A DNA stretch of 64,000 bases, taken from Marinobacterium rhizophilum DSM 18822 (GTDB taxonomy: Bacteria > Pseudomonadota > Gammaproteobacteria > Pseudomonadales > Balneatricaceae). The stretch is from assembly GCF_000378045.1 (NCBI RefSeq), contig NZ_KB899100.1, positions 1-64,000 on the forward strand, given 5' to 3'. Positions within the stretch are counted from its first letter, which is position 1; each line of letters begins with the position of its first letter. Positions 1 to 64,000 of this stretch are shown here, one piece after another. The notes under the pieces were generated by a model, which saw only the letters and a program-made list of their open reading frames with translations, ran no database searches and was not told where the DNA came from. The position numbers and the translations under genes were made by a program.

Positions 1-203
1 ATCGGCAAGAAAGACGGGGATGGCGACGGTTGCCGCGACGCTCGGATCCATTTATGGACCAGGTTGGCGTTGAGTCCGTGGTCCAGGGCAATCCGGGCGA
101 CCGATGCCCCTGGTTGCTGGCAATCCGCCACGATCCCGGCTTTAAACTCGGCAGTGAAGCGGCGACGCTTATGTGGGGCTTCCGGTGGTCTTAGCAGTGT
201 CAT
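1..203 (-). CDS. IS66-type OrfA (TnpA) transposase accessory protein, partial
   Basis: The first 67 codons of a small basic protein run off the window edge. It starts with ATG at 203-201. Residues 12-24 read KRRRFTAEFKAGI, followed by a helix-turn-helix pattern (SVARIALDHGLNANLVHKWIR), typical of the DNA-binding OrfA of IS66 elements. In that family OrfA acts with OrfB and the DDE transposase OrfC, neither of which is visible here. IS3-type OrfA proteins have a similar helix-turn-helix, but the terminus at 284 favours IS66. Confidence 0.75.
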   Translation of the reverse strand, partial: MTLLRPPEAPHKRRRFTAEFKAGIVADCQQPGASVARIALDHGLNANLVHKWIRASRQPSPSPSFLP

Positions 204-208
204 ATTAG

Positions 209-234
209 GTGTCCACTTATGAATAGGTGGACAC
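209..234. repeat. 8-bp inverted repeat in the IS leader
   Basis: GTGTCCAC at 209-216 and GTGGACAC at 227-234 form a perfect 8-bp inverted repeat with a 10-bp spacer, just upstream of the OrfA start at 203. In RNA it would fold directly before the start codon. It could be an operator or a hairpin limiting expression from transcription entering the element. The function is inferred. Confidence 0.5.
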
Positions 235-284
235 TATCGCCAGCGGCCGGCCGGGGGCTCAAGACGGGTTCGCCGGACGCTTAC

Positions 285-862
285 CTGGAAAAAGTGAAAG
301 AGTATTGTCCTTAGTCCATCGAGCGCAGGCTGATTTATGTATAAGACAAAAGGCAAGACCTGACCCCGCCCCCTAATAAGCATTCAAGATAAAAATAACA
401 TAATCCTGATAGGTCAAGGTGGTTGTGGTGCGGTTGGAACACCTAGGATATCCTATTTGGGTAGAGTTCAGTAAGGACATTTATTTCTTGAATACCAAAC
501 AGTAAATGCTTTTATTGGTTTTTAATCCAAAGGATCTAAGATCCTAAGCGACGAACAAATCTACATTTATTTAAGAGCCGAAAATGCTACCAGATAAGCA
601 TAGGCTACAACGTAGAACCCAAGGTCATGGGGGCAATTCAAGCACCATGTGTCGCAGGTGTGTCACAGGCGTTGTGAGTTACAGTGGTTCAATGCGGTGT
701 GGCAGAAGTAATAAAACACTGAAAAATCAATCTATTACGGTAAATAGTGGGCTAACAACACCCCTGTAACGAGGATTCGAAACACACAGGTGAAGATCCC
801 TCGCTTCTATGTTCATGACGTCAAAAATTGGCTAGGCTGATGCAGACCACAATGGCTGCCCA
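285..862. other. Non-coding, AT-richer spacer beside the IS end
   Basis: No gene is supported here. It contains a REP-like repeat at 346-372 and two perfect palindromes: TAGGATATCCTA at 444-455 and AGGATCT/AGATCCT at 531-545. A 61-codon open frame at 584-769 has no ribosome binding site or recognisable sequence and is not called. The base composition is visibly more AT-rich than the core genes further right, consistent with accessory DNA. Confidence 0.5.
346..372 (+). repeat. REP-like repeat, single copy
   Basis: ACAAAAGGCAAGACCTGACC, continuing into a C-rich tail, matches the two copies at 3011-3074. This word family resembles repeats spread by REP-associated tyrosine transposases. No such transposase is in the window. 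Only one arm is seen here, close to the IS terminus, so a partner arm may have been lost. Confidence 0.5.
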
Positions 863-1102
863 TCACCCGCGCGTCGATTTCACCTCCTGGACCCAATCAC
901 ATTTAATGCCGGCCTTTGCATGATGCTTGTGGATCGCTTCAATATTCGGTGCGTCCAGCACGCAATATATCTTGTTGTCTTTCTCGCTGAACAGGATATC
1001 GTGGTGTGTGACCCCGAACTCGTCCGGCGGCGCACTCTGTATCTTATTCAGTTCAGCCGCCGTGAATGGCTGCATGGGATGAGCATCGATAAACTTCGGC
1101 AT
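863..1102 (-). CDS. DUF4242-family small protein
   Basis: A 79-residue protein beginning MPKFIDAHPM and resembling DUF4242 proteins, a ferredoxin-like fold family that includes a nickel-binding member. It has several potential metal ligands: His8, the His33-His34 pair, Cys47, a HKHH cluster near 58-61 and Cys68. The start at 1102 is chosen because a strong GGAGG site lies just upstream. The frame stays open to 1171, but the extra residues look untranslated. It lies on the same strand as the mer genes but 500 bp downstream, with a hairpin between, so co-transcription is doubtful. The link with metal handling is an inference from family and context. Confidence 0.7.
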   Translation of the reverse strand: MPKFIDAHPMQPFTAAELNKIQSAPPDEFGVTHHDILFSEKDNKIYCVLDAPNIEAIHKHHAKAGIKCDWVQEVKSTRG

Positions 1103-1617
1103 TGTTGCAACCTCCTCCCGCCAGAATGGTAGGTGCTTATCGATCGCCTTGCGGCGGGTAGCGAAAGGCATTCGACTCCGGCCCTCGTTCCGTCCTTGCG
1201 TAGATCCTCACCTGCTAATTTAACTATAGAAAGCTTACCGAGTATAAGCGAGGCTCATAGGCTGCTCAGCCTAAAGCTTGATCACTATGATTCACTCATG
1301 AGCGACAATCTTGACCATGATGTGTGCGTAAGGAGTTCCTTTCCACACCACATACACGGAATCACCTGGATCAACTGGACCACCTCCACCAAATACCCGT
1401 ACATAAAGGCCTGTTTTTACAGGCCTTCTTCTTTTCTAGCCCGCCCTTTTCCGTAGAGGTTTCACCAAAGCGTCACGCCGCGTGACATAGAGACATTGGC
1501 TGCCCTCAATTAAACCCCGGTAACACCCTTCTCCATGTTCGTATGCACATCGCGCCACAAATGTGATCGACTACGCGCACCCACTGGATTCTTCGACATT
1601 CACAATGTTGAAATAGG
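1103..1617. other. Non-coding spacer between DUF4242 gene and mer genes
   Basis: No convincing coding sequence on either strand. It holds a terminator-like hairpin at 1406-1435 and a small hairpin (GTCACG/CGTGAC) at 1472-1486. Reductase (merA) or lyase (merB) remnants were looked for in the frames and not recognised. Confidence 0.5.
1406..1435 (+). terminator. Rho-independent terminator-like hairpin
   Basis: AAGGCCTGT at 1406-1414 pairs perfectly with ACAGGCCTT at 1419-1427 around a 4-base loop, followed by a pyrimidine tail CTTCTTTT. The tail favours plus-strand termination, although no plus-strand gene lies directly upstream. It may also act on mer transcripts from the other strand. Confidence 0.5.
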
Positions 1618-1839
1618 TCAGGACTTGCTATGGCAGCACTCACGTTGCTGCTGGATTGGCGGACATGGCACGGATCCAAAGGAACAGAACACGCAACAGT
1701 CACCCGGTTTGGGTCGTAGCAACGCCTTACAATGGCTGCACTCGTAGAAGAACTGGCAAGCGTCCGTAGGCATGGTTTCCTGTTGAGTATGTCCGCAATG
1801 CGGGCACGTTAACTCGGACTCTAGAATGATGTCGCTCAC
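1618..1839 (-). CDS. GDCCVxC-domain protein, mer-associated
   Basis: A 73-residue protein with 11 cysteines. It has a CPHC pair near residues 12-15, a CSHC-type pair near 34-37 and the hallmark GDCCVFC at 47-52, then GSVPCPP. This domain is often found beside merT/merP and probably binds metal, but its role is not established. A GTG start at 1839 is chosen because GAGGTAA lies just upstream and the gene then begins 7 bp after the merP stop at 1847. An in-frame start at 1878 would overlap merP and lacks this site. It is the last gene of the merT-merP unit. Confidence 0.75.
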   Translation of the reverse strand: MSDIILESELTCPHCGHTQQETMPTDACQFFYECSHCKALLRPKPGDCCVFCSFGSVPCPPIQQQRECCHSKS

Positions 1840-1846
1840 GGTAACG

Positions 1847-2122
1847 TTACCTCTGGATGCCGGAAGGGTAGCCTGCATTTGTCGTTGCGTCGGTCAGCTG
1901 CTTTGGTTTCGCCTGATCCGGATCATAAGTGACAGTGGCAGTCTTATTTTCATAGTCGATTTGCACTTGGCTTACGCCTGACACCCTTTCGAGAGCTTTC
2001 TTTACAGTGATTGGACAAACCGCGCAGGTCATATTCTGCACGTCAAGGGTGACGGTTTCCGGTGTAGCAGCCAAGACCACGAGGGGCATGGCTACTAGAG
2101 AGGCAATTAATAACTTGCGCAT
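1847..2122 (-). CDS. Periplasmic mercury-binding protein MerP
   Basis: A 91-residue protein with a signal peptide (residues 1-19, cleavage near LAA) and one heavy-metal-associated domain. The mercury-binding motif MTCAVC is at residues 31-36, with Cys33 and Cys36. In the family MerP binds Hg(II) in the periplasm and passes it to MerT. It sits 12 bp downstream of merT and 7 bp before the GDCCVxC gene, so the three genes are probably one transcript from the operator near 2512-2543. Confidence 0.93.
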   Translation of the reverse strand: MRKLLIASLVAMPLVVLAATPETVTLDVQNMTCAVCPITVKKALERVSGVSQVQIDYENKTATVTYDPDQAKPKQLTDATTNAGYPSGIQR

Positions 2123-2134
2123 AGCAATGTCCTT

Positions 2135-2479
2135 TCAGTAAAAAAACGGAGCCAGCCACGGCACGGCCAACAGGCCTAGCAGCAGCGCGGAAACAACCCA
2201 AAATACGACCCGCTGCAGCATCCGCGAGCGCGGATCATCACAGGCAGCGCCTGTTGTACAGGCCTGCGGAACAAAATAGAGTTTGCGAAAAGCCAGCCCA
2301 AGAAACAGAAATGTCAGAGCGACAAAGATCGGTCGATACGGTTCCATCGCCGTTAGACTGCTTATCCAAGATCCCCCGATACCGAATGCCAGCAGCACGA
2401 GCGGACCGACACAACACACCGACGCGCCAATAGCAGCCAGCCCGCTGGCGATGAGTGATCCTTTGCCAGTAATTGGCAT
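2135..2479 (-). CDS. Mercuric ion transport protein MerT
   Basis: A 114-residue inner-membrane protein with three hydrophobic segments. The Cys22-Cys23 pair lies in the first segment (SVCCVGP), and a second pair, Cys74 and Cys80, lies in the cytoplasmic loop. These are the four conserved ligands used to take Hg(II) from MerP into the cytoplasm. It is the first gene of the operon, divergent from merR. In known systems the delivered mercury is reduced by MerA, which is not found in this window. Confidence 0.93.
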   Translation of the reverse strand: MPITGKGSLIASGLAAIGASVCCVGPLVLLAFGIGGSWISSLTAMEPYRPIFVALTFLFLGLAFRKLYFVPQACTTGAACDDPRSRMLQRVVFWVVSALLLGLLAVPWLAPFFY

Positions 2480-2511
2480 ATCTGTCTCCTTGAACCAGAT
2501 GACTTAGTGTT

Positions 2512-2543
2512 ATTCTAATCTCCGTACCTTAGTACGGAGTCAA
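2512..2543 (-). promoter_or_regulatory. merT promoter with MerR operator
   Basis: Between the divergent merT and merR genes lies the dyad CTCCGTAC-CTTA-GTACGGAG (2520-2539). On the minus strand a -35 TTGACT (2543-2538) is separated by about 19-20 bp from a -10 TAGAAT or TTAGAA (2518-2512), with the dyad filling the spacer. An over-long spacer containing the dyad is the classic MerR-activated arrangement: metal-bound MerR untwists the DNA to bring the two elements into register. Confidence 0.9.
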
Positions 2544-2553
2544 GGAGAATGGG

Positions 2554-2952
2554 ATGGCCACAGAATTGACGATTGGTAAGCTCGCAGAGGCGGCCAAGGT
2601 AAACGTGGAGACTATTCGCTACTACCAGCGCCGTGGCCTGCTGGATGAGCCGCCTAAACCACTGGGCGGGTATCGGCGTTACTCGGCCGATCAGGTGAAA
2701 CGCGTGCGGTTTATTAAACGGGCACAGATGTTGGGTTTCACGCTATCTGAAATTGGTTTATTGCTCTCGCTGGACGACACGAGCCTGTGTCATGAGACCC
2801 GTGAGATGGCCGCCCACAAGCTGGCCATGATAGAACAGAAGATGGCTGACCTCTCCGCTATGCGCCAGGTACTAAATGACCTAGTGCAACAATGCGATGC
2901 AGGTATTGGCGGAGCAGACTGCCCGATCATCGACGTATTGGCACAGAGTTAA
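2554..2952 (+). CDS. Mercury-responsive regulator MerR
   Basis: A 132-residue regulator. Its N-terminal winged helix-turn-helix (residues 5-45, including VETIRYYQRRGLL and GGYRRY) is followed by a dimerisation helix and metal-binding loop. Cys79, Cys114 and Cys123 have the same spacings (35 and 9) as Cys82, Cys117 and Cys126 of classical MerR, which coordinate Hg(II) across the dimer. This strongly favours mercury sensing over lead, zinc or copper. AGGAG lies 6 bp before the ATG. Divergent from merT, it shares the operator and probably represses its own promoter. Confidence 0.93.
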   Translation: MATELTIGKLAEAAKVNVETIRYYQRRGLLDEPPKPLGGYRRYSADQVKRVRFIKRAQMLGFTLSEIGLLLSLDDTSLCHETREMAAHKLAMIEQKMADLSAMRQVLNDLVQQCDAGIGGADCPIIDVLAQS

Positions 2953-3010
2953 CCAGCGATTTTTTCGTATTCTGCAGCATTCCATTCATAGGCCCAAAGG
3001 TAACGGCTTT

Positions 3011-3074
3011 GGGGTCAGGTCTTGCCCTTTGCCTTCCTTATAAAAGGTTACACAAAAGGCAAGGTCTGCCCCCT
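3011..3074. repeat. REP-like inverted pair (REPIN-like)
   Basis: GGGGTCAGGTCTTGCC with a TTTG tail at 3011-3031 faces the inverted copy ACAAAAGGCAAGGTCTGCCC at 3052-3071. Both match the single copy at 346-372. The paired arms would form a long imperfect hairpin with a central AT-rich loop, as in REPIN or BIME elements. It lies in the convergent gap between merR and the SnoaL-like gene, a typical location. Confidence 0.6.
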
Positions 3075-3113
3075 CTCCTTCTGATAAATCACCCGACACT
3101 ATTCAATCCACCT

Positions 3114-3554
3114 TCAGTCCGCCCCAAACGGCGACTGCAAGTTATTGAGCACTTCGACTACTTCCGGAGCCAAGTCCGTGTGGTGATGCCGAACCTTCCA
3201 TGCGCCACCTTCTCGCTGATAAATGTTCGTCACGCGCATTCGGCCAGAGACCCTCTCCCCGGCCAGCTTGAACTCTGCATGCTCAACACCCACTTCATAG
3301 GCGAGGTCCCCCACAACGTGGACGAGTTGGTCCTTCAGCACAACCTTTCCATCCGTAGACAGCTGAGCCACCTGGTTCCAGCTTTCCCAGACTTCACCCC
3401 AGCCTACCTGGCGTCCGCCGGTCGGATGCAACGTAGTAACGTCTGATCCATGTGACCAGATATCGGACAGCGGCCCGGCATCACCATTCAACATGAGGTT
3501 TAGGGCTTCGTAGAATGCTGTTGATGCTTTGCGGACTTCATCTTGGCTGGACAT
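3114..3554 (-). CDS. SnoaL-like / ketosteroid isomerase-fold protein
   Basis: A 146-residue protein with the NTF2-like cone fold pattern: an N-terminal helix pair (EVRKASTAFYEALNLMLNGD), a central SDIWSHGSDVTTLHPTGG stretch, and C-terminal strands ending YQREGGAWKVRHHHTDLAP. Such proteins bind or act on small hydrophobic ligands; the substrate here is unknown. The start at 3554 (MSSQDEV) is preceded by a GA-rich AAGGGGG site, whereas the upstream open frame is not convincing. It stands alone, convergent with merR. Confidence 0.75.
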   Translation of the reverse strand: MSSQDEVRKASTAFYEALNLMLNGDAGPLSDIWSHGSDVTTLHPTGGRQVGWGEVWESWNQVAQLSTDGKVVLKDQLVHVVGDLAYEVGVEHAEFKLAGERVSGRMRVTNIYQREGGAWKVRHHHTDLAPEVVEVLNNLQSPFGAD

Positions 3555-4209
3555 GAGATAGCCCCCTTCTGTGTCGATGTTCAAGAGCCTGCACACATAC
3601 ATCGTATTTTAGGCTGCAATACAGCAACGCGTGAGCGAATTGCAGGCTGCCTGGCACTTTCCTGTGAGGTGTCAGGCCGATCTGACCACTAAAGAATCCC
3701 CAAGACGTTGGGGCAGAGGGTCCGCGTAACCCTCCCCCAAAACCGGACCAGCCAGACCTGGCGGTTTCGTCTTCACCACCTTCTACTTCCGATTTACAGC
3801 CGGCCCTGCGAGGCTTTTTCACACACGAGCGCGACTGCAAATGCGCGCTTGAGCGCGCTCAATGCAAAAAAATGCCTGAGAATATTTCGAGAAAAAATCA
3901 TTCCATTTGCTTTAAAAACAGCCATTTAATGGTCGACTAGCGTATATTTTTAGATCTATTCGGAAAAACCGGTAATTGACAGGCGTCGGTTTCCGTTTAG
4001 CTCCACTAGGCTGCAAGACTGTTTTGTTGTTCCAGCCCACCCTTTCGTGATGAACACCCACACTTTCTAGTCAGGCAGGAGAAAACCGCAGAGAACGATC
4101 GCCGCATGATTCCGGGGCACCGCAGGGCGCCGCTGAACATAGCGCGATACTGCACCACAACGGGAAACGATGTCCCCGCCTCACCGAACGTCAAGGAGAG
4201 AGAACGCTA
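3555..4209. other. Non-coding spacer before the M36 peptidase gene
   Basis: No gene is supported on either strand. It contains a tight hairpin CCCCAA-GACG-TTGGGG at 3698-3713, a GCGCGC-TTGA-GCGCGC hairpin at 3843-3858 with no following T-run, and an AT-rich block around 3860-3980 that may hold the peptidase promoter. It appears to mark the right edge of the accessory region. Confidence 0.45.
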
Positions 4210-7200
4210 ATGGATTTTGCAATATGGAGAAAAAACCACGGGGCGCTCAAGACCATAACGGTACTGAGCACCCTTTTGTGGCTATCGCCCGTCACCACAA
4301 ATGCCGCACCCGGCGGCCCTCCGCAGGACCCGTTATCATCCGCTATCGAACGGCTGAATGAAGATGGGCGTACCCGCATGTTGCTGGGTACGCCCTACCT
4401 GACCGATCCCTCGTCACTACCGCCGACGCAGATCGCACTCGATTTCATCGAGGCGCATGCCTCGCGGTTTGGGCTCAACCGACGCCAGCTGTCGCAACTG
4501 GTGGTAACGCGCAGCTACCGCACCGAGCATAACGGCGTACAGCAACTCACCCTGGGGCAGGAAATCAGGGGTTATCGCGTTCTCAACAGCGGCCTGACCT
4601 TCTCGATCGATGCACTCGGGCGGGTCATTTCGGTGGGTGGCGAGGTTGCACTCGGTGCACCAACCGGCGCCGCGGCGCTGAATGCCCGGGCCGGCCTGCA
4701 GCGTGCCGCACAGGCCGCCGGAGTCGGATTGCCGCTATGGCTGGCGGAGCTACCGAGCAACGGCAACCAGCTGCGTTTCGAAAACACCTTTGCCCGAGTA
4801 CTGCACCCAAACCCGGTGACGGCGGAGCAGGTCTGGTATCCCTCTGAGCACGGCAACCGGCTGGTGCTGGCGTGGCAGGTCGAATTCGAGGTAGACGGCG
4901 AGCTGTGGCTGCGCAGCGTCGTCGACGCCGACTCCGGTGCCGTGCTGCACGAGGAGAACCTCTACGTGCATGCCGGCCCCGGGGGTACCGTGTTCACCGG
5001 CCAGCATCCCGAGGACAGCCCCGCTGAAGCAGACACACCCTTTACCGGTATCGACGGCTCCTGGGTAACTGGCCGCGTCACCAGCGGTAACAACGTCAAT
5101 GCCTATCGCGACCTGGCCGATGATGACGTCGTTGGTTACCAGCCGCAGACACCGGATGTCGGAGACCCCGCATACCAGCACTTCAACTACCTCTGGACAG
5201 ATGACTGGCGCAGCAGCGGTGACGGATCTGACGACAGTCTCGACGCCGACCTCGATTTCGTCATCACGCAGCTGTTCTACTACACCAACGTGATGCATGA
5301 CTGGCTCTACGGTTACGGCTTTGACGAAGCTTCGGGCAACTTCCAGGTTGATAACTTCGGCAAGGGTGGTTCCGGCGGCGACCCGGTCCTGGCCGAAGCG
5401 CAGGACGGCTGGGATTTCGGTTGTGAGAACGGCACTATCCGTTGCAGCAACAACGCCAATTTCGCGACCCCCGGCGACGGCACCAGCCCGCGCATGCAGA
5501 TGTACATGTGGTCACCGAACCGCCCTTACGGCGATGGCTCGGTGGACGGCGACGTCATCGCCCATGAATATGGCCACGGCGTATCCAGCAGGCTCGTCGG
5601 CGGCGGTAATCTCGGTTACGGTGCCAACCTGGTCCATGCTTCCCTCGGCGAGGGCTGGTCGGACATCATTTCGTTCCTGAAATGGGGAGACAATACGGTC
5701 GGCGAATACGTCACCGGCAATGCCGCCACCGGTATCCGCAGCGTGGCCTACGACGCCTCGAACCTGATGTACAGCGACTACGATCCGTGGGCCGGTTCCG
5801 GTCACCCGAATGGCGAGATCTGGGCCTCGATGGTCTACGACATTCGCGCCGAACTCGGGGTAAACACAACCACGCAGCTGGTCATCGACGGCATGAAAGC
5901 CACCCCGGCACTACCGGATTACCTGGACGCGCGCGACGCTATCATCGCCGCCGACACTGCCAACAACGCCGGCGCGAACTTCTGCCTGCTGTGGCGCATC
6001 TTTGCCGAGCGCGGTCTGGGTTTGAATGCCACTTTCAATAAATACGCCAACTCCGGACCCACCGACAATTTCGACGTACCCGTTACTTGCGCACCGACCG
6101 CTGATGCCGGCGGCACTTACAACACCGATGAAGGCACCGACGTGGTGCTTGACGGCAGCGGTTCGACGGAGTCGGACGACAGCTCCGGCGGCGCAATCGT
6201 CAGCTACGAGTGGGACCTGGACAACGACGGCGAATTTGATGATGCCACCGGTGTATCCCCGACCTTCACCGACGTCGGCGACAACGAGGTGCAGACCATC
6301 GGTCTGCGGGTTACCAACGCCGCCGGCTTCTCCGATGAAGCCTCGACCACGGTGACCATCGAAAACGTTGATCCGGTGGTCTCGCCAAACGCGGTGACGG
6401 GCACCAGCGAAAACACGGCCATTACCCTCTCCGGCAGTATTGCCGATGCGGGCTGGCTGGACGTTATCACCGCAACGGTGGACTGGGGTGACGGCAACGG
6501 TGTACAGGCTCTCGCCGGTACACTGGAAAACGTGCGTCCCGACGCGACCTTCAGCTTCAGCCTCGAGCATACTTACGGCGACAACGGCACCTACACCATC
6601 GAGGTCTGCGGCAACGATGATGACGGCGGCTCGCACTGCGCCACGGTCAATGTCACTATCAGCAATACTGACCCGACCACCGCGCTGGATTCGGACTTTT
6701 ACCTGGCCCACGCCGGCGAGTCCGTCGATGTGTCCGGCGGCACGACCGATCCGGGCTCCGACGACCTGAGCGCCACCTGGACCTGGGGTGACGGCACCAG
6801 TGACGCTGAGACCAGCCTGGTCAACCCGCCCGCGACTGACCCCGCCATGAGCCCGTCGATCCAGCCGCGGGATGTCAGCTGGAGCGCGAGCCACATATAC
6901 GCAGACGCCTGCCTGTACACGCTCGAACTCGGCGTAACGGATGACGACGCTGGCACGAGCTCCGATACCGCGACGGTGATCATCACCGGCAACGACGACA
7001 GCATTTGGGGTTCCGGCTGGTGGCTGAACCAGTACCGGCCGCAGCCGCCCAATACATTCACGAATGCGCAGCTGGAGTGCTACCTGGATATCGTTCGCAC
7101 GATGTCCGATGTGTTCGATGAAGACAACAGCCCTCTGGACACCCGGCAGGATGCGGTCAAAGTGCTGTTCGTCAACAAGAACCGGGGCACCGCGAACGAA

Positions 7201-7422
7201 CTGTTCGACGAGCAGCTGCTGGCAGCCTGGCTCAACTTCGCCAACGGCGGCTACGACCTGGATTCCCCGGTCGATACCGACGGCGACGGCGCGACCGACA
7301 GCACCTTTGAAGCCGCCGTTGCCGCTGCCGAGGCTGTCAGACTCGACGGCGCAGCAACCAGGGCCGAGCTGCTGCTGCACAAGGGCATTCTGGAGCGCAT
7401 CGTACAGGCACAGAAAATCTAA
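4210..7422 (+). CDS. Secreted M36 (fungalysin-type) metallopeptidase with PKD repeats
   Basis: A 1070-residue exported zinc protease. A signal peptide spans about residues 1-32 (cut after TNA). A propeptide of the fungalysin/thermolysin type follows to about 200, then the M36 catalytic domain to about 620. The zinc site is His452-Glu453-Tyr-Gly-His456, with the third ligand Glu481 in GEGWSDI. Three PKD-like beta domains follow at roughly 628-725, 726-825 and 826-930. A 140-residue C-terminal region then carries a calcium-type DTDGDGATD loop at 1022-1030. No membrane anchor or sorting tag is visible. The ATG at 4210 follows AAGGAGAG. It probably degrades extracellular protein for nutrition and is a single-gene unit ending in a strong terminator. 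Confidence 0.9.
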   Translation: MDFAIWRKNHGALKTITVLSTLLWLSPVTTNAAPGGPPQDPLSSAIERLNEDGRTRMLLGTPYLTDPSSLPPTQIALDFIEAHASRFGLNRRQLSQLVVTRSYRTEHNGVQQLTLGQEIRGYRVLNSGLTFSIDALGRVISVGGEVALGAPTGAAALNARAGLQRAAQAAGVGLPLWLAELPSNGNQLRFENTFARVLHPNPVTAEQVWYPSEHGNRLVLAWQVEFEVDGELWLRSVVDADSGAVLHEENLYVHAGPGGTVFTGQHPEDSPAEADTPFTGIDGSWVTGRVTSGNNVNAYRDLADDDVVGYQPQTPDVGDPAYQHFNYLWTDDWRSSGDGSDDSLDADLDFVITQLFYYTNVMHDWLYGYGFDEASGNFQVDNFGKGGSGGDPVLAEAQDGWDFGCENGTIRCSNNANFATPGDGTSPRMQMYMWSPNRPYGDGSVDGDVIAHEYGHGVSSRLVGGGNLGYGANLVHASLGEGWSDIISFLKWGDNTVGEYVTGNAATGIRSVAYDASNLMYSDYDPWAGSGHPNGEIWASMVYDIRAELGVNTTTQLVIDGMKATPALPDYLDARDAIIAADTANNAGANFCLLWRIFAERGLGLNATFNKYANSGPTDNFDVPVTCAPTADAGGTYNTDEGTDVVLDGSGSTESDDSSGGAIVSYEWDLDNDGEFDDATGVSPTFTDVGDNEVQTIGLRVTNAAGFSDEASTTVTIENVDPVVSPNAVTGTSENTAITLSGSIADAGWLDVITATVDWGDGNGVQALAGTLENVRPDATFSFSLEHTYGDNGTYTIEVCGNDDDGGSHCATVNVTISNTDPTTALDSDFYLAHAGESVDVSGGTTDPGSDDLSATWTWGDGTSDAETSLVNPPATDPAMSPSIQPRDVSWSASHIYADACLYTLELGVTDDDAGTSSDTATVIITGNDDSIWGSGWWLNQYRPQPPNTFTNAQLECYLDIVRTMSDVFDEDNSPLDTRQDAVKVLFVNKNRGTANELFDEQLLAAWLNFANGGYDLDSPVDTDGDGATDSTFEAAVAAAEAVRLDGAATRAELLLHKGILERIVQAQKI

Positions 7423-7448
7423 ACGTCCATCGCCTTACGGATGGACTC

Positions 7449-7483
7449 AAAACGGGCGGGATGCATTTCCCGCCCGTTTTTTA
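7449..7483 (+). terminator. Terminator of the M36 peptidase gene
   Basis: AAACGGGCGGGA pairs with TCCCGCCCGTTT across a short loop and runs into TTTTTTATT. It lies 27 bp after the stop codon and is a textbook intrinsic terminator. Confidence 0.9.
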
Positions 7484-7574
7484 TTGCGTGGCCGGTGTGC
7501 TCCAGCGGGTAGTCAAAATGAAGGATTGCTCGCTGTATTGCGCCACTGGACCGCTGATGACTCGATCAAAACGC

Positions 7575-7608
7575 AAAAAAACGGCCGTGATATGTGCGTA
7601 TCACGGCC
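7575..7608 (-). terminator. hutU terminator
   Basis: GGCCGTGATA (7583-7592) pairs with TATCACGGCC (7599-7608). On the minus strand the stem is followed by seven Ts (complement of 7575-7581), so it ends transcripts from hutU. Confidence 0.85.
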
Positions 7609-7646
7609 AGCCAATGAGCAAAGTAACGGACAAAGATCAGGCAGGC

Positions 7647-7677
7647 GGGCGCACGTGGCAGGGTGCCACGTGCGCCC
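7647..7677 (-). repeat. Perfect 14-bp stem-loop just after hutU
   Basis: GGGCGCACGTGGCA (7647-7660) and TGCCACGTGCGCCC (7664-7677) are exact inverse copies around a 3-base loop. The structure starts 18 bp past the hutU stop, with no T-run of its own, ahead of the real terminator at 7575-7608. It could protect the mRNA 3' end or act as an extra pause. Confidence 0.7.
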
Positions 7678-7695
7678 GGGTGATTTGGCAGGGGG

Positions 7696-9369
7696 TTAGT
7701 TTTCCAGCATCGGCAGGTCGAGACCCTGCTCTTTCGCGCAGTCGATGGCGATGTCGTAGCCGGCATCGGCATGGCGCATGACGCCGGTGCCCGGGTCGTT
7801 GCGCAGCACACGGCCGAGGCGCCTGGCGGCCGCATCGGTGCCGTCGGCAACAATCACAACGCCGGCGTGCTGGCTGAAGCCCATGCCCACGCCGCCGCCA
7901 TGATGAATCGATACCCAGGTGGCACCGCCGGCGGTATTGAGCAGCGCGTTCAGCAGCGGCCAGTCGGAAACCGCATCCGAGCCGTCCTGCATCGATTCAG
8001 TTTCCCGGTTCGGGCTGGCCACGGAACCGGAATCCAGATGGTCGCGCCCAATCACCACCGGCGCCTTCAGCTCGCCGTTTTTCACCATCTCGTTGAACGC
8101 CAGCGCCAGGCGGGCGCGGTCTTTCAGGCCGACCCAGCAGATGCGCGCCGGCAGCCCCTGAAAGGCGATGCGCTCGCGCGCCATGTCCAGCCAGTTGTGC
8201 AGGTGCTTATCGTCCGGAATCAGCTCCTTCACCTTCTGGTCGGTCTTGTAGATGTCTTCCGGATCACCCGACAGCGCCACCCAGCGGAACGGCCCGATCC
8301 CTTCGCAGAACAGCGGACGGATGTAGGCCGGTACGAAGCCCGGAAAGTCGAACGCATTCTCGACGCCCTTTTCAAAGGCCATCTGGCGAATGTTGTTGCC
8401 GTAATCGGTGGTCGCGGCGCCGCTGGTCTGCAGCGCCAGCATGGCACGCACCTGGATGGCCATGGATGTCTTGGCGGCATCGACCACGGCGGCTTCGTCC
8501 TTGAGGCGCATCTCGGCGGCGTACTCCATGGTCCAGCCCTTGGGCAGGTATCCGTTGAGCGGATCATGGGCGCTGGTCTGGTCGGTCACGACATCCGGCA
8601 CGATGCCACGCTCGGCGATTTCCGGGAAGATATCGGCACAGTTGCCCAGCAGGCCCACAGAGACCACTTCACCCGCCGCCTTCGCGGTCTCGATCATTTG
8701 CAGGGCCTCGTCCAGGCTGTAGGCCTTCTTGTCCACATAACGGGTACGCAGGCGGAAGTCGATACGGGTCTCGTCACACTCAACCGCGATGCAGGAGTAG
8801 CCCGCCATGGTTGCCGCCAGTGGCTGGGCACCACCCATGCCGCCGAGTCCACCGGTCAGGATCCAGCGCCCCCTGGCATCGCCATTGAAGTGCTGCTTGG
8901 CCATGGCGGCAAAGGTTTCGTAGGTGCCCTGAACAATGCCCTGGGAACCGATGTAGATCCAGGAGCCGGCAGTCATCTGGCCGTACATCATCAGGCCCTG
9001 CTTATCCAGCTCGTTGAAGTGTTCCCAGGTCGCCCAATGGGGCACCAGGTTGGAGTTGGCGATCAGTACCCGGGGCGCATCGGCGTGGGTCTGGAACACG
9101 CCGACCGGCTTGCCGGACTGGATCAGCAGGGATTCGTCGTCCTCAAGGCGCTGCAGCACCTCGATGATCTTGTCGTAGCATTCCCAGTTACGGGCAGCGC
9201 GGCCGATACCGCCGTATACCACCAGGTCTTCCGGACGCTCGGCCACATCGGGATGCAGATTGTTCATCAGCATGCGCATCGGCGCTTCGGTCAGCCAGCT
9301 CTTGCAGGTTATTTCGCTACCGGTTGGCGCCTTGATGACGCGGCTGGGATCATGACGGGTATTAGACAT
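7696..9369 (-). CDS. hutU: Urocanate hydratase (urocanase)
   Basis: A 557-residue enzyme converting urocanate to imidazolonepropionate, the second step of histidine breakdown. It needs tightly bound NAD. Its sequence is highly typical: [17 protein letters not shown] near the start, the NAD-binding [11 protein letters not shown] loop, and [18 protein letters not shown]. The ATG at 9369 ([10 protein letters not shown]) follows a GAGG site and gives the usual family length; an upstream GTG at 9408 has no such site. It lies 102 bp downstream of hutI on the same strand, so the pair is probably one HutC-controlled transcript. Confidence 0.96.
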
Positions 9370-9471
9370 GGTTCTGGGCCTCACTTGAGAATGAAGTGGA
9401 TGAGACACGCGGCTAAAGGAGCGGTCCCGTTGTCTGTTTTCAGAATCGGTTGGTATGCAGCGAGAAGGACA

Positions 9472-10722
9472 TCACACATTGCGCACCTCCCCGGCCACGA
9501 TGCGCTGGCGCACCAGGTTGACGCCAAACTGGTACGCCAGCTCGGCCGGATGATCGATGTCCCAGAGCACCATATCCGCCTGCAGGCCGGCCTTTAACTG
9601 ACCCGCCTGGCCCGCGAGCCCCAGCGCCTGCGCACCGAAGCGGCTGGCGCCGGCCAGGGCTTCTTCCGGCGTGAAGCGGAACAGGGTGCAGGCCATGTTC
9701 ATCGCCAGGCGCAAGGATGCCAGCGGCGACGAGCCCGGGTTCAGGTCGGTGGCAACGGCCATGCCCACGCCGTGCCGGCGCAGCAGTTCAATGGGCGGCA
9801 CTTGGGTGTCGCGCAGGAAGTAGAAGGCACCGGGCAGCAAGGTCGCCACCGTATCAGCGGCGGCTATCGCCTTCACGCCGTCCTCATCGAGCCATTCCAG
9901 GTGGTCGACCGACCAGGCGCCGTAACGCGCGGCCAGGGCGGCGCCGTGCAGGTTTGACAGCTGTTCGACATGGGCACGGATACCCAGACCCTGCGCCTGA
10001 GCGGCCTGGAACACCCGTTCGCACTGGGCCGGAGAAAAGGCGATACCTTCACAGAACACATCCACCGCATCGGCCAGACCTTCGGCAACCGCCGCCGGAA
10101 TGATTTCGTTGCAGACCAGATCGATATAGCCGTCGGCGTCATCCTTGTATTCAGGCGGCAGCGCGTGGGCAGCCAGCAGGGATGTCGACACACGCACCGG
10201 GTGACGCTCACCGAGTTTGCGCGCCGCACGCAGCATGTTCAGTTCCCCCTCAAGGCTCAGCCCGTAACCGGACTTGATCTCGACCGAGGTCACGCCCTCT
10301 TTCATCAGCGCCAGCAGGCGCGGCTCGGACAGCACCACCAGCTCATCAACGCTGGCCTCGCGGGTAGCACGAACGGTGGAAATAATGCCGCCGCCGCTGC
10401 GGGCGATCTCTTCATAACTCGCCCCCAGCAGGCGCTGCTCGAACTCCTTGGCGCGACTGCCGGCGAACACCAGGTGCGTATGGGCATCGACCAGGCCCGG
10501 TGTCATCCAGCCGCCACGGGCATCGACAACATCAGCGCAAACCGCGTCAGCGTGGAACTGCGCCATCGGCGCAATCGCTACGATGCGACCGGCGCGCACA
10601 CCGATCGCCTGATTCGACAGGGCGCCGTAGGGCTGTGCGATAGCTTCGTCGAAGGTCGCCAGGTTCGCGTTGATCCAGATTCGATCACAGGTCTCAAACA
10701 CCGTATCCACCTTGGGCTGCAT
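9472..10722 (-). CDS. hutI: Imidazolonepropionase
   Basis: A 416-residue amidohydrolase converting imidazolonepropionate to formiminoglutamate, the third step of histidine breakdown. The metal motif [12 protein letters not shown] sits near residue 80, with later conserved RAHVEQLSN and [10 protein letters not shown]. The start is uncertain. An ATG at 10737 would place codons inside a HutC-type palindrome (10727-10736), so the ATG at 10722 is preferred, though neither has a clear ribosome binding site. The leader is very short or absent if the promoter lies just upstream. It heads the hutI-hutU unit. Confidence 0.93.
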
Positions 10723-10726
10723 AGTT

Positions 10727-10736
10727 TGTATATACA
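10727..10736. promoter_or_regulatory. HutC-type operator at the hutI start
   Basis: The perfect palindrome TGTATATACA matches the known HutC recognition core and lies 4 bp upstream of the preferred hutI start, inside an AT-rich alternating stretch to about 10743. Binding here would block initiation or early elongation of the hutI-hutU transcript. Urocanate is the known HutC inducer. Confidence 0.8.
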
Positions 10737-10737
10737 T

Positions 10738-11160
10738 ATATATAACACAAGATTTTCAGAAGGCAAATCTTTCTTGTGAAAAACCGGCAACCCGGCAATC
10801 ACAGATAACATGAGATCACCAAGTTGCAGCGGCTTGGGCATAAAACCAGGCGCAGCAACAACTGCACCTCACGGCCTGGCATGCCATGGCATAAAAGCGG
10901 GACGGATGTATATACATTAAAGGTTGCAGCGAACCAGGGGGCCCTGCATTTAGGCAGGCGGCTTTTGCGTGTGTGGCCGTACGTCGCGTGCTGACAGCGT
11001 GTATAGAGCGACCTACCAGAGGGTACGTCAACGATGAGTACATGACTGCAATGGAGCTACGCGGCGCTCAAGCGCCCCGCAGCCAGGCTGCCCGGTGACA
11101 AGCAGCCGGTGACATGCCCCCGGAAACAAGCAGCGGGGAATCGATTGCCGTATCGCCGCT
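10738..11160. other. Regulatory spacer upstream of hutI
   Basis: No gene is supported. It holds the HutC-type palindrome at 10906-10917 and AT-rich sequence next to hutI that could supply a promoter. Open frames here, such as 10816-11043 on the minus strand, have no coding character. Confidence 0.5.
10906..10917. promoter_or_regulatory. Second HutC-type operator upstream of hutI
   Basis: ATGTATATACAT is a perfect 12-bp palindrome containing the same TGTATATACA core, 184 bp upstream of the preferred hutI start. Two spaced sites could allow looping repression or control a second promoter. Confidence 0.7.
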
Positions 11161-12486
11161 TCAGTGGCTGGCGTCATTATGCAGCCGCGCCAGAAAGCCG
11201 CGATTGACCTGGCTGTGGGGTTTGAGCGCGCGCCGTTCGTTGACCAGGGCCTCGGCCAGGTTTGTCATGCCACCGCGCACCGCCGCTTCCGTCAGGGTCC
11301 AGTCAATAATGTCACGCTGTGCATGACTGCCACCAAAGCGGTTGACGATAAAGCGCGCGCGGTGCAGCCGCTCGGCAACGGTGGCATAGTCCCCCCGCCA
11401 AAACGCGACAAAGCCTTCCACCAGCGGCGAACCGACTTGCCGGGCCCAGTCTGCAACCTCCGGCGTCGCACCCGAGGCTGAGCGCAATGCACTGAGTACG
11501 CGCTCAACGTCCTGGTCGCGCCCGCTCCCCAGGTAGGCCATCACGGCATGCCAGTCGTTGAACGGATAGAGCTTGCCATCGGCATGCTGATCCCAGGCGC
11601 TTGCGAGCTCCTGCCAGCGGTCAGACAGATCACGTCCGAGCAGCGACAGCCGCCACAGCAGAGCTGAGGCATCGATCATGTCGAGCGCCACCTGGCTGCG
11701 ATCCTCACGCACAGGCCCGTCATAGAGTCTCAGTGCTTCGTCGACATCGCCAAGATCCAGGTAATAGAGCGCCAGGTGCCACCAGTTGTGAACGCGGAAA
11801 AAGTTATCCTCACCGGACCAGGCCGGTTCTCGAGTACGCATCCAGCCAACACCGTCCTCGGCACGCCCCTGCATTTCCATCACATGGGCGACCGCATGGT
11901 GGGCCCAGCAGTCCAGCGGCTCCCGCGCGGTTGCCTCGCGTCCTGTTTCTTCGGCACGCGCGTAGTGTCCGCATTCTTCCAGCCCGAACGCATACATGCC
12001 CAGCACGATCGAATATCCCGGTACAGAGGGTGACCACCTGGGCAGCGCACGGGCGATCCGGTCCCGCAGGTCACGGGCGCAGGCGCGGTAAAAATCCGCC
12101 AGATGGCCGCACTGCAACCCGACCAGATCCAGTGGGTAGTTGATATTGTGTTCGTCCAGCGCCAACGCGGCCGAGGTCCAGTTGCCCGCCAGCATCCGCT
12201 CCAGCACGCCGATATGGGATTTCTCGCGCGCATTCAGCGACAGCGTTTTCGCCCGTTCGACGATACGCCCGGCCGCCAGGGTAGCCCCGGGTTCCGTCGC
12301 CACGCCATAGAGGTAGGCCTTGAGAATATGGGCCATGGCAAAATCCGGCGCCGCTTCAATCGCGCCGTCGATCAGGCCGATCGGGTCGCCCCGGTAGAGA
12401 TTGAACGCCCGGTTGGCGCCCTCGTAGAGCTCGAGCGCCGCCGAGGTGGCGCCTGAAACTGAATTACCCTGCAGATCGGTTAGCAT
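11161..12486 (-). CDS. Tetratricopeptide-repeat protein, TTC38-like
   Basis: A 441-residue soluble protein rich in helical repeat signatures (for example APDFAMAHILKAYLYG, DCWAHHAVAHVMEMQGR, HLALYYLDLGDVDEAL). It resembles the TPR-38/TTC38 family, which is shared with eukaryotes and of unknown biochemical role. No catalytic motif or signal peptide is seen. The ATG at 12486 is chosen because AGGAGA lies 8-9 bp upstream; an in-frame start at 12525 lacks this. It sits between hutI and the YjiH-type gene but has its own flanking spacers and a terminator upstream, so a histidine role is only a possibility. Confidence 0.75.
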   Translation of the reverse strand: MLTDLQGNSVSGATSAALELYEGANRAFNLYRGDPIGLIDGAIEAAPDFAMAHILKAYLYGVATEPGATLAAGRIVERAKTLSLNAREKSHIGVLERMLAGNWTSAALALDEHNINYPLDLVGLQCGHLADFYRACARDLRDRIARALPRWSPSVPGYSIVLGMYAFGLEECGHYARAEETGREATAREPLDCWAHHAVAHVMEMQGRAEDGVGWMRTREPAWSGEDNFFRVHNWWHLALYYLDLGDVDEALRLYDGPVREDRSQVALDMIDASALLWRLSLLGRDLSDRWQELASAWDQHADGKLYPFNDWHAVMAYLGSGRDQDVERVLSALRSASGATPEVADWARQVGSPLVEGFVAFWRGDYATVAERLHRARFIVNRFGGSHAQRDIIDWTLTEAAVRGGMTNLAEALVNERRALKPHSQVNRGFLARLHNDASH

Positions 12487-12619
12487 GGCTGCATTCTCCT
12501 GTGTCGGTGCCGGCCCTTTCGTCACCCTCGGCTGATGGCTCCCCCAGTGACACAGCAGCCGTTCAGTCGGGCTATGGATAATTTTAGAACGCCTGCGGCC
12601 TTACTCGGGTTCCAGACGC

Positions 12620-12657
12620 AAAAAACCCGAATACGGCACCTGCCATATTCGGGTTTG
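12620..12657 (-). terminator. Terminator of the YjiH-type gene
   Basis: On the minus strand AAACCCGAATA pairs with TATTCGGGTTT around a 12-base loop and is followed by further Ts. It lies about 20 bp after the stop at 12678 and separates this gene from the TPR gene. Confidence 0.88.
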
Positions 12658-12677
12658 CGGGTGCGCAGGAAGGGCGT

Positions 12678-14000
12678 TCAGCCAACCAGGCTTTGCGCGT
12701 AGAAGCCAAAAGGTGCCGACAGCAGGATCGTCAGGGCAACACGCTGATACCAGATCATCAGCATCTGGCTAATGGTGAGCGGAATCTCGGTGGACAGGAT
12801 GCAGGGAATCGACGCCGAGAAAAACAGGATCGAGGATATCGCCACGCTGCCGGTGACGAACTTCGCCGCGACGGCGCCTTCGGCCATCAGCAGCGCCGGC
12901 AGGAACATCTCGGCCAGCCCCGTGGCCGAGGCCTTGGCCACCAGCAACGGATCCGGCAGCTGGGCCAGCGCCGTGAAGGGATAGAACAGGTAACCCATCC
13001 AGTCGAACAGCGGCGTGTACTTGGCCAGCAGCAGGCCGATCAGCCCCACCGACATGATCGACGGCAGAATGCTCATGGCCATCAGCACACCTTCCTTCAG
13101 GTTGCCGCGGATATTGAACAGCAGCGGCAATGCCCGCTGGTTCGCCTCCAGACCTTCAAGCATGGCCTGTTTCAGCCGTGAGTGCTGCAGCACCTCATTT
13201 TCCGGCGACGCCGCCTTGTCATCCATACGCGAGAGCGGAAAGATGCGCACGGTAATTGCTGTCACGACAAAGGTCACCAAAAGCGTCGACCAGAAAAACA
13301 GGTTCCAGATCTCCATCAGCCCCAGGGTCTTGGCCACGATCACCATGAAAGTGGCCGACACGGTGGAGAAGCCGGTGGCGATAATGGCCGCTTCCTTGGC
13401 CGAATACTGGCCCGACTTGTACACCCGGTTGGTAATCAGCAGGCCAATGGAATAACTGCCGACAAAGGACGCCACCGCATCAATGGCGGATTTCCCCGGC
13501 GTTTTGAACAGTGGGCGCATCACCGGCTGACAGAGCACGCCGATCAGCTCCAGCAGGCCAAAGCTGATCAAAAAGGCCAGGAAGATCGCGCCCAGGGGCA
13601 CGATCAGGCCCACCGGAATCACCAGCTTGTTGAACAGAAAGGGCAGCATGTCCTTTTCAAACAGCAGTGCCGGGCCGAATTCGAAATAGGCCATCAGCGA
13701 GACCAGCACACCGCTGAGCTTGAGCCCTGAAAAGACCATCTGGGTCACACTGCTGCGCCAGGTGCCGCGAATAAACGGATAGAGCCCGCCTGCCAGAATG
13801 ATCAGCATCGCATAGACCGCCGCACCGCCGGCCTGATTGGCGCGGATCCAGGATACGATGTGATCCAGCGGTATGGTGGATTTGCCACCAAACTCCATCG
13901 GGACGAAGAAAAAGACAATGCCCACCGCACTGAACAGCACCAGCTTGAGCAGGGACACAGGATTGAAGGACATTACGCCCGCGACCTCATTCTTGTTCAT
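12678..14000 (-). CDS. YjiH-family membrane protein, candidate histidine/urocanate transporter
   Basis: A 440-residue inner-membrane protein with about ten hydrophobic segments and the nucleoside-recognition (Gate) type repeats of the YjiH family. Examples are TPGKSAIDAVASFVGSYSIGLLITNRVYKSGQYSAKEAA and a matching second half around LVAKASATGLAEMFLPALLMAEG. The family's substrate is not firmly known. Here the gene diverges from hutC and the shared region carries a 22-bp HutC-type palindrome, which suggests uptake of histidine or urocanate. That function is inference from context. The start at 14000 has only a weak AGGCAG site. It ends in its own terminator. Confidence 0.75.
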   Translation of the reverse strand: MNKNEVAGVMSFNPVSLLKLVLFSAVGIVFFFVPMEFGGKSTIPLDHIVSWIRANQAGGAAVYAMLIILAGGLYPFIRGTWRSSVTQMVFSGLKLSGVLVSLMAYFEFGPALLFEKDMLPFLFNKLVIPVGLIVPLGAIFLAFLISFGLLELIGVLCQPVMRPLFKTPGKSAIDAVASFVGSYSIGLLITNRVYKSGQYSAKEAAIIATGFSTVSATFMVIVAKTLGLMEIWNLFFWSTLLVTFVVTAITVRIFPLSRMDDKAASPENEVLQHSRLKQAMLEGLEANQRALPLLFNIRGNLKEGVLMAMSILPSIMSVGLIGLLLAKYTPLFDWMGYLFYPFTALAQLPDPLLVAKASATGLAEMFLPALLMAEGAVAAKFVTGSVAISSILFFSASIPCILSTEIPLTISQMLMIWYQRVALTILLSAPFGFYAQSLVG

Positions 14001-14131
14001 GGATCTGCCTGTTTATTATTAGGGAGCTTTCCCGGGCACGTCGCACGCAACGCTCTCACCCGCCCAGACTCCGATTATCGACGTCCTGCCACCGGTGCAG
14101 GCCCGTGTCGGCCTGCACAACTCCATTTGTA

Positions 14132-14153
14132 TGTATATGTATATACATATACA
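14132..14153. promoter_or_regulatory. 22-bp HutC-type operator between transporter and hutC
   Basis: The sequence is an exact 22-bp palindrome with half-site TGTATATGTAT. It contains the hut core word TGTATATACA at its centre with one position shifted, flanked by two further TGTA/TACA half-sites. It lies 131 bp from the transporter start and 139 bp from the hutC start, well placed to control both. Confidence 0.75.
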
Positions 14154-14250
14154 CCGGCAATGTAAATCCATTTGTCACATGGCCGGCATGAAAGCCCCTG
14201 CTTCACAGGCAATTGATGCCACAGCTTCGGTTGTTGTGGTCGACAGGGGA

Positions 14251-14260
14251 AGTATATACA
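14251..14260. promoter_or_regulatory. HutC-type half-perfect site before hutC
   Basis: AGTATATACA differs from the TGTATATACA core at one base and lies 32 bp before the hutC start, where it could give autorepression. A second AT-rich stretch (ATCGATATAT) follows directly. Confidence 0.5.
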
Positions 14261-14292
14261 ATCGATATATTTGGGTTTTTCGGGGATCACGG

Positions 14293-15006
14293 GTGAGCAA
14301 CAAGCCGCGCTATCAGCAGATCAAGAGTTTCATCCTCGATGGGATAAAACAGCAGACCTACCGCCCGGGCGGCAAAATTCCCACCGAAACTCAGCTGGCG
14401 CAGCAGTTCTCTGTCAGCCGCATGACCGTCAACAAGGCGATCCGCGACCTGGTGCAGGACAACATGCTGGTGCGTTACCCGGGCCTGGGCACTTTCGTCT
14501 CCGATGCCAAGGCGGAATCCCCCCTGGCCGATATCAAGAACATTGCCGAAGAGGTACGCCAGCGCGGCCACGACTACAGCTGTCGTGTCATCAAGCTGCG
14601 TGAAACCGCGGCCAGCGAGTCCGTAGCAATGCAGATGGGCGTTCCGATCGGCACGCCGGTCTATCGGTCGGTGATCGTGCACCTGGAGAACACACTGCCA
14701 ATCCAGCTGGAAAACCGCTATGTCATTGCAGCGTCCGTACCCGGCTACCTGGAGCAGGACTTCACCCAACACACCCCCAACGAATACCTGTCCAGCATGT
14801 GCCCCATTTCCAGTATCGAGCATATCGTCGAGGCCGTTTTGCCGAGCGAAAAGGTACAGGAACTGCTGGATATCGACGCCAACACCCCCTGCATTCAGGT
14901 GAATCGCCGCACCTGGTCCGACGGCCGCCTGATCAGTTTCGCCAGCCTCACGCACCCTGGTACCCGTTACAAGCTACGCTCCATTACCACCATCACCCCG
15001 CGCTGA
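14293..15006 (+). CDS. hutC: Histidine utilisation repressor HutC
   Basis: A 237-residue GntR-family regulator. The winged helix (residues about 4-70, with IPTETQLAQQFSVSRMTVNKAIRDLV) is followed by a UTRA ligand domain (YRSVIVHLENTLPIQLENRYV and YLSSMCPISSIEHIVEAVLPS). In this family it represses hut genes until urocanate binds. A GTG start at 14293 with GGGGAT upstream gives the usual length. The frame remains open far upstream through the operators, but that part is not protein-like. It is divergent from the transporter and flanked by its own likely operators. Confidence 0.92.
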   Translation: MSNKPRYQQIKSFILDGIKQQTYRPGGKIPTETQLAQQFSVSRMTVNKAIRDLVQDNMLVRYPGLGTFVSDAKAESPLADIKNIAEEVRQRGHDYSCRVIKLRETAASESVAMQMGVPIGTPVYRSVIVHLENTLPIQLENRYVIAASVPGYLEQDFTQHTPNEYLSSMCPISSIEHIVEAVLPSEKVQELLDIDANTPCIQVNRRTWSDGRLISFASLTHPGTRYKLRSITTITPR

Positions 15007-15481
15007 CACAGTCAATCCTCCTGTAGCGACGCTCGACCTGCGCGCCGCTGCCGGACCGGGTGCGAAACAGCGACACCTGAAAAATGGGCTCTGCACGCAT
15101 TTCTATTCGCCTGGCGGACAACCGGTTCCCTGCCGATTTGCCCGTCACGCCACAAAAACGAGCGCAATCGCGCGAACATGCCGCTTTTTGCGACACCCGA
15201 CTCGGGCCACCTTGCTTGAAGGAAGGGCCAATGATGCAGCACGCCGGCTGCATTCATTAACTCGCCGAGTTAGTACTCCGCACAGCCGGACGGGCCAGTG
15301 CAGTGCCTTCAATCGCCATGCCGCGCACCACTTTGGTGCAGATACAGCACCACATTGTGGATAACCTTGCCTGAAGCCGCCCTATAGAAGGCTCGAACCT
15401 GATCTACACTGTACTGGCACCCGACTTGCAGGAGCTGACTGAACGCGGACAGTCCCTGTCAGTCAAGGAGCCAGATGAAGC
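15007..15481. other. Intergenic region before the glucosylglycerate operon
   Basis: No gene is supported. It contains a perfect palindrome TAACTCG-C-CGAGTTA at 15258-15272 and a smaller CCACA-T-TGTGG near 15350-15360, both possible regulator sites for the operon starting at 15482. No clear promoter can be assigned by eye. Confidence 0.45.
15258..15272. promoter_or_regulatory. 15-bp palindrome, possible operator
   Basis: TAACTCG and CGAGTTA are exact inverse copies around a single central C. The site lies about 210 bp upstream of the glucosylglycerate operon. The binding protein is unknown; control of the operon is a guess from position. Confidence 0.35.
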
Positions 15482-16303
15482 ATGAGCCGATTACTGATAT
15501 CCACAGACCTCGATGGCACCCTGCTTGACCACAACAGCTACAGCGCAGAGGCGGCACAGCCCGCATTGCTAAAGCTGCGTCAGCTACAGATCCCCTGGGT
15601 GCTTAATACAAGCAAAACCCTCGCCGAACTGGAGCCGCTGCGCCAACAGCTTGAGCACAATCACCCCTTTGTTGTGGAGAATGGCGCAGCCATTTACATT
15701 CCCACCGACTCACCACTGGCGCCGGACCTTTCGCCGGATCCAGGCGGAAAGTATCGCTGCAAGATCTTCGGCCCCAGCCGGCGCCGCATTCTGCTGGCAC
15801 TGGAGCCCCTTTCGCAGCGCTATCGCTTTACCGGTTTTAGCGCCCTTTCAGCTGAGCGTCTTGCCGACATCACCGGGCTGACCCCCGAAGAAGCCCGCCA
15901 GGCAATGGCGCGGCAATTTACCGAACCGTTAATCTGGGAAGATTCCCGCGCCGCGCTGCATGACTTTGCATCCGAGCTGTCGCTGTTGAATTTTCAGGTC
16001 CAGCGCGGCGGCCGCTTTACCCATGTCATGGGTCGCTGCGACAAGGCCGATGCGATGCGCTGGCTGGCCGAGCAATACAGCATTCTCTGGGGCGAGCCTG
16101 TCACCTGCATGGCGCTCGGCGATGGCGACAACGACGTCGGCATGCTGCAAAAGGCGGATCTTCCCGTGCTTGTCCGCTCACCCAGCCATGCCCCACCGCA
16201 GGTTCCTGGCCGCACCGATGTCGTAGTGACCGAGCAGCCAGGCCCGGCAGGCTGGAATGACGCGGTCAGTTGCGCCTTGCAGCAGCTGGGCCTCGCCACC
16301 TAA
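15482..16303 (+). CDS. gpgP: Glucosyl-3-phosphoglycerate phosphatase (MpgP/GpgP-type HAD enzyme)
   Basis: A 273-residue HAD-superfamily class IIB phosphatase. Motif I is DLDGTLLD with Asp9 and Asp11, motif II lies in VLNTSKTLAEL, and the late metal motif is GDGDNDVGML. The protein resembles mannosyl-3-phosphoglycerate phosphatases. Because the next gene is GpgS-like, the likely substrate is glucosyl-3-phosphoglycerate, giving the osmolyte glucosylglycerate. Family members accept both sugars, so context decides. AAGGAG lies 11 bp before the ATG. It is the first gene of a three-gene plus-strand unit, 23 bp ahead of gpgS. Confidence 0.85.
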   Translation: MSRLLISTDLDGTLLDHNSYSAEAAQPALLKLRQLQIPWVLNTSKTLAELEPLRQQLEHNHPFVVENGAAIYIPTDSPLAPDLSPDPGGKYRCKIFGPSRRRILLALEPLSQRYRFTGFSALSAERLADITGLTPEEARQAMARQFTEPLIWEDSRAALHDFASELSLLNFQVQRGGRFTHVMGRCDKADAMRWLAEQYSILWGEPVTCMALGDGDNDVGMLQKADLPVLVRSPSHAPPQVPGRTDVVVTEQPGPAGWNDAVSCALQQLGLAT

Positions 16304-16326
16304 TAACACCAATAAAGGATTTCCCC

Positions 16327-17553
16327 ATGGGCGATTTCTACCAGAACGGCATCATCACGACCCTGCACAACCTGTCTCACCGGCCTCTCGAAGAGCTGGA
16401 ACGCGAACTGCTGGCCTTCTCCAAGGTGCGCCCCCTGGCGCTGATCCTGCCCTGCCTGTATTCCGAGCTCGAAGGCGAGGCAATGCCCAATATACTGCGG
16501 CACCTCAAACAGGTTCCCTACCTGTCGGAAATCATCATCGGCCTGGACTGCGCCGATGAGCAGCAATACCGCGATGCGCTCAAATTCTTTTCAGCCCTGC
16601 CCCAGCCACACCGGGTACTCTGGAACGATGGCCCGCGTCTGCGCGCCATCGACCTTGCCCTCAAGGGCGAAGAACTCTCGCCATTGCAGGCAGGCAAGGG
16701 CCGCAACGTCTGGTTTTGCATGGGCTATACCCTCGCGGCAGGCAAGGCAGAATCCATTGCCATGCACGATTGCGATATTCTGACCTACGACCGCGAACTG
16801 CTGGCACGGCTGATTTACCCCGTCGCCAACCCCAATTTCAATTACGAGTTCTGCAAGGGATTCTATGCCCGCATCGCCGACCACAAGATCAATGGCCGTG
16901 TCAGCCGGCTGCTGGTCACACCGCTGCTGCGGGCACTGAAGAAAGTATTCGGCAATCTCGATTACCTGGAGTACCTCGACAGCTACCGCTATCCGCTGGC
17001 CGGCGAATTTTCGTTTCGCCGCGACGTGATGAGCGATATCCGCATCCCCAGCGACTGGGGCCTGGAGATCGGCGTGCTCAGCGAGATGACTCGAAACTAC
17101 TCCAATAACCGCCTGTGCCAGGTCGATATCGCCGACGTTTATGACCACAAGCACCAGGATCTGTCACTGGAGAGCGACCAGGCAGGACTGTCGAAGATGT
17201 CGATCGACATCACCAAGGCGGTCTTCCGCAAACTGGCAACCAACGGCATCGTGTTCAACCACGAGACCTTCAGGACCATCAAGGCCACGTACTTTCGCAT
17301 CGCGCTGGATTTCGTCGAAACCTACCGCAACGATGCCGAAATCAACGGTCTGGCGCTGGATATCCACCAGGAAGAACAGGCCGTCGAACTCTTCGCCGGC
17401 AACATCTTCAAGGCCGGTAACCATTTTCTCGAGAACCCGATGGAAGCGCCCTTTATCTCCAGCTGGAACCGCGTTCAAAGCGCTTTCCCGGGCGTGCAGC
17501 AACAATTGCTCGCCGCCGTCGACGCCGATATGGCCGAATTTGGTCAGCAATGA
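16327..17553 (+). CDS. gpgS: Glucosyl-3-phosphoglycerate synthase
   Basis: A 408-residue family GT81 glycosyltransferase that joins glucose from a nucleotide sugar to 3-phosphoglycerate. The characteristic start MGDFYQNGIITTLHNL, the nucleotide-sugar region LILPCLYSELEGEAM (residues 38-53) and the metal motif Asp148-Cys-Asp150 are visible. The ATG at 16327 is preceded by AAAGGA; an upstream in-frame start at 16270 lies within gpgP and is not used. It acts just before the phosphatase encoded upstream. The phosphorylase downstream would recycle the product. Confidence 0.92.
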   Translation: MGDFYQNGIITTLHNLSHRPLEELERELLAFSKVRPLALILPCLYSELEGEAMPNILRHLKQVPYLSEIIIGLDCADEQQYRDALKFFSALPQPHRVLWNDGPRLRAIDLALKGEELSPLQAGKGRNVWFCMGYTLAAGKAESIAMHDCDILTYDRELLARLIYPVANPNFNYEFCKGFYARIADHKINGRVSRLLVTPLLRALKKVFGNLDYLEYLDSYRYPLAGEFSFRRDVMSDIRIPSDWGLEIGVLSEMTRNYSNNRLCQVDIADVYDHKHQDLSLESDQAGLSKMSIDITKAVFRKLATNGIVFNHETFRTIKATYFRIALDFVETYRNDAEINGLALDIHQEEQAVELFAGNIFKAGNHFLENPMEAPFISSWNRVQSAFPGVQQQLLAAVDADMAEFGQQ

Positions 17554-17586
17554 CAGCAACCGGGCAGGGCCCAAGGAGAATCTTTG

Positions 17587-19314
17587 ATGACACCACTGCA
17601 ACAGCGACTGGCCGGGCACCTGCAACTGCTTTATCCACAGCTCGACGCGGGTGAATTCGCCCAGACGTGCCTGGAACAGTTCGGTCTGGCAGCGGACGCC
17701 CCGTCCCCCACACCGCACCGCAACCTCTGGGACCAGAGCGACATTGCGGTGATCACCTATGGTGACAGCCTGCGCTCGGAGCAACAGGCACCGCTGCACA
17801 CCCTGTTTGGCTTTCTCGATGCCCATATGCGCGACTGCGTTTCAGCGGTGCACATCCTGCCGTTCTTTCCGTACAGCTCGGACGATGGCTTCAGCGTGAT
17901 GGATTACACCACGGTCAACCCGTCACTGGGCCAGTGGGATGACATCACCGACATCAGCCGCCACTTCAAGGTAATGGGCGACCTGGTGATCAATCACTGC
18001 TCCAGCCGCAGCCTCTGGTTCGAGAATTACAAGCATGGCGTCGACCCTGGCGCCAGCTACTTCGTCGAGGCTTCGCCGGACACCGACCTCAGCGCCGTGG
18101 TGCGACCGCGCACCTCGCCCTTGCTGCGCGAGGTCAAGACCCCCAACGGCGAGCGCCATGTCTGGTGTACTTTCAGTCATGACCAGGTCGACCTTGATTT
18201 CCAGAACCCCCAGGTGCTGCTGGAGTTTCTCAAGATCATTCGGCTCTATCTCGACAAGGGCATTCGCTGGTTCCGTCTCGACGCCGTCGCCTTCCTGTGG
18301 AAAACCCCGGGCACGCCCTGCATCAACCTGCCCGAAACCCACGAGGTGATCCGCCTGCTGCGACTGATGATCGAGCACCATTCGCCCGATGCGGTCATCA
18401 TCACTGAAACCAATATTCCCAACCGCGAGAACCTGACCTACTTCGGCAACGCCAACGAAGCCCACGTGATTTACAATTTTTCACTGCCGCCACTGCTGAT
18501 CAACACCCTGATCACCGGCTCCTGCATCCACCTGAAAAACTGGCTCATGACCATGCCGCCGGCACAGTACGGCACCGCCTATCTCAATTTTGTCGCCTCC
18601 CATGACGGCATCGGGCTGCGCCCCACCGAAGGCCTGCTCAGCGAATGGGAACTCGAAACGCTGATCGGCACCATGCAGCGCTTTGGCGGCCGCCTCAGCT
18701 CGCGCACGACCCCCACCGGCGAAGCCAAGCCCTATGAGATCAATATCAGCCTGTGGGATGCGTTTAGAGGCACCGCGGCGCAGGGGCCCGATCAGTGGCA
18801 GTTCGCCCGTTTCCTCTGTGCCGCGGGGGTGATGCTGGCACTGGAAGGCATTCCTGCGTTCTACATACACAGTCTGTTCGCCACCCAAAACGACGACGAG
18901 CGCGTTGAACACACCGGCAGCTTCCGCTCGATCAATCGCCATATCTGGCAGGCCGAGGCACTGGAGGAGGCGCTGGCCGGCGATACCCATCACGCCCAGG
19001 TGTTCAATGCGATGCGCAAGCTGTTGCGCATTCGCCGCCAGCAACCGGCCTTTCACCCCAACGCCACCCAGTACACGCTGCATACCGGCGAGGCACTGTT
19101 CTCGTTCTGGCGCCAGAGTACCGACCGGCGCCAGAGCATCTTCGCCATCTTCAATGTCAGCGACCAGCCTCAGACCTTTAACCTGTCTGAGCTGAACCTG
19201 ATCGTCACGGACGAATGGGTGGACCTGGTTACCGACGAACTGTTCGAAAATCGCGTTGCGCCGGTCAAGCTGATGCCCTATCAGTTTCTCTGGTTGAGCA
19301 ATCGCCGCACCTGA
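17587..19314 (+). CDS. GH13_18 sugar phosphorylase, probable glucosylglycerate phosphorylase
   Basis: A 575-residue enzyme of the sucrose phosphorylase group. The barrel motifs are clear: [18 protein letters not shown] near 90-107, [14 protein letters not shown] near 132-145, nucleophile Asp232 in [12 protein letters not shown], acid/base Glu274 in IITETNIPN, and [12 protein letters not shown]. Its neighbours make and dephosphorylate glucosylglycerate, so the likely reaction is phosphorolysis of glucosylglycerate to glucose 1-phosphate and glycerate, as shown for relatives such as E. coli YcjM. Sucrose is the alternative. AGGAGA precedes the ATG at 17587. The last 50 bp overlap the end of the oppositely oriented ABC ATPase gene. 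Confidence 0.85.
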
Positions 19315-20713
19315 CCCGCGGCGCGCCCAGGACGAGCGTCTGATCGGCCGTTCTGGCGGCCAACGCCGCGTCGTGGGTCACCAGCAGCACCGCCAGGCCG
19401 CGTTCATCAGCCAGCTCCAGCAGCAGTTGCATGACCTGCTGCTGGCTCAGCGGATCCAGCCGCGAGCTGGCTTCGTCGGCGAACAGCAGTACCGGCTGCA
19501 ACAGCAATACCCGGGCCAGGGCCAGCCGCTGCAGCTCGCCGCCGGAGACTTCGCCTGGGCGCCGGGCCAGCAGGGCCTCGTCCAGCTGCAGGCGCTGCAA
19601 CAGCGCAGCGATGGCCCGATCCGGTATGCGGTGCAGTCGCGCCAGATCAGCGAAGGCCCGGCCCAGGCGCTGCCTCGGCGCAAAGGCCGCGGGCGGCTCC
19701 TGATACAGCTTCTGAAAACGGATCGGTGCAATACCGGCGCTGCGCTGCACCTGGCCCTGGTCCGGTGGCGTAAGCCCGAGCAGCACATTGCCAAGGGTGG
19801 TTTTGCCACAGCCGCTGGGGCCGGAGATGGCCGTGATCTGGCCGCGATGCAACCGAATATCCAGCTTTTCGAACAGCGTCCTGCTGCCGTATTGCTTGCC
19901 CAGCCCCCGCGCCTGCAGCACCAAATCGCCCTTTTCCCGGGACTGTCGCTGCGGCCAGCGCGACGGTTGCGCCGCCAGCAGACGCCGGCTGTAGGGATGC
20001 TGCGGCGCCTGCAGCAGCTGCGCCGCATCCCCCTGCTCCAGCAACCGGCCATTGCGCATCACGCCGACATGACCACCGAGGCGACGGGCCAGGTCGAGAT
20101 CGTGACTGATGGTGAACAGCAGACGCCCGGTGTTCACCTCGTGACGCAGCCGTGCCGCCACGCTATCGCGCAGCGCACTGTCCAGCCCCTTGGTTGGCTC
20201 ATCGGCCAGCAGCACCGGGCAGTCCGCCGCATGGGTAATGGCGATCGCGGCCCGCTGGCACATGCCGCCAGACAGCTGGAACGGATACTGCTGCCCCGCC
20301 TGCTGCAGCCCGACCTCGTCCAGTTGCTGCTGCGTGAGCCGCTGCGCCTCGTGCTTACTGCGCCGGTGAATCAGCCGGTGCACTTCGCTGACCTGGCCCT
20401 GCACCGGCATGGTCGGGTCGAGCGCCAGCCAGGGTTCCTGCGGCAGCAGTGCAAGCTTCCTCCCCCACAGGGCCCGGCGCTGCTGGGGTGACAGGGCCAG
20501 CAGGTTCTGGCCATCGAGCCCGATATGACCGCGCACGTCCAGCCCCGCCGGCAGGGTGCCCATCACCGCCTGCATTACCAGGGATTTGCCGGATCCGGAT
20601 GCACCCAGCAGCGTTAACGGTCGTCCGGCCTCGACCCTCAGGTTAATGTTGTCGACCAGCACTTGGCCGGCCGAGGCAATCTGCAGATTTTCGATGCACA
20701 AGACAGGGGTCAT
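19265..20713 (-). CDS. ABC importer ATPase with two fused nucleotide-binding domains
   Basis: A 482-residue fusion of DppD- and DppF-like ATPases. The first domain has Walker A GASGSGKS near 37-44, signature LSGGMCQRA and ADEPTKGLD. The second has GPSGCGKT, signature [10 protein letters not shown] and [10 protein letters not shown]. One chain can thus supply both power units of the importer. Its ATG overlaps the upstream permease stop (ATGA). The 3' end overlaps the sugar phosphorylase gene on the other strand by 50 bp. It is the last gene of a four-gene unit running from the solute-binding protein at 24019. Confidence 0.9.
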
Positions 20714-21546
20714 GTGTTTATCCTCCCGCCGATCAGCTGCAGTGCCAGCACCAGCAGTACGATCAGCAATGATGGCAACAGCACCAGCCAGGGCGCTTCG
20801 GCATAGTACGGCAGCAACTCGACGATCATGCTGCCAAGTTCCGGTGTCGGCGGCCGCAATCCAACGCTAATGGCACTCAGCGTCGAGATGCCGATAACCG
20901 CCGTGGCCAGCGCGAAACTGCACAGCGTCGGCAGCTGCGCCGCCACCTCCGGCAGAACCATTCGGCGCAGCCGGTAACCAATGCCAAAGCCCAGCAGCCG
21001 CGCCGCCTCCAGGTGAGGCTGGATGAGCAGCGTCGCGGTACGGGCCCGGCTGACTCGAAAGAACTCCACCCAGAGCGACAGCGACAACCCCAGAACAAGC
21101 GGAACATAGTGTCCCGGCGAAAAGGCAATCAGCAGCAACACCAGCAACAGGCCCGGCAGTGCCATCACCGCATCGGCCAGGGTCACCAGCAGCCGTTCCG
21201 TGATGCCGCCGCGCCAGGCCGCCAGGATACCCAGCAGCGTTCCCGGCACTGCCGCGCTCAGCAGGGTCAGTACTGCCAGCCCGAACGACAGCCGGGCGCC
21301 GTGGGCCAGCCGGGCCAGCAAGTCACGACCGTAATGATCGGCCCCGAGCAGATAGTCACCCCCGGGCGGCGCGAGACTCGCCATCAGGTTCTGTCGGTTG
21401 GGATCGGCCTCGATCAGCCAGGCCCCGAGCAACGCGAACAGCGCCAGTGCCAGCAGCAGCCCCCCGCCCCAGTAGCGGGCCGAAAAAACGGCGTTTGGCT
21501 GGCGCGCGCACGTCGCGCGCAAAGGTGTCCTAGTCAGTGCGTTCAT
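20710..21546 (-). CDS. ABC importer permease, DppC/NikC-like
   Basis: A 278-residue inner-membrane permease. It has an N-terminal segment near 25-45, a periplasmic loop with LLGADHYGRDLLARLAHGARLSFGLA, and the cytoplasmic coupling region EAARLLGFGIGYRLRRMVLPEVAAQL that contacts the ATPase. AGGAGGT lies before the ATG, which overlaps the previous stop in ATGA. It pairs with the DppB-like permease encoded just upstream. Confidence 0.92.
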   Translation of the reverse strand: MNALTRTPLRATCARQPNAVFSARYWGGGLLLALALFALLGAWLIEADPNRQNLMASLAPPGGDYLLGADHYGRDLLARLAHGARLSFGLAVLTLLSAAVPGTLLGILAAWRGGITERLLVTLADAVMALPGLLLVLLLIAFSPGHYVPLVLGLSLSLWVEFFRVSRARTATLLIQPHLEAARLLGFGIGYRLRRMVLPEVAAQLPTLCSFALATAVIGISTLSAISVGLRPPTPELGSMIVELLPYYAEAPWLVLLPSLLIVLLVLALQLIGGRINT

Positions 21547-22496
21547 CGTCGCACCTCCTGCCAGGCATTGAGCCTTGGGTCGAGCCTGCGACAGAGTGTA
21601 TCCACCAGCAGATTAATGAAGATAAACAGCAGTCCCATGATCAGAACCGTACCCTGTACCATGGGCACATCGCGGGCGATGATCGCGTGCACCAGGGCAT
21701 GTCCTATGCCGGGAAAAGCGAACAGTGACTCCACTACCACCACGCCTTCGATCAGGTATACCGACTGCAGCCCCAGATAGGCCACGACCGGAATGGCGGC
21801 ATTGCGCGCGCCGTGACGGCCCGCCAGCGCCAGCCCATCCAGCCCCTTTTGCCGGCCATAGGCGAAATAAGGCGCTGCCGCGACCTCGGCCATGGCATCA
21901 CGCGTCACGCGACTCGATAGCGCGGCCAGCCCCAGAGCCAGGGTCAGCGCCGGCAGCAGCAGGTGACGCCAGCTGCCAAAACCCGCCGGTGGCAGCCAGC
22001 CGAGCCAGAGGCTGAACACCATAATCAGCAGCAGCCCCAGCACAAAGGGCGGCAGCGCCCGCAACAGTATCGACAGCCCAAGGCTCAGCCGATCGACCCA
22101 GCCTCCCGGCCGAATACCGGCCAGCAAGCCCAGCGTCGGGCCAAACAGCAGCGACAGTGCGAGCGCCAGCAGTGCCAGCCACAGCGAATGCCCCAGCTGC
22201 ACCTTCAGCTCCTCGATAACCGGTGCGCCACTCACCAGCGAGTAGCCCAGATCCAGCCGTGCCAGCTGCATCAGTGAGGCGGCATACTGCGTCAGCAAGG
22301 GCCGCTCCAGGCCCAGTTCAAGCCGTACGGCTTCGGCCAGTTGCTGGCTCATGGCATCGGGACCGTAACGGCTCGCGGCGATACGCATTGCGGCATCGCC
22401 CGGCAGCGTCTGCATCATGGCAAAGCACAGCGTTGCGATGAGCAGCGCGGCAACCAGAGCCTGCAGCAGTCTGGCAGTGACAAGACGCGACATCAT
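21543..22496 (-). CDS. ABC importer permease, DppB/NikB-like
   Basis: A 317-residue inner-membrane permease with the typical N-terminal segment, the MQTLPGDAAMRIAASRYGPDAM loop and the coupling segment near AYGRQKGLDGLALAGRHGARNAAIP, then SVYLIEGVVVVESLFAFPGIGHALVHAI. The ATG at 22496 overlaps the stop of the binding-protein gene (ATGA), so translation is probably coupled. It forms the transmembrane channel with the DppC-like partner. Confidence 0.92.
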   Translation of the reverse strand: MMSRLVTARLLQALVAALLIATLCFAMMQTLPGDAAMRIAASRYGPDAMSQQLAEAVRLELGLERPLLTQYAASLMQLARLDLGYSLVSGAPVIEELKVQLGHSLWLALLALALSLLFGPTLGLLAGIRPGGWVDRLSLGLSILLRALPPFVLGLLLIMVFSLWLGWLPPAGFGSWRHLLLPALTLALGLAALSSRVTRDAMAEVAAAPYFAYGRQKGLDGLALAGRHGARNAAIPVVAYLGLQSVYLIEGVVVVESLFAFPGIGHALVHAIIARDVPMVQGTVLIMGLLFIFINLLVDTLCRRLDPRLNAWQEVRR

Positions 22497-24019
22497 TCGG
22501 CCCACCGCAGCGCACTCAGGTGATAACTCAGCTCGAACGGATCGACACGAAGGCCGTCAAGATCGTTGCTGACGGCGACCCGCAGTTCCGACCAGGCCAG
22601 CGGGATCACCGGCAGCTGCTGCTGCAGAATTCCGGCAACCCCCTGCTGCTGCGCGATGCGCTCAGCCTTGTCCGTACCGGCACTGAGCCCATCCAGCATC
22701 TGCTGCAACGCGGCATCGGACCAGCCCATTGCGCCCCAGTCACCGCCCTCCGGTCCGAAATCCTGCAACAGGGTACCCAGCGGGTCGGGCACCAGGGAGA
22801 AATTGCGCGACAACAGCCCCAGCTGCAGCGAACCGTCGCGGTGGCGACTGACAATTTCCGAGCTGTTGCCGACGGCCACCTGCAGGTCGATACCCACCTC
22901 GCGCCACTGCGCCTGAATGGCACTCGCCAGCACTGGCAATTCCGGCCAGCTCGAGAAGGTAGTGAGGCTCACGGCGAAACGCACACCGTCCTTGTGCAGG
23001 ATGCCGTCGTCTCCCGGCAGCCAGCCGGCCTCGGCCAGCAACCGTCTGGCCTCGCCGGGATCATACCTCAGCGCGGCCAGATCGACGTCGTGCCAGCCGC
23101 TCAGCGTCGGCGGAAACAGCTGACTGGCCGCCAGCCTTTCGTTGCGCAGCATGACCCCGGCCATACCGCGGCGGTCCAGCGCCAGGCTGAGCGCGCGGCG
23201 CACGCGCAGATCGCTGAAAAAAGGCGACGCGACATTAAGCTTGAGCAGTCGAGTACGCGGAACGGTTACCGTTTCGGTGCGCACCGCCGGGTTGTGGCGT
23301 AGCACGCCCAGCGAGGTGGGCAACAACGAATACACCAGGTCGGCTTCGCCACTGGCGGCCATCAGCGCGCGGGTTTCACTCTTGCCGACCGCCAGATAGC
23401 GGACGCTGGCAATGGCTGGCCGGTCGCCCCACCAGCGCTCATTGCGCTCAAGCGTCAGTTGCAGCGGCGGCGTCAAGCTGGTTAACCGATACGGGCCGGT
23501 GCCGATTAGCGCCTTGACGCGCCCCTGATCATCGTAGGCCGTCGGCGCCAATACCTGGGTGCTGTAATGGGCCAGGTAGGCCGGCAGCGCGACAAAGGGA
23601 TGCTCGAGTCGTAACACCACCTCGTCACCTGCCGGCTCAACAGCCGTTACTGCGACCTGACTGAGCACACCGTGACCGGCCCTGGCGTGTTGCAGGCTGC
23701 GGGCAACACCGTCGGCCGTCAGCGCTGAACCGTCATGAAACAGCACGCCTTCGCGCAGGCGAAAGCGCCATTCGAGACCGTCGGCTGACACCCGCCACGA
23801 CGTCGCCAGCTGTGGCGCCAGCCGCCCCTGGTCGTCCACCGTGGTCAGCGTCTCAGCCACCTGCATGCGGCTAAAGATATAGCCCGACCGAGCCGGTTCA
23901 ATACCCACGATTTCCCAGGGTCCGACGACACTCAGCGTCCGCGCCTGACTTCCCATCGCCGCACCCGACAGCACACCGAGCAGTAACAGCCAGCGTCCCA
24001 GCCAATGAACTCCCTGCAT
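22493..24019 (-). CDS. Periplasmic solute-binding protein, nickel/peptide/opine family 5
   Basis: A 508-residue exported binding protein of SBP family 5. The signal peptide covers about residues 1-26 (cut after SQA). Conserved family segments include LAPQLATSWRVSADGLEWRFRLREGVLFHDG, GTGPYRLTSLTP and the LRVRRALSLALDR helix. Family members carry peptides, nickel or metal-opine complexes, and the ligand cannot be read from the sequence. A strong Zur-box candidate directly upstream suggests zinc-starvation control, so a metal or metallophore substrate is plausible. AGGTGGGG precedes the ATG. It is the first gene of the importer operon. Confidence 0.9.
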   Translation of the reverse strand: MQGVHWLGRWLLLLGVLSGAAMGSQARTLSVVGPWEIVGIEPARSGYIFSRMQVAETLTTVDDQGRLAPQLATSWRVSADGLEWRFRLREGVLFHDGSALTADGVARSLQHARAGHGVLSQVAVTAVEPAGDEVVLRLEHPFVALPAYLAHYSTQVLAPTAYDDQGRVKALIGTGPYRLTSLTPPLQLTLERNERWWGDRPAIASVRYLAVGKSETRALMAASGEADLVYSLLPTSLGVLRHNPAVRTETVTVPRTRLLKLNVASPFFSDLRVRRALSLALDRRGMAGVMLRNERLAASQLFPPTLSGWHDVDLAALRYDPGEARRLLAEAGWLPGDDGILHKDGVRFAVSLTTFSSWPELPVLASAIQAQWREVGIDLQVAVGNSSEIVSRHRDGSLQLGLLSRNFSLVPDPLGTLLQDFGPEGGDWGAMGWSDAALQQMLDGLSAGTDKAERIAQQQGVAGILQQQLPVIPLAWSELRVAVSNDLDGLRVDPFELSYHLSALRWAE

Positions 24020-24034
24020 TTAAATCCCCACCTA

Positions 24035-24055
24035 TAATGTAATAACATAACATTT
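24035..24055 (-). promoter_or_regulatory. Candidate Zur box controlling the ABC importer
   Basis: On the minus strand the halves AAATGTTATG and TATTACATTA flank a central T. Compared with the gammaproteobacterial Zur pattern AAATGTTATA-N-TATAACATTT, 17 of 20 arm positions agree. The site ends 16 bp before the start codon, where bound Zur would block transcription when zinc is plentiful. Fur or NikR sites fit less well. Confidence 0.65.
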
Positions 24056-24313
24056 AGCGCATGATTCTGTTTTCGCGCCTGGAAGTCAAGCGATACCAAT
24101 GACAGTGACCTGGGGAGCCGTTATTAAGCGGCAGCGCCCCAGGCCACCAAGGGCCGAAAAACAGCCAGCCTGCCCGTACAGGCCCGGCCGTTTTTGTGCA
24201 GTGAAAAGAGAGGCTATGGGAATGGCCTGAGAGCCGTGATGGCCATCAGGCCGATGCGTTAGCCCAGCTTATGGCGGGCTGCTCGCGGCTACGCCGGCGG
24301 GTTTTTGAACCGG

Positions 24314-24340
24314 GGGAGGTCATCCTGGTGATGACCTCCC
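24314..24340 (-). terminator. Terminator-like hairpin after the IbpA-type gene
   Basis: GGGAGGTCATC (24314-24324) pairs with GATGACCTCCC (24330-24340) around five bases, 19 bp past the stop. On the minus strand no immediate T-run follows, so it may act as a stabilising hairpin or a weak terminator. Confidence 0.55.
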
Positions 24341-24358
24341 GAGACTGGCCGACGCACC

Positions 24359-24829
24359 TTAGGCAGCATGGCCTGAAGACGTGTCGTGTTCCAGAACCTG
24401 ACCGGTCGAATCGTCAATGGCGATCGCCCGGGGTTTCATGGCTTCCGGCAACTGTCGCTGCAGCTTGATGGTCAGCAGCCCGTTATTAAGCTCGGCGCCG
24501 ATGACCTCGACATGGTCAGCCAGATTGAAGCGCCGCTCAAAGCTGCGACTCGCTATGCCCTGATAGAGATACCGGCCGGCAGTCTCCGGGTCAGCCCTTT
24601 CGCCACTGACACTCAGCACACTCTGCTCAACCTTGATCTCCAGTTCCTCTTTGCTGAAGCCGGCCACCGCCAGGCTGATGGCATAACAGTCATCATCCAT
24701 CACCTCGATATTGTAGGGCGGATAACCGCCTGCCGACTGATCGGCACGCAGCGAACGGTCCAGCAATGCAGCAATGCGGTCAAACCCTACACTGCTGCGA
24801 TAGAGCGGGGAAAAATCGATCGTATTCAT
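24359..24829 (-). CDS. ibpA: Small heat-shock protein, IbpA/IbpB type
   Basis: A 156-residue Hsp20 holdase that binds unfolding proteins and keeps them recoverable by DnaK/ClpB. The N-terminal MNTIDFSPLYRSSVGFDRI, the start of the alpha-crystallin domain YPPYNIEVMDDDCYAISLAVAGF and the late GLLTIKLQRQLPEAMKPR motif are typical of IbpA. The ATG at 24829 is preceded by GGAGGA. That site is sequestered in a ROSE-like hairpin, so translation is probably heat-controlled. A heat-shock-sigma-like promoter lies upstream. An open frame to 24880 runs through the hairpin and is not used. Confidence 0.92.
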   Translation of the reverse strand: MNTIDFSPLYRSSVGFDRIAALLDRSLRADQSAGGYPPYNIEVMDDDCYAISLAVAGFSKEELEIKVEQSVLSVSGERADPETAGRYLYQGIASRSFERRFNLADHVEVIGAELNNGLLTIKLQRQLPEAMKPRAIAIDDSTGQVLEHDTSSGHAA

Positions 24830-24906
24830 GACGTATCCTCCTTCGGAGCGATAGGAAACAAAAACAACCTTGGCGGGCAACCGGTCTCATCGAGACCCGG
24901 CCCCAC
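24830..24906 (-). ncRNA. ROSE-like RNA thermometer in the ibpA leader
   Basis: The mRNA leader has an 8-bp stem with one bulged G at 24900-24881. A final hairpin follows in which UCGCUCC (24851-24845) pairs with GGAGGA (24841-24836), which is the ribosome binding site, around a GAA loop. The G at 24849 is left bulged. The conserved ROSE word U(U/C)GCU and the bulged G opposite the AGGA are both present. Heating would free the binding site. Confidence 0.7.
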
Positions 24907-24913
24907 ACTATTT

Positions 24914-24942
24914 ACATAAGAGCGGCTCAAGCCACTTTCAAG
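24914..24942 (-). promoter_or_regulatory. Possible heat-shock sigma promoter of ibpA
   Basis: On the minus strand CTTGAAA (24942-24936) matches the sigma-32 -35 element exactly. After 13 bp it is followed by CTCTTATGT as a weak -10. It overlaps the end of the MFS gene. The -10 is a poor match, so this call rests mainly on the -35 and the spacing. Confidence 0.45.
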
Positions 24943-26173
24943 CCCCCAACCGCCCCATGCAGCGCGCATAGGCGGCGGGGTTGAAGCGCACACTGAGCAG
25001 CAGCATGCACAGGGCAATGGCGCCGTGCAGCCACCAGGCATCGCCAAAATCACCCCCGCCATCACGCAGGGCCCCGACCAGCCAGGGTCCGACGGCGGTA
25101 ATCAAAAAACCGATACCCTGCACGAAGGCAGCCAGGGCACCGGCCGCGCGCGCGCCTGGCAGGTGATCGAGGCTGACGATGAGGCACAGCGAAAAGCAAC
25201 CCCCCAAACCAAAGCCCGCCAGCGCCACCCAAAGCCAGGGCGCGACCTGGGGTACCAGGGCAAAACCGGCGAAACCCAGTACCTGCAACAGCATGACGAT
25301 ATATAGCGAGCAGCGTCTGTCGAGCGTGCCACGCACGGTCAGCGGCATCAGCAGGGCGGCAGCGGCCTGGAACAGCGCCATCCAGGCCAGCAAACTGCCG
25401 GCGGTCTGCGGGGCCATGCCCTCGTCCACGTAGAAGGACGGCAGCCAGGCCACCAGGCTGGCATAACCGCTGTTGGCCAGACCGAAGTACAGCGCCAGCA
25501 GCCAGGCCCGTCGGTTGCCAAAAAAGCCTCGAACCGACACTCGAATGCCGGTCGTTTCGGTCTCGCGCGGCGCGTACCACAACCACAAACCCCAGGCCAA
25601 CAGCGCTGGCAGGGCCCAGACCGCCAAGCCCGGCCGCCAGTCTGAATAGAATGTACTGAGCGCTGGGCTCGCCAAGGCTCCCAGTGCACCACCGCCCACC
25701 AGTGCCGCAGAATAAAGTCCCATGGCAAGTGCGATATGACCGGCAAACCAGCGTTTGCAGACACCCGGCATCAGCGCCTGCACTGTGGCGACACCGGTGC
25801 CGGCCAGGACCGCCGTCAATAGCAGACTGGCAGAACCGTCTGCAAACAGACGCGCACCGCACCCCAGCGCAAGCAGCAGCAGGGCGCAAAGCAGCGTGCG
25901 CCGCTCACCAAAGCGCTGCGCCAGACCGGCACCCAGCAGCGCCAGCAACCCCATCATGACGAACGGCAGGGTGGTCATAATCGCCGCCATGCCATGCCCC
26001 ATGCCGGTATCGGCCTGCACGGCATTCAGCACGGGTCCGACGGACGTCAGGAACGGCCGCAGATTGAGCCCGATCAGCACCAGCAACACGAAGCCACCGA
26101 GCCCCGTGCTCAACACCGTGGTCGGGGGGGCCGTAAAGGGCGCAGGTTGCACCGATTGCTGCGGTAGGTTCAT
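24938..26173 (-). CDS. MFS transporter, CynX/NimT family
   Basis: A 411-residue inner-membrane transporter with twelve predicted segments, in the cyanate/nitroimidazole (CynX/NimT) branch of the major facilitator superfamily. Typical stretches are NLRPFLTSVGPVLNAVQADTGMGHGMAAIMTTLPFVMMGLLA and GARAAGALAAFVQGIGFLITAVGPWLVG. The substrate is unknown; relatives move cyanate or small organic anions, or efflux drugs. It is divergent from a LysR gene with 148 bp between, so that regulator probably controls it. Confidence 0.88.
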   Translation of the reverse strand: MNLPQQSVQPAPFTAPPTTVLSTGLGGFVLLVLIGLNLRPFLTSVGPVLNAVQADTGMGHGMAAIMTTLPFVMMGLLALLGAGLAQRFGERRTLLCALLLLALGCGARLFADGSASLLLTAVLAGTGVATVQALMPGVCKRWFAGHIALAMGLYSAALVGGGALGALASPALSTFYSDWRPGLAVWALPALLAWGLWLWYAPRETETTGIRVSVRGFFGNRRAWLLALYFGLANSGYASLVAWLPSFYVDEGMAPQTAGSLLAWMALFQAAAALLMPLTVRGTLDRRCSLYIVMLLQVLGFAGFALVPQVAPWLWVALAGFGLGGCFSLCLIVSLDHLPGARAAGALAAFVQGIGFLITAVGPWLVGALRDGGGDFGDAWWLHGAIALCMLLLSVRFNPAAYARCMGRLGA

Positions 26174-26321
26174 TCAGTCTCCGATGTGCCGGGTTTAGCC
26201 GTTAGGTATCCATTACCGATGGCTGCTCGATACGCACGCAGCCAGATTGGCTTCAGTCTAAGGGTTGGCCTTATTATTCATAAATTAAATATTCAACTAG
26301 CTATCAGTGGGATATCGAATA

Positions 26322-27194
26322 ATGTTTCCGACCCTGGACCCCGTTCTGCTACGCAGCTTTGTCGCTGTCGTCGAAAGTGGCAGCTTCACCCGCGCCGGCG
26401 AACGGGTGCACCTGAGCCAGTCCACCGTCAGCCAGCAGATTCGGCGCCTGGAAGAGCAACTCGGCTGCGCCCTGCTGGATCGGCGCGGCCGCTATGTCGT
26501 GGCCACTGAACAGGGCCAGCACCTGCTGGGGTATGCCAGACGGCTGCTGAACCTGATGCATGAAGCCGTTGAACAGATTCAGGCGGGGGATAATCCGGGA
26601 GAACTGCGTATCGGCGTAGCGGAGGACTTCGCCGCCGAACGACTGACCCCGACCCTGGCGGCCTTTGCCAAGGCACACCCGAATATTCGGCTGGAGGTCA
26701 CCAGCGATATGAGTGCGCATCTGTGGCAGCAGTATCGCGCCGGCGCCTTTGAACTGATTCTGATCAAGCAGCGCCGTGGCCAGGCCGCCGCCCAGGCCAG
26801 CTGGCCCGAACCGCTGGAATGGTTCGACAGCGCCCGCGCGCCAACCCGGCTGCAGGATCCGTTGCCGCTGGTCATGTTCCCGGCGGGAGGGCTTTATCGT
26901 GATGAGATGATCCACGCGCTGGAAAGCGCAGGCCGGCGCTGGCGGGTGAGCTACCTCAGCGCCAGCCTGGCCAGCATTGGCGCCGCCGTAGCCGATGGCC
27001 TGGGCATAAGCCTGTTGCCCCGGCGTTTGGCCCATCCGGGGCACCAGCGCCTGACGCCGGCGCAGGGCTTCATCGCCCCCGCCTCAGTCGAGCTCGCGCT
27101 GCATTACCCGAGCCCTGCACCGGCGCGGGTACAGGATCTTGCCCGTCGCCTGGTCAGCCTGTGCTCGGTGCCGCCCGCGGCGCTAGAGGACTAG
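26322..27194 (+). CDS. LysR-family transcriptional regulator
   Basis: A 290-residue LysR regulator. The N-terminal winged helix (residues 4-62, with FVAVVESGSFTRAGERVHLSQSTVSQQIRRLEEQLG) is followed by a periplasmic-binding-like effector domain from about 90 (GELRIGVAEDFAAERL). The ATG at 26322 gives the normal LysR N-terminus; an upstream GTG at 26307 adds five residues. It is divergent from the MFS gene across an AT-rich region (26266-26300) suited to LysR binding. The effector is unknown. A minus-strand EamA gene is convergent, ending 13 bp away. Confidence 0.9.
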   Translation: MFPTLDPVLLRSFVAVVESGSFTRAGERVHLSQSTVSQQIRRLEEQLGCALLDRRGRYVVATEQGQHLLGYARRLLNLMHEAVEQIQAGDNPGELRIGVAEDFAAERLTPTLAAFAKAHPNIRLEVTSDMSAHLWQQYRAGAFELILIKQRRGQAAAQASWPEPLEWFDSARAPTRLQDPLPLVMFPAGGLYRDEMIHALESAGRRWRVSYLSASLASIGAAVADGLGISLLPRRLAHPGHQRLTPAQGFIAPASVELALHYPSPAPARVQDLARRLVSLCSVPPAALED

Positions 27195-27207
27195 TGTACT
27201 CACTGGA

Positions 27208-28080
27208 TCAGGCAATCCGGGGCCGCGCAAACCAGCGGTTCCAGCGCGCGTTGACCCACAGGGAAAGTCCGATGACGCCGCCGCCCAGAGCCAGCCGCAC
27301 GAGGTCCGCATCACGATTCCAGATCAGCAGGTTCACCACCAGTCCAGCCGGTACCAGTGCGTTATTCATGATACCCAGGGTACCGGCATCCACCTTGCAG
27401 GCACCGCGGTTCCAGCAGTAGAACCCCAGCCCCGATGCCACGATGCCCAGCCAGCCCAGCACGCTCCATTGCAGCGCCGTTGAGGGTAGTTTCCCCGGAT
27501 TGCCCAGTAACAGATAGGATGGCAGCGCCACCACAAGGGCCCCGGCGAAGAAGTAGCCAAAGCTGCGCCAGGCCGGAAGCTCCGTGGGATAACGCCGCAT
27601 CAGGTTGGCATAACCCACCTGGCCCGCGGCAAAGGCCACGTTGGCCAGTTGCAGCAGCAAAAAGCCAAACATGAAGTCATCACTCAGGCCGTCGTACCGG
27701 ATGATGGCCGCCCCCACCACGGCCAGTGCCGTCCCTGCCAGCGGGGCCAGCGAGAAGCGCCGGTTGAGCGCATCGTCTATCAGCGTGACATACAACGGCG
27801 TGAAGATCGTAAACAACAGCACTTCCGGCACGCTCAGATACTCGAACGAGCGATACAGGCACAGGTAGGTCAACCCGAATTGCAGCATGCCCACGAAGGT
27901 AATGCCTGTGCGCAGGGGCGCCGGAATCCCGCGCCAGCGTGTCAGCGGCAAAAAGATAAGACCCGCCAGTACGATACGGGTGGTCACGGCAAAGTAGCGG
28001 TCTACCTGACCCGCAAGATACTCGCCAATCAGGCTGAACGAAATGGCCCACAACAGCGTAACCAGCACTAGGTTTGTCAT
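27208..28080 (-). CDS. EamA/DMT-superfamily transporter
   Basis: A 290-residue inner-membrane protein with ten hydrophobic segments arranged as two five-segment EamA repeats. The first starts LVLVTLLWAISFSLIGEYLAG and the second lies around FGFLLLQLANVAFAAGQVGYA. Family members move amino acids, amines or carboxylates, usually outwards. The substrate cannot be inferred. It appears to be monocistronic, convergent with the LysR gene and divergent from the PA2779-type gene. Confidence 0.87.
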   Translation of the reverse strand: MTNLVLVTLLWAISFSLIGEYLAGQVDRYFAVTTRIVLAGLIFLPLTRWRGIPAPLRTGITFVGMLQFGLTYLCLYRSFEYLSVPEVLLFTIFTPLYVTLIDDALNRRFSLAPLAGTALAVVGAAIIRYDGLSDDFMFGFLLLQLANVAFAAGQVGYANLMRRYPTELPAWRSFGYFFAGALVVALPSYLLLGNPGKLPSTALQWSVLGWLGIVASGLGFYCWNRGACKVDAGTLGIMNNALVPAGLVVNLLIWNRDADLVRLALGGGVIGLSLWVNARWNRWFARPRIA

Positions 28081-28259
28081 ATTCCGTCACGTCCGGTCGT
28101 TACTTTCGGGGGGCCATTTTAAGGTAACGAATTCGAAAAACCATGATTGGATTCAACAAGTTCATCTCATATTCATTCATATGCGACTAAGCTTCATTCA
28201 GGCTTAAAACCGCAGGCCAACACCGGCACCTGCCGTGTTCTGCCTCAAGGAGGACTTCA

Positions 28260-28667
28260 ATGCTCATGCAGCAATCCCGCATCGTTCGTTCCGTTGTCGC
28301 CCGTCTCATGATGGGCTGCATGTTACTCATCTCTGGTCTGGCACAGGCAGCCCCCGTATCCACTTCAACCCTGATCGCGCCCCAAAGTGTCGTGGCCACC
28401 GACGCAGAGCGTGAAAAGCTGATGAACCTGATTCAGCGCGATGATGTCGCCGAGCAGCTCAGCGCCTTTGGCGTCGACCCTGTCGACGCACAGATGCGCG
28501 TTGCTGACATGTCCGCGGCAGAAGTGGCCGACCTTAACCAGCAGATTGAATCCCTGCCGGCAGGTGCCGGCGTCATCGGTGCCATCGTGCTGATCTTTAT
28601 CGTCTTCATCATTACCGACGCGCTCGGGGCGACCAATATCTTCAACTTTGTTCACCCGATACGCTAA
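28260..28667 (+). CDS. PA2779-family small exported membrane protein
   Basis: A 135-residue protein resembling the Pseudomonas PA2779 family of unknown function. A signal peptide covers about residues 1-30 (LISGLAQAAP). A short helical region follows (DAEREKLMNLIQRDDVAEQLSAFGVDPVDAQMRV), then SLPAGAGVIGAIVLIFIVFIITDAL as a C-terminal membrane segment. AGGAGG lies 6 bp before the ATG. It is followed after 25 bp by a C39-type peptidase lipoprotein, as in Pseudomonas. The glycine-alanine step before the hydrophobic tail makes it a possible substrate of that peptidase, which is an untested inference. Confidence 0.8.
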   Translation: MLMQQSRIVRSVVARLMMGCMLLISGLAQAAPVSTSTLIAPQSVVATDAEREKLMNLIQRDDVAEQLSAFGVDPVDAQMRVADMSAAEVADLNQQIESLPAGAGVIGAIVLIFIVFIITDALGATNIFNFVHPIR

Positions 28668-28692
28668 CCATGGCCAAGGAGCTTGTGAACAC

Positions 28693-29766
28693 GTGCCAAT
28701 GATCCCTGGCTTCGAGTGCGATCCGGAATCTGGCCGCTATCACAAAGGCAGGCGGGTTGCCTGCCAGCTCCTTAACCGCCTTAACTCCGCCGTCCTGCTG
28801 ACGGCGGGGGCTCTCTGCCTGCTGCTGCTCAGTGGGTGCGCAACTCGCTTGCCCTCAGACCAGCTGGCCACCTTATCCAATACTCTGCCGGTCACAACTG
28901 AGCTGACCGCGGTTCCGTTTTATCCACAGGAACTGTATCAGTGCGGCCCCGCGGCGCTGGCCACCGTGTTGAACAATAACGCAGCGGTCACCACCCCAGA
29001 CGCCCTGGTACCCCAGATCTACATTCCCGCGCGTGGAGGCAGTCTGCAGATCGAAATGAAGGTCGCGGCACGGCGCCATGGCATGCTGGCGATGGAAGCC
29101 CCTCCCAACCTGAATGGACTGCTGGCCGAAGTCGCGGCCGGACGGCCCGTGGTGGTGTTGCAAAACCTGGGGCTGGATATCATTCCACGCTGGCATTATG
29201 CCGTGGTGATCGGTTTTGACCTCCAGGCACAGACCGTCATCCTGCGTTCAGGCACAGAACCCCGCCGCATCACGCCGCTCAAGCTGTTTGACCGCACCTG
29301 GGCGCGCAGTGAGCGCTGGGCCTTGCTTGTGCTGCCGCCGTCACAGCTTCCGTTGCAAGCAGAACCGCTGGATGTCGTGCGTGCGGCGCTGGAACTCGAA
29401 ACCTCTGCACCAGAGGCCGCACTGCAAAGTCTGCACAGCGCCAGCACGCGCTGGCCCGATGACTACCTCGTTGCCATGGCACTTGGCAACGCAGAACTGA
29501 GTGCCGGTCACGCAAGGCCCGCCAGCCAGGCTTTTCGCAAGGCGCTGAAGCTAAAGCCCGCCGCAGCGGATGCCTGGAATAACCTGGCCTATAGCCTTGC
29601 AGCCGAGGGTTGCGATCAGAGCGCACTGTCTGCGGTTCAATGCGCCGTCCGCCTGCCCCCGGCAAGCGCCGCCGTCCAGGATAGCCTGCGGGAACTGTCC
29701 GCCAGCAAAAAACGCAACCAGGCTCAGTGCGCACCGATACCGGCCTGTCCGGTACCGGCAAATTAA
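28693..29766 (+). CDS. PA2778-family C39-type cysteine peptidase lipoprotein with TPR repeats
   Basis: A protein of about 357 residues. A long N-terminus ends in the lipobox LLSGC (Cys about residue 47). A C39-like papain fold follows with catalytic Cys in YQCGPAALATVL and His in RWHYAVVIGF. The C-terminal third is TPR-like (MALGNAELSAGHARPASQAFRKALKLKPAAADAWNNLAYSLA). It is probably anchored to a membrane facing the periplasm. The GTG at 28693 lies 11 bp after AAGGAG and is preferred, but ATG at 28699 is possible. C39 enzymes usually cut after double-glycine leaders; here the neighbour encoded upstream is the obvious candidate substrate or partner. Confidence 0.82.
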   Translation: MPMIPGFECDPESGRYHKGRRVACQLLNRLNSAVLLTAGALCLLLLSGCATRLPSDQLATLSNTLPVTTELTAVPFYPQELYQCGPAALATVLNNNAAVTTPDALVPQIYIPARGGSLQIEMKVAARRHGMLAMEAPPNLNGLLAEVAAGRPVVVLQNLGLDIIPRWHYAVVIGFDLQAQTVILRSGTEPRRITPLKLFDRTWARSERWALLVLPPSQLPLQAEPLDVVRAALELETSAPEAALQSLHSASTRWPDDYLVAMALGNAELSAGHARPASQAFRKALKLKPAAADAWNNLAYSLAAEGCDQSALSAVQCAVRLPPASAAVQDSLRELSASKKRNQAQCAPIPACPVPAN

Positions 29767-29836
29767 TTGAACCCTGCAACAAATCTGCAATCACAGTCGC
29801 GTACAATGATGCATAACAATAATGGAGAGAAAGCCT

Positions 29837-30040
29837 ATGGATCACCATAAACTGAGCACCCAGCTCAAACAGCTGCTAAAACAGGGCTACTCGAAGGATG
29901 AAATCCGCAACCTCGTCATTGCGCCCCGCGCGCAAGTAGAGCAGGCACTGTGCGAATTACAGACCCAGTACAACCGCGAACAGCAACACGCCCGCGTAGT
30001 CAGGGGGCAGGCTGATTTCGCTATTTCAATGCGCCGCTGA
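29837..30040 (+). CDS. Small hypothetical protein
   Basis: A 67-residue, largely helical, charged protein (MDHHKLSTQLKQLLKQGYSKDEIRNLVI, then AQVEQALCELQTQYNREQQ). The family is not recognised. GGAGAG lies about 9 bp before the ATG at 29837, and the composition looks protein-like. It follows the peptidase gene by 70 bp and may be co-transcribed. A DNA- or protein-binding helix pair is possible, but no function is claimed. Confidence 0.55.
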   Translation: MDHHKLSTQLKQLLKQGYSKDEIRNLVIAPRAQVEQALCELQTQYNREQQHARVVRGQADFAISMRR

Positions 30041-30240
30041 CAACAGCGTCGCACACTGCACCTCCCCCCTTTTAGCTATCGCCCCTTCCTGACAAGTTCT
30101 GCCCTGCCCCAGTCGCGACCACCTCTCCAGCCGGTATTCAGCCAGCATTCACTGCCAATAGTCTATTTACATTAACGAGAGACTGGTCCTAAACTTCGGT
30201 TGTTTTTGAACCGACTTACGAGCCTTGAAGGATAACAACG

Positions 30241-30546
30241 ATGAAAAAAACACTGATCCTGGCCGCGATCGCTGCGCTGTCCCTGCCAATGACCGCCAAT
30301 GCGGAACGCACCGGCGAAGAAATTTACAACACCAAATGTGGTGTTTGCCACGCGGCGGGCATTGCTGGTGCCCCCCTGTTCGGTAATGCAGAAGAGTGGG
30401 CGCCCCGCGCCGCCAAGGGTATCGATGCCCTGCTGGCCAGCGCCAAAACCGGCCTGAATGCCATGCCGCCGATGGGCACCTGCATGGACTGCTCCGATAC
30501 AGAGCTGACCGCCGCCATTCAGTACATGCTGGACGCCGCCAAGTAA
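30241..30546 (+). CDS. Cytochrome c5-type periplasmic cytochrome
   Basis: A 101-residue exported class I cytochrome. The signal peptide is residues 1-21 (cut after NA). Haem attaches at Cys33-Gly-Val-Cys36-His37, with a probable axial Met in NAMPPMG near 78-81. The later GTCMDCSD pair matches the extra disulfide typical of cytochrome c5. It would carry electrons in the periplasm to a terminal oxidase or reductase. A good AAGGA site precedes the ATG. Single gene, ending in a bidirectional terminator. Confidence 0.9.
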   Translation: MKKTLILAAIAALSLPMTANAERTGEEIYNTKCGVCHAAGIAGAPLFGNAEEWAPRAAKGIDALLASAKTGLNAMPPMGTCMDCSDTELTAAIQYMLDAAK

Positions 30547-30600
30547 ATACTTGCCCTGCCAGCACCCGATCTTCAGAGGGCGCTTATACACGATGCCAAA

Positions 30601-30664
30601 AAAAATCCGCACTTAGGGCCGTCATTTACACACTACAAATGACGCCTTTTATGCGGATTTTTTA
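30601..30664. terminator. Bidirectional nested terminator
   Basis: AAAATCCGCA (30602-30611) pairs with TGCGGATTTT (30652-30661). Inside it GGC-GTCATTT pairs with AAATGACGCC with one bulge. T-runs follow on both strands, so it ends the cytochrome c5 transcript and the pomAB transcript. Confidence 0.85.
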
Positions 30665-30691
30665 TGCACGCCAAGCCGTGCAGGCAGATGC

Positions 30692-31624
30692 TCAGAAGAT
30701 TTCGCTCGGCCTCAGCGCCTGGCCCTCAGTGTCACCCTCCGACCTGGACTGTATCGGCAGCAAGGCCTCGTCATCCTTGCCCTTTTGAATCACGATTTCG
30801 ACCCGACGGTTAAGACTGCGATTTTCCGGTGTATCATTAGGCACCAGCGCATGGGTCGCCGCCAGACCACTCACGGTAAACCGGGTTTGATCCATACGGC
30901 TGTCGGCAAAGAGCTCGTGTGCCACCGCCAATGCCCGCGCCGCCGACAGATCCCAGTTGGATTCGAAGCGCCGGCCTGAATAGGGAATGTTATCGGTATG
31001 GCCCTGGACAGCAACGCTGCCATTCACGTTCAGCAATACATCGCGGATTTTGGCGATAACCGGAATGGAGTCGAACTTCAACTCGGCCGAGCCTGAGTCA
31101 AAAGATCCCTTCTCCTTCACTCGAACGATAATCTTGGCGCCGTCGGTTTCGACTTCCACCGAACCATCGCCAATTTCCTTGGCAAGCGCCGCGGCGAACT
31201 CGATCGCTTCCTGTTCCGCTTCACGGGCCAGCTGTTTAAGCAGCGCCTCAACGCTGCCCCGGAACTTGTCCGGTGTGTCGTTTTCACCGTCCTTGGAACG
31301 CACGTCCAGCGTATTTAAATCGCTGTTAATGGTCATCTGGCGCACTTCATTCAGCGGGGTCGGTTCAGGCCGGCCCGGGCTGAATTCCTGTGCAATCACC
31401 GAGGTGCCCTTGGGAATGTCTTCCACCTTGATCTCGTTCTGCACGCCGAAGGCTTCGCGCATGGAACCTGCCAGCTGCTTGAACTTGAGCACGTCCATTT
31501 CGGAAAAAGACAGCAGTAGCACGAAGAAACACATCAACAGCGACATCAGATCGGCGAAGGTGGCCAGCCAGGCCGGCAGACCGGGTTCGCAGGGCGGACA
31601 TTCACATTCTGTTTGATCAGTCAT
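30692..31624 (-). CDS. pomB: Flagellar stator protein PomB/MotB
   Basis: A 310-residue stator subunit. A single N-terminal membrane helix (AWLATFADLMSLLMCFFVLLLSF) carries the ion-binding Asp25. A C-terminal OmpA-like peptidoglycan-binding domain includes VQGHTDNIPYSGRRFESNWDLSAARALAVAHEL and SLNRRVEIVI. With PomA it forms the ion channel that drives flagellar rotation while anchored to the cell wall. The sodium-type assignment (PomB rather than MotB) rests on overall resemblance and the CPPCEPGLPAW N-terminus. It follows pomA by 7 bp. Confidence 0.88.
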   Translation of the reverse strand: MTDQTECECPPCEPGLPAWLATFADLMSLLMCFFVLLLSFSEMDVLKFKQLAGSMREAFGVQNEIKVEDIPKGTSVIAQEFSPGRPEPTPLNEVRQMTINSDLNTLDVRSKDGENDTPDKFRGSVEALLKQLAREAEQEAIEFAAALAKEIGDGSVEVETDGAKIIVRVKEKGSFDSGSAELKFDSIPVIAKIRDVLLNVNGSVAVQGHTDNIPYSGRRFESNWDLSAARALAVAHELFADSRMDQTRFTVSGLAATHALVPNDTPENRSLNRRVEIVIQKGKDDEALLPIQSRSEGDTEGQALRPSEIF

Positions 31625-31631
31625 AGGTCAG

Positions 31632-32393
31632 CTATCCGGCCGCTTCAGCCAGGCGTTTTTTCTCCGGCAGGTAGTTACGCAGCATCTGCTCGATGACCCG
31701 CGGGTTCTGGCCGGCCTGAATAGCCAGCAAGCCGTCAATGACCAGCGCCTGATTCAGCGCTTCCTGATCCTTTCGCACCGCCAGTTTGTCGGCAATGGGC
31801 AGCACCAGCATGTTGGCTATCATGGCGCCATAGAGGGTCGTCAGCAGCGCCACGGCCATTGCCGGGCCAATGGACTTGGGATCGCTCATGTTGGAGAGCA
31901 TCTGAACCAGGCCCACCAGTGTTCCGATCATGCCCATGGCCGGTGCAACATCCCCCATGGCCCGAAAGATGCGGCTGCCGAAATCGTGCCGCTCGACGGT
32001 CAGGCGCATTTCCTTGTTCAGCAACATCCGCACGACCTCGGGATCATGCCCGTCCACCAGCAGCTGGATGCCGCGCTGCATAAAGCTGTTGGCGACTTCT
32101 TTTTCTTCCAGCGACAGCAAACCGCCCTTGCGCGCCGCATCGGCCAGCTCAACGGTTTCGGTAATGATCTCTTCCGGATGCTGGGATTTGAACATGAAGG
32201 CCTTGGCGGCAATTTTGCCCGCGGCCAGAAACTGCTGCAGCGTGTACTTCATCAGCACCACCAGCAGGGTTCCACCCACCACGATCAGCAACGAGGGGGG
32301 GTTCACAAAGATGCCCGCATCGCCACCCAAAACCATGGCCGCGATGACGATGCCCATTGATCCGATCAAACCGACAAGCGTTGCGATATCCAC
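31632..32393 (-). CDS. pomA: Flagellar stator protein PomA/MotA
   Basis: A 253-residue inner-membrane protein with four membrane segments and a large cytoplasmic loop that contacts the rotor. Typical features are MDIATLVGLIGSMGIVIAAMVLGGDAGIFVNPPSLLIVVGGT, the loop segment around RGIQLLVDGHDPEVVR, and APAMGMIGTLVGLVQML before the third segment. It starts with GTG at 32393 after an AAGGAG site at 8 bp. It is transcribed with pomB, divergent from xseB. Confidence 0.92.
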   Translation of the reverse strand: MDIATLVGLIGSMGIVIAAMVLGGDAGIFVNPPSLLIVVGGTLLVVLMKYTLQQFLAAGKIAAKAFMFKSQHPEEIITETVELADAARKGGLLSLEEKEVANSFMQRGIQLLVDGHDPEVVRMLLNKEMRLTVERHDFGSRIFRAMGDVAPAMGMIGTLVGLVQMLSNMSDPKSIGPAMAVALLTTLYGAMIANMLVLPIADKLAVRKDQEALNQALVIDGLLAIQAGQNPRVIEQMLRNYLPEKKRLAEAAG

Positions 32394-32503
32394 AGGTTTC
32401 TCCTTAACAGCGAACAGGCGTATTATCGGCTACGCCGCATAATAACAGAATTTTAATCGGGCACACCTGTACAGCGGTTGATCCACGCGACCTGCGGGCC
32501 GGA

Positions 32504-32532
32504 TTGACCCTGCTACCATGCTCTAGTACTTT
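32504..32532 (+). promoter_or_regulatory. Probable sigma-70 promoter of xseB-ispA-dxs
   Basis: TTGACC (32504-32509), a 17-bp spacer and TACTTT (32527-32532) lie 30 bp before the xseB start. This is the best sigma-70 match in the divergent gap with pomA. Confidence 0.5.
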
Positions 32533-32561
32533 TTACGCCTCATTGATCACGGGTAAGCCTG

Positions 32562-32804
32562 ATGCCACGCACAAAAAAGACTCCAGACTTCGAAACCTCG
32601 CTGACCGAGCTTGAGCAGCTGGTAAACCGCATGGAACAGGGTGATATGCCGCTGGCCGATGCGCTGCAAGCATTTGAACAGGGTATCGCCCTGACCCGTG
32701 ACTGCCAGGACATTCTCGATCAGGCCGAACAGAAGGTACGGATGCTGGTGGAAAAAGACGGCGCGCTGCAAACAGTCCCCTTCACCGACCCCGAGGACGC
32801 CTGA
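32562..32804 (+). CDS. xseB: Exodeoxyribonuclease VII small subunit
   Basis: An 80-residue helical protein with the family hallmark FETSLTELEQLVNRMEQGDMPLADALQAFEQGIALTRDCQ. Several copies join one XseA to form exonuclease VII, which degrades single-stranded DNA. xseA is not in this window. It leads a plus-strand unit with ispA (3 bp apart) and dxs, the common gammaproteobacterial order. Confidence 0.95.
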   Translation: MPRTKKTPDFETSLTELEQLVNRMEQGDMPLADALQAFEQGIALTRDCQDILDQAEQKVRMLVEKDGALQTVPFTDPEDA

Positions 32805-32807
32805 CCC

Positions 32808-33692
32808 GTGGCCCTGAATTCTCTGTTGCAACAGTATTGCCAACGCGTTGAACACGCACTTGATACCCGCCTGCAACATCGCAGTATCGAGCCCAGGCTG
32901 CAGGAAGCCATGCGTTATGCACTCTTCAACGGCGGCAAGCGCATTCGCCCAGGCCTGGTCTACCTTTGCAACCAGCTGCTTGGCGGACAGCTGAGCACCG
33001 CAGACGCGCCTGCCTGCGCCATGGAAGCCATCCACAGCTATTCCCTGGTGCATGACGACCTCCCTGCCATGGACGACGATGACCTGCGCCGCGGCAAGCC
33101 TACGTGTCACATCGCGTTCGATGAAGCCTGTGCCATACTGGCCGGCGATGCGCTGCAATGCACCGCCTTCGAGTGGCTGGCGCAGCCACAAGCCGAGCTG
33201 CAACCGCAGCTGCAAATGCGCATGCTGACAGTCCTCGCACGGGCTGCGGGGGATCGGGGCATGGTGGCCGGACAGGCGTTCGACCTGGCCCATGTCGGGC
33301 AAAGCCTGACGCTTGATGAACTGCAGCAGATGCATCGCCACAAGACCGGCGCCCTGCTCACCGCATCGGTGGAGCTGGGCGCACTGTCCGCCGGCATTGA
33401 CAGCGGCGAGCGCTACGAAGCCCTGTGCCGCTTTGGCGATGCCATCGGCCTGGCCTTCCAGGTGCAGGACGACATCCTGGATATCGAAGGTGACACGGCA
33501 ACACTTGGCAAGCCACAGGGTTCGGATCTGGCACAGAACAAGCCGACCTTCCCGGCGCTGCTCGGGCTGGCGGGAGCGCGGGACAAGCTGCAGCAGCTGC
33601 ATGACCAGGCCATCGACGCCCTGACCCTGTTTGGCCCCGCAGCCGACCCGTTGCGCGCCCTGGCCGACTACATCGTCAAACGGGATCACTGA
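32808..33692 (+). CDS. ispA: Farnesyl diphosphate synthase
   Basis: A 294-residue prenyltransferase joining isopentenyl and dimethylallyl/geranyl diphosphate to form farnesyl diphosphate. The first aspartate-rich motif (LVHDDLPAMDDDDLRRGKPT) and the second (VQDDILDIEGDTATLGKPQGSDL) are both intact, as is the GGKRIRP substrate motif. It starts with GTG at 32808, directly after xseB. Its TGA overlaps the dxs ATG by one base (TGATG), so translation is probably coupled. Confidence 0.95.
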   Translation: MALNSLLQQYCQRVEHALDTRLQHRSIEPRLQEAMRYALFNGGKRIRPGLVYLCNQLLGGQLSTADAPACAMEAIHSYSLVHDDLPAMDDDDLRRGKPTCHIAFDEACAILAGDALQCTAFEWLAQPQAELQPQLQMRMLTVLARAAGDRGMVAGQAFDLAHVGQSLTLDELQQMHRHKTGALLTASVELGALSAGIDSGERYEALCRFGDAIGLAFQVQDDILDIEGDTATLGKPQGSDLAQNKPTFPALLGLAGARDKLQQLHDQAIDALTLFGPAADPLRALADYIVKRDH

Positions 33693-35470
33693 TGTTCGAA
33701 CAGATCCCGCTACAGCGCCCGGCAACAGCGTTGCTCGACAGCATCGACAGCCCGGCGCAGCTGCGCCAGCTCGACCCGGCCCAGTTGCCTGAGCTGGCCG
33801 AGCAGCTGCGCGCCTTTCTCCTCTACAGCGTTGGCCAGACCGGCGGTCACTTTGGCGCAGGTCTCGGTGTTATCGAGCTGACCGTGGCGCTGCATTACTG
33901 CCTTAACACGCCCGAGGATCATCTGATCTGGGACGTCGGCCACCAGTGCTACCCCCACAAGATCCTGACGGGCCGACGCGAGCAGATGTTCAGCATGCGC
34001 CAGCAGGATGGCCTCGCGCCTTTCCCCAAGCGCGCTGAAAGCCGCTACGACACCTTTGGCACCGGCCATTCCAGCACCTCGATCAGCGCGGCGCTGGGGA
34101 TGGCCCTGGCGGACCAGCTGCAGGGCCGCGAGCATCGTTCGGTCGCCGTCATCGGTGACGGTGCCATGACCGCGGGTATGGCGTTTGAAGCGCTGAACCA
34201 TGCAGGCCACACCGGTGCCAACCTGCTGGTGATTCTGAACGACAACGACATGTCGATCTCCCACAATGAAGGCGGGCTGGCGACCTATCTGGCGAAAAAC
34301 CTCAAGCACCGCACCGACACCAATGTGGCCGCCCCCCTGTTTGAAGCGCTGGAATTTGCCTACACAGGCCCGCTGGACGGGCATGATTTCTCGGTCCTGC
34401 TGCCGGCGCTGCACAAGGTGCTCAACGCCAAGGGGCCCCAGTTTCTGCACATTGTGACCCGCAAGGGCAAGGGCTTTGCCCCGGCCGAAGCGGACCCTGT
34501 GGGTTACCACGCCATCACCAAGATCGAGCCGGTAGCCAAGCCGCCGGCGCCCGCCAGGGCCAAGTTTGCCAATATATTTGGTCGCTGGATCTGCGATCAG
34601 GCCGATGTCGATGACAGGCTCGTTGCCATCACACCGGCCATGTGCGAGGGCTCGGATCTGATCGAGTTTTCAGAACGTTTTCCCGAGCGCTACTTCGACG
34701 TCGCCATCGCCGAACAGCATGCGCTTACACTGGCGGCAGGGCTGGCCTGCGGCGGCATGAAGCCGGTGGTAGCCATCTACTCGACCTTTCTGCAGCGCGC
34801 CTATGACCAGCTGGTACATGATATCGCCATTCAGCAGCTCGATGTGCTGTTGACGCTCGACCGGGCCGGTCTGGTGGGTGAGGACGGCGCCACCCATGCG
34901 GGCCTGTTCGATATCGCCTGTCTGCGCACGCTGCCGGACATGCTCATCATGACGCCCTCCGATGAGCAGGAGTTGCGTGATCTTTTATACACCGGCTACA
35001 TGCATTCGGGGCCTGCGGCGGTGCGCTATCCCCGTGGCGGCGGCCCGGGCCTTGTGCCGGGTGCCGGCATGAACCGAATCCCGTTGGGACACAGCAGAAC
35101 GCTGCGCAGCGGCCGTCGCGCAGCCTTGCTGAACTTCGGCCCGTTGCTGCCCCAGGCACAGGCGGCCGCCGAAGCGCTGGACCTGACGCTGGTGGATATG
35201 CGTTTTGTGAAACCACTGGATGAAAGCCGTATCACTGAGCTCGCGGCCAGCCATCACCTGCTGGTCACGCTGGAGGATCACGCCATACAGGGAGGCGCCG
35301 GTTCTGCGGTGGCTGAGTATTTGCAGGCCAGCAACCTGCATGGAAATCTGCTCTGCCTCGGTGTGCCCGATCGCTGGATCGAACACGCCTCACGGGCTGA
35401 GCAGTTAGTAGATTGCGGTCTAAGTGCAGACCAGATCGAAACACGCATCGCTGCGCGGCTTAACGCCTAG
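33692..35470 (+). CDS. dxs: 1-deoxy-D-xylulose-5-phosphate synthase
   Basis: A 592-residue thiamine-diphosphate enzyme joining pyruvate and glyceraldehyde 3-phosphate, the entry step of the MEP isoprenoid pathway. Visible landmarks are WDVGHQCYPHKILTGRR, the cofactor motif GDGAMTAGMAFEALNHAG followed by LNDNDMSIS, and the second-half region TLAAGLACGGMKPVVAIYSTFLQRAYDQ. It is about 28 residues shorter than E. coli Dxs. The segment after MSISHNEGGLATYLAKNL passes quickly to FEALEFAYTGPLDGHD, so a flexible loop is reduced. The catalytic core appears complete. It is coupled to ispA. Confidence 0.95.
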   Translation: MFEQIPLQRPATALLDSIDSPAQLRQLDPAQLPELAEQLRAFLLYSVGQTGGHFGAGLGVIELTVALHYCLNTPEDHLIWDVGHQCYPHKILTGRREQMFSMRQQDGLAPFPKRAESRYDTFGTGHSSTSISAALGMALADQLQGREHRSVAVIGDGAMTAGMAFEALNHAGHTGANLLVILNDNDMSISHNEGGLATYLAKNLKHRTDTNVAAPLFEALEFAYTGPLDGHDFSVLLPALHKVLNAKGPQFLHIVTRKGKGFAPAEADPVGYHAITKIEPVAKPPAPARAKFANIFGRWICDQADVDDRLVAITPAMCEGSDLIEFSERFPERYFDVAIAEQHALTLAAGLACGGMKPVVAIYSTFLQRAYDQLVHDIAIQQLDVLLTLDRAGLVGEDGATHAGLFDIACLRTLPDMLIMTPSDEQELRDLLYTGYMHSGPAAVRYPRGGGPGLVPGAGMNRIPLGHSRTLRSGRRAALLNFGPLLPQAQAAAEALDLTLVDMRFVKPLDESRITELAASHHLLVTLEDHAIQGGAGSAVAEYLQASNLHGNLLCLGVPDRWIEHASRAEQLVDCGLSADQIETRIAARLNA

Positions 35471-35591
35471 GTTAAACGCAGCACAGACCATTAAAGAGTC
35501 TGCCCGCCTGGCCATGGATCGCCTAGCCATGGATGCAGGTGTCGGGCTGCGGTGTTCCACCGGCACCCAACCTGCACCAGGCTGTATTCGC

Positions 35592-36209
35592 TTAGTCTTC
35601 TTCTTCGTCCCGAAAGTGATGCTCGGTCATCATATGGCCAAGCTTGCCCATCTTCGTTGCCAGGTAGTGTTCGTTGTGGCGGTTCTTGCCCACCTGCAAC
35701 GGCACCCGTTCAGACACCGGCACACCGTACTGTTCCAGCGCCTTGACCTTGCGGGGGTTGTTGGTCATAAGCTTGACCTGCTGCACGCCCAGGTGCTCAA
35801 GCATCGGCAGACACATGCTGTAGTCGCGCATGTCGGCGGCGAAGCCCAATTGCTCGTTAGCTTCAACGGTATCGGCGCCACCATCCTGCAGATGATAGGC
35901 ACGAATCTTGTTCAACAGGCCGATACCACGCCCTTCCTGGCGCAGATACAGCAATACGCCGCGACCTTCCTCACTGATGCGCTTGAGCGCTTCCTGCAGC
36001 TGAAAGCCGCAATCACAGCGCAGACTGAACAGTGCATCGCCGGTCAGGCACTCGGAATGGGCGCGCGTAAGCACAGCAGCGCTGCCGGACACATCGCCAT
36101 AGACCAGGGCGACATGTTCCTTGCCGCTGCTTTCGTCCTCGAAACCCACCATGGTGAAGGTTCCCCAGGGGGTTGGCAATTTGGACGATGCAACATATTT
36201 AACTGACAC
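35592..36209 (-). CDS. ribA: GTP cyclohydrolase II
   Basis: A 205-residue zinc enzyme opening GTP to start riboflavin synthesis. The three zinc cysteines lie in [19 protein letters not shown], and the catalytic region [32 protein letters not shown] is complete. It is a stand-alone gene, convergent with dxs and far from the main rib cluster. It matters because the RibA-like half of the RibB fusion at 41797-42912 lacks these residues. No FMN riboswitch was recognised upstream. Confidence 0.95.
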
Positions 36210-36308
36210 AGACCGATCCTCAGCGAACGAAGGCGCATATTTTAGCAGCAGCCTGCGCGTCAGGCGACGTTTCGATTATTTCCCTTAAATGGAGGCAGAG
36301 GAACCCTT

Positions 36309-37691
36309 TTACAAGGGGCGCGCAGCACTGTCGCGCTTCTTGCTGGTTCCCAGATCCAGGCCCTGTCGACGCGGCAGCAGCAGCCGCACTTCCAGCCCGC
36401 CCAGATCTGAGCGCTGCAGGTCCAGTTCACCTTCATACTGACGCACGATCTCGCTGACAATGCTCATGCCAAGACCATGACCCGCACGCGATTCATCCAG
36501 TCGCTCGCCCCGCTGCAGCAGGCGCTCACGCTGATCCGCTGCCACCCCCGGGCCATCATCGGCAATGCGCAGGTCCAGGCAGTGTTCATCCATTGTGCCC
36601 GTGACGCGCACCCGGCTTCGCGCCCACTTGCAGGCGTTATCGAGCAGATTGCCCAGCAGCTCGACCAGATCATCCCGCTCGCCGGGAAAGTAGCTGGTCG
36701 CCGAAATCTGGGTATCAATTTGCAGCGAACGGTCACGATGCACGGCGTGCATCGTGCGTACCAGCTTGTCGAGTTCCTGCTGCAGGTAAATACGCTGCCC
36801 CGGCAGGGCAGAGCCGGCGATCCGAGCCCGGCGCAGCTCCCGCTCCATCAGCTCACGCAACGTGCGCGACTGCTCGCGCAGGGCCTCGGCCTGCTCGGGC
36901 GCTATACGGTGCAGTGCCTCGATCTGGCGATCCAGTATCGTGAGCGGTGTCTTGGCGGCATGGGCCAGATTGCCCAGCGCATTACGCGAGCGGGTCAGGC
37001 GCATTTCCATGCTCTGAACCAGATAGTTGATTTCCGTGACCAGCGGCTCAACCTCGGCCGTGTCGGCCTCCGGCAACTGGCGTATCTCACCCTGTTTAAG
37101 CTGATTAAGCTGGCCGCCCACGCGGACAAGGGATCGCAACCCGCCGCGAATCACCATGATCTGAGCCAGCAACATGGCGCCGAGAAACAGCCCCACCACC
37201 AGCATCATACCCCAGCGCAACCGGGCCAGCCCCTGCTCGATGTGGCTCACATCCGACGCCAGCAGCATACGAAGCTGGCGCCCGTCCTTGGTGAAAACCT
37301 CTTCGCGTACCAGCCAGGGCCGGTCATGCTTTTTCAATAACCGCAGGCCCTGGCTGCCAACCGGCTCACCACCGTCAAGCGGTATGCTCTCATCCCAGAG
37401 CGAGCGCGAGTAATGCCATTTGGGGTCATCGCCGATCTGGAACTGGAAATAATGACCGGACATCGGCTGTTCATACACAGGCGCGACGTATTGCGCGTTA
37501 ATGCGCCAGCCACCACTGTCGTCCATCTCGACGGACTTGAGCAGCACATAGGCCTCGCTGCCGAGGCTGGCGTTGACAAAATCGTAGGCGGTCTGGCGCA
37601 GAAACCAGCTGTAGGACACCCATAGAATCAGGCACAGCGCCAGGGTGATAAGCACAAAGGCACTGTTGAGGCGGGTCTGAATGGATTTCAC
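36309..37691 (-). CDS. Sensor histidine kinase, PhoQ-like
   Basis: A 460-residue inner-membrane kinase with membrane segments near 8-30 and 160-180 enclosing a periplasmic sensor domain. A HAMP linker and the phospho-acceptor motif LGNLAHAAKTPLTIL follow. The ATP-binding domain has ELLGNLLDNACKWA, ADDGPGV and GHGLGMSIV. The LAHxxKTPL form of the H-box is typical of PhoQ-type kinases. The signal is not known. It starts with GTG at 37691, overlapping the regulator stop (GTGA). It works with the regulator and PepSY protein encoded just upstream. Confidence 0.9.
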   Translation of the reverse strand: MKSIQTRLNSAFVLITLALCLILWVSYSWFLRQTAYDFVNASLGSEAYVLLKSVEMDDSGGWRINAQYVAPVYEQPMSGHYFQFQIGDDPKWHYSRSLWDESIPLDGGEPVGSQGLRLLKKHDRPWLVREEVFTKDGRQLRMLLASDVSHIEQGLARLRWGMMLVVGLFLGAMLLAQIMVIRGGLRSLVRVGGQLNQLKQGEIRQLPEADTAEVEPLVTEINYLVQSMEMRLTRSRNALGNLAHAAKTPLTILDRQIEALHRIAPEQAEALREQSRTLRELMERELRRARIAGSALPGQRIYLQQELDKLVRTMHAVHRDRSLQIDTQISATSYFPGERDDLVELLGNLLDNACKWARSRVRVTGTMDEHCLDLRIADDGPGVAADQRERLLQRGERLDESRAGHGLGMSIVSEIVRQYEGELDLQRSDLGGLEVRLLLPRRQGLDLGTSKKRDSAARPL

Positions 37692-38347
37692 GGCCGAAAG
37701 ACGTAACCCTGGCCGCGTCGTGTCTCGATGCGGTCATGGCCGATTTTCTTGCGCAGCATTTTGATGTAGGCCTCGATCACGTTGCTGTCGTTTTCGACCG
37801 CGTCATCGTACAGATGCTCGACCAGCTGCAGCTTGGACAATACCCGTGCCGGGTTGTGCATGAAGTAGCGCAGCAGGCGGTATTCGGTGCCGGTCAGGCT
37901 GATCGGCGCCTGGCCATCGGGCACCACGGACTGGGTCTTTTCATCCAGCACCAGGCCCGCCACTTCCAGCGCGGCACCGGCCTGCTGATGCACCCGGCGC
38001 AGCAGTGCGCTCATGCGCAGCAGCAACTCTTCGTTATGAAAGGGTTTGCAGAGGTAATCATCGGCGCCGGCTTCAAAGCCATCGACCCGCTCCTGCCAGG
38101 CGGAACGGGCGGTGAGAATAAGCACCGGCAGAGCATTCTTGCGTTTGCGCCAGTTATGCAGCACCTCAAGCCCGGGTCGTCCCGGCAGCCCCAGATCGAG
38201 CACGGCAATATCATAGATATCCTCGTAGCCCGCAGCTTCTGCATCCACGCCATTATCGACCAGATCAACGGCATAACCGCTGCGCGCCAGCTCACTCTTG
38301 AGATCTGGACCCAGCACCGGGTCATCCTCTATCAGCAATACACGCAT
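37688..38347 (-). CDS. OmpR-family response regulator, PhoP/QseB-like
   Basis: A 219-residue regulator with a receiver domain (acidic pocket EDD at 7-9, phospho-acceptor Asp51 in AVLDLGLPG, KPF near 101) and an OmpR-type winged helix (LTGTEYRLLRYFMHNPARVLSK and VIEAYIKMLRKKIG, ending GQGYVF). The neighbouring kinase is its likely partner. The gene follows the PepSY gene by 15 bp. Targets are unknown; relatives respond to magnesium, antimicrobial peptides or metals. Confidence 0.93.
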   Translation of the reverse strand: MRVLLIEDDPVLGPDLKSELARSGYAVDLVDNGVDAEAAGYEDIYDIAVLDLGLPGRPGLEVLHNWRKRKNALPVLILTARSAWQERVDGFEAGADDYLCKPFHNEELLLRMSALLRRVHQQAGAALEVAGLVLDEKTQSVVPDGQAPISLTGTEYRLLRYFMHNPARVLSKLQLVEHLYDDAVENDSNVIEAYIKMLRKKIGHDRIETRRGQGYVFRP

Positions 38348-38362
38348 CGTCCCCAGTCTCCG

Positions 38363-38665
38363 TCAGAAGTCGACCATCTCACCCGAACGGGCATTAATGT
38401 GCAGCATGCGTACCACGCCATCCTTACCGGCCACCTCAAGTTCGTATATGTAGGCAGTGTCGGTCTGCAACAACGCGCTGTCGAGCAGCTGGCTGCCGGA
38501 CAGCTGCTCGACACGTTCCATTAGATCCATCATAGAGAGGATTTCACCGGCTTCCACCAGCTTGCGGCAGGCCGCCGCGTCCAGCCGCATGGGCTGCAGG
38601 GCGCTGACACTGAGCGCAACACTGAGCAAGAATGCCGCAAATAACAGAAACTGAGGTTTTTTCAT
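38363..38665 (-). CDS. Exported PepSY-domain protein
   Basis: A 100-residue protein with a signal peptide (residues 1-22, SVSALQ) and one PepSY domain (ACRKLVEAGEILSMMDLMERVEQL through YIYELEVAGKDGVVRMLHINARSGEMVDF). PepSY proteins beside two-component systems often tune the sensor or peptidase activity in the periplasm. The start at 38665 (MKKPQF) follows GGAGGG; an open frame to 38719 has no signal-like start. It leads the PepSY-regulator-kinase unit. Confidence 0.85.
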   Translation of the reverse strand: MKKPQFLLFAAFLLSVALSVSALQPMRLDAAACRKLVEAGEILSMMDLMERVEQLSGSQLLDSALLQTDTAYIYELEVAGKDGVVRMLHINARSGEMVDF

Positions 38666-38908
38666 GGGCCCTCCGGTCGACAGCCTGAGGCCCGTCGCCG
38701 GGGTCAGTGCATGCCGCACTAATCAGACTGCAGCGTACGCTGGCTGTCTGAAATCAGACTGAATGCGGGATCTTTACACACCTTCGGTAACGCCGAGGAC
38801 GACTGCAGTCGTTATCACTGCTGCCGGAAAAAAATAACCTGAACAGCTCAAACGCCAGGTCATTGGCACGCGACTTGGACTCTACCCGAATTGAACTCGA
38901 GTTTTTGC

Positions 38909-39247
38909 TTAAGCACCACAGCACTTTTTGTACTTAAGCCCGCTACCACAAGTGCAGGGATCATTGCGGTTGGGCTTGGCATCCAGACTGACGGTTTTGG
39001 GTTTGTTTATCATGCCGAGCAGGTCAGCAATATTTTCGTCAACGTGCGCATCAACCGTAATCGTCGCAATCAGCTGATGTTCAACCAGCAGGGCCTCAAC
39101 TTCAACCTTGCGTGCTTCGTTTTGCACTGACAGCAGTAACGGTGCGCTTTGGGTTCCCAGTTTCGCGGCGCGTTTGGTGTTGTAGCCATAACTGGAATGT
39201 TTGGGTTTGGGTGTTTTGTTACCCTTAAAAAAAAACTTATCAGACAT
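38909..39247 (-). CDS. SEC-C motif protein (PBPRA1643 type)
   Basis: A 112-residue protein of the PBPRA1643 family. The basic N-terminus [22 protein letters not shown] is followed by a middle domain and the C-terminal zinc motif [16 protein letters not shown] (SEC-C, as at the SecA tail). Function is unknown; a nucleic-acid or ribosome-linked role is often supposed because of the zinc motif. The start at 39247 is taken from the family N-terminus; an open frame to 39328 adds unlikely residues. It appears monocistronic. Confidence 0.85.
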
Positions 39248-39339
39248 GAAGCAAAACCTGTTTGGGGAGAATCGAATTGCGAAATTTCGCGGTACAAAAT
39301 ACGACGCGGCGAGCATGACTCGCCGCATCTGTCAGGGCG

Positions 39340-39807
39340 CTAGAAAAGGTACAGCAGCAACTGCAGCACCAGCCACGCGTAAACGCCGGCCAGTACGTCA
39401 TCCAGCATAATGCCGAAACCACCCTCTACTCTTTGATCGATTACCCGTATGGGCCAGGGCTTCCAGATATCGAACAGCCGGAACAGCGCAAATCCCGCCA
39501 GTATCCAGTACCACTGGACCGGCACGAACAGCATGGTAATCCAGAAACCGACAAACTCATCCCAGACGATGCCCGGGTGATCATGCACACCCAGATCCTG
39601 TGCCGTGCGACCACATAGATAGATACCCAGCAGCGCTGCCAACACCAGCACAACCAGATAACCGGACAACGGCAACAGGGTCATGAGTAGATAGAACGGT
39701 ATTGCCGCCAGGGTACCAAAAGTGCCGGGCGCTTTCGGTGCCAGACCACTGCCAAAACCAAAAGCCAGAAAATGAACCGGATTACGCCACACGGCCAGAC
39801 GCTGCAT
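39340..39807 (-). CDS. pgpA: Phosphatidylglycerophosphatase A
   Basis: A 155-residue inner-membrane phosphatase making phosphatidylglycerol from its phosphate. Conserved segments are FGSGLAPKAPGTFGTLAAIP, DHPGIVWDEFVGFW (metal-binding) and FRLFDIWKPWPIRVIDQRVEGGFGIMLDDVLAG. It is the last gene of the nrdR-rib-nusB-thiL chain, 14 bp after thiL, a position common in gammaproteobacteria. Confidence 0.94.
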   Translation of the reverse strand: MQRLAVWRNPVHFLAFGFGSGLAPKAPGTFGTLAAIPFYLLMTLLPLSGYLVVLVLAALLGIYLCGRTAQDLGVHDHPGIVWDEFVGFWITMLFVPVQWYWILAGFALFRLFDIWKPWPIRVIDQRVEGGFGIMLDDVLAGVYAWLVLQLLLYLF

Positions 39808-39821
39808 TGCTATTCCTTGTA

Positions 39822-40814
39822 TCAGGCACTATTGCCCTGCGCAAAATGGTTGTAGCCGGCATCGACGGTGCCGCTGGACAGCTTCACGCCACCGTCTTCC
39901 AGGCAGAGCCCATCGGACGCAGGCAGTATTTCACCGACACAGCTGACCGGCACCTCATGGCTCTGCAGCTTTACGCAGAGCGCGTCCCAGCGTGCGGCCG
40001 GCACCGTGAAGCACAATTCGAAGTCTTCACCACCACAGAGCGCCCAGTCCCGTGCCTGCTGGATGTCAGTATAGGTCCGTAACGCACCGGATAGCGGCAG
40101 CTGCTGCCGCTCGATACGAGCGCCAACCTGACTGGCTTTGAGAATATGCCCCAGATCGGCCAGCAGGCCGTCGGAGATATCGATGCAGCTGCTGGCATAA
40201 TCGGCAATCAGCAGCCCGGTGGCAAGACGTGGTTCAGGGGCAAAAAAACGCTGCAGTAGCGCAAGACTGGATGCTGGCAGCCGATCTGGCTGGGCATCGG
40301 GCCGCAGCTGGATATCCAGCCCCGCGCGACTGTCACCCAACGTACCGGTCACGCAAACGAGATCTCCTTCGCGCGCCCCGCGTCGATGCAGGCCACGCCC
40401 GGCCGGCACCAGCCCCTGCACCTGGACGCTCAGCGTGAGCGGCCCCCGGGTGGTATCCCCACCCACCAGGCGAATGCCAAATTGGCGCGCGCACCGCCCG
40501 AGCTGTTCGGAAAAAGCTGCCAGCCAGGCCTCGTCGGCACGGGGCAGCGTCAGCGCCAGGGTAAACCAGGCCGGTTGCGCCCCCATGGCGGCAAGATCAC
40601 TCACCGCCGCCCCCATCAGCCGGCTGGCGATGTGCGCAGGCTCAGTGCCGGGCAGGAAGTGAGTTCCTTCAACCAGGGTATCGATTGAAAGCACCAGATC
40701 CATGCCGGATGGAACGCGCACCTGGGCACAGTCGTCCCCAATGCCGACAACGATACTGGCATCGTCGTCGGTCAAGCGACTGAAATAGTGCCGTATAAGC
40801 GCAAACTCGTCCAA
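39822..40814 (-). CDS. thiL: Thiamine-monophosphate kinase
   Basis: A 330-residue AIR-synthase-fold kinase making thiamine diphosphate from thiamine monophosphate. Landmarks are GIGDDCAQVRVPSGMDLVLSIDTLVEGTHF (metal/ATP site), RLMGAAVSDLAAMGAQP, GGDTTRGPLTLSVQV and CIDISDGLLADLGHI. It lies 9 bp after nusB in the same transcript. Confidence 0.95.
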   Translation of the reverse strand: MDEFALIRHYFSRLTDDDASIVVGIGDDCAQVRVPSGMDLVLSIDTLVEGTHFLPGTEPAHIASRLMGAAVSDLAAMGAQPAWFTLALTLPRADEAWLAAFSEQLGRCARQFGIRLVGGDTTRGPLTLSVQVQGLVPAGRGLHRRGAREGDLVCVTGTLGDSRAGLDIQLRPDAQPDRLPASSLALLQRFFAPEPRLATGLLIADYASSCIDISDGLLADLGHILKASQVGARIERQQLPLSGALRTYTDIQQARDWALCGGEDFELCFTVPAARWDALCVKLQSHEVPVSCVGEILPASDGLCLEDGGVKLSSGTVDAGYNHFAQGNSA

Positions 40815-40823
40815 GGCTGTCCG

Positions 40824-41303
40824 TTAGCCCTTTTTAGCGCGGATTTCAGCGTAGCGCACGCGCTGCGCCAGCTTGTCGAGCACACCGTTAACGTACTTGT
40901 GGCTTTCGGTCGCACCGAAGATTTTCGCCAGCTCGACGCTTTCATTGATTGCCACACGGTAGGGTACTTCAACCCGCTGCATCAGCTCATAGGTACCGAT
41001 ACGCAGCACCGCAAGCTCAATGGGATCCAGGTCGTGGACCGCACGATCCAGATAAGGCTCGAACGCCTTGTCCAGTTCGGTTTTGCGCTTGGCCACACCG
41101 TGCAGCAGCTCGGAGAACATCTGTACATCGGTGTCTTTCATGTCGTTATCGACACGAAACTGGGCGTCGATCTCGGTCAGCGGCTGACCGGCTATCTGCC
41201 ACTGATAGACCGCCTGCAGCGCAAAGCTGCGGGCCGAACGACGTTTCTCGGTCAGAGAAACTTTTTTGCGCTTGTTGGGGATAGGAGCAGGAGCGTCGGA
41301 CAT
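40824..41303 (-). CDS. nusB: Transcription antitermination factor NusB
   Basis: A 159-residue all-helical protein that with NusE binds boxA RNA and supports rRNA antitermination. Landmarks are [19 protein letters not shown] and [39 protein letters not shown] plus the C-terminal [15 protein letters not shown]. It lies 7 bp after ribH and 9 bp before thiL. Confidence 0.95.
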
Positions 41304-41310
41304 GTTGCGC

Positions 41311-41784
41311 TTAAACCTCGAGTTGTCGCAGCAGGCTGACCATTTCCAGCGCTGACAAGGCCGCTTCCGCGCCCTTGTTGCCGGCCTTGGTGCCGGAGCG
41401 CTCGATTGCCTGCTCGATGCTGTTAACGGTCAGAATGCCATTTGCGACCGGGACATTGTATTCCATGGCGACCTGGGCCACGCCCTTGGAGCTTTCGGCG
41501 GACACATATTCAAAATGCGGCGTACCGCCACGGATCACGGCGCCCAGGGCGATGATGGCATCGTCCTTTTTCTGGGCCGCGACGCGCTGTACCGCCAGCG
41601 GGATTTCGAACGCGCCCGGTACACGGATCACGCGAATGTTCTCTTCCTGCACGCCGTGACGCTTGAGGGTATCAAGCGCTCCTTCGAGCAGGCTTTCCAC
41701 CACGAACGCGTTGAAACGGCCGACCACGATGGCGTAGTTGCCGGCTCCGCTCACAAAATCACCTTCATATACTTTCACAGACAT
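41311..41784 (-). CDS. ribH: 6,7-dimethyl-8-ribityllumazine synthase
   Basis: A 157-residue enzyme condensing the RibD product with dihydroxybutanone phosphate. Landmarks are [46 protein letters not shown] and the active-site [21 protein letters not shown]. The ATG at 41784 (MSVKVYEG) is preceded by GGGAC; an ATG at 41796 directly after the upstream stop is an alternative. It lies between ribBX and nusB. Confidence 0.95.
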
Positions 41785-41796
41785 TGGCAGTCCCAT

Positions 41797-42912
41797 TTAA
41801 TCTTGGTATGGAATGTATTCTTCGATTTCCAGGTCAAACCCGGAAATTGCATTAAATTTCATCGGCGAGCTGAGCAGGCGCATCTTGCCCACACCCAGGT
41901 CACGCAGAATCTGGGAGCCGGTGCCCACGGTCAGGTAAGCGCCGGAGGAACTGACATTCACCTTGGACTTCTTCGGCCCCTGCAGCATATCCTGCAACGC
42001 CGTACCCAGGTTGATCTTGCTGCCCACATCCAGCAGCAGCACCACACCCTTGCCTTCCTCGGCGACCTTGCGCAGCGCACGGCGCATAGTCCACTTCACG
42101 GTTTCCCCAGGGCAGGCCCCCACGACATCGCGCAGCACTTCGGTGCGGATATGAACGCGCACCAGGGTCGGCTCCGTTGCGCTGATTTCACCCTGGGTCA
42201 GTGCCAGATGTGTGCAGTTCTGAATTTCGTCACGGTAGGTAATGAAGTTGAAATCACCAAACTCGGTCGGCAGCACGCCTTCGTCCTCGCGCACCACCGT
42301 GTGCTCATTCAGCGTACGGTAGTGAATCAGGTCGGCGATAGTACCGATCTTGAGACCATGTTTCTCGGCAAATTTTTCCAGATCGGGCCGACGCGCCATG
42401 CTGCCGTCTTCGTTCATGATCTCGACGATCACCGACGCCGGCGACAAACCGGCCAGCCGCGGCAGGTCACAGCCGGCTTCGGTGTGGCCTGCGCGGCTCA
42501 GCACGCCGCCGGGCTGCGCCATGAGCGGGAAGATATGACCGGGCTGAACGATATCTTCAGGCACCGCATCGCCGCGCACGGCAACCCGCACCGTATGGGC
42601 GCGGTCGGCGGCGGAGATCCCGGTGGTCACACCGGTTGCCGCTTCAATGGACAGGGTAAAGTTGGTGGAGAACTGGGCGCCATTGCTCTGCACCATCAGC
42701 GGCAGCTTGAGCTGTTCGCAGCGGCTGCGGGTCAGTGTCAGGCAGATCAGGCCCCTCGCATGGGTGGCCATGAAGTTGATATCCTCGGCCCGTACCATCT
42801 CCGCGGCAATCACCAGGTCGCCTTCATTCTCGCGGTCTTCATCATCCATCAGGATGACCATCTTGCCCTGACGAATATCCTCGATCAGTTCTTCTGTCGT
42901 ATTCAGCTGCAT
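41797..42912 (-). CDS. ribB: 3,4-dihydroxy-2-butanone-4-phosphate synthase fused to a degenerate GTP cyclohydrolase II domain (RibBX type)
   Basis: A 371-residue protein. The N-terminal RibB domain (about 1-200) has DDEDRENEGDLVIAAEM, HARGLICLTLT, FTLSIEAATGVTTGISAADRA and AGHTEAGCDL, all intact for making dihydroxybutanone phosphate. The C-terminal half aligns with GTP cyclohydrolase II. It lacks the three zinc cysteines and the RQEGRGIG loop, reading DVVGACPGETVKWTM and LLDVGSKINLG instead. It is probably inactive as RibA, like the RibBX proteins known from Shewanella and others. True RibA is encoded at 35592-36209. Confidence 0.92.
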   Translation of the reverse strand: MQLNTTEELIEDIRQGKMVILMDDEDRENEGDLVIAAEMVRAEDINFMATHARGLICLTLTRSRCEQLKLPLMVQSNGAQFSTNFTLSIEAATGVTTGISAADRAHTVRVAVRGDAVPEDIVQPGHIFPLMAQPGGVLSRAGHTEAGCDLPRLAGLSPASVIVEIMNEDGSMARRPDLEKFAEKHGLKIGTIADLIHYRTLNEHTVVREDEGVLPTEFGDFNFITYRDEIQNCTHLALTQGEISATEPTLVRVHIRTEVLRDVVGACPGETVKWTMRRALRKVAEEGKGVVLLLDVGSKINLGTALQDMLQGPKKSKVNVSSSGAYLTVGTGSQILRDLGVGKMRLLSSPMKFNAISGFDLEIEEYIPYQD

Positions 42913-42936
42913 CGATATGTTCTCGTATTGGGCGCC

Positions 42937-43626
42937 TCAGCGCCGGCTGTATCCGTATTCGGCCAGTTTGGCCAGTGTCAGACCATCATTCTGTGCTGCA
43001 GGCTCGGCCTGTGCCTCAGCGCTGTGCTGGGCGGGCGTGAACTGCAGCAGACGCTCCATGTAGCGGGCCAGTACATCCACTTCCAGGTGCACCGCCCGAC
43101 CGGGCTGATAAGTGCCCGTGATTGCCTCACCGGCAGTATGGGGCACTATGTTCAGTTCAAATTCGGCGCCGTCCACAGAATTGACGGTCAGGCTGACACC
43201 ATCCACGGTAATCGACCCCTTGGGAGCAATATAACGCGCCAGGGCTCCGGGTGCCCGCACGCGGTAGACAATTGAGCGGGCGTCTTCGCGCCGCTCCAGC
43301 ACCTGGCCGACCGCATCCACATGACCGGTTACGATATGACCGCCCAGGCGCCCGCTGGGCATCATGGCTTTTTCCAGATTGACCCGCTCACCCACAGCCA
43401 GCTTGTCAAAGCGGGTATGGGCCAGCGTTTCCCGGGAGACATCGGCCCAGAAGCCATCACCAGGCAAAGCCACGGCAGTGAGACAGACACCGTTGGTGGC
43501 GATGCTGTCGCCGAGTTTCACGTCGCTCAGATCCAGGTCCCGGGTTTGCACATAGAGACGCATGTCCCCCTGGCGCATTTCGATTGCTGCAATCTGGCCG
43601 ATAGCCTCAATAATGCCGGTAAACAT
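42937..43626 (-). CDS. ribE: Riboflavin synthase, alpha subunit
   Basis: A 229-residue enzyme with two lumazine-binding barrels, beginning MFTGIIEAIGQIAAIEM, with second-repeat GGHIVTGHVDAVGQV and SITVDGVSLTVN. It turns two lumazine molecules into riboflavin. The ATG at 43626 overlaps the ribD stop in TGATG; an in-frame TTG one codon upstream is less likely. The C-terminal tail after about 200 (HSAEAQAEPAAQNDG) is variable. Confidence 0.95.
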   Translation of the reverse strand: MFTGIIEAIGQIAAIEMRQGDMRLYVQTRDLDLSDVKLGDSIATNGVCLTAVALPGDGFWADVSRETLAHTRFDKLAVGERVNLEKAMMPSGRLGGHIVTGHVDAVGQVLERREDARSIVYRVRAPGALARYIAPKGSITVDGVSLTVNSVDGAEFELNIVPHTAGEAITGTYQPGRAVHLEVDVLARYMERLLQFTPAQHSAEAQAEPAAQNDGLTLAKLAEYGYSRR

Positions 43627-44768
43627 CAAGCCTGCTCCTGTTGCGGGTACTGGGGTTTCAGACTGAAACGGATATCCGTGCCAAGCTGGCGCATGTCCTC
43701 CAGCTGCAACGGAATCTGCTGATCCATGCGTTCGAATGGTAGCTCCAGCAAGGGCCGTGCGGCCGAGCCCAGCAGCTTGGGTGCCATGTAGACCAGGATT
43801 TCGTCAACCAGTTGCGCCGCCACCAGGGCACCGGCCAGGGTGGCGCCGGTCTCTACCAGCAGTTCATTACACTGCTCGGCGCCAAGCCAGTCGAGCAGGG
43901 CTCCCAGGTCCACCCGGCCATTCGGGCCCGGCAAACAGAGCAATTGTGCGCCCCGCTCGACCAGCGCCGCCTGGGCCAGGCTGTCGTTCTGGCAGGTCAC
44001 CACCAGGGTGCGACCCGGCTGAGCCAGGATACGGGCCTGGGGCGGCATGCGCAGCCGGCTGTCCAGTACCAGCCGCAGCGGCTGACGAGCGCCGACGGCC
44101 TCCAGTTCAGCGGCACTGAAACCTGCCTCGGCCGGCCGCACAGTTAAGGAGGAGTCATCCAGCAAAATGGAATCCACCCCGGTAAGGATGGCCGAACTGC
44201 GCGCCCGCAGGCGCTGCACGTCGGCGCGCGCCGCGCTGCCTGTGATCCACTGTGATTCGCCGCTGGCCATGGCGGTACGGCCATCGAGACTCATCGCCAG
44301 CTTGAGGCGCACCCAGGGCCGACCTGTTTCCATGCGACGGATGAAGCCCGGATTAAGCCTGCGAGCCTCGTCTTCGAGCAGGCCGCTATCAGTACTGATG
44401 CCAGCACTGCGCAAGCGCTCAAGTCCGCGCCCGGCCACCTGGGGATTGGGATCCACCATGGCCGCAACGACCCGGCCTACACCCGCACGCACCAGAGCCT
44501 CGGCACAGGGCGGCGTGCGCCCCTGATGGCTGCAGGGCTCCAGCGTCACATAAGCCGTACAGCCACGCGCCCGGTCACCGGCCTGGCGCAGCGCATTGAC
44601 CTCGGCATGACCTTCGCCAGCGCGCACATGGTAGCCCTCGCCCACCAGCTCATCACCCTGCACCAGCACGCAACCGACCCGCGGGTTGGGATCGGTACTG
44701 TACAGCCCCTGGCGCGCCAGCCGAATGGCCCGTGCCATCCAGGCATGATCCTGCTCGCTCCAGCGCAT
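43626..44768 (-). CDS. ribD: Bifunctional diaminohydroxyphosphoribosylaminopyrimidine deaminase / reductase
   Basis: A 380-residue enzyme performing the second and third steps of riboflavin synthesis. The N-terminal deaminase has the zinc motif HAEVNAL and PCSHQGRTPPC. The C-terminal NADPH reductase includes RPWVRLKLAMSLDGRTAMASGESQWITG. The ATG at 44768 overlaps the nrdR stop (TGATG); a GTG immediately before is an alternative start. Both ends are overlapped by neighbours, suggesting coupled translation. Confidence 0.95.
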   Translation of the reverse strand: MRWSEQDHAWMARAIRLARQGLYSTDPNPRVGCVLVQGDELVGEGYHVRAGEGHAEVNALRQAGDRARGCTAYVTLEPCSHQGRTPPCAEALVRAGVGRVVAAMVDPNPQVAGRGLERLRSAGISTDSGLLEDEARRLNPGFIRRMETGRPWVRLKLAMSLDGRTAMASGESQWITGSAARADVQRLRARSSAILTGVDSILLDDSSLTVRPAEAGFSAAELEAVGARQPLRLVLDSRLRMPPQARILAQPGRTLVVTCQNDSLAQAALVERGAQLLCLPGPNGRVDLGALLDWLGAEQCNELLVETGATLAGALVAAQLVDEILVYMAPKLLGSAARPLLELPFERMDQQIPLQLEDMRQLGTDIRFSLKPQYPQQEQA

Positions 44769-45244
44769 CACGGGGAGTCCTCAGTGAGATCGTCCTGGGA
44801 TGAAAGGCGGTCGATCTCTTCCTTGAACTCGTTAATGTCCTGAAAGCTGCGGTAGACGGAGGCAAAGCGCACATACGCCACCTGGTCGAGCTTGCGCAGT
44901 TCCGCCATCACGGTTTCGCCCACCAGGCGCGACGGTACTTCACGCTCGCCGGTAGCACGCAGACGCAGCTTGATTCGGTTGATGGCCGCCTCGATCGCTT
45001 CCACCCCGACGGGGCGCTTTTCCAGCGCACGCTGAACGCCTGCGCGCAGCTTTTCTTCATCGAAAGGCTGACGCATGCCATCGGCCTTGATCAGGCGCGG
45101 CATTAACAGTTCGGCTGCTTCGTAGGAGGTAAATCGCTCATGGCAACTGATGCATTCTCGCCTGCGTCGCACTTGCTGCCCTTCGGCAACCAGACGCGAA
45201 TCCACCACCTTGGTTTCATTAGCGCCGCAAAATGGACAATGCAT
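44768..45244 (-). CDS. nrdR: Ribonucleotide reductase repressor NrdR
   Basis: A 158-residue regulator with an N-terminal zinc ribbon ([17 protein letters not shown] to [14 protein letters not shown]) and an ATP-cone domain ([30 protein letters not shown]). It senses ATP/dATP and represses ribonucleotide reductase genes. The ATG at 45244 gives the canonical start; an open frame to 45298 is not used. It heads the riboflavin cluster. Confidence 0.96.
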
Positions 45245-45351
45245 AGAACAATCCTGCCAGTCAAAGAGCGTGCGGAGAGGCGTAAATCGACGCGTCATCC
45301 GGTGTGTGTAACCGCGCGCTGAGCGCGGATCGGGCCAAAGTGCCCAAATAG

Positions 45352-45375
45352 CAAAAGGCGGCTAAAAAGCCGCCT
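45352..45375 (-). terminator. glyA terminator
   Basis: AGGCGGCT (45356-45363) pairs with AGCCGCCT (45368-45375) around four bases. On the minus strand a short T-run with interruptions follows. It lies about 80 bp past the glyA stop. Confidence 0.75.
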
Positions 45376-45452
45376 GCGGATTCTACCCGAATTGCTGCAC
45401 GTTTTGTACCCGCAGCAGCACTGTCGCGACTGCAGCGGGGACAGGCTCCCGT

Positions 45453-46709
45453 TTACTTGTAAACCGGGAAACGAGCGCAGATATCCAGCACCTTCGCCCT
45501 GACCGCCTCAATGGTCTGCTCGTTCTCGATATCGTCAAGGACATCGCAGATCCAGCCGGTCAGCTCGGTCACTTCCGCTTCCTTGAAGCCACGGCGGGTG
45601 ACAGCCGGGGTGCCGATGCGCAGACCCGAGGTGACGAAGGGTGAGCGCGGATCGTTCGGAACGGCATTCTTGTTGACGGTGATGTTGGCGCGGCCGAGGG
45701 CGGCGTCTGCATCCTTGCCGGTGACGTCCTTCTTGATCAGGTCAACCAGGAACAGGTGGTCATCGGTACCGCCGGAGACGATATCAATGCCGCGGTCGAG
45801 GAACACCTTGACCATCGCCTGGGCGTTTTTCACGACCTGCGCCTGGTATTCCTTCCATTCCGGCTCCATCGCTTCTTTGAAGCACACCGCCTTGCCGGCG
45901 ATGATGTGCATCAGCGGGCCGCCCTGAGATTCAGGGAAGACAGCAAAGTTCAGCTTTTTCTGCAGCTCTTCATCGGCACGGGCCGAGAGGATCAGGCCAC
46001 CACGCGGGCCGCCCAGGGTCTTGTGGGTCGTCGTGGTGACAACGTCGGCAATCTCGATCGGGCTCGGGTAAACACCCGCCGCCACGAGGCCCGCTACGTG
46101 CGCCATATCGACGAACAGGAAGGCACCGACCTTGTCCGCGATATCGCGGAAACGCTGCCAGTCGACGATACGGGAATAGGCGGAGAAGCCGGCTATGATC
46201 ATCTTCGGCTTGTGTTCCAGAGCCAGCCGCTCAACTTCAGCGTAATCGATTTCGCCGGTTTCAGCATTCAGGCCGTACTGCACAGCGTTGTAGATGCGAC
46301 CGGAGAAGGAGACCGAAGCACCGTGGGTCAGGTGTCCACCGTGGGCCAGGCTCATACCCAGAATGGTGTCGCCCGGCTTGCACAACGCCATGAATACAGC
46401 GGCGTTGGCCTGAGAGCCCGAATGCGGCTGCACGTTGGCATAAGTCGCACCGAACAGCGTCTTGGCACGCTCGATCGCCAGCTCTTCGACGATATCGACG
46501 TATTCGCAACCACCGTAGTAACGCTTGTGGGGATAGCCTTCGGCATACTTGTTGGTCAGACCTGAGCCCTGAGCTTCCATAACGCGCGGGCTGGTGTAGT
46601 TCTCCGACGCGATCAGCTCGATATGCTCTTCCTGACGGCGCTCTTCTGCCTGAATGGCAGCGCTGAGATCCGGGTCGTATCCGGCGATGGTCATCTCTTT
46701 GCTAAACAT
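45453..46709 (-). CDS. glyA: Serine hydroxymethyltransferase
   Basis: A 418-residue PLP enzyme interconverting serine and glycine with tetrahydrofolate. Landmarks are [45 protein letters not shown], the PLP lysine in [14 protein letters not shown] and [17 protein letters not shown]. The ATG at 46709 ([15 protein letters not shown]) gives the normal length; an upstream open frame to 46883 is not part of the protein. No glycine riboswitch was recognised upstream. Confidence 0.96.
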
Positions 46710-46930
46710 AGCTGTCCCCAAATTATGCAAAGGCGGTGCGGTGCCGCAATCCCAATGTAGCCTGGAGCCGACAAGGCCCAAACCCGGAATCGCTACAGCA
46801 CCGCGGAAAAGGGCGCCATTATAGTCGAATTGCGGGCGAAGACGCACTTGAAAGTGGATCAATGCAACCGGAGGGGAATTCACGCAGAAGCCCCGCCGCA
46901 GCGGGGCCGTTATCTCGTGAATACAACACG

Positions 46931-47347
46931 CTATTCGATAGCAATATGCCGGGACTCGTTCGGCAGTGCCTCCTGTTTAGGCAACGAAAGGGACAGTACG
47001 CCGTTATCAAACTGTGCTTTGACAGCCGAAGCATCAACATCTGAACCGATGGACAACTGGCGCAGAAACTCGCCATAGTGGCGCTCATGGCGAATCAGCT
47101 TGCCCTCTTTTTCCTCTTTTTCTTCCGACTCGGTCTTAGCTCGAATACTGAGAATGCCGTTATCCAGGCTGATCTTGATGTCTTCTTTCTTTACACCAGG
47201 AAGGTCGACCTTGACCTTGTAACTGCCATCGCTTTCATGCACATCGATAGCAGGTACCTTCTCGCCCGTGCTTCGGGTCACCGGACGAAAGAAATCACTG
47301 AAAAAGGAATCGTCGAACAGACTGTTAAAGCGGGTCAGGTTGCTCAT
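46931..47347 (-). CDS. Small heat-shock protein, Hsp20 family (class A type)
   Basis: A 138-residue alpha-crystallin-domain chaperone. It has an acidic N-terminus [20 protein letters not shown], domain start [38 protein letters not shown], a [24 protein letters not shown] linker and [12 protein letters not shown] near the end. GGAGGA lies before the ATG. It differs from the IbpA-type gene at 24359-24829 in type and has no ROSE-like leader. A perfect FNR-type site lies 171 bp upstream. Confidence 0.92.
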
Positions 47348-47517
47348 TTTTCATTCCTCCTTTGTCTTCAATTGGCTAACGCAACAGGGCCCTTGCCGAT
47401 CAGCAGCAGCTCAGGGTCATCAAACACCGTGGCAGGAAGCGAGCACCCTCAGCTGACGGACGCCACCACCTGTATGTTAAGTTTAGACCTGCCGGCAAAA
47501 ACATCGCCAGTCAGCAC

Positions 47518-47531
47518 TTGATACAAATCAA
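47518..47531. promoter_or_regulatory. Perfect FNR/Anr box between hsp20 and ettA
   Basis: TTGAT-ACAA-ATCAA matches the FNR/Anr consensus TTGAT-N4-ATCAA at all ten conserved positions. It lies 171 bp from the hsp20 start and about 99 bp from the ettA start. A minus-strand TAAACT at 47486-47481 would put the site near -52, a class I position for hsp20. Oxygen-limited activation of hsp20 is the better guess. Confidence 0.6.
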
Positions 47532-47629
47532 GGCAATGCCAGATTTAAGCGGCATGACGCAGCATTAGCCATTGCTTGCCCCGATCAGCTAAAATTGCGG
47601 CCAACCCAGAACTGACAGGTCCTGTTCCC

Positions 47630-49288
47630 ATGGCTCAATATGTGTATTCGATGGACCGCCTCGGCAAGGTCGTGCCGCCGAAGCGTGAAATCCTCAAAAA
47701 TATTTCGTTATCCTTTTTCCCCGGCGCCAAGATCGGCGTACTCGGCCTCAACGGCTCGGGTAAATCCACCCTGCTGCGCATCATGGCCGGCGTTGACAAG
47801 GAATACATCGGCGAAGCCCGCCCCATGCCCGGCCTCAATGTCGGCTACCTGCCGCAGGAACCGGAACTTGACGACAGCAAGACCGTGCGTGAAATCGTTG
47901 AAGAGTCGGTTGCCGATGTAAAGGAAGCCCTGGCCGGACTCGATGCCGTCTATGCTGCCTATGCCGAACCCGATGCCGACTTCGATGAACTGGCCAAACG
48001 CCAGGCCGAATTCGAGAACCTGATCCAGACCAAAGACGGCCATAACCTGGAAAACGCTCTGGAGCGCGCCGCCGACGCCCTGCGCCTGCCCGCCTGGGAC
48101 GCCGAAGTGAAACACCTGTCTGGCGGTGAACGCCGCCGTGTGGCCCTGTGCCGCCTGCTGCTCGACAAGCCCGACATGCTGCTGCTGGACGAGCCGACCA
48201 ACCACCTGGATGCCGAGTCAGTGGCCTGGATCGAGCGTTTCCTGCAGGAATACCCGGGCACCGTGGTCGCCATCACCCATGACCGCTACTTCCTCGACAA
48301 CGCTGCCGGCTGGATTCTGGAGCTGGACCGCGGTCGCGGCATTCCCTATGAAGGCAACTATTCCTCCTGGCTGGAGCAAAAGGAAAGCCGCCTCGAAGCC
48401 GAAGCCAAGCAGGAAGCGGCACACCACAAGGCCGTATCGGCCGAGCTGGAATGGGTACGCCAGGGTCAGAAAGGCCGCCAGGCCAAGTCAAAGGCGCGCC
48501 TGAAGCAGTTCGAGGAAATGAACTCGCGCGAATTCCAGACCCGCAATGAAACCCAGGAAATCTACATTCCACCTGGCCCCCGCCTGGGTGAAAAGGTGAT
48601 CGAGGCCAGGAACATTTCCAAGGCCTATGGCGACAAGGTACTGATCGAAGACCTGAGTTTCTCGATTCCGCAGGGCGCCATCGTCGGCATCATCGGCGGT
48701 AACGGTGCCGGTAAGTCAACGCTGTTCAGGATGATCAGCGGTGAAGAAAAGCCGGATTCCGGCGACATCGAGCTGGGCTCCACGGTGAAGCTGGCCTACG
48801 TCAACCAGACCCGCGAGCTGGACGGTGACAAGACCGTGTTCGCGGAGATCTCCGACGGTCAGGACATCATTACGGTCGGCACCTACCAGACACCGTCGCG
48901 CGCCTACTGCGGCCGCTTCAACTTCAAGGGCGGCGATCAGCAGAAGCTGGTCAAGGACCTCTCCGGCGGTGAACGTAACCGCCTGCACATGGCCAAGCTG
49001 CTGAAGGAAGGCGGCAACGTGCTGCTGCTCGATGAGCCCACCAACGACCTGGACATCGAAACCCTGCGTGCGCTGGAAGAAGCCATTCTCGGCTTTCCGG
49101 GCTGCGCGGTGGTGATTTCCCATGACCGCTGGTTCCTCGACCGCATCTGCACCCATATGCTGGCGTACGAAGGCGACTCCAAGGTTGAATTCTTCGAAGG
49201 CAACTACACCGAGTACCAGGCGGACTACAAGCGCCGCTACGGCAAGGAACACCAGCCAGAGCGGATCAAGTACAAGCGCATGAACTGA
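47630..49288 (+). CDS. ettA: Energy-dependent translational throttle EttA
   Basis: A 552-residue ABC-F protein without membrane segments, binding the ribosomal exit site and gating elongation by the ATP/ADP ratio. Two ABC domains: Walker A GLNGSGKST and GGNGAGKST; signatures LSGGERRRVALC and LSGGERNRLHMAK; DEPTNHLD and DEPTNDLD. The arm and linker regions and the C-terminal YKRRYGKEHQPERIKYKRM are typical of EttA. The ATG at 47630 (MAQYVYSMDRLG) is the family start. Confidence 0.95.
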   Translation: MAQYVYSMDRLGKVVPPKREILKNISLSFFPGAKIGVLGLNGSGKSTLLRIMAGVDKEYIGEARPMPGLNVGYLPQEPELDDSKTVREIVEESVADVKEALAGLDAVYAAYAEPDADFDELAKRQAEFENLIQTKDGHNLENALERAADALRLPAWDAEVKHLSGGERRRVALCRLLLDKPDMLLLDEPTNHLDAESVAWIERFLQEYPGTVVAITHDRYFLDNAAGWILELDRGRGIPYEGNYSSWLEQKESRLEAEAKQEAAHHKAVSAELEWVRQGQKGRQAKSKARLKQFEEMNSREFQTRNETQEIYIPPGPRLGEKVIEARNISKAYGDKVLIEDLSFSIPQGAIVGIIGGNGAGKSTLFRMISGEEKPDSGDIELGSTVKLAYVNQTRELDGDKTVFAEISDGQDIITVGTYQTPSRAYCGRFNFKGGDQQKLVKDLSGGERNRLHMAKLLKEGGNVLLLDEPTNDLDIETLRALEEAILGFPGCAVVISHDRWFLDRICTHMLAYEGDSKVEFFEGNYTEYQADYKRRYGKEHQPERIKYKRMN

Positions 49289-49325
49289 TATTCGCCCCCC
49301 CGGCCCGGACATGCGTCCGGGCAAC

Positions 49326-49357
49326 AAAAAACCGGCCGTTCAAGGCCGGTTTTTTTT
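49326..49357. terminator. Bidirectional terminator between ettA and radA
   Basis: AACCGGCC (49330-49337) pairs with GGCCGGTT (49344-49351). A run of A precedes and a run of T follows, so both convergent transcripts can end here. Confidence 0.88.
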
Positions 49358-49374
49358 ATGCAGGCAACCTGTGT

Positions 49375-50748
49375 TCAGAGCGCATCCAGCGCTTCCGACA
49401 GGCGCGTCACGCCGATGACTTCCATACCCTGGGGTGGCGATTTGGGCACATTGGCCTTGGGCACAATGGCCCGCTTGAAGCCGTGCTTGGCCGCTTCACG
49501 GATACGCTCCTGGCCGTTGGGCACCGGGCGAATTTCGCCGGACAACCCCACTTCGCCGAAGGTCATCAGCCCTGCCGGCAAGGGCCGGTCGCGATAGCTC
49601 GACACCACCGACAGCAGCAGCGCCAGGTCGGCGCCGGTTTCCAGCACCTTGACGCCCCCCACCACGTTGACAAAGACATCCTGATCGCCGGTCTGCAGCC
49701 CACCGTGACGGTGCAGCACCGCCAGCAGCATGGCCAGGCGATTGTGTTCAAGCCCCACCGCAACCCGGCGCGGGTTGGCCATATGGCTCTGATCCACCAG
49801 CGCCTGGATTTCCACCAGCAGCGGCCGGGTGCCTTCCCATACCACCATCACCACGCTGCCGGGGCTCGGTTCGTCCGAGCGGCTCAGAAAAATCGAACTG
49901 GGGTTGCGCACCTCGCGCAGGCCATTTTCCAGCATGGCGAACACGCCCAGCTCATTCACGGCACCAAAGCGGTTCTTGTGTGACCTCAGGGTGCGAAACC
50001 GACTGTCGGATGAGCCTTCGAGCTGCAAGGAGCAGTCGATCATGTGTTCCAGCACCTTGGGGCCCGCCAGACTGCCGTCCTTGGTGACATGCCCCACCAG
50101 CAGCAACACGGTGCCGGTCTGCTTGGCGTAGCGCGTCAGGTACGCGGCGGCTTCTCTCACCTGGGCCACCGACCCCGGCGCCGACTGCACATCCGCGATA
50201 TGCATCACCTGTATCGAGTCGATGACCATCAGCTTGGGCTGGTGCTGCTGCGCAATCTGGCAGATCGTCTCGACCGAGGTTTCGGACAGCATTTTCAAGT
50301 GTCCGGCCTCCAGCCCGAGGCGCTGGGCGCGCATGGCCACCTGCTGCAGAGATTCCTCACCGGTAACGTACAGCGCAGGCTTCTGTGCTGCCAGGTGACA
50401 CATGACCTGCAGCAGCAGGGTACTCTTGCCCGCCCCCGGATGACCGCCGATCAGGATGGCGGATCCCGGTACCAGCCCGCCGCCGAGCACTCTGTCCAGC
50501 TCATCGGTACCGGTGGAAAACCGTGGCATCTCGCCCAGATTCACCTCAGACAGGCTGACCACCTTGCCACCGCTGTCACTGGCGCCGGTATAGCCTTCAA
50601 AACGGGCCGAGCGCGCAGCAGTACCCGCCGCCGCCAGACGGACTTCGGTCAGGGTGTTCCAGCTGCCACAGGCACCGCACTGGCCCTGCCACTTGGTGTA
50701 ATCCGCGCCGCAGTCATTGCAGACGTAGGCTGTCTTGGCCTTGGCCAT
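49375..50748 (-). CDS. radA: DNA repair protein RadA
   Basis: A 457-residue RecA-related helicase helping branch migration. The N-terminal zinc ribbon CNDCGADYTKWQGQCGACGSW is followed by Walker A GGHPGAGKSTLL, the RadA motif KNRFGAVNE and a C-terminal Lon-like domain (LALLLSVVSSYRDRPLPAGLMTFGEVGLSGEIRPV). The ATG at 50748 follows AGAGGA; an open frame to 50784 is not used. Confidence 0.95.
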   Translation of the reverse strand: MAKAKTAYVCNDCGADYTKWQGQCGACGSWNTLTEVRLAAAGTAARSARFEGYTGASDSGGKVVSLSEVNLGEMPRFSTGTDELDRVLGGGLVPGSAILIGGHPGAGKSTLLLQVMCHLAAQKPALYVTGEESLQQVAMRAQRLGLEAGHLKMLSETSVETICQIAQQHQPKLMVIDSIQVMHIADVQSAPGSVAQVREAAAYLTRYAKQTGTVLLLVGHVTKDGSLAGPKVLEHMIDCSLQLEGSSDSRFRTLRSHKNRFGAVNELGVFAMLENGLREVRNPSSIFLSRSDEPSPGSVVMVVWEGTRPLLVEIQALVDQSHMANPRRVAVGLEHNRLAMLLAVLHRHGGLQTGDQDVFVNVVGGVKVLETGADLALLLSVVSSYRDRPLPAGLMTFGEVGLSGEIRPVPNGQERIREAAKHGFKRAIVPKANVPKSPPQGMEVIGVTRLSEALDAL

Positions 50749-50897
50749 GGTGAAATCCTCTGAGACGGCTATCCGTGCGGGCATTCTAACCGTTGCCGGG
50801 CGCCACGCCCAAGGCTACATCGATAAGGGTTTCAATACGGCCTGAAGCAGCTACACTCCGTATCCATTAGCAGCCCACAATAAAAGGAATAAAAGCA

Positions 50898-52169
50898 ATG
50901 AAACTGGAAACAATCGCGGTGCATGGTGGCTATACGCCAGACCCGACAACCCGCGCAGTCGCCGTTCCCATTTACCAGACCGCCGCCTATGCATTTGACA
51001 ATGCCCAGCATGGCGCCGACCTGTTTGACCTCAAAGTGCCGGGCAACATCTATACCCGCATCATGAACCCCACCAACGACGTGCTCGAAAAGCGCGCCGC
51101 CGAACTTGAGGGCGGTATTGCAGCCCTGGCGGTGGCCTCCGGCATGGCAGCGATCACCTATAGCATTCAGACCCTGGCGGAAACCGGCGACAACATCATC
51201 TCCACCAGCGAACTCTATGGCGGCACCTACAACCTGTTTGCCCATACGTTGCCACGCCAGGGTATCAAGGTTAACTTCGTCAACAAGGACGACTTTGCCG
51301 GCATTGAGCGCCTGATTGACGAGCGCACACGCGCCCTGTTTTGCGAGAGCGTCGGCAACCCGTCCGGCAGCATCGCCGACATAGAGAAACTGGCCGAAGT
51401 CGCCCACCGTCACGGTATCCCGCTGATTGTGGACAACACAGTGGCCACTCCGCTGTTGTGGCGCCCCATTGAGCAGGGCGCCGATATCGTGGTGCAGTCC
51501 GCCACCAAGTACATCGGTGGCCATGGCAACTCCATTGGCGGCCTTGTTATCGACAGCGGCAATTTCCCCTGGGCTGATCACAAGGCGCGATTCCCGTTAC
51601 TCAACGAGGCGGATCCGTCCTACCACGGCGTGGTCTACACCGAAGCCTTTGGCCCGGCCGCCTTTATCGGTCGCTGTCGAGTGGTGCCGCTGCGCAACAT
51701 GGGAGCGGCGCTGTCACCGATGAATGCCTTCCTGTTGCTGCAGGGCATCGAAACCCTCGCGCTGCGCATGGAGCGCATCTGTGACAACGCACTGAAAGTC
51801 GCCCACTTTCTGGAAGGACACAAGGCAGTGGAATGGGTGAGCTACGCCGCGCTGGAAAGCCACAAGGATTATGCCCTGGCGCGCAAATACATGAACGGCA
51901 AAGCTTCAGGCATTCTCAGTTTCGGCCTGCACAGCGGGCGCGAAGGCACTCGTCGATTCTACGATGCGCTGAACATTTTCATTCGACTGGTCAATATCGG
52001 TGACTGCCGCTCCCTGGCGTCCATACCGGCGGAAACTACCCACCGCCAGCTCAACGATGCAGAGCTCAAGTCTGCCGGTGTAGCACCGGAAACCGTGCGT
52101 CTGTCGATAGGGATTGAACACATTGATGACCTGCTGGCTGACCTGGAACAGGCGCTGAGCGAGGTCTGA
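50898..52169 (+). CDS. metY: O-acetylhomoserine sulfhydrylase MetY
   Basis: A 423-residue Cys/Met-metabolism PLP enzyme that makes homocysteine from O-acetyl- or O-succinylhomoserine and sulfide. Landmarks are [38 protein letters not shown], the PLP lysine in [16 protein letters not shown] and a C-terminal [20 protein letters not shown]. The length above 420 with the [10 protein letters not shown] insert favours MetY over MetB/MetZ. AAAGGAA lies before the ATG. Confidence 0.93.
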
Positions 52170-52177
52170 GAAGATAC

Positions 52178-52205
52178 GACGAGCGGCCCGGCCGGGCCGC
52201 TCGTC
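52178..52205. terminator. Strong 12-bp stem between metY and can
   Basis: GACGAGCGGCCC (52178-52189) pairs perfectly with GGGCCGCTCGTC (52194-52205) around GGCC. It starts 8 bp past the metY stop and lies in the convergent gap with the carbonic anhydrase gene. The following T-tail is weak, but position and stability fit a terminator. Confidence 0.7.
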
Positions 52206-52239
52206 TCTGGCTTTCAAGCGTACGAACGAAGGCCCGACG

Positions 52240-52902
52240 TCAGTCAGCTTTCTTGGCGGCGATTGCTTCCACTGCCTGCTGCTGCAGCGCATCGATCTCG
52301 TCGGCACTGCTGACGCAGAAATTCAGGTCCCGCAGTTCACCATTGTCCAGACCATACACCCAGGCATGTATGCACAGCTCCTGGCCGTTGCTCCAGGCTT
52401 CCTGCACCATGGTGGTGTTACAGACGTTGTAGGCCTGCTCAATCACGTTGAGTTCGCACAGGCGGTCTAGCTTGAACACCTCGTTGTCGCTCCACTGATC
52501 AAGAATATCGCGGTACTTGAAGTAGACATCGCGCACATGGCGCAGCCAGTTGTCGATCAGCCCCAGCTGGGTCGGCTCCAGCGATGCCTTGACGCCGCCA
52601 CAGCCGTAGTGACCCACCACCATGACATGCTTCACCTTGAGCACCCGTACTGCGTACTGCAGTACCGACAGGCAGTTCATGTCAGTGTGAATCACCAAGT
52701 TGGACACGTTGCGATGCACGAACACATCACCCGGCAACAGGCCGATGATTTCGTTGGCCGGCACCCGGCTGTCGGAACAGCCGATCCACAGATATTCCGG
52801 CGCCTGCTGTTTGGCCAGGGTCGGAAAGAAGTCCGGATTCTGCCGGGATATGCGTTCCGACCAGGCGCGGTTCTGTTCGAACAGTTGCTGCAATTGTTTC
52901 AT
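52240..52902 (-). CDS. can: Beta-carbonic anhydrase
   Basis: A 220-residue zinc enzyme interconverting carbon dioxide and bicarbonate. The zinc ligands Cys42, His98 and Cys101 and the catalytic Asp44 lie in IGCSDSR and VVGHYGCGGV, at the same positions as in E. coli Can. It supplies bicarbonate for carboxylases. It lies 46 bp upstream of nothing else on its strand except hemE, which precedes it and may be co-transcribed. Confidence 0.95.
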   Translation of the reverse strand: MKQLQQLFEQNRAWSERISRQNPDFFPTLAKQQAPEYLWIGCSDSRVPANEIIGLLPGDVFVHRNVSNLVIHTDMNCLSVLQYAVRVLKVKHVMVVGHYGCGGVKASLEPTQLGLIDNWLRHVRDVYFKYRDILDQWSDNEVFKLDRLCELNVIEQAYNVCNTTMVQEAWSNGQELCIHAWVYGLDNGELRDLNFCVSSADEIDALQQQAVEAIAAKKAD

Positions 52903-52948
52903 GAACGGCTCCTGTCACATCAGGGAAATGATTGGGTTGGGCTTCGAA

Positions 52949-54013
52949 TCAGGCGTGAAAGCGGGCACTGAGCTCATGCACGGCATCCACAAAAACGCGG
53001 GCCTTGTCCGGATCGGCAAACTGATGGATGCCATGCCCCAGGTTGAAGACATGGCCGGTACCCGGACCAAAGCCTTCCAGTATGGTTTCGACTTCAGCCC
53101 GAATCCGGGCCGCCGGCGCATAGAGTACCGAGGGATCCATATTGCCCTGCAGTGCCACGCGATCACCGACGCGACGACGCGCATCGTGGATATCGCAGGT
53201 CCAGTCCAGACCCAGCGCATCGGCACCGGCATCGGCAATCGACTCAAGCCACTGGCCACCATTCTTGGTGAACAGAATCACTGGTACGCGGCGACCTTCA
53301 TGCTCGCGCAGCAGGCCGGCACAGATTTTCTGCATGTAATTCAGGGAGAACTCGCGGTACATCGGGCCGCTGAGCACGCCGCCCCAGGTGTCGAAAATCT
53401 GCACTGCCTGGGCGCCGGCCAGTATCTGCTCATTAAGGTAATTGGTGACCGACTGCGCCAGCTTGTCGAGCAGTGCATGCAGCACCTCGGGTGTGCTGTA
53501 CATCATCTGCTTGATATGGCGGAAGTCCTTGCTCGAGCCGCCCTCAACCATATAGGTCGCCAGGGTCCAGGGGCTGCCGGAAAAGCCAATCAGGGGCACA
53601 CGGCCACCGAGGGCGCCGCGAATCTCGCGCACCGCCGCCATGACGTAATCAAGATCAGACGCCGCATTCGGCACCGGCAGCGCAGCCACATCGGCTTCAG
53701 TGCGGATCACCTTGCGAAAACGCGGCCCTTCGCCGGTCTCGAAGTACAGCCCCAGACCCATGGCGTCCGGGATGGTGAGGATATCGGAGAACAGGATCGC
53801 CGCATCCAGATCGAAACGTTCCAGCGGCTGCAGCGTTACTTCGCAGGCCAGCTCGCGGTTCTTGCACAGGCTCAGGAAATCACCGGCGTGCGCCCGGCTG
53901 GCACGGTATTCAGGCAGGTAACGCCCGGCCTGGCGCATCATCCATACCGGCGTTACGTCTACCGGTTCGCGCATCAGCGCTCGCAAAAAACGGTCGTTCT
54001 TCAATTCAGCCAT
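52949..54013 (-). CDS. hemE: Uroporphyrinogen decarboxylase
   Basis: A 354-residue enzyme removing four carboxyl groups from uroporphyrinogen III in haem synthesis. The signature [20 protein letters not shown] is at the N-terminus, followed by [20 protein letters not shown] and [22 protein letters not shown]. It precedes the carbonic anhydrase gene by 46 bp on the same strand. Confidence 0.96.
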
Positions 54014-54242
54014 CGGGATCAGCCATCAGTTAGCGGTCAAAATAATCGCGCCATTTTAGCGCCTTCCGATAAAAAATGCGCACCCAAGTGTTCTCCCCGC
54101 CCACAGACCCGCACCAACCCTCTGTACGCAAAGCCACAGTGGTGTTGTTAGGCTGCAGTCACCGGTATACTGGGACGATTCTTGCCCCTTCAGGCAATCC
54201 CGGCGCGTCACTCATCCAGAGACTACCCCGAAACACACCAGC

Positions 54243-55013
54243 ATGGTCAAAGCCGCAGATATTCTCACCCTGCCCGACAGTGCCCACAGTCACGATCATG
54301 GTTACCACCAGCTGGTACTCGGACTCGAGGGCCAGACGGCCTTTGAGCTCGAAGGCCTGGGGCAGCGCGTCAGCCCGGGAATGGGCTGCGTGGTGCCTTC
54401 GTCCATTGACCATGCATTCTGCGGCATTGGCAACAACAGCATCCTGGTGATCAACCTGGCCAGCAATCAAAGTGTCTCGCGCGAGGAGCGCGAACGCATG
54501 AACAGGCTGTTCGACCAGGCGGCCTATTTCGACATGAACAGCCATCTGCAGGTACTGGCCAACGCCGTCAGCCGGGAAATTCGGCAGTACCCCAACGACC
54601 CCTTGCTGGCACGTGCCTGCAGCAACATGGTGCTCTGCACCCTTGGCAATCATCTCGCAACCCCGACGCCATCCCGCAAACCGGGGCTGCTGGACCTGGA
54701 CCTGATCAACGAATACATTCAGCTCAACATGCAGCGCAAGATCAGCGTGGCTCACCTGGCCGGCGTCGCCTGCCTGAGCAGCAGCCAATTCCACGAGCTA
54801 TTCAAACGCCAGGCCGGCATGACACCGCACCAGTTCCTGCTGATCAAACGCCTTACGGCGGCTCGCACTTTGCTGGAACAGGGCTACTCTGTATCCCATG
54901 CAACCGAACAGTGCGGCTTTGCCAATCAAAGCGCGTTCACCCATGCGTTCCGGCGCCATTTCGGCGAAACTCCGGCACGTTACCGCCAGCAAGCGGCCTT
55001 TCAGACATCCTGA
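54243..55013 (+). CDS. AraC-family regulator, probable proline-catabolism activator
   Basis: A 256-residue regulator with an N-terminal cupin-like sensing domain (HSHDHGYHQLVLGLEGQTAFELEG) and a C-terminal double helix-turn-helix (KISVAHLAGVACLSSSQFHELFKRQAGMTPHQFLLIKRLTAARTLLEQG and ATEQCGFANQSAFTHAFRRHFGETPARYR). It lies 230 bp upstream of putA in the same direction. The PutA here lacks a DNA-binding domain, so a separate regulator is needed. AraC-type PruR plays this part in Pseudomonas. No clear ribosome binding site precedes the ATG at 54243. Confidence 0.85.
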   Translation: MVKAADILTLPDSAHSHDHGYHQLVLGLEGQTAFELEGLGQRVSPGMGCVVPSSIDHAFCGIGNNSILVINLASNQSVSREERERMNRLFDQAAYFDMNSHLQVLANAVSREIRQYPNDPLLARACSNMVLCTLGNHLATPTPSRKPGLLDLDLINEYIQLNMQRKISVAHLAGVACLSSSQFHELFKRQAGMTPHQFLLIKRLTAARTLLEQGYSVSHATEQCGFANQSAFTHAFRRHFGETPARYRQQAAFQTS

Positions 55014-55243
55014 GACCGGACTTTTCGACAAAAACTCCGGAGCATCCGGTAAGACGTTACACCCACTTGTCACTAAAGTGTCATTAATTGCCGATGCACT
55101 CGGCACGGCTCGTTATCGCCAGGGAGGCGAAACTCCGGACTCCCAGGTGTGTGCTTCTGAGCCAGCCCCCGCGCTGACCTATCCACAGGCCCCCGAAAAC
55201 CGCAGCCCGTCCTGCCTTTGAACAGGACTGTGAGGTACCGATC

Positions 55244-58200
55244 ATGTTCAAGGCCATTGATGTTCTAAACCCGGACTTCATCACGCGCACGCCCGCCGAT
55301 CTCTGGACAGAAATATCGCCACTCTATTCGGTCGATGAAGCCACCTGGTTGCAGCAACTGCTGCCACTGGCCAAGCCTGCACAGAAGGAGCTGGAGGAAA
55401 CCACCCTCGGTGCCACCCGCCTGATTGAACAGGTACGCGCCGATGACGCCGCGATCCACATGATTGACGCCCTGCTGCTGGAATACAGCCTGGATACTCG
55501 CGAGGGGATTCTGCTGATGTGTCTGGCAGAAGCGCTGATGCGCATTCCCGATGCCGACACCGCCGACGCCCTGATCCGCGACAAACTCAGCGTCGCCGAC
55601 TGGAAAAAGCACCTCAAGAATTCCGACTCCCTGTTCGTCAATGCATCCACCTGGGGCCTGTTGCTGACCGGCAAGGTCGTCACCATGGATGAAAAGGACG
55701 ACGGCACACCGGCCAACGTCATCAACCGTCTGGTCAACCGCTTCTCCGAGCCTGTCATCCGCAAGGCCATGTACCAGGCCATGAAAATCATGGGCCACCA
55801 GTTCGTGCTCGGGCGCAATATCGGCGAAGCGCTCAAGCGCGGTCGCAAGTACCGGGACCTGGGCTACACCTATTCCTTTGACATGCTGGGCGAAGCCGCC
55901 CTGACTGAGCGGGATGCCGACAAATACTTCGCCGACTACCTGCGTGCAGTCGAGTCCGTGGGCGGCGATACCTATGACGATGGCAAGGCCTCCAGACCGA
56001 CCATTTCCATCAAGCTTTCGGCATTGCACCCGCGTTACGAGGCCGGACAGCACGATCGGGTCATGACCGAACTGTACGCCCGCGTGCTGCAGCTGATCAG
56101 CAAGGCGCGCACGCTCAATGTCGGCATTACCATCGATGCCGAAGAGGCGGACCGCCTGGAACTTTCCCTCGAATTGTTCGAAAAGCTGTACCGGGATCCT
56201 GCCTGTACCGGCTGGGGCAACTTTGGTCTGGTGGTGCAGGCATACTCCAAGCGCGCGCTGGCGGTGCTTGCCTGGCTGGCCAGCCTGGCGGGCGCACAGG
56301 GCGACCGCATTCCGGTGCGACTGGTGAAAGGCGCCTACTGGGATGCCGAAATCAAGCTGTGCCAGCAACGCGGCCTCAACGGTTACCCCGTCTATACCCG
56401 CAAGGAAGCCACAGATACCGCTTACCTGGCCTGCGCCCGCTTTCTGTTGAGCGACCCGGTACGCGGCAAGATTTTCCCGCAGTTCGCCAGCCACAACGCC
56501 CACACGGTGGCGTCTGTTCTGACCATGGCCCAGCATAACGATTTTGAGTTCCAGCGGCTGCACGGCATGGGTGACGCGCTCTACAACCGGGTACTGAAAA
56601 ATCACCCGGTGAGCGTTCGCATCTATGCCCCGGTCGGCAGCCACAAGGATTTGCTGCCCTACCTGGTACGCCGCCTGCTGGAAAACGGCGCCAACAGTTC
56701 CTTCGTCCACCGCCTGGTTGATGCTCGCCACCCCATTGCCGACCTGGTACACCACCCGGTGGAAACGCTGACAAGCCGCGCGTCCCTTGCCAACCCGCAT
56801 ATTCCGCTACCGCGCGATCTATACGGTGATGAGCGGCGCAACTCGTTCAGCCCGAATATTGAAATCGACAGCCAGTGGGCACCCTTCAAACAGGCGGTCG
56901 ACGGCTTCATGCAACAGCAGTGGCACGGCGGTCCGATCATCAACGCCAGACAGCACCTGAGCGAAAATGTGCATCCCGTACTGGCACCGCAGAACCATGC
57001 TGTGCGCGTCGGCGAAATGCACTGGGCCAGCGCCCAGCACGTGAGCGAAGCACTCGACCTGCTGAGCGACGGCTTTGTCAGCTGGAACGCAACCCCGGTC
57101 GATGAACGCGCTGCGTGCCTGGAACGCCTGGCCGACCTGCTGGAAGCCCACCTGGCAGAACTGGTTGCACTCTGTCATCTGGAGGCGGGCAAAACCATTC
57201 AGGACAGCATCGACGAAGTCCGTGAAGCCGTGGACTTCTGCCGCTACTACGCCGTGCAGGCCCGCAACGGCCTGGGCCAGCCGCTGCTGGGTACCGCCTT
57301 TAACGGCAAAGAACGCCAGTACCGCCTTGATGGGCGCGGGGTTTTCGTCTGCATCAGCCCATGGAATTTCCCGCTGGCCATCTTCCTGGGCCAGGTCAGC
57401 GCCGCTTTGGTGGCCGGCAACAGCGTTATCGCCAAACCCGCCGAGCAGACCAGTCTGATCGCATGCCGTGCCGTAGAACTGGCCTTGCAGGCCGGCATTC
57501 CGGCTGACGCCATCGCGCTGCTGCCGGGCGATGGCGCCAGCGTCGGTGCCCCCCTGACCCGTGATCCGCGCATTGCCGGTGTCGCTTTCACCGGCTCCAC
57601 CGAAACCGCGCAGCTGATCAACCGGTCCCTGGCGCAGCGCGACGCCGAAATCGTGCCGCTGATCGCCGAAACCGGTGGTCAGAACGCCATGATTATCGAT
57701 TCCACCTCCCTGCCCGAACAGGTGGTACGCGACGTGGTGCACTCCGCATTCGCTTCCGCCGGACAGCGCTGCTCGGCGCTGCGTGTACTCTATGTGCAGG
57801 AAGATGTGGCAGATCGCATTATCGACATGCTGCGCGGCGCCATGGCACAGCAGGTCCTTGGCGACCCCAGCCTGCACAGCACCGATATCGGCCCGGTTAT
57901 CGATCGCAAGGCGCAGCAGGGCCTGCAGGCCCACATCGAGAAGCTCAAGGCCAGCGCCCAGCTGATTGGCCAGACGCCGCTGCCTGAGAACGCGGCCAAG
58001 GGCACCTTTGTCGCCCCGACAGCTTTCGAGATCAGCGATATTGCGGTACTGGAACGTGAACAGTTCGGCCCCATATTGCACGTCGTGCGATACAAGGCCG
58101 CTGAACTGGACAAGGTGATCGACGCCATCAACGCCACCGGCTACGGCCTGACACTGGGCGTCCACAGCCGCAACGAAGAAACCACCCGGCACATTGCCCG

Positions 58201-58354
58201 TCGCGTTCGCGTTGGCAACATCTACATTAACCGCGACCAGATTGGTGCCGTTGTGGGTGTACAGCCCTTTGGCGGCCAGGGCCTGTCAGGTACCGGTCCC
58301 AAAGCCGGCGGTCCGCGCTACCTGCCGCGCTTCACGCGCGAAGTTGCGCTCTGA
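55244..58354 (+). CDS. putA: Bifunctional proline dehydrogenase / P5C dehydrogenase PutA, short form
   Basis: A 1036-residue enzyme oxidising proline to glutamate. The N-terminal FAD proline dehydrogenase barrel (about 80-480) includes RPTISIKLSALHPRYE, VRLVKGAYWDAEIK, FASHNAHTVASVL and the late RRLLENGANSSFVHRL. The P5C dehydrogenase (about 560-1030) has Glu809 in IAETGGQNAMI and catalytic Cys843 in SAGQRCSALRVLY. No ribbon-helix-helix DNA-binding domain is present. The chain stops at GGQGLSGTGPKAGGPRYLPRF, where long PutAs continue into a C-terminal aldehyde-dehydrogenase-like domain. That domain appears as the next gene. GAGG precedes the ATG. Confidence 0.95.
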   Translation: MFKAIDVLNPDFITRTPADLWTEISPLYSVDEATWLQQLLPLAKPAQKELEETTLGATRLIEQVRADDAAIHMIDALLLEYSLDTREGILLMCLAEALMRIPDADTADALIRDKLSVADWKKHLKNSDSLFVNASTWGLLLTGKVVTMDEKDDGTPANVINRLVNRFSEPVIRKAMYQAMKIMGHQFVLGRNIGEALKRGRKYRDLGYTYSFDMLGEAALTERDADKYFADYLRAVESVGGDTYDDGKASRPTISIKLSALHPRYEAGQHDRVMTELYARVLQLISKARTLNVGITIDAEEADRLELSLELFEKLYRDPACTGWGNFGLVVQAYSKRALAVLAWLASLAGAQGDRIPVRLVKGAYWDAEIKLCQQRGLNGYPVYTRKEATDTAYLACARFLLSDPVRGKIFPQFASHNAHTVASVLTMAQHNDFEFQRLHGMGDALYNRVLKNHPVSVRIYAPVGSHKDLLPYLVRRLLENGANSSFVHRLVDARHPIADLVHHPVETLTSRASLANPHIPLPRDLYGDERRNSFSPNIEIDSQWAPFKQAVDGFMQQQWHGGPIINARQHLSENVHPVLAPQNHAVRVGEMHWASAQHVSEALDLLSDGFVSWNATPVDERAACLERLADLLEAHLAELVALCHLEAGKTIQDSIDEVREAVDFCRYYAVQARNGLGQPLLGTAFNGKERQYRLDGRGVFVCISPWNFPLAIFLGQVSAALVAGNSVIAKPAEQTSLIACRAVELALQAGIPADAIALLPGDGASVGAPLTRDPRIAGVAFTGSTETAQLINRSLAQRDAEIVPLIAETGGQNAMIIDSTSLPEQVVRDVVHSAFASAGQRCSALRVLYVQEDVADRIIDMLRGAMAQQVLGDPSLHSTDIGPVIDRKAQQGLQAHIEKLKASAQLIGQTPLPENAAKGTFVAPTAFEISDIAVLEREQFGPILHVVRYKAAELDKVIDAINATGYGLTLGVHSRNEETTRHIARRVRVGNIYINRDQIGAVVGVQPFGGQGLSGTGPKAGGPRYLPRFTREVAL

Positions 58355-58383
58355 GCCCTCGATTCGCGATAGGAGTAATCCGC

Positions 58384-59088
58384 ATGATCAAACAGACTCA
58401 ACTCGCCCAGGCCGCCCAATCCGCACTGAGCGCCTGGGAAGGCTGGAACGGGCTCGGCGTTGCCGGACGCGCACAATTGCTGCAGCACTTCATCGCCCAG
58501 CTTGACCACGAAACAGCCGCAATGGCCCAGTGGCAGATCAGCCAGGCACTGCAGCGGCTCGATGCCCCGCTCGAAATGCAGGGCCCCACCGGCGAATCCA
58601 ACCTGCTGTCGACCAGCGGACGCGGACTCTTCATCATTGCCGGCGACCAGCAGGCCAGCAAGATAGCCATGGTCGGCCAGCTGGTTGCCGCGCTGATCAG
58701 TGGTAACGTCGTCCTGCTGGCACCCCATGCCAGCCAGACCGGCTTCTGCCGTGACCTGCTGCGCCAGCTGGTTGCCGGCAGCTGCCCGGCCGCCGCGGCA
58801 CAGCTACTGGAAGGCGCGGACTCGGTGCTGGAATTGAGCCAGTGTCCCTCCCTCGCGGGCATCGCCTGCGTGTGTGATGACGTCACCGCCCGGGAACTGA
58901 ACCGCCAGCTCTGCAGCCGTGATGGTGTGCTGGTACAGCTGATCGCCGAGACCGATAGCCACCGGTTACCGCTCATTGGCAGTGAACAATACCTGTACCG
59001 CTTTATTACCGAGCAGGTCTGCACCACCAACACCACCGCGGTGGGCGGCAACGCTACCCTGCTGGAACTGGGCGGCCTGAACGAATAA
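58384..59088 (+). CDS. Stand-alone PutA C-terminal (ALDH-superfamily) domain protein
   Basis: A 234-residue protein. It resembles the C-terminal domain of long PutA enzymes such as E. coli PutA: LEMQGPTGESNLLSTSGRGLFIIAGD matches the GPTGERN region there, and DGVLVQLIAETDS with CTTNTTAVGGNATLLELG matches the closing DGTIVSV and VNTAAAGGNASLM parts. It has no catalytic cysteine motif, so it is probably structural, sealing the substrate tunnel or aiding oligomerisation. TAGGAG lies before the ATG, 29 bp after putA. The comparison is from memory and needs alignment. Confidence 0.75.
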   Translation: MIKQTQLAQAAQSALSAWEGWNGLGVAGRAQLLQHFIAQLDHETAAMAQWQISQALQRLDAPLEMQGPTGESNLLSTSGRGLFIIAGDQQASKIAMVGQLVAALISGNVVLLAPHASQTGFCRDLLRQLVAGSCPAAAAQLLEGADSVLELSQCPSLAGIACVCDDVTARELNRQLCSRDGVLVQLIAETDSHRLPLIGSEQYLYRFITEQVCTTNTTAVGGNATLLELGGLNE

Positions 59089-59188
59089 TCGCAGAGACGC
59101 TCTGCACCCTTGACCCATCTTCGACCCAACGAAGGCTACAAGAACAACGCTGCCTGTTTAAGGCGACCTATCACAGAGGCGCAACCTT

Positions 59189-60679
59189 ATGATTGCAAAC
59201 AATGCCGCGATTATCGGCACTTTTATTGTTTACCTGATAATGATGCTGGCGATCGGGCTGTACGCCTATAAACGCACATCCAACTCGGCTGACTACTTCC
59301 TCGGCGGGCGCTCTCTGGGGCCCTGGCCTGCTGCGCTCTCGGCCGGCGCCTCCGACATGAGCGGCTGGCTGCTGCTGGGCCTGCCCGGCTACGCCTTCGC
59401 CTCCGGCCTGGAAGCCGTTTGGCTCGGCGGCGGCCTGCTGCTGGGCACGTATCTGAACTGGCTACTGGTGGCAAAGCGCCTGCGTACCTACAGCTTTGAA
59501 GCCAACGACGCGCTGACCCTGCCGGAATTCTTCTCCAACCGGTTTGAAGATAACAGCAACATGATCCAGGTGATCTCGGCCTTCTTCATCCTGCTGTTTT
59601 TCCTGTTCTACACCAGCTCCGGCCTCGTGGCCGGTGGCAAACTGTTCGAAACCGTGTTCGGGCTGGATTACAGCATCGCGGTTATTGTCGGCACCGTGGC
59701 CGTCGTTTCCTATACGCTTTTCGGAGGCTACCTCGCCGTTTGCTGGACCGACCTGGTTCAGGGTCTGCTGATGGCCGCCGCATTGGTGGTCGTCCCGGTT
59801 GTCGCCATGCAGGCTGATGGCGGCATCACCGAACTGTTTACCGTACTGGAAACCAAGAACCCCGAACTGCTCACCATCTGGAACGACTCCACTGGCACGC
59901 CGCTGACCTGGATTGCCATAGTGTCACTGGCAGCCTGGGGCCTGGGCTACTTCGGCCAGCCGCACATACTGGCCCGCTTTGCAGGTATTCGTGACAATGC
60001 CGCAGTCCCGGCGGCACGGCGCATTGCAGTCATCTGGTCAGGTCTGGCCATGGCCGGTGCCTTCCTGGTCGGGCTGGCCGGTATCGTCCATGTCGACAGC
60101 AGCATGGGCGGCAGCCTCGGTGATGGCGAAACCATCTTCATGGTACTGGTCAATGCGATGTTCCACCCCATTGTCGCCGGCATTCTGCTGGCAGCTATCC
60201 TCGCAGCTATCATGAGTACTGCCGACTCCCAGCTGCTGGTGTCGTCCTCTGCCCTGGCGGAAGATTTTTACCGCAACCTGCTGCGCAAGAATGCCAGCCA
60301 GCAGGAAATCGTCATGGTCGGTCGCGTGGCCGTTATTGCCTTGTCGATTGTCGCTCTGATGCTCGCGATGAATCCGGACAGCACGGTGCTGGGGCTGGTG
60401 TCCTATGCCTGGGCGGGCTTTGGCGCCGCTTTTGGCCCGACCCTGATTCTGGCACTGTACTGGAAGCGCATGAACCGCGCGGGCGCCCTGGCCGGCATTC
60501 TGGTGGGTGGTATTACCGTGGTGATCTGGAAACAGATGTCCGGCGGAATCTACGACCTGTATGAAATCGTCCCGGGCATCATATTTGCCACCCTGGCGAT
60601 CATCATCGCATCACTGGTTACCAGCGCTCCGTCTGCGTCGGTCCAGACCCGCTTCGACGCTTACAGCAGCAAGCTGTAA
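59189..60679 (+). CDS. putP: Sodium/proline symporter PutP
   Basis: A 496-residue sodium:solute symporter with about thirteen membrane segments. Signature regions are SADYFLGGRSLGPWPAALSAGASDMSGWLLLGLPGYAFASG and AIMSTADSQLLVSSSALAEDFYRN, which hold sodium- and proline-binding residues in PutP. It follows the putA pair by 100 bp and is probably controlled with it. It ends in a strong terminator. Confidence 0.95.
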   Translation: MIANNAAIIGTFIVYLIMMLAIGLYAYKRTSNSADYFLGGRSLGPWPAALSAGASDMSGWLLLGLPGYAFASGLEAVWLGGGLLLGTYLNWLLVAKRLRTYSFEANDALTLPEFFSNRFEDNSNMIQVISAFFILLFFLFYTSSGLVAGGKLFETVFGLDYSIAVIVGTVAVVSYTLFGGYLAVCWTDLVQGLLMAAALVVVPVVAMQADGGITELFTVLETKNPELLTIWNDSTGTPLTWIAIVSLAAWGLGYFGQPHILARFAGIRDNAAVPAARRIAVIWSGLAMAGAFLVGLAGIVHVDSSMGGSLGDGETIFMVLVNAMFHPIVAGILLAAILAAIMSTADSQLLVSSSALAEDFYRNLLRKNASQQEIVMVGRVAVIALSIVALMLAMNPDSTVLGLVSYAWAGFGAAFGPTLILALYWKRMNRAGALAGILVGGITVVIWKQMSGGIYDLYEIVPGIIFATLAIIIASLVTSAPSASVQTRFDAYSSKL

Positions 60680-60771
60680 CTTTGAGGACCGCCGCGCGCT
60701 CAGGCGTGCGGCACTCGGCACGACGGGATCGCACAATCCCGGTCAATGCCGGTTAATCTCACTCTTTTTGC

Positions 60772-60796
60772 AAGCAGCCTTCGGGCTGCTTTTTTT
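60772..60796 (+). terminator. putP terminator
   Basis: AAGCAGCC pairs with GGCTGCTT around a stable UUCG-type tetraloop and runs into a string of Ts, 92 bp past the putP stop. Confidence 0.9.
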
Positions 60797-60866
60797 GTCC
60801 GCCGGTTTGCGCAAGCCCAGTTCGGCGACACGCATCGACCTGCCATCAATCAAGCATGCGCGATTC

Positions 60867-61064
60867 CTATGCGGCGACAACGTCGGCGCCAGCCCCGCCT
60901 CGCCGGCGATTCCAGAATTTCTCGTGAAAAAAGAACGCCACACTGTTTACCGCCGGCTCTACAAGCGCAAGGGTGCCGCCGATTAACATATCCCCCGTCA
61001 GCAACCAGGCCACCACGAAGGCAATGCTGAAATGCATCATCGCAAAACTCAGTGTTTTTAACAT
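60867..61064 (-). CDS. DUF2061 small membrane protein
   Basis: A 65-residue protein with two hydrophobic helices (MLKTLSFAMMHFSIAFVVAWLLTGDMLIGGTLALVEPAVNSVAFFFHEKFWNR). The FFFHEKFW motif is the mark of DUF2061, a family of unknown function. GGAGGTG lies directly before the ATG at 61064, so the shorter start is chosen over 61076. It appears monocistronic, convergent with putP. Confidence 0.85.
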   Translation of the reverse strand: MLKTLSFAMMHFSIAFVVAWLLTGDMLIGGTLALVEPAVNSVAFFFHEKFWNRRRGGAGADVVAA

Positions 61065-61219
61065 GCTCACCTCCATCCGCTCGGGTCATTCGACACAGGG
61101 CGAATAATAGGCGCCATCATTCAATTTATTAAATCAATTGATCGAATGAACATGTTAGTCAAATACTATTTAAGCAGAAGGCAACAATGCAGGCACCGGA
61201 CGGGGCAGTGTCCAGAGCA

Positions 61220-61243
61220 CAAAAAAACCGCCCGAAGGCGGCT
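61220..61243 (-). terminator. gltD terminator
   Basis: On the minus strand CCGCC pairs with GGCGG around TTCG and is followed by seven Ts (complement of 61221-61227). It lies about 22 bp past the gltD stop. Confidence 0.88.
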
Positions 61244-61264
61244 TTTCTTTAGCGCGGTATCACA

Positions 61265-62749
<1,485 letters not shown>

Positions 62750-62823
62750 TCATCAAAGAATCGCGCAGACTCAGCACAGAAGCGCTGTGCAGGGCCTGCC
62801 TGACCCGAGGGATAAATTGGCGC

Positions 62824-64000
62824 TTATTCCGGACGCTTGCGCATGTTGTCCAGCAAAGCGTTCAGGCTTGCCGCCTTGGGCTTAACGAGCCAGAAACGGG
62901 GAATGTAATCGAAGAAGTTATCCACAATCTCCTGACCCCACTGGCTGCCCGTTTCCCGGACAAATTCGATGATTACCGAACGCAGGTGGTTCTTGTACGC
63001 TTCCATCTGCTCAGTGTGAATACGGTGAATCTCGACCAGTTCGTGGTTGTACTTGTCCACGAAGTTATTTTCCAGATCCAGTACGTAGGCAAAACCACCG
63101 GTCATGCCGGCACCGAAATTGTAACCGGTAGAGCCCAGCACGGTCACCAGACCGCCGGTCATGTATTCACAGCAATGATCGCCGGCACCTTCCACCACAG
63201 CATGCACACCGGAGTTGCGCACGGCAAACCGCTCTCCGGCGCTGCCGGCCGCGAACAGCTTGCCAGCCGTGGCGCCATAGAGGCAGGTATTGCCCATAAT
63301 TGCGGTCTCATTGGACTTGAAGGTGACTTCCTTGAACGGATAGAGCACCAGCTTGCCGCCCGCCATGCCCTTGCCGACATAGTCGTTGGCATCGCCTTCG
63401 AGGATCAGGTTCTGACCGCCAGCGTTCCAGACACCAAACGACTGACCTGCATGACCGCGGAACCGGAAGGTCACCGGCTCATCCGCCATGCCATTGTTAC
63501 CGTACCGCTTGGCAATGGCACCCGAGGTGCGTGCACCGACTGAACGGTCGCAGTTGCAGATCGCCAGCTCCCAGTCACCGCCACGCTTGGCGTCAATCGC
63601 CTCTTCGGACAGCTCGAGCATCGCGGTGTTCAGCTCACCCTTGTCAAAGGGCTCATTGCGGCTCTGCTGTACCGTATGCGGGTACTCGCTCGGTACGCCG
63701 CCATCGCTGATGATGGGGCTCAGATCCAGCGATTTCTGGCGTGAAGTTTCACCTTCAAGCAGCGTCAGCAGGTCAACCCGGCCAACCAGCTCTTCCAGCG
63801 AACGCACACCCAGCTGGGCCATCCACTGACGGGTTTCTTCGGCCACGAAACGGAAGTAGTTCTTGACCATTTCCACGGTGCCGCGGAAATGGTCCTTGCG
63901 CAGGCCGTCGTTCTGGGTAGCAACACCGGTTGCACAGTTGTTCAGGTGGCAGATGCGCAGGTACTTGCAGCCCAGCGCTACCATCGGCATGGTGCCGAAA
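62824..64000 (-). CDS. gltB: Glutamate synthase large subunit, C-terminal part (cut by window edge)
   Basis: The last 392 or so residues of GltB, making glutamate from glutamine and 2-oxoglutarate. The 3Fe-4S cysteines are in [20 protein letters not shown]. The C-terminal beta-helix follows with [36 protein letters not shown] and [16 protein letters not shown]. The frame continues past 64000, where the glutaminase and synthase domains would lie. The encoded end [17 protein letters not shown] is complete. Confidence 0.95.

Follow-up and report, generated by a model that had tools for sequence, protein, structure and literature searches.

The cleavage site of C39 peptidases follows GG, GA or GS, and the leader has anchors at positions -4, -7 and -12, as laid out in the available part of PMC6363468. 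A periplasmic member of this group is FapD, whose catalytic cysteine is needed in vivo for FapC secretion according to the accessible text of its description (PMC5557850). A glycine motif also occurs in GlyGly-CTERM, which the available portion of PMC3237569 describes as a three-part signal made of a Gly motif, a membrane helix and a basic end. The gene pair analyzed here is the one formed by the PA2779 family (NF033919 / PF20332) and the PA2778 family (NF033920), for which a search by gene names and family accessions returned passing mentions only and no functional study. In the accessible portions of individual reports, a transposon insertion was located in the stretch that separates PA2779 from bswR (PA2780), a divergently oriented regulator gene (PMC3985676), a PA2778 start-codon change was recorded in one clone (PMC3697988), and in P. 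stutzeri DSM4166 a PA2779-family gene was among 26 promoters chosen from 39 genes, all 39 ranking among the 3% most highly expressed in each of the four samples (PMC10155442).

Results

The window (the whole 64,000-nt stretch of DNA analyzed) carries, for DUF6627 and for the PA2778-family peptidase alike, the one place that scores above cut-off in its genome (Table 1). The product of the first gene matched PF20332 DUF6627 (E 2e-36, 125.3 bits, cut-off 27) and the NF033919 PA2779 family (126 bits, cut-off 40) and, with both curated profiles well above cut-off, is a DUF6627 protein by these matches. Its residue A30, at the end of the signal peptide, is conserved in at least 90% of the DUF6627 alignment, and SLPAGAG occupies residues 98-104, followed by a hydrophobic stretch and a tail. 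The AlphaFold2 model of this protein is moderate (pLDDT 73.9, pTM 0.46), with pLDDT of 69-92 in the ten-residue blocks of the helical domain and a low-confidence predicted helix at 105-121 (blocks of 53-73). A fold comparison of the helical domain with the PDB gave nothing at E up to 0.001, and a sequence search with this domain gave no convincing match (best E 0.019).

Table 1. Position and supporting evidence of the features of the DUF6627-peptidase pair in the window.
Feature	Coordinates	Strand	Evidence
Ribosome-binding site AAGGAGG of DUF6627 gene	28247..28253	+	Sequence, 6 nt 5' of ATG
DUF6627 / PA2779-family gene, 135 aa, proposed substrate or partner	28260..28667	+	ORF list, profile matches
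Signal peptide, residues 1-30, AQA end	28260..28349	+	Sequence by eye
Helical domain, predicted helices 43-59, 61-69, 74-83, 86-98	28386..28553	+	AlphaFold2 model
PAGAG junction, residues 100-104, proposed cleavage region	28557..28571	+	Gly102 conservation, model
Hydrophobic segment and tail, residues 105-135	28572..28664	+	Predicted helix 105-121, conserved last columns
PA2778-family C39 cysteine peptidase lipoprotein with TPR, 355 aa	28699..29766	+	Profile matches, model
Lipobox Cys47 codon	28837..28839	+	Invariant in 22/22 aligned proteins
Putative catalytic Cys82 codon	28942..28944	+	Invariant in 22/22; C39 fold match
Putative catalytic His166 codon	29194..29196	+	Invariant in 22/22; absent in 19/19 unlinked relatives checked
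TPR region, residues ~258-323	29470..29667	+	Pfam TPR models, TPR structures among fold matches

The product of the second gene, read from the ATG at 28699 (a GTG at 28693 is a possible alternative start), matched the NF033920 PA2778-family cysteine peptidase (338.6 bits, cut-off 150) and Peptidase_C39_2 (29.5 bits, cut-off 24), together with several TPR models that each stayed under their own Pfam cut-off. It has the lipobox LLSGC47 with an alanine directly after the cysteine, and no ABC transporter match was found in its 355 residues in Pfam and NCBIfam profile searches. The model of the peptidase is good (pLDDT 91.7, pTM 0.82); its C39 part superimposes on 3erv (Z 16.9, 2.1 A over 151 residues) and on 6mpz (Z 15.8, 2.3 A over 135), the structure of a double-glycine protease in complex with a leader, and its C-terminal part matches TPR structures. 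With Cys and His in a predicted papain-like fold, the product is a C39 peptidase as judged from sequence and model, and by its putative lipobox and TPRs without ABC fusion it is not one of the exporter type, which is joined to an ABC exporter and works on the cytosolic side. The preliminary description had read the small protein as a signal peptide, a helical linker, SLPAGAG and a hydrophobic tail, and the next gene as a C39-like peptidase with TPRs and a lipobox. Both readings are borne out, the former by the sequence and the DUF6627 match and the latter by NF033920, Peptidase_C39_2 and LLSGC47.

DUF6627 was found above cut-off at 42 places in 40 of 398 Pseudomonadota genomes, and at all 42 the peptidase gene came next on the same strand, 108-245 nt downstream (profile edge to edge). 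Two sub-cut-off DUF6627 matches were omitted from this count (one in G269, with internal stops, and a second one in G044), and the co-occurrence P value was set aside, given the lack of independence between genomes. With an E limit of 1e-20, the same 398 genomes had seven more peptidase-like places without adjacent DUF6627, six of them in one genus and one distant (G113). Furthermore, a scan with the peptidase alignment over one genome per species (84,980 species) gave at least 586 confirmed candidates, and DUF6627 lay nearby on the same strand in all 80 loci that were fetched with a peptidase, these being the best 80 and hence closer relatives. In a sample of 149 genomes of a Pseudomonas-type genus, so called after loci that it shares with named records, a full-length peptidase was present in 18 and DUF6627 was adjacent in the same 18. 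The DUF6627 profile also matched in 61 of 247 genomes from the phylum of a Desulfobacteraceae genome (Desulfobacterota), where a complete C39 domain with Cys and His stood beside DUF6627 in 26 of the best 30 loci; at the remaining four (L185, L212, L216, L220) no complete peptidase was seen within the short flanks. The active-site tally on this side counts 26 of 29 loci with Cys and His, and the short flanks of the other three gave no complete peptidase match. Judging by record titles, the pair is present in Pseudomonas, Marinobacter, Stutzerimonas, Thiobacillus, Methylophaga and others, and three loci (L117, L163, L170) carry a tandem pair of DUF6627 genes before a single peptidase gene. Only 2 of 72,556 plasmid records matched, and viral contigs gave no relative with one protein (L012) as the query. 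The pairing is near-obligate and conserved far beyond chance. Conservation of the gene pair, named beforehand as a check, holds beyond close relatives up to the Desulfobacteraceae phylum, and the earlier view of a conserved but uncharacterized pair stands, with 42/42 and 80/80 loci linked and no functional study found under the gene names or family accessions.

Further conserved neighbors were looked for and rejected: among the 80 loci and the window, nothing but the pair and a reverse-strand frame overlapping it formed a cluster shared by more than 24 loci, and smaller clusters were read by eye as frames of one Pseudomonas neighborhood (infC/thrS-type). The neighbors in the window were read by eye as transporters, cytochrome c and motor-type genes. 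A 67-codon ORF (29837-30040) is present in the window and had been suggested as a possible third member. This suggestion is rejected: of the 115 genomes of the order, two contain the ORF, and one of these is the window genome. The other (G304, from the family of the window genome) has a relative of 44% identity, with the same motor-type genes close by (read by eye), but had no match to DUF6627 or the peptidase family in the searches of 398 genomes. PADLOC defence models gave 0 matches for three proteins at E up to 0.01. A promoter scan of 28050-30300 returned no consensus site upstream of 28260; the same interval has six terminator-like sites, where shuffled sequence gives 2.0 (sd 1.6), and the gap between the two genes contains no such site.

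The active site is retained in the linked peptidases that were counted. Cys and His were kept in 42/42 linked peptidases of the phylum sample and in 80/80 named loci, the latter with a bias as the scan pattern itself included the Cys, and Q77, C82, H166 and D174 were kept in 18/18 linked peptidases of the genus sample. In the phylum sample, 11 whole linked peptidases show the active-site Cys in another context, as CGP or, in L043, as CAP. At one locus (L019, G112:C9) an in-frame TAG splits the peptidase frame while the adjacent DUF6627 gene is intact. In the Pseudomonas-type genus, 125 of the 149 genomes carry a short C39-like form only. C82 and H166 were absent in all 19 short forms checked, a subset from the phylum and genus samples (L051-L056, L076-L087, L101), and on the peptidase tree (92 sequences, 147 columns) these 19 fall in one clade with a support of 0.997, nested within active Pseudomonas-type sequences. 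They therefore count as one loss event and not as nineteen. Two of them (L051, L101) adjoin oxidoreductase and thrS-type genes (names by eye) in the order seen beside the intact pair in 10 other fetched loci, and a search for a DUF6627 remnant in 11 loci of the inactive clade gave nothing better than E 0.79. The sole clade seen with active-site loss is thus a clade without adjacent DUF6627, and the inactive C39-like form seems to be retained for some use without catalysis.

Seven genomes of the genus sample (L088-L094) hold a second type of DUF6627 without an adjacent peptidase, near genes read as trpS- and scpA-type. These lone paralogues have PAGG or PAAG in 7/7, followed by a hydrophobic helix and no tail. 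The active pair is also present in six of these seven genomes; the exception, G517, has the lone paralogue, and both peptidase-like genes found in it are inactive forms. In the divergent branch, C39 and TPR-range matches fall on separate ORFs in six loci (L207, L210, L213-L215, L218), which suggests from the reading frames that C39 and TPR are separate genes there and fused in the window lineage; the alternative would be a frameshift in each of the six loci. A distant variant in G113 (L057 2078-5763) encodes a lipoprotein with TPR and C39 in swapped order, preceded by a 291-aa exported protein with weak DUF6627 resemblance (20 bits) and followed by a gene read by eye as caspase-like. Weak DUF6627 matches in long frames of four other genomes (G429, G430, G470, G493) were absent at E up to 1 with our own profile and were discarded as chance.

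The junction ahead of the hydrophobic segment is strongly conserved around one glycine. Of 175 distinct DUF6627 proteins, 170 have Gly in the Gly102 column and the other 5 have Ala, and the following column, in which 17 of the 175 have no residue, holds G in 78, A in 57, E in 12, S in 8 and Q in 2 of 158, that is, G, A or S in 143/158. In the divergent branch (L207-L224) the boundary is GGD in 18 of 19 proteins (e.g. QAGGD, YPGGD, KVGGD, TAGGD), with PAGD in L208 as the exception. In the AlphaFold2 model the junction sits between the predicted helices 86-98 and 105-121. If the cut came after PAG, hydrophobic positions would fit the anchors -4 and -7; if it came after PAGG, Ala would lie at -3 and a hydrophobic residue at -12. 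The canonical leader register was rejected, as neither cut fits all the published anchors. In addition, E or Q after the Gly in 14/158 argues, at the level of the alignment, against a strictly canonical cut, and a Gly hinge ahead of a membrane helix could be purely structural.

The tail of DUF6627 has a mean entropy of 1.30 bits in 10 columns against 2.20 in the helical domain, and this higher conservation indicates that it is more than a generic anchor. The last 12 residues carry a mean net charge of +1.33 over the 175 proteins. Among the 135 proteins with tails that fit the pattern, out of the 175, 52 have two cysteines, one at the end of the hydrophobic stretch and one near the C-terminus, 83 have neither and none has just one. 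This Cys pair was seen in L010-L013, L021, L050, L109 and others, and the window protein lacks it. As this pattern needs two changes on the peptidase tree (65 leaves), the evidence rests on two origins. Co-occurrence suggests that the two residues may form a disulfide, which would place the end of the tail on the oxidizing side, in conflict with a simple periplasm-to-cytoplasm helix; a reduced metal site or a partner site is an alternative.

Discussion

Our preferred reading is that the pair constitutes a self-contained two-gene envelope processing cassette in which the lipoprotein cuts DUF6627 at the junction, with the cutting, its site and the role of DUF6627 as substrate all being inferred. 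We give this reading a probability of roughly 0.52, and put the chance of the cleavage step itself at about even. DUF6627 would be exported by Sec with removal of its signal peptide, and would then present a small helical domain that is connected through a flexible PAG-[A/G] junction to a hydrophobic, conserved C-terminal segment. The C39 lipoprotein would bind the helical part, possibly with help of its TPRs, and cut at the PAG/GG junction outside the cytoplasm, parting the helical domain from the hydrophobic peptide. FapD, a periplasmic C39 enzyme that needs its Cys, serves as a precedent for this reading. The periplasmic processing system put forward in the preliminary description is in this way supported in part: the pair and the fit of the junction speak for it, with PAGAG as the likely cut site, but some lineages depart from the canonical double-glycine sequence there. 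Further observations count against cleavage. G517 keeps a DUF6627 paralogue while the peptidase-like genes found in it are inactive, and DUF6627 stands without a complete peptidase seen beside it in 4/30 loci of the Desulfobacteraceae phylum. By the +2 rule, an alanine after the lipobox cysteine points to the outer membrane, which would put the lipoprotein far from an inner-membrane tail.

The product that is separated could be either the helical domain, set free from its anchor, or the hydrophobic peptide, and the conservation of the tail together with its Cys pair makes the second option worth testing. A stronger form of it, which we regard as unlikely, takes DUF6627 as a prepropeptide whose helical domain would serve as exported leader and chaperone and whose last ~30 residues would be freed as a mature hydrophobic envelope peptide, disulfide-closed in Pseudomonas and relatives. 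If this were true, double-glycine maturation would have shifted to a place outside the cytoplasm and lost its coupling to an ABC exporter, and the peptide would be abundant.

The main rival to cleavage of DUF6627, somewhat improbable in our judgment, is that DUF6627 acts as a dedicated membrane adaptor or activator while the peptidase cuts other envelope proteins, PAGAG being a hinge. The pairing, the co-loss and the conserved tail are as compatible with a binding partner as with a substrate, and the residue after the junction Gly varies; but an adaptor alone leaves the near-invariant junction Gly and the GGD of the divergent branch unexplained, and the lone paralogues with PAGG or PAAG (7/7) look more like extra substrates. 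The presence of short C39-like forms as the only form in 125/149 genomes of the genus, with Cys and His absent in 19/19 checked, brings in another possibility, namely that the C39 domain mainly binds or chaperones DUF6627, as C39-like domains do in some type I exporters, with cutting being incidental. This we consider quite improbable, as Cys and His are kept in the linked peptidases (42/42 in the phylum sample, 18/18 in the genus sample) and the inactive forms checked do not adjoin DUF6627. Finally, the motif, the membrane helix and the net positive end (+1.33) recall the three-part GlyGly-CTERM signals in the available text of PMC3237569, so that the cut before the membrane segment might be coupled to transfer of the helical domain onto another envelope molecule, in a sorting system like rhombosortase or sortase. 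Here one or a few dedicated proteins were seen instead of a many-to-one relation, no acceptor is known, and no GlyGly-CTERM appeared among the NCBIfam matches of the window protein at E up to 1 in a library where presence of that model is unconfirmed; we hold such sorting to be very improbable.

That no role is known for a strongly expressed envelope protein with a dedicated protease is an obvious gap, and thanks to the GG junction the cleavage question can be tested. Both families are already known by name; what would be new is this arrangement of C39 processing, which rests on conservation and co-loss. The window peptidase resembles LahT150 (6mpz), ComA (3k8u) and PCAT1 (9azl) in its predicted C39 fold (Z 15.8, 15.4 and 15.0, respectively, for the model) and in its Cys/His active site. 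Unlike peptidase-containing ABC exporters, it is a lipoprotein with TPRs and without an ABC domain, and its proposed substrate would be Sec-exported and cut before a C-terminal hydrophobic segment, not after an N-terminal leader. DUF6627 shares with GlyGly-CTERM proteins, as portrayed in the accessible text on that signal, the Gly motif, the membrane helix and the basic end; rhombosortase, in contrast, is a rhomboid serine protease with a many-to-one relation to its targets, whereas the window encodes a soluble-type cysteine peptidase with an adjacent partner. Compared by description, and within what the available text on FapD states, both are C39 peptidases, FapD being active in the periplasm and the window lipoprotein being predicted to lie outside the cytoplasm, but FapD is encoded in fapABCDEF, the Pseudomonas operon for functional amyloid. 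If cleavage at the junction is true, DUF6627 would give extracytoplasmic C39 activity a defined substrate, something that is lacking for FapD in that same text.
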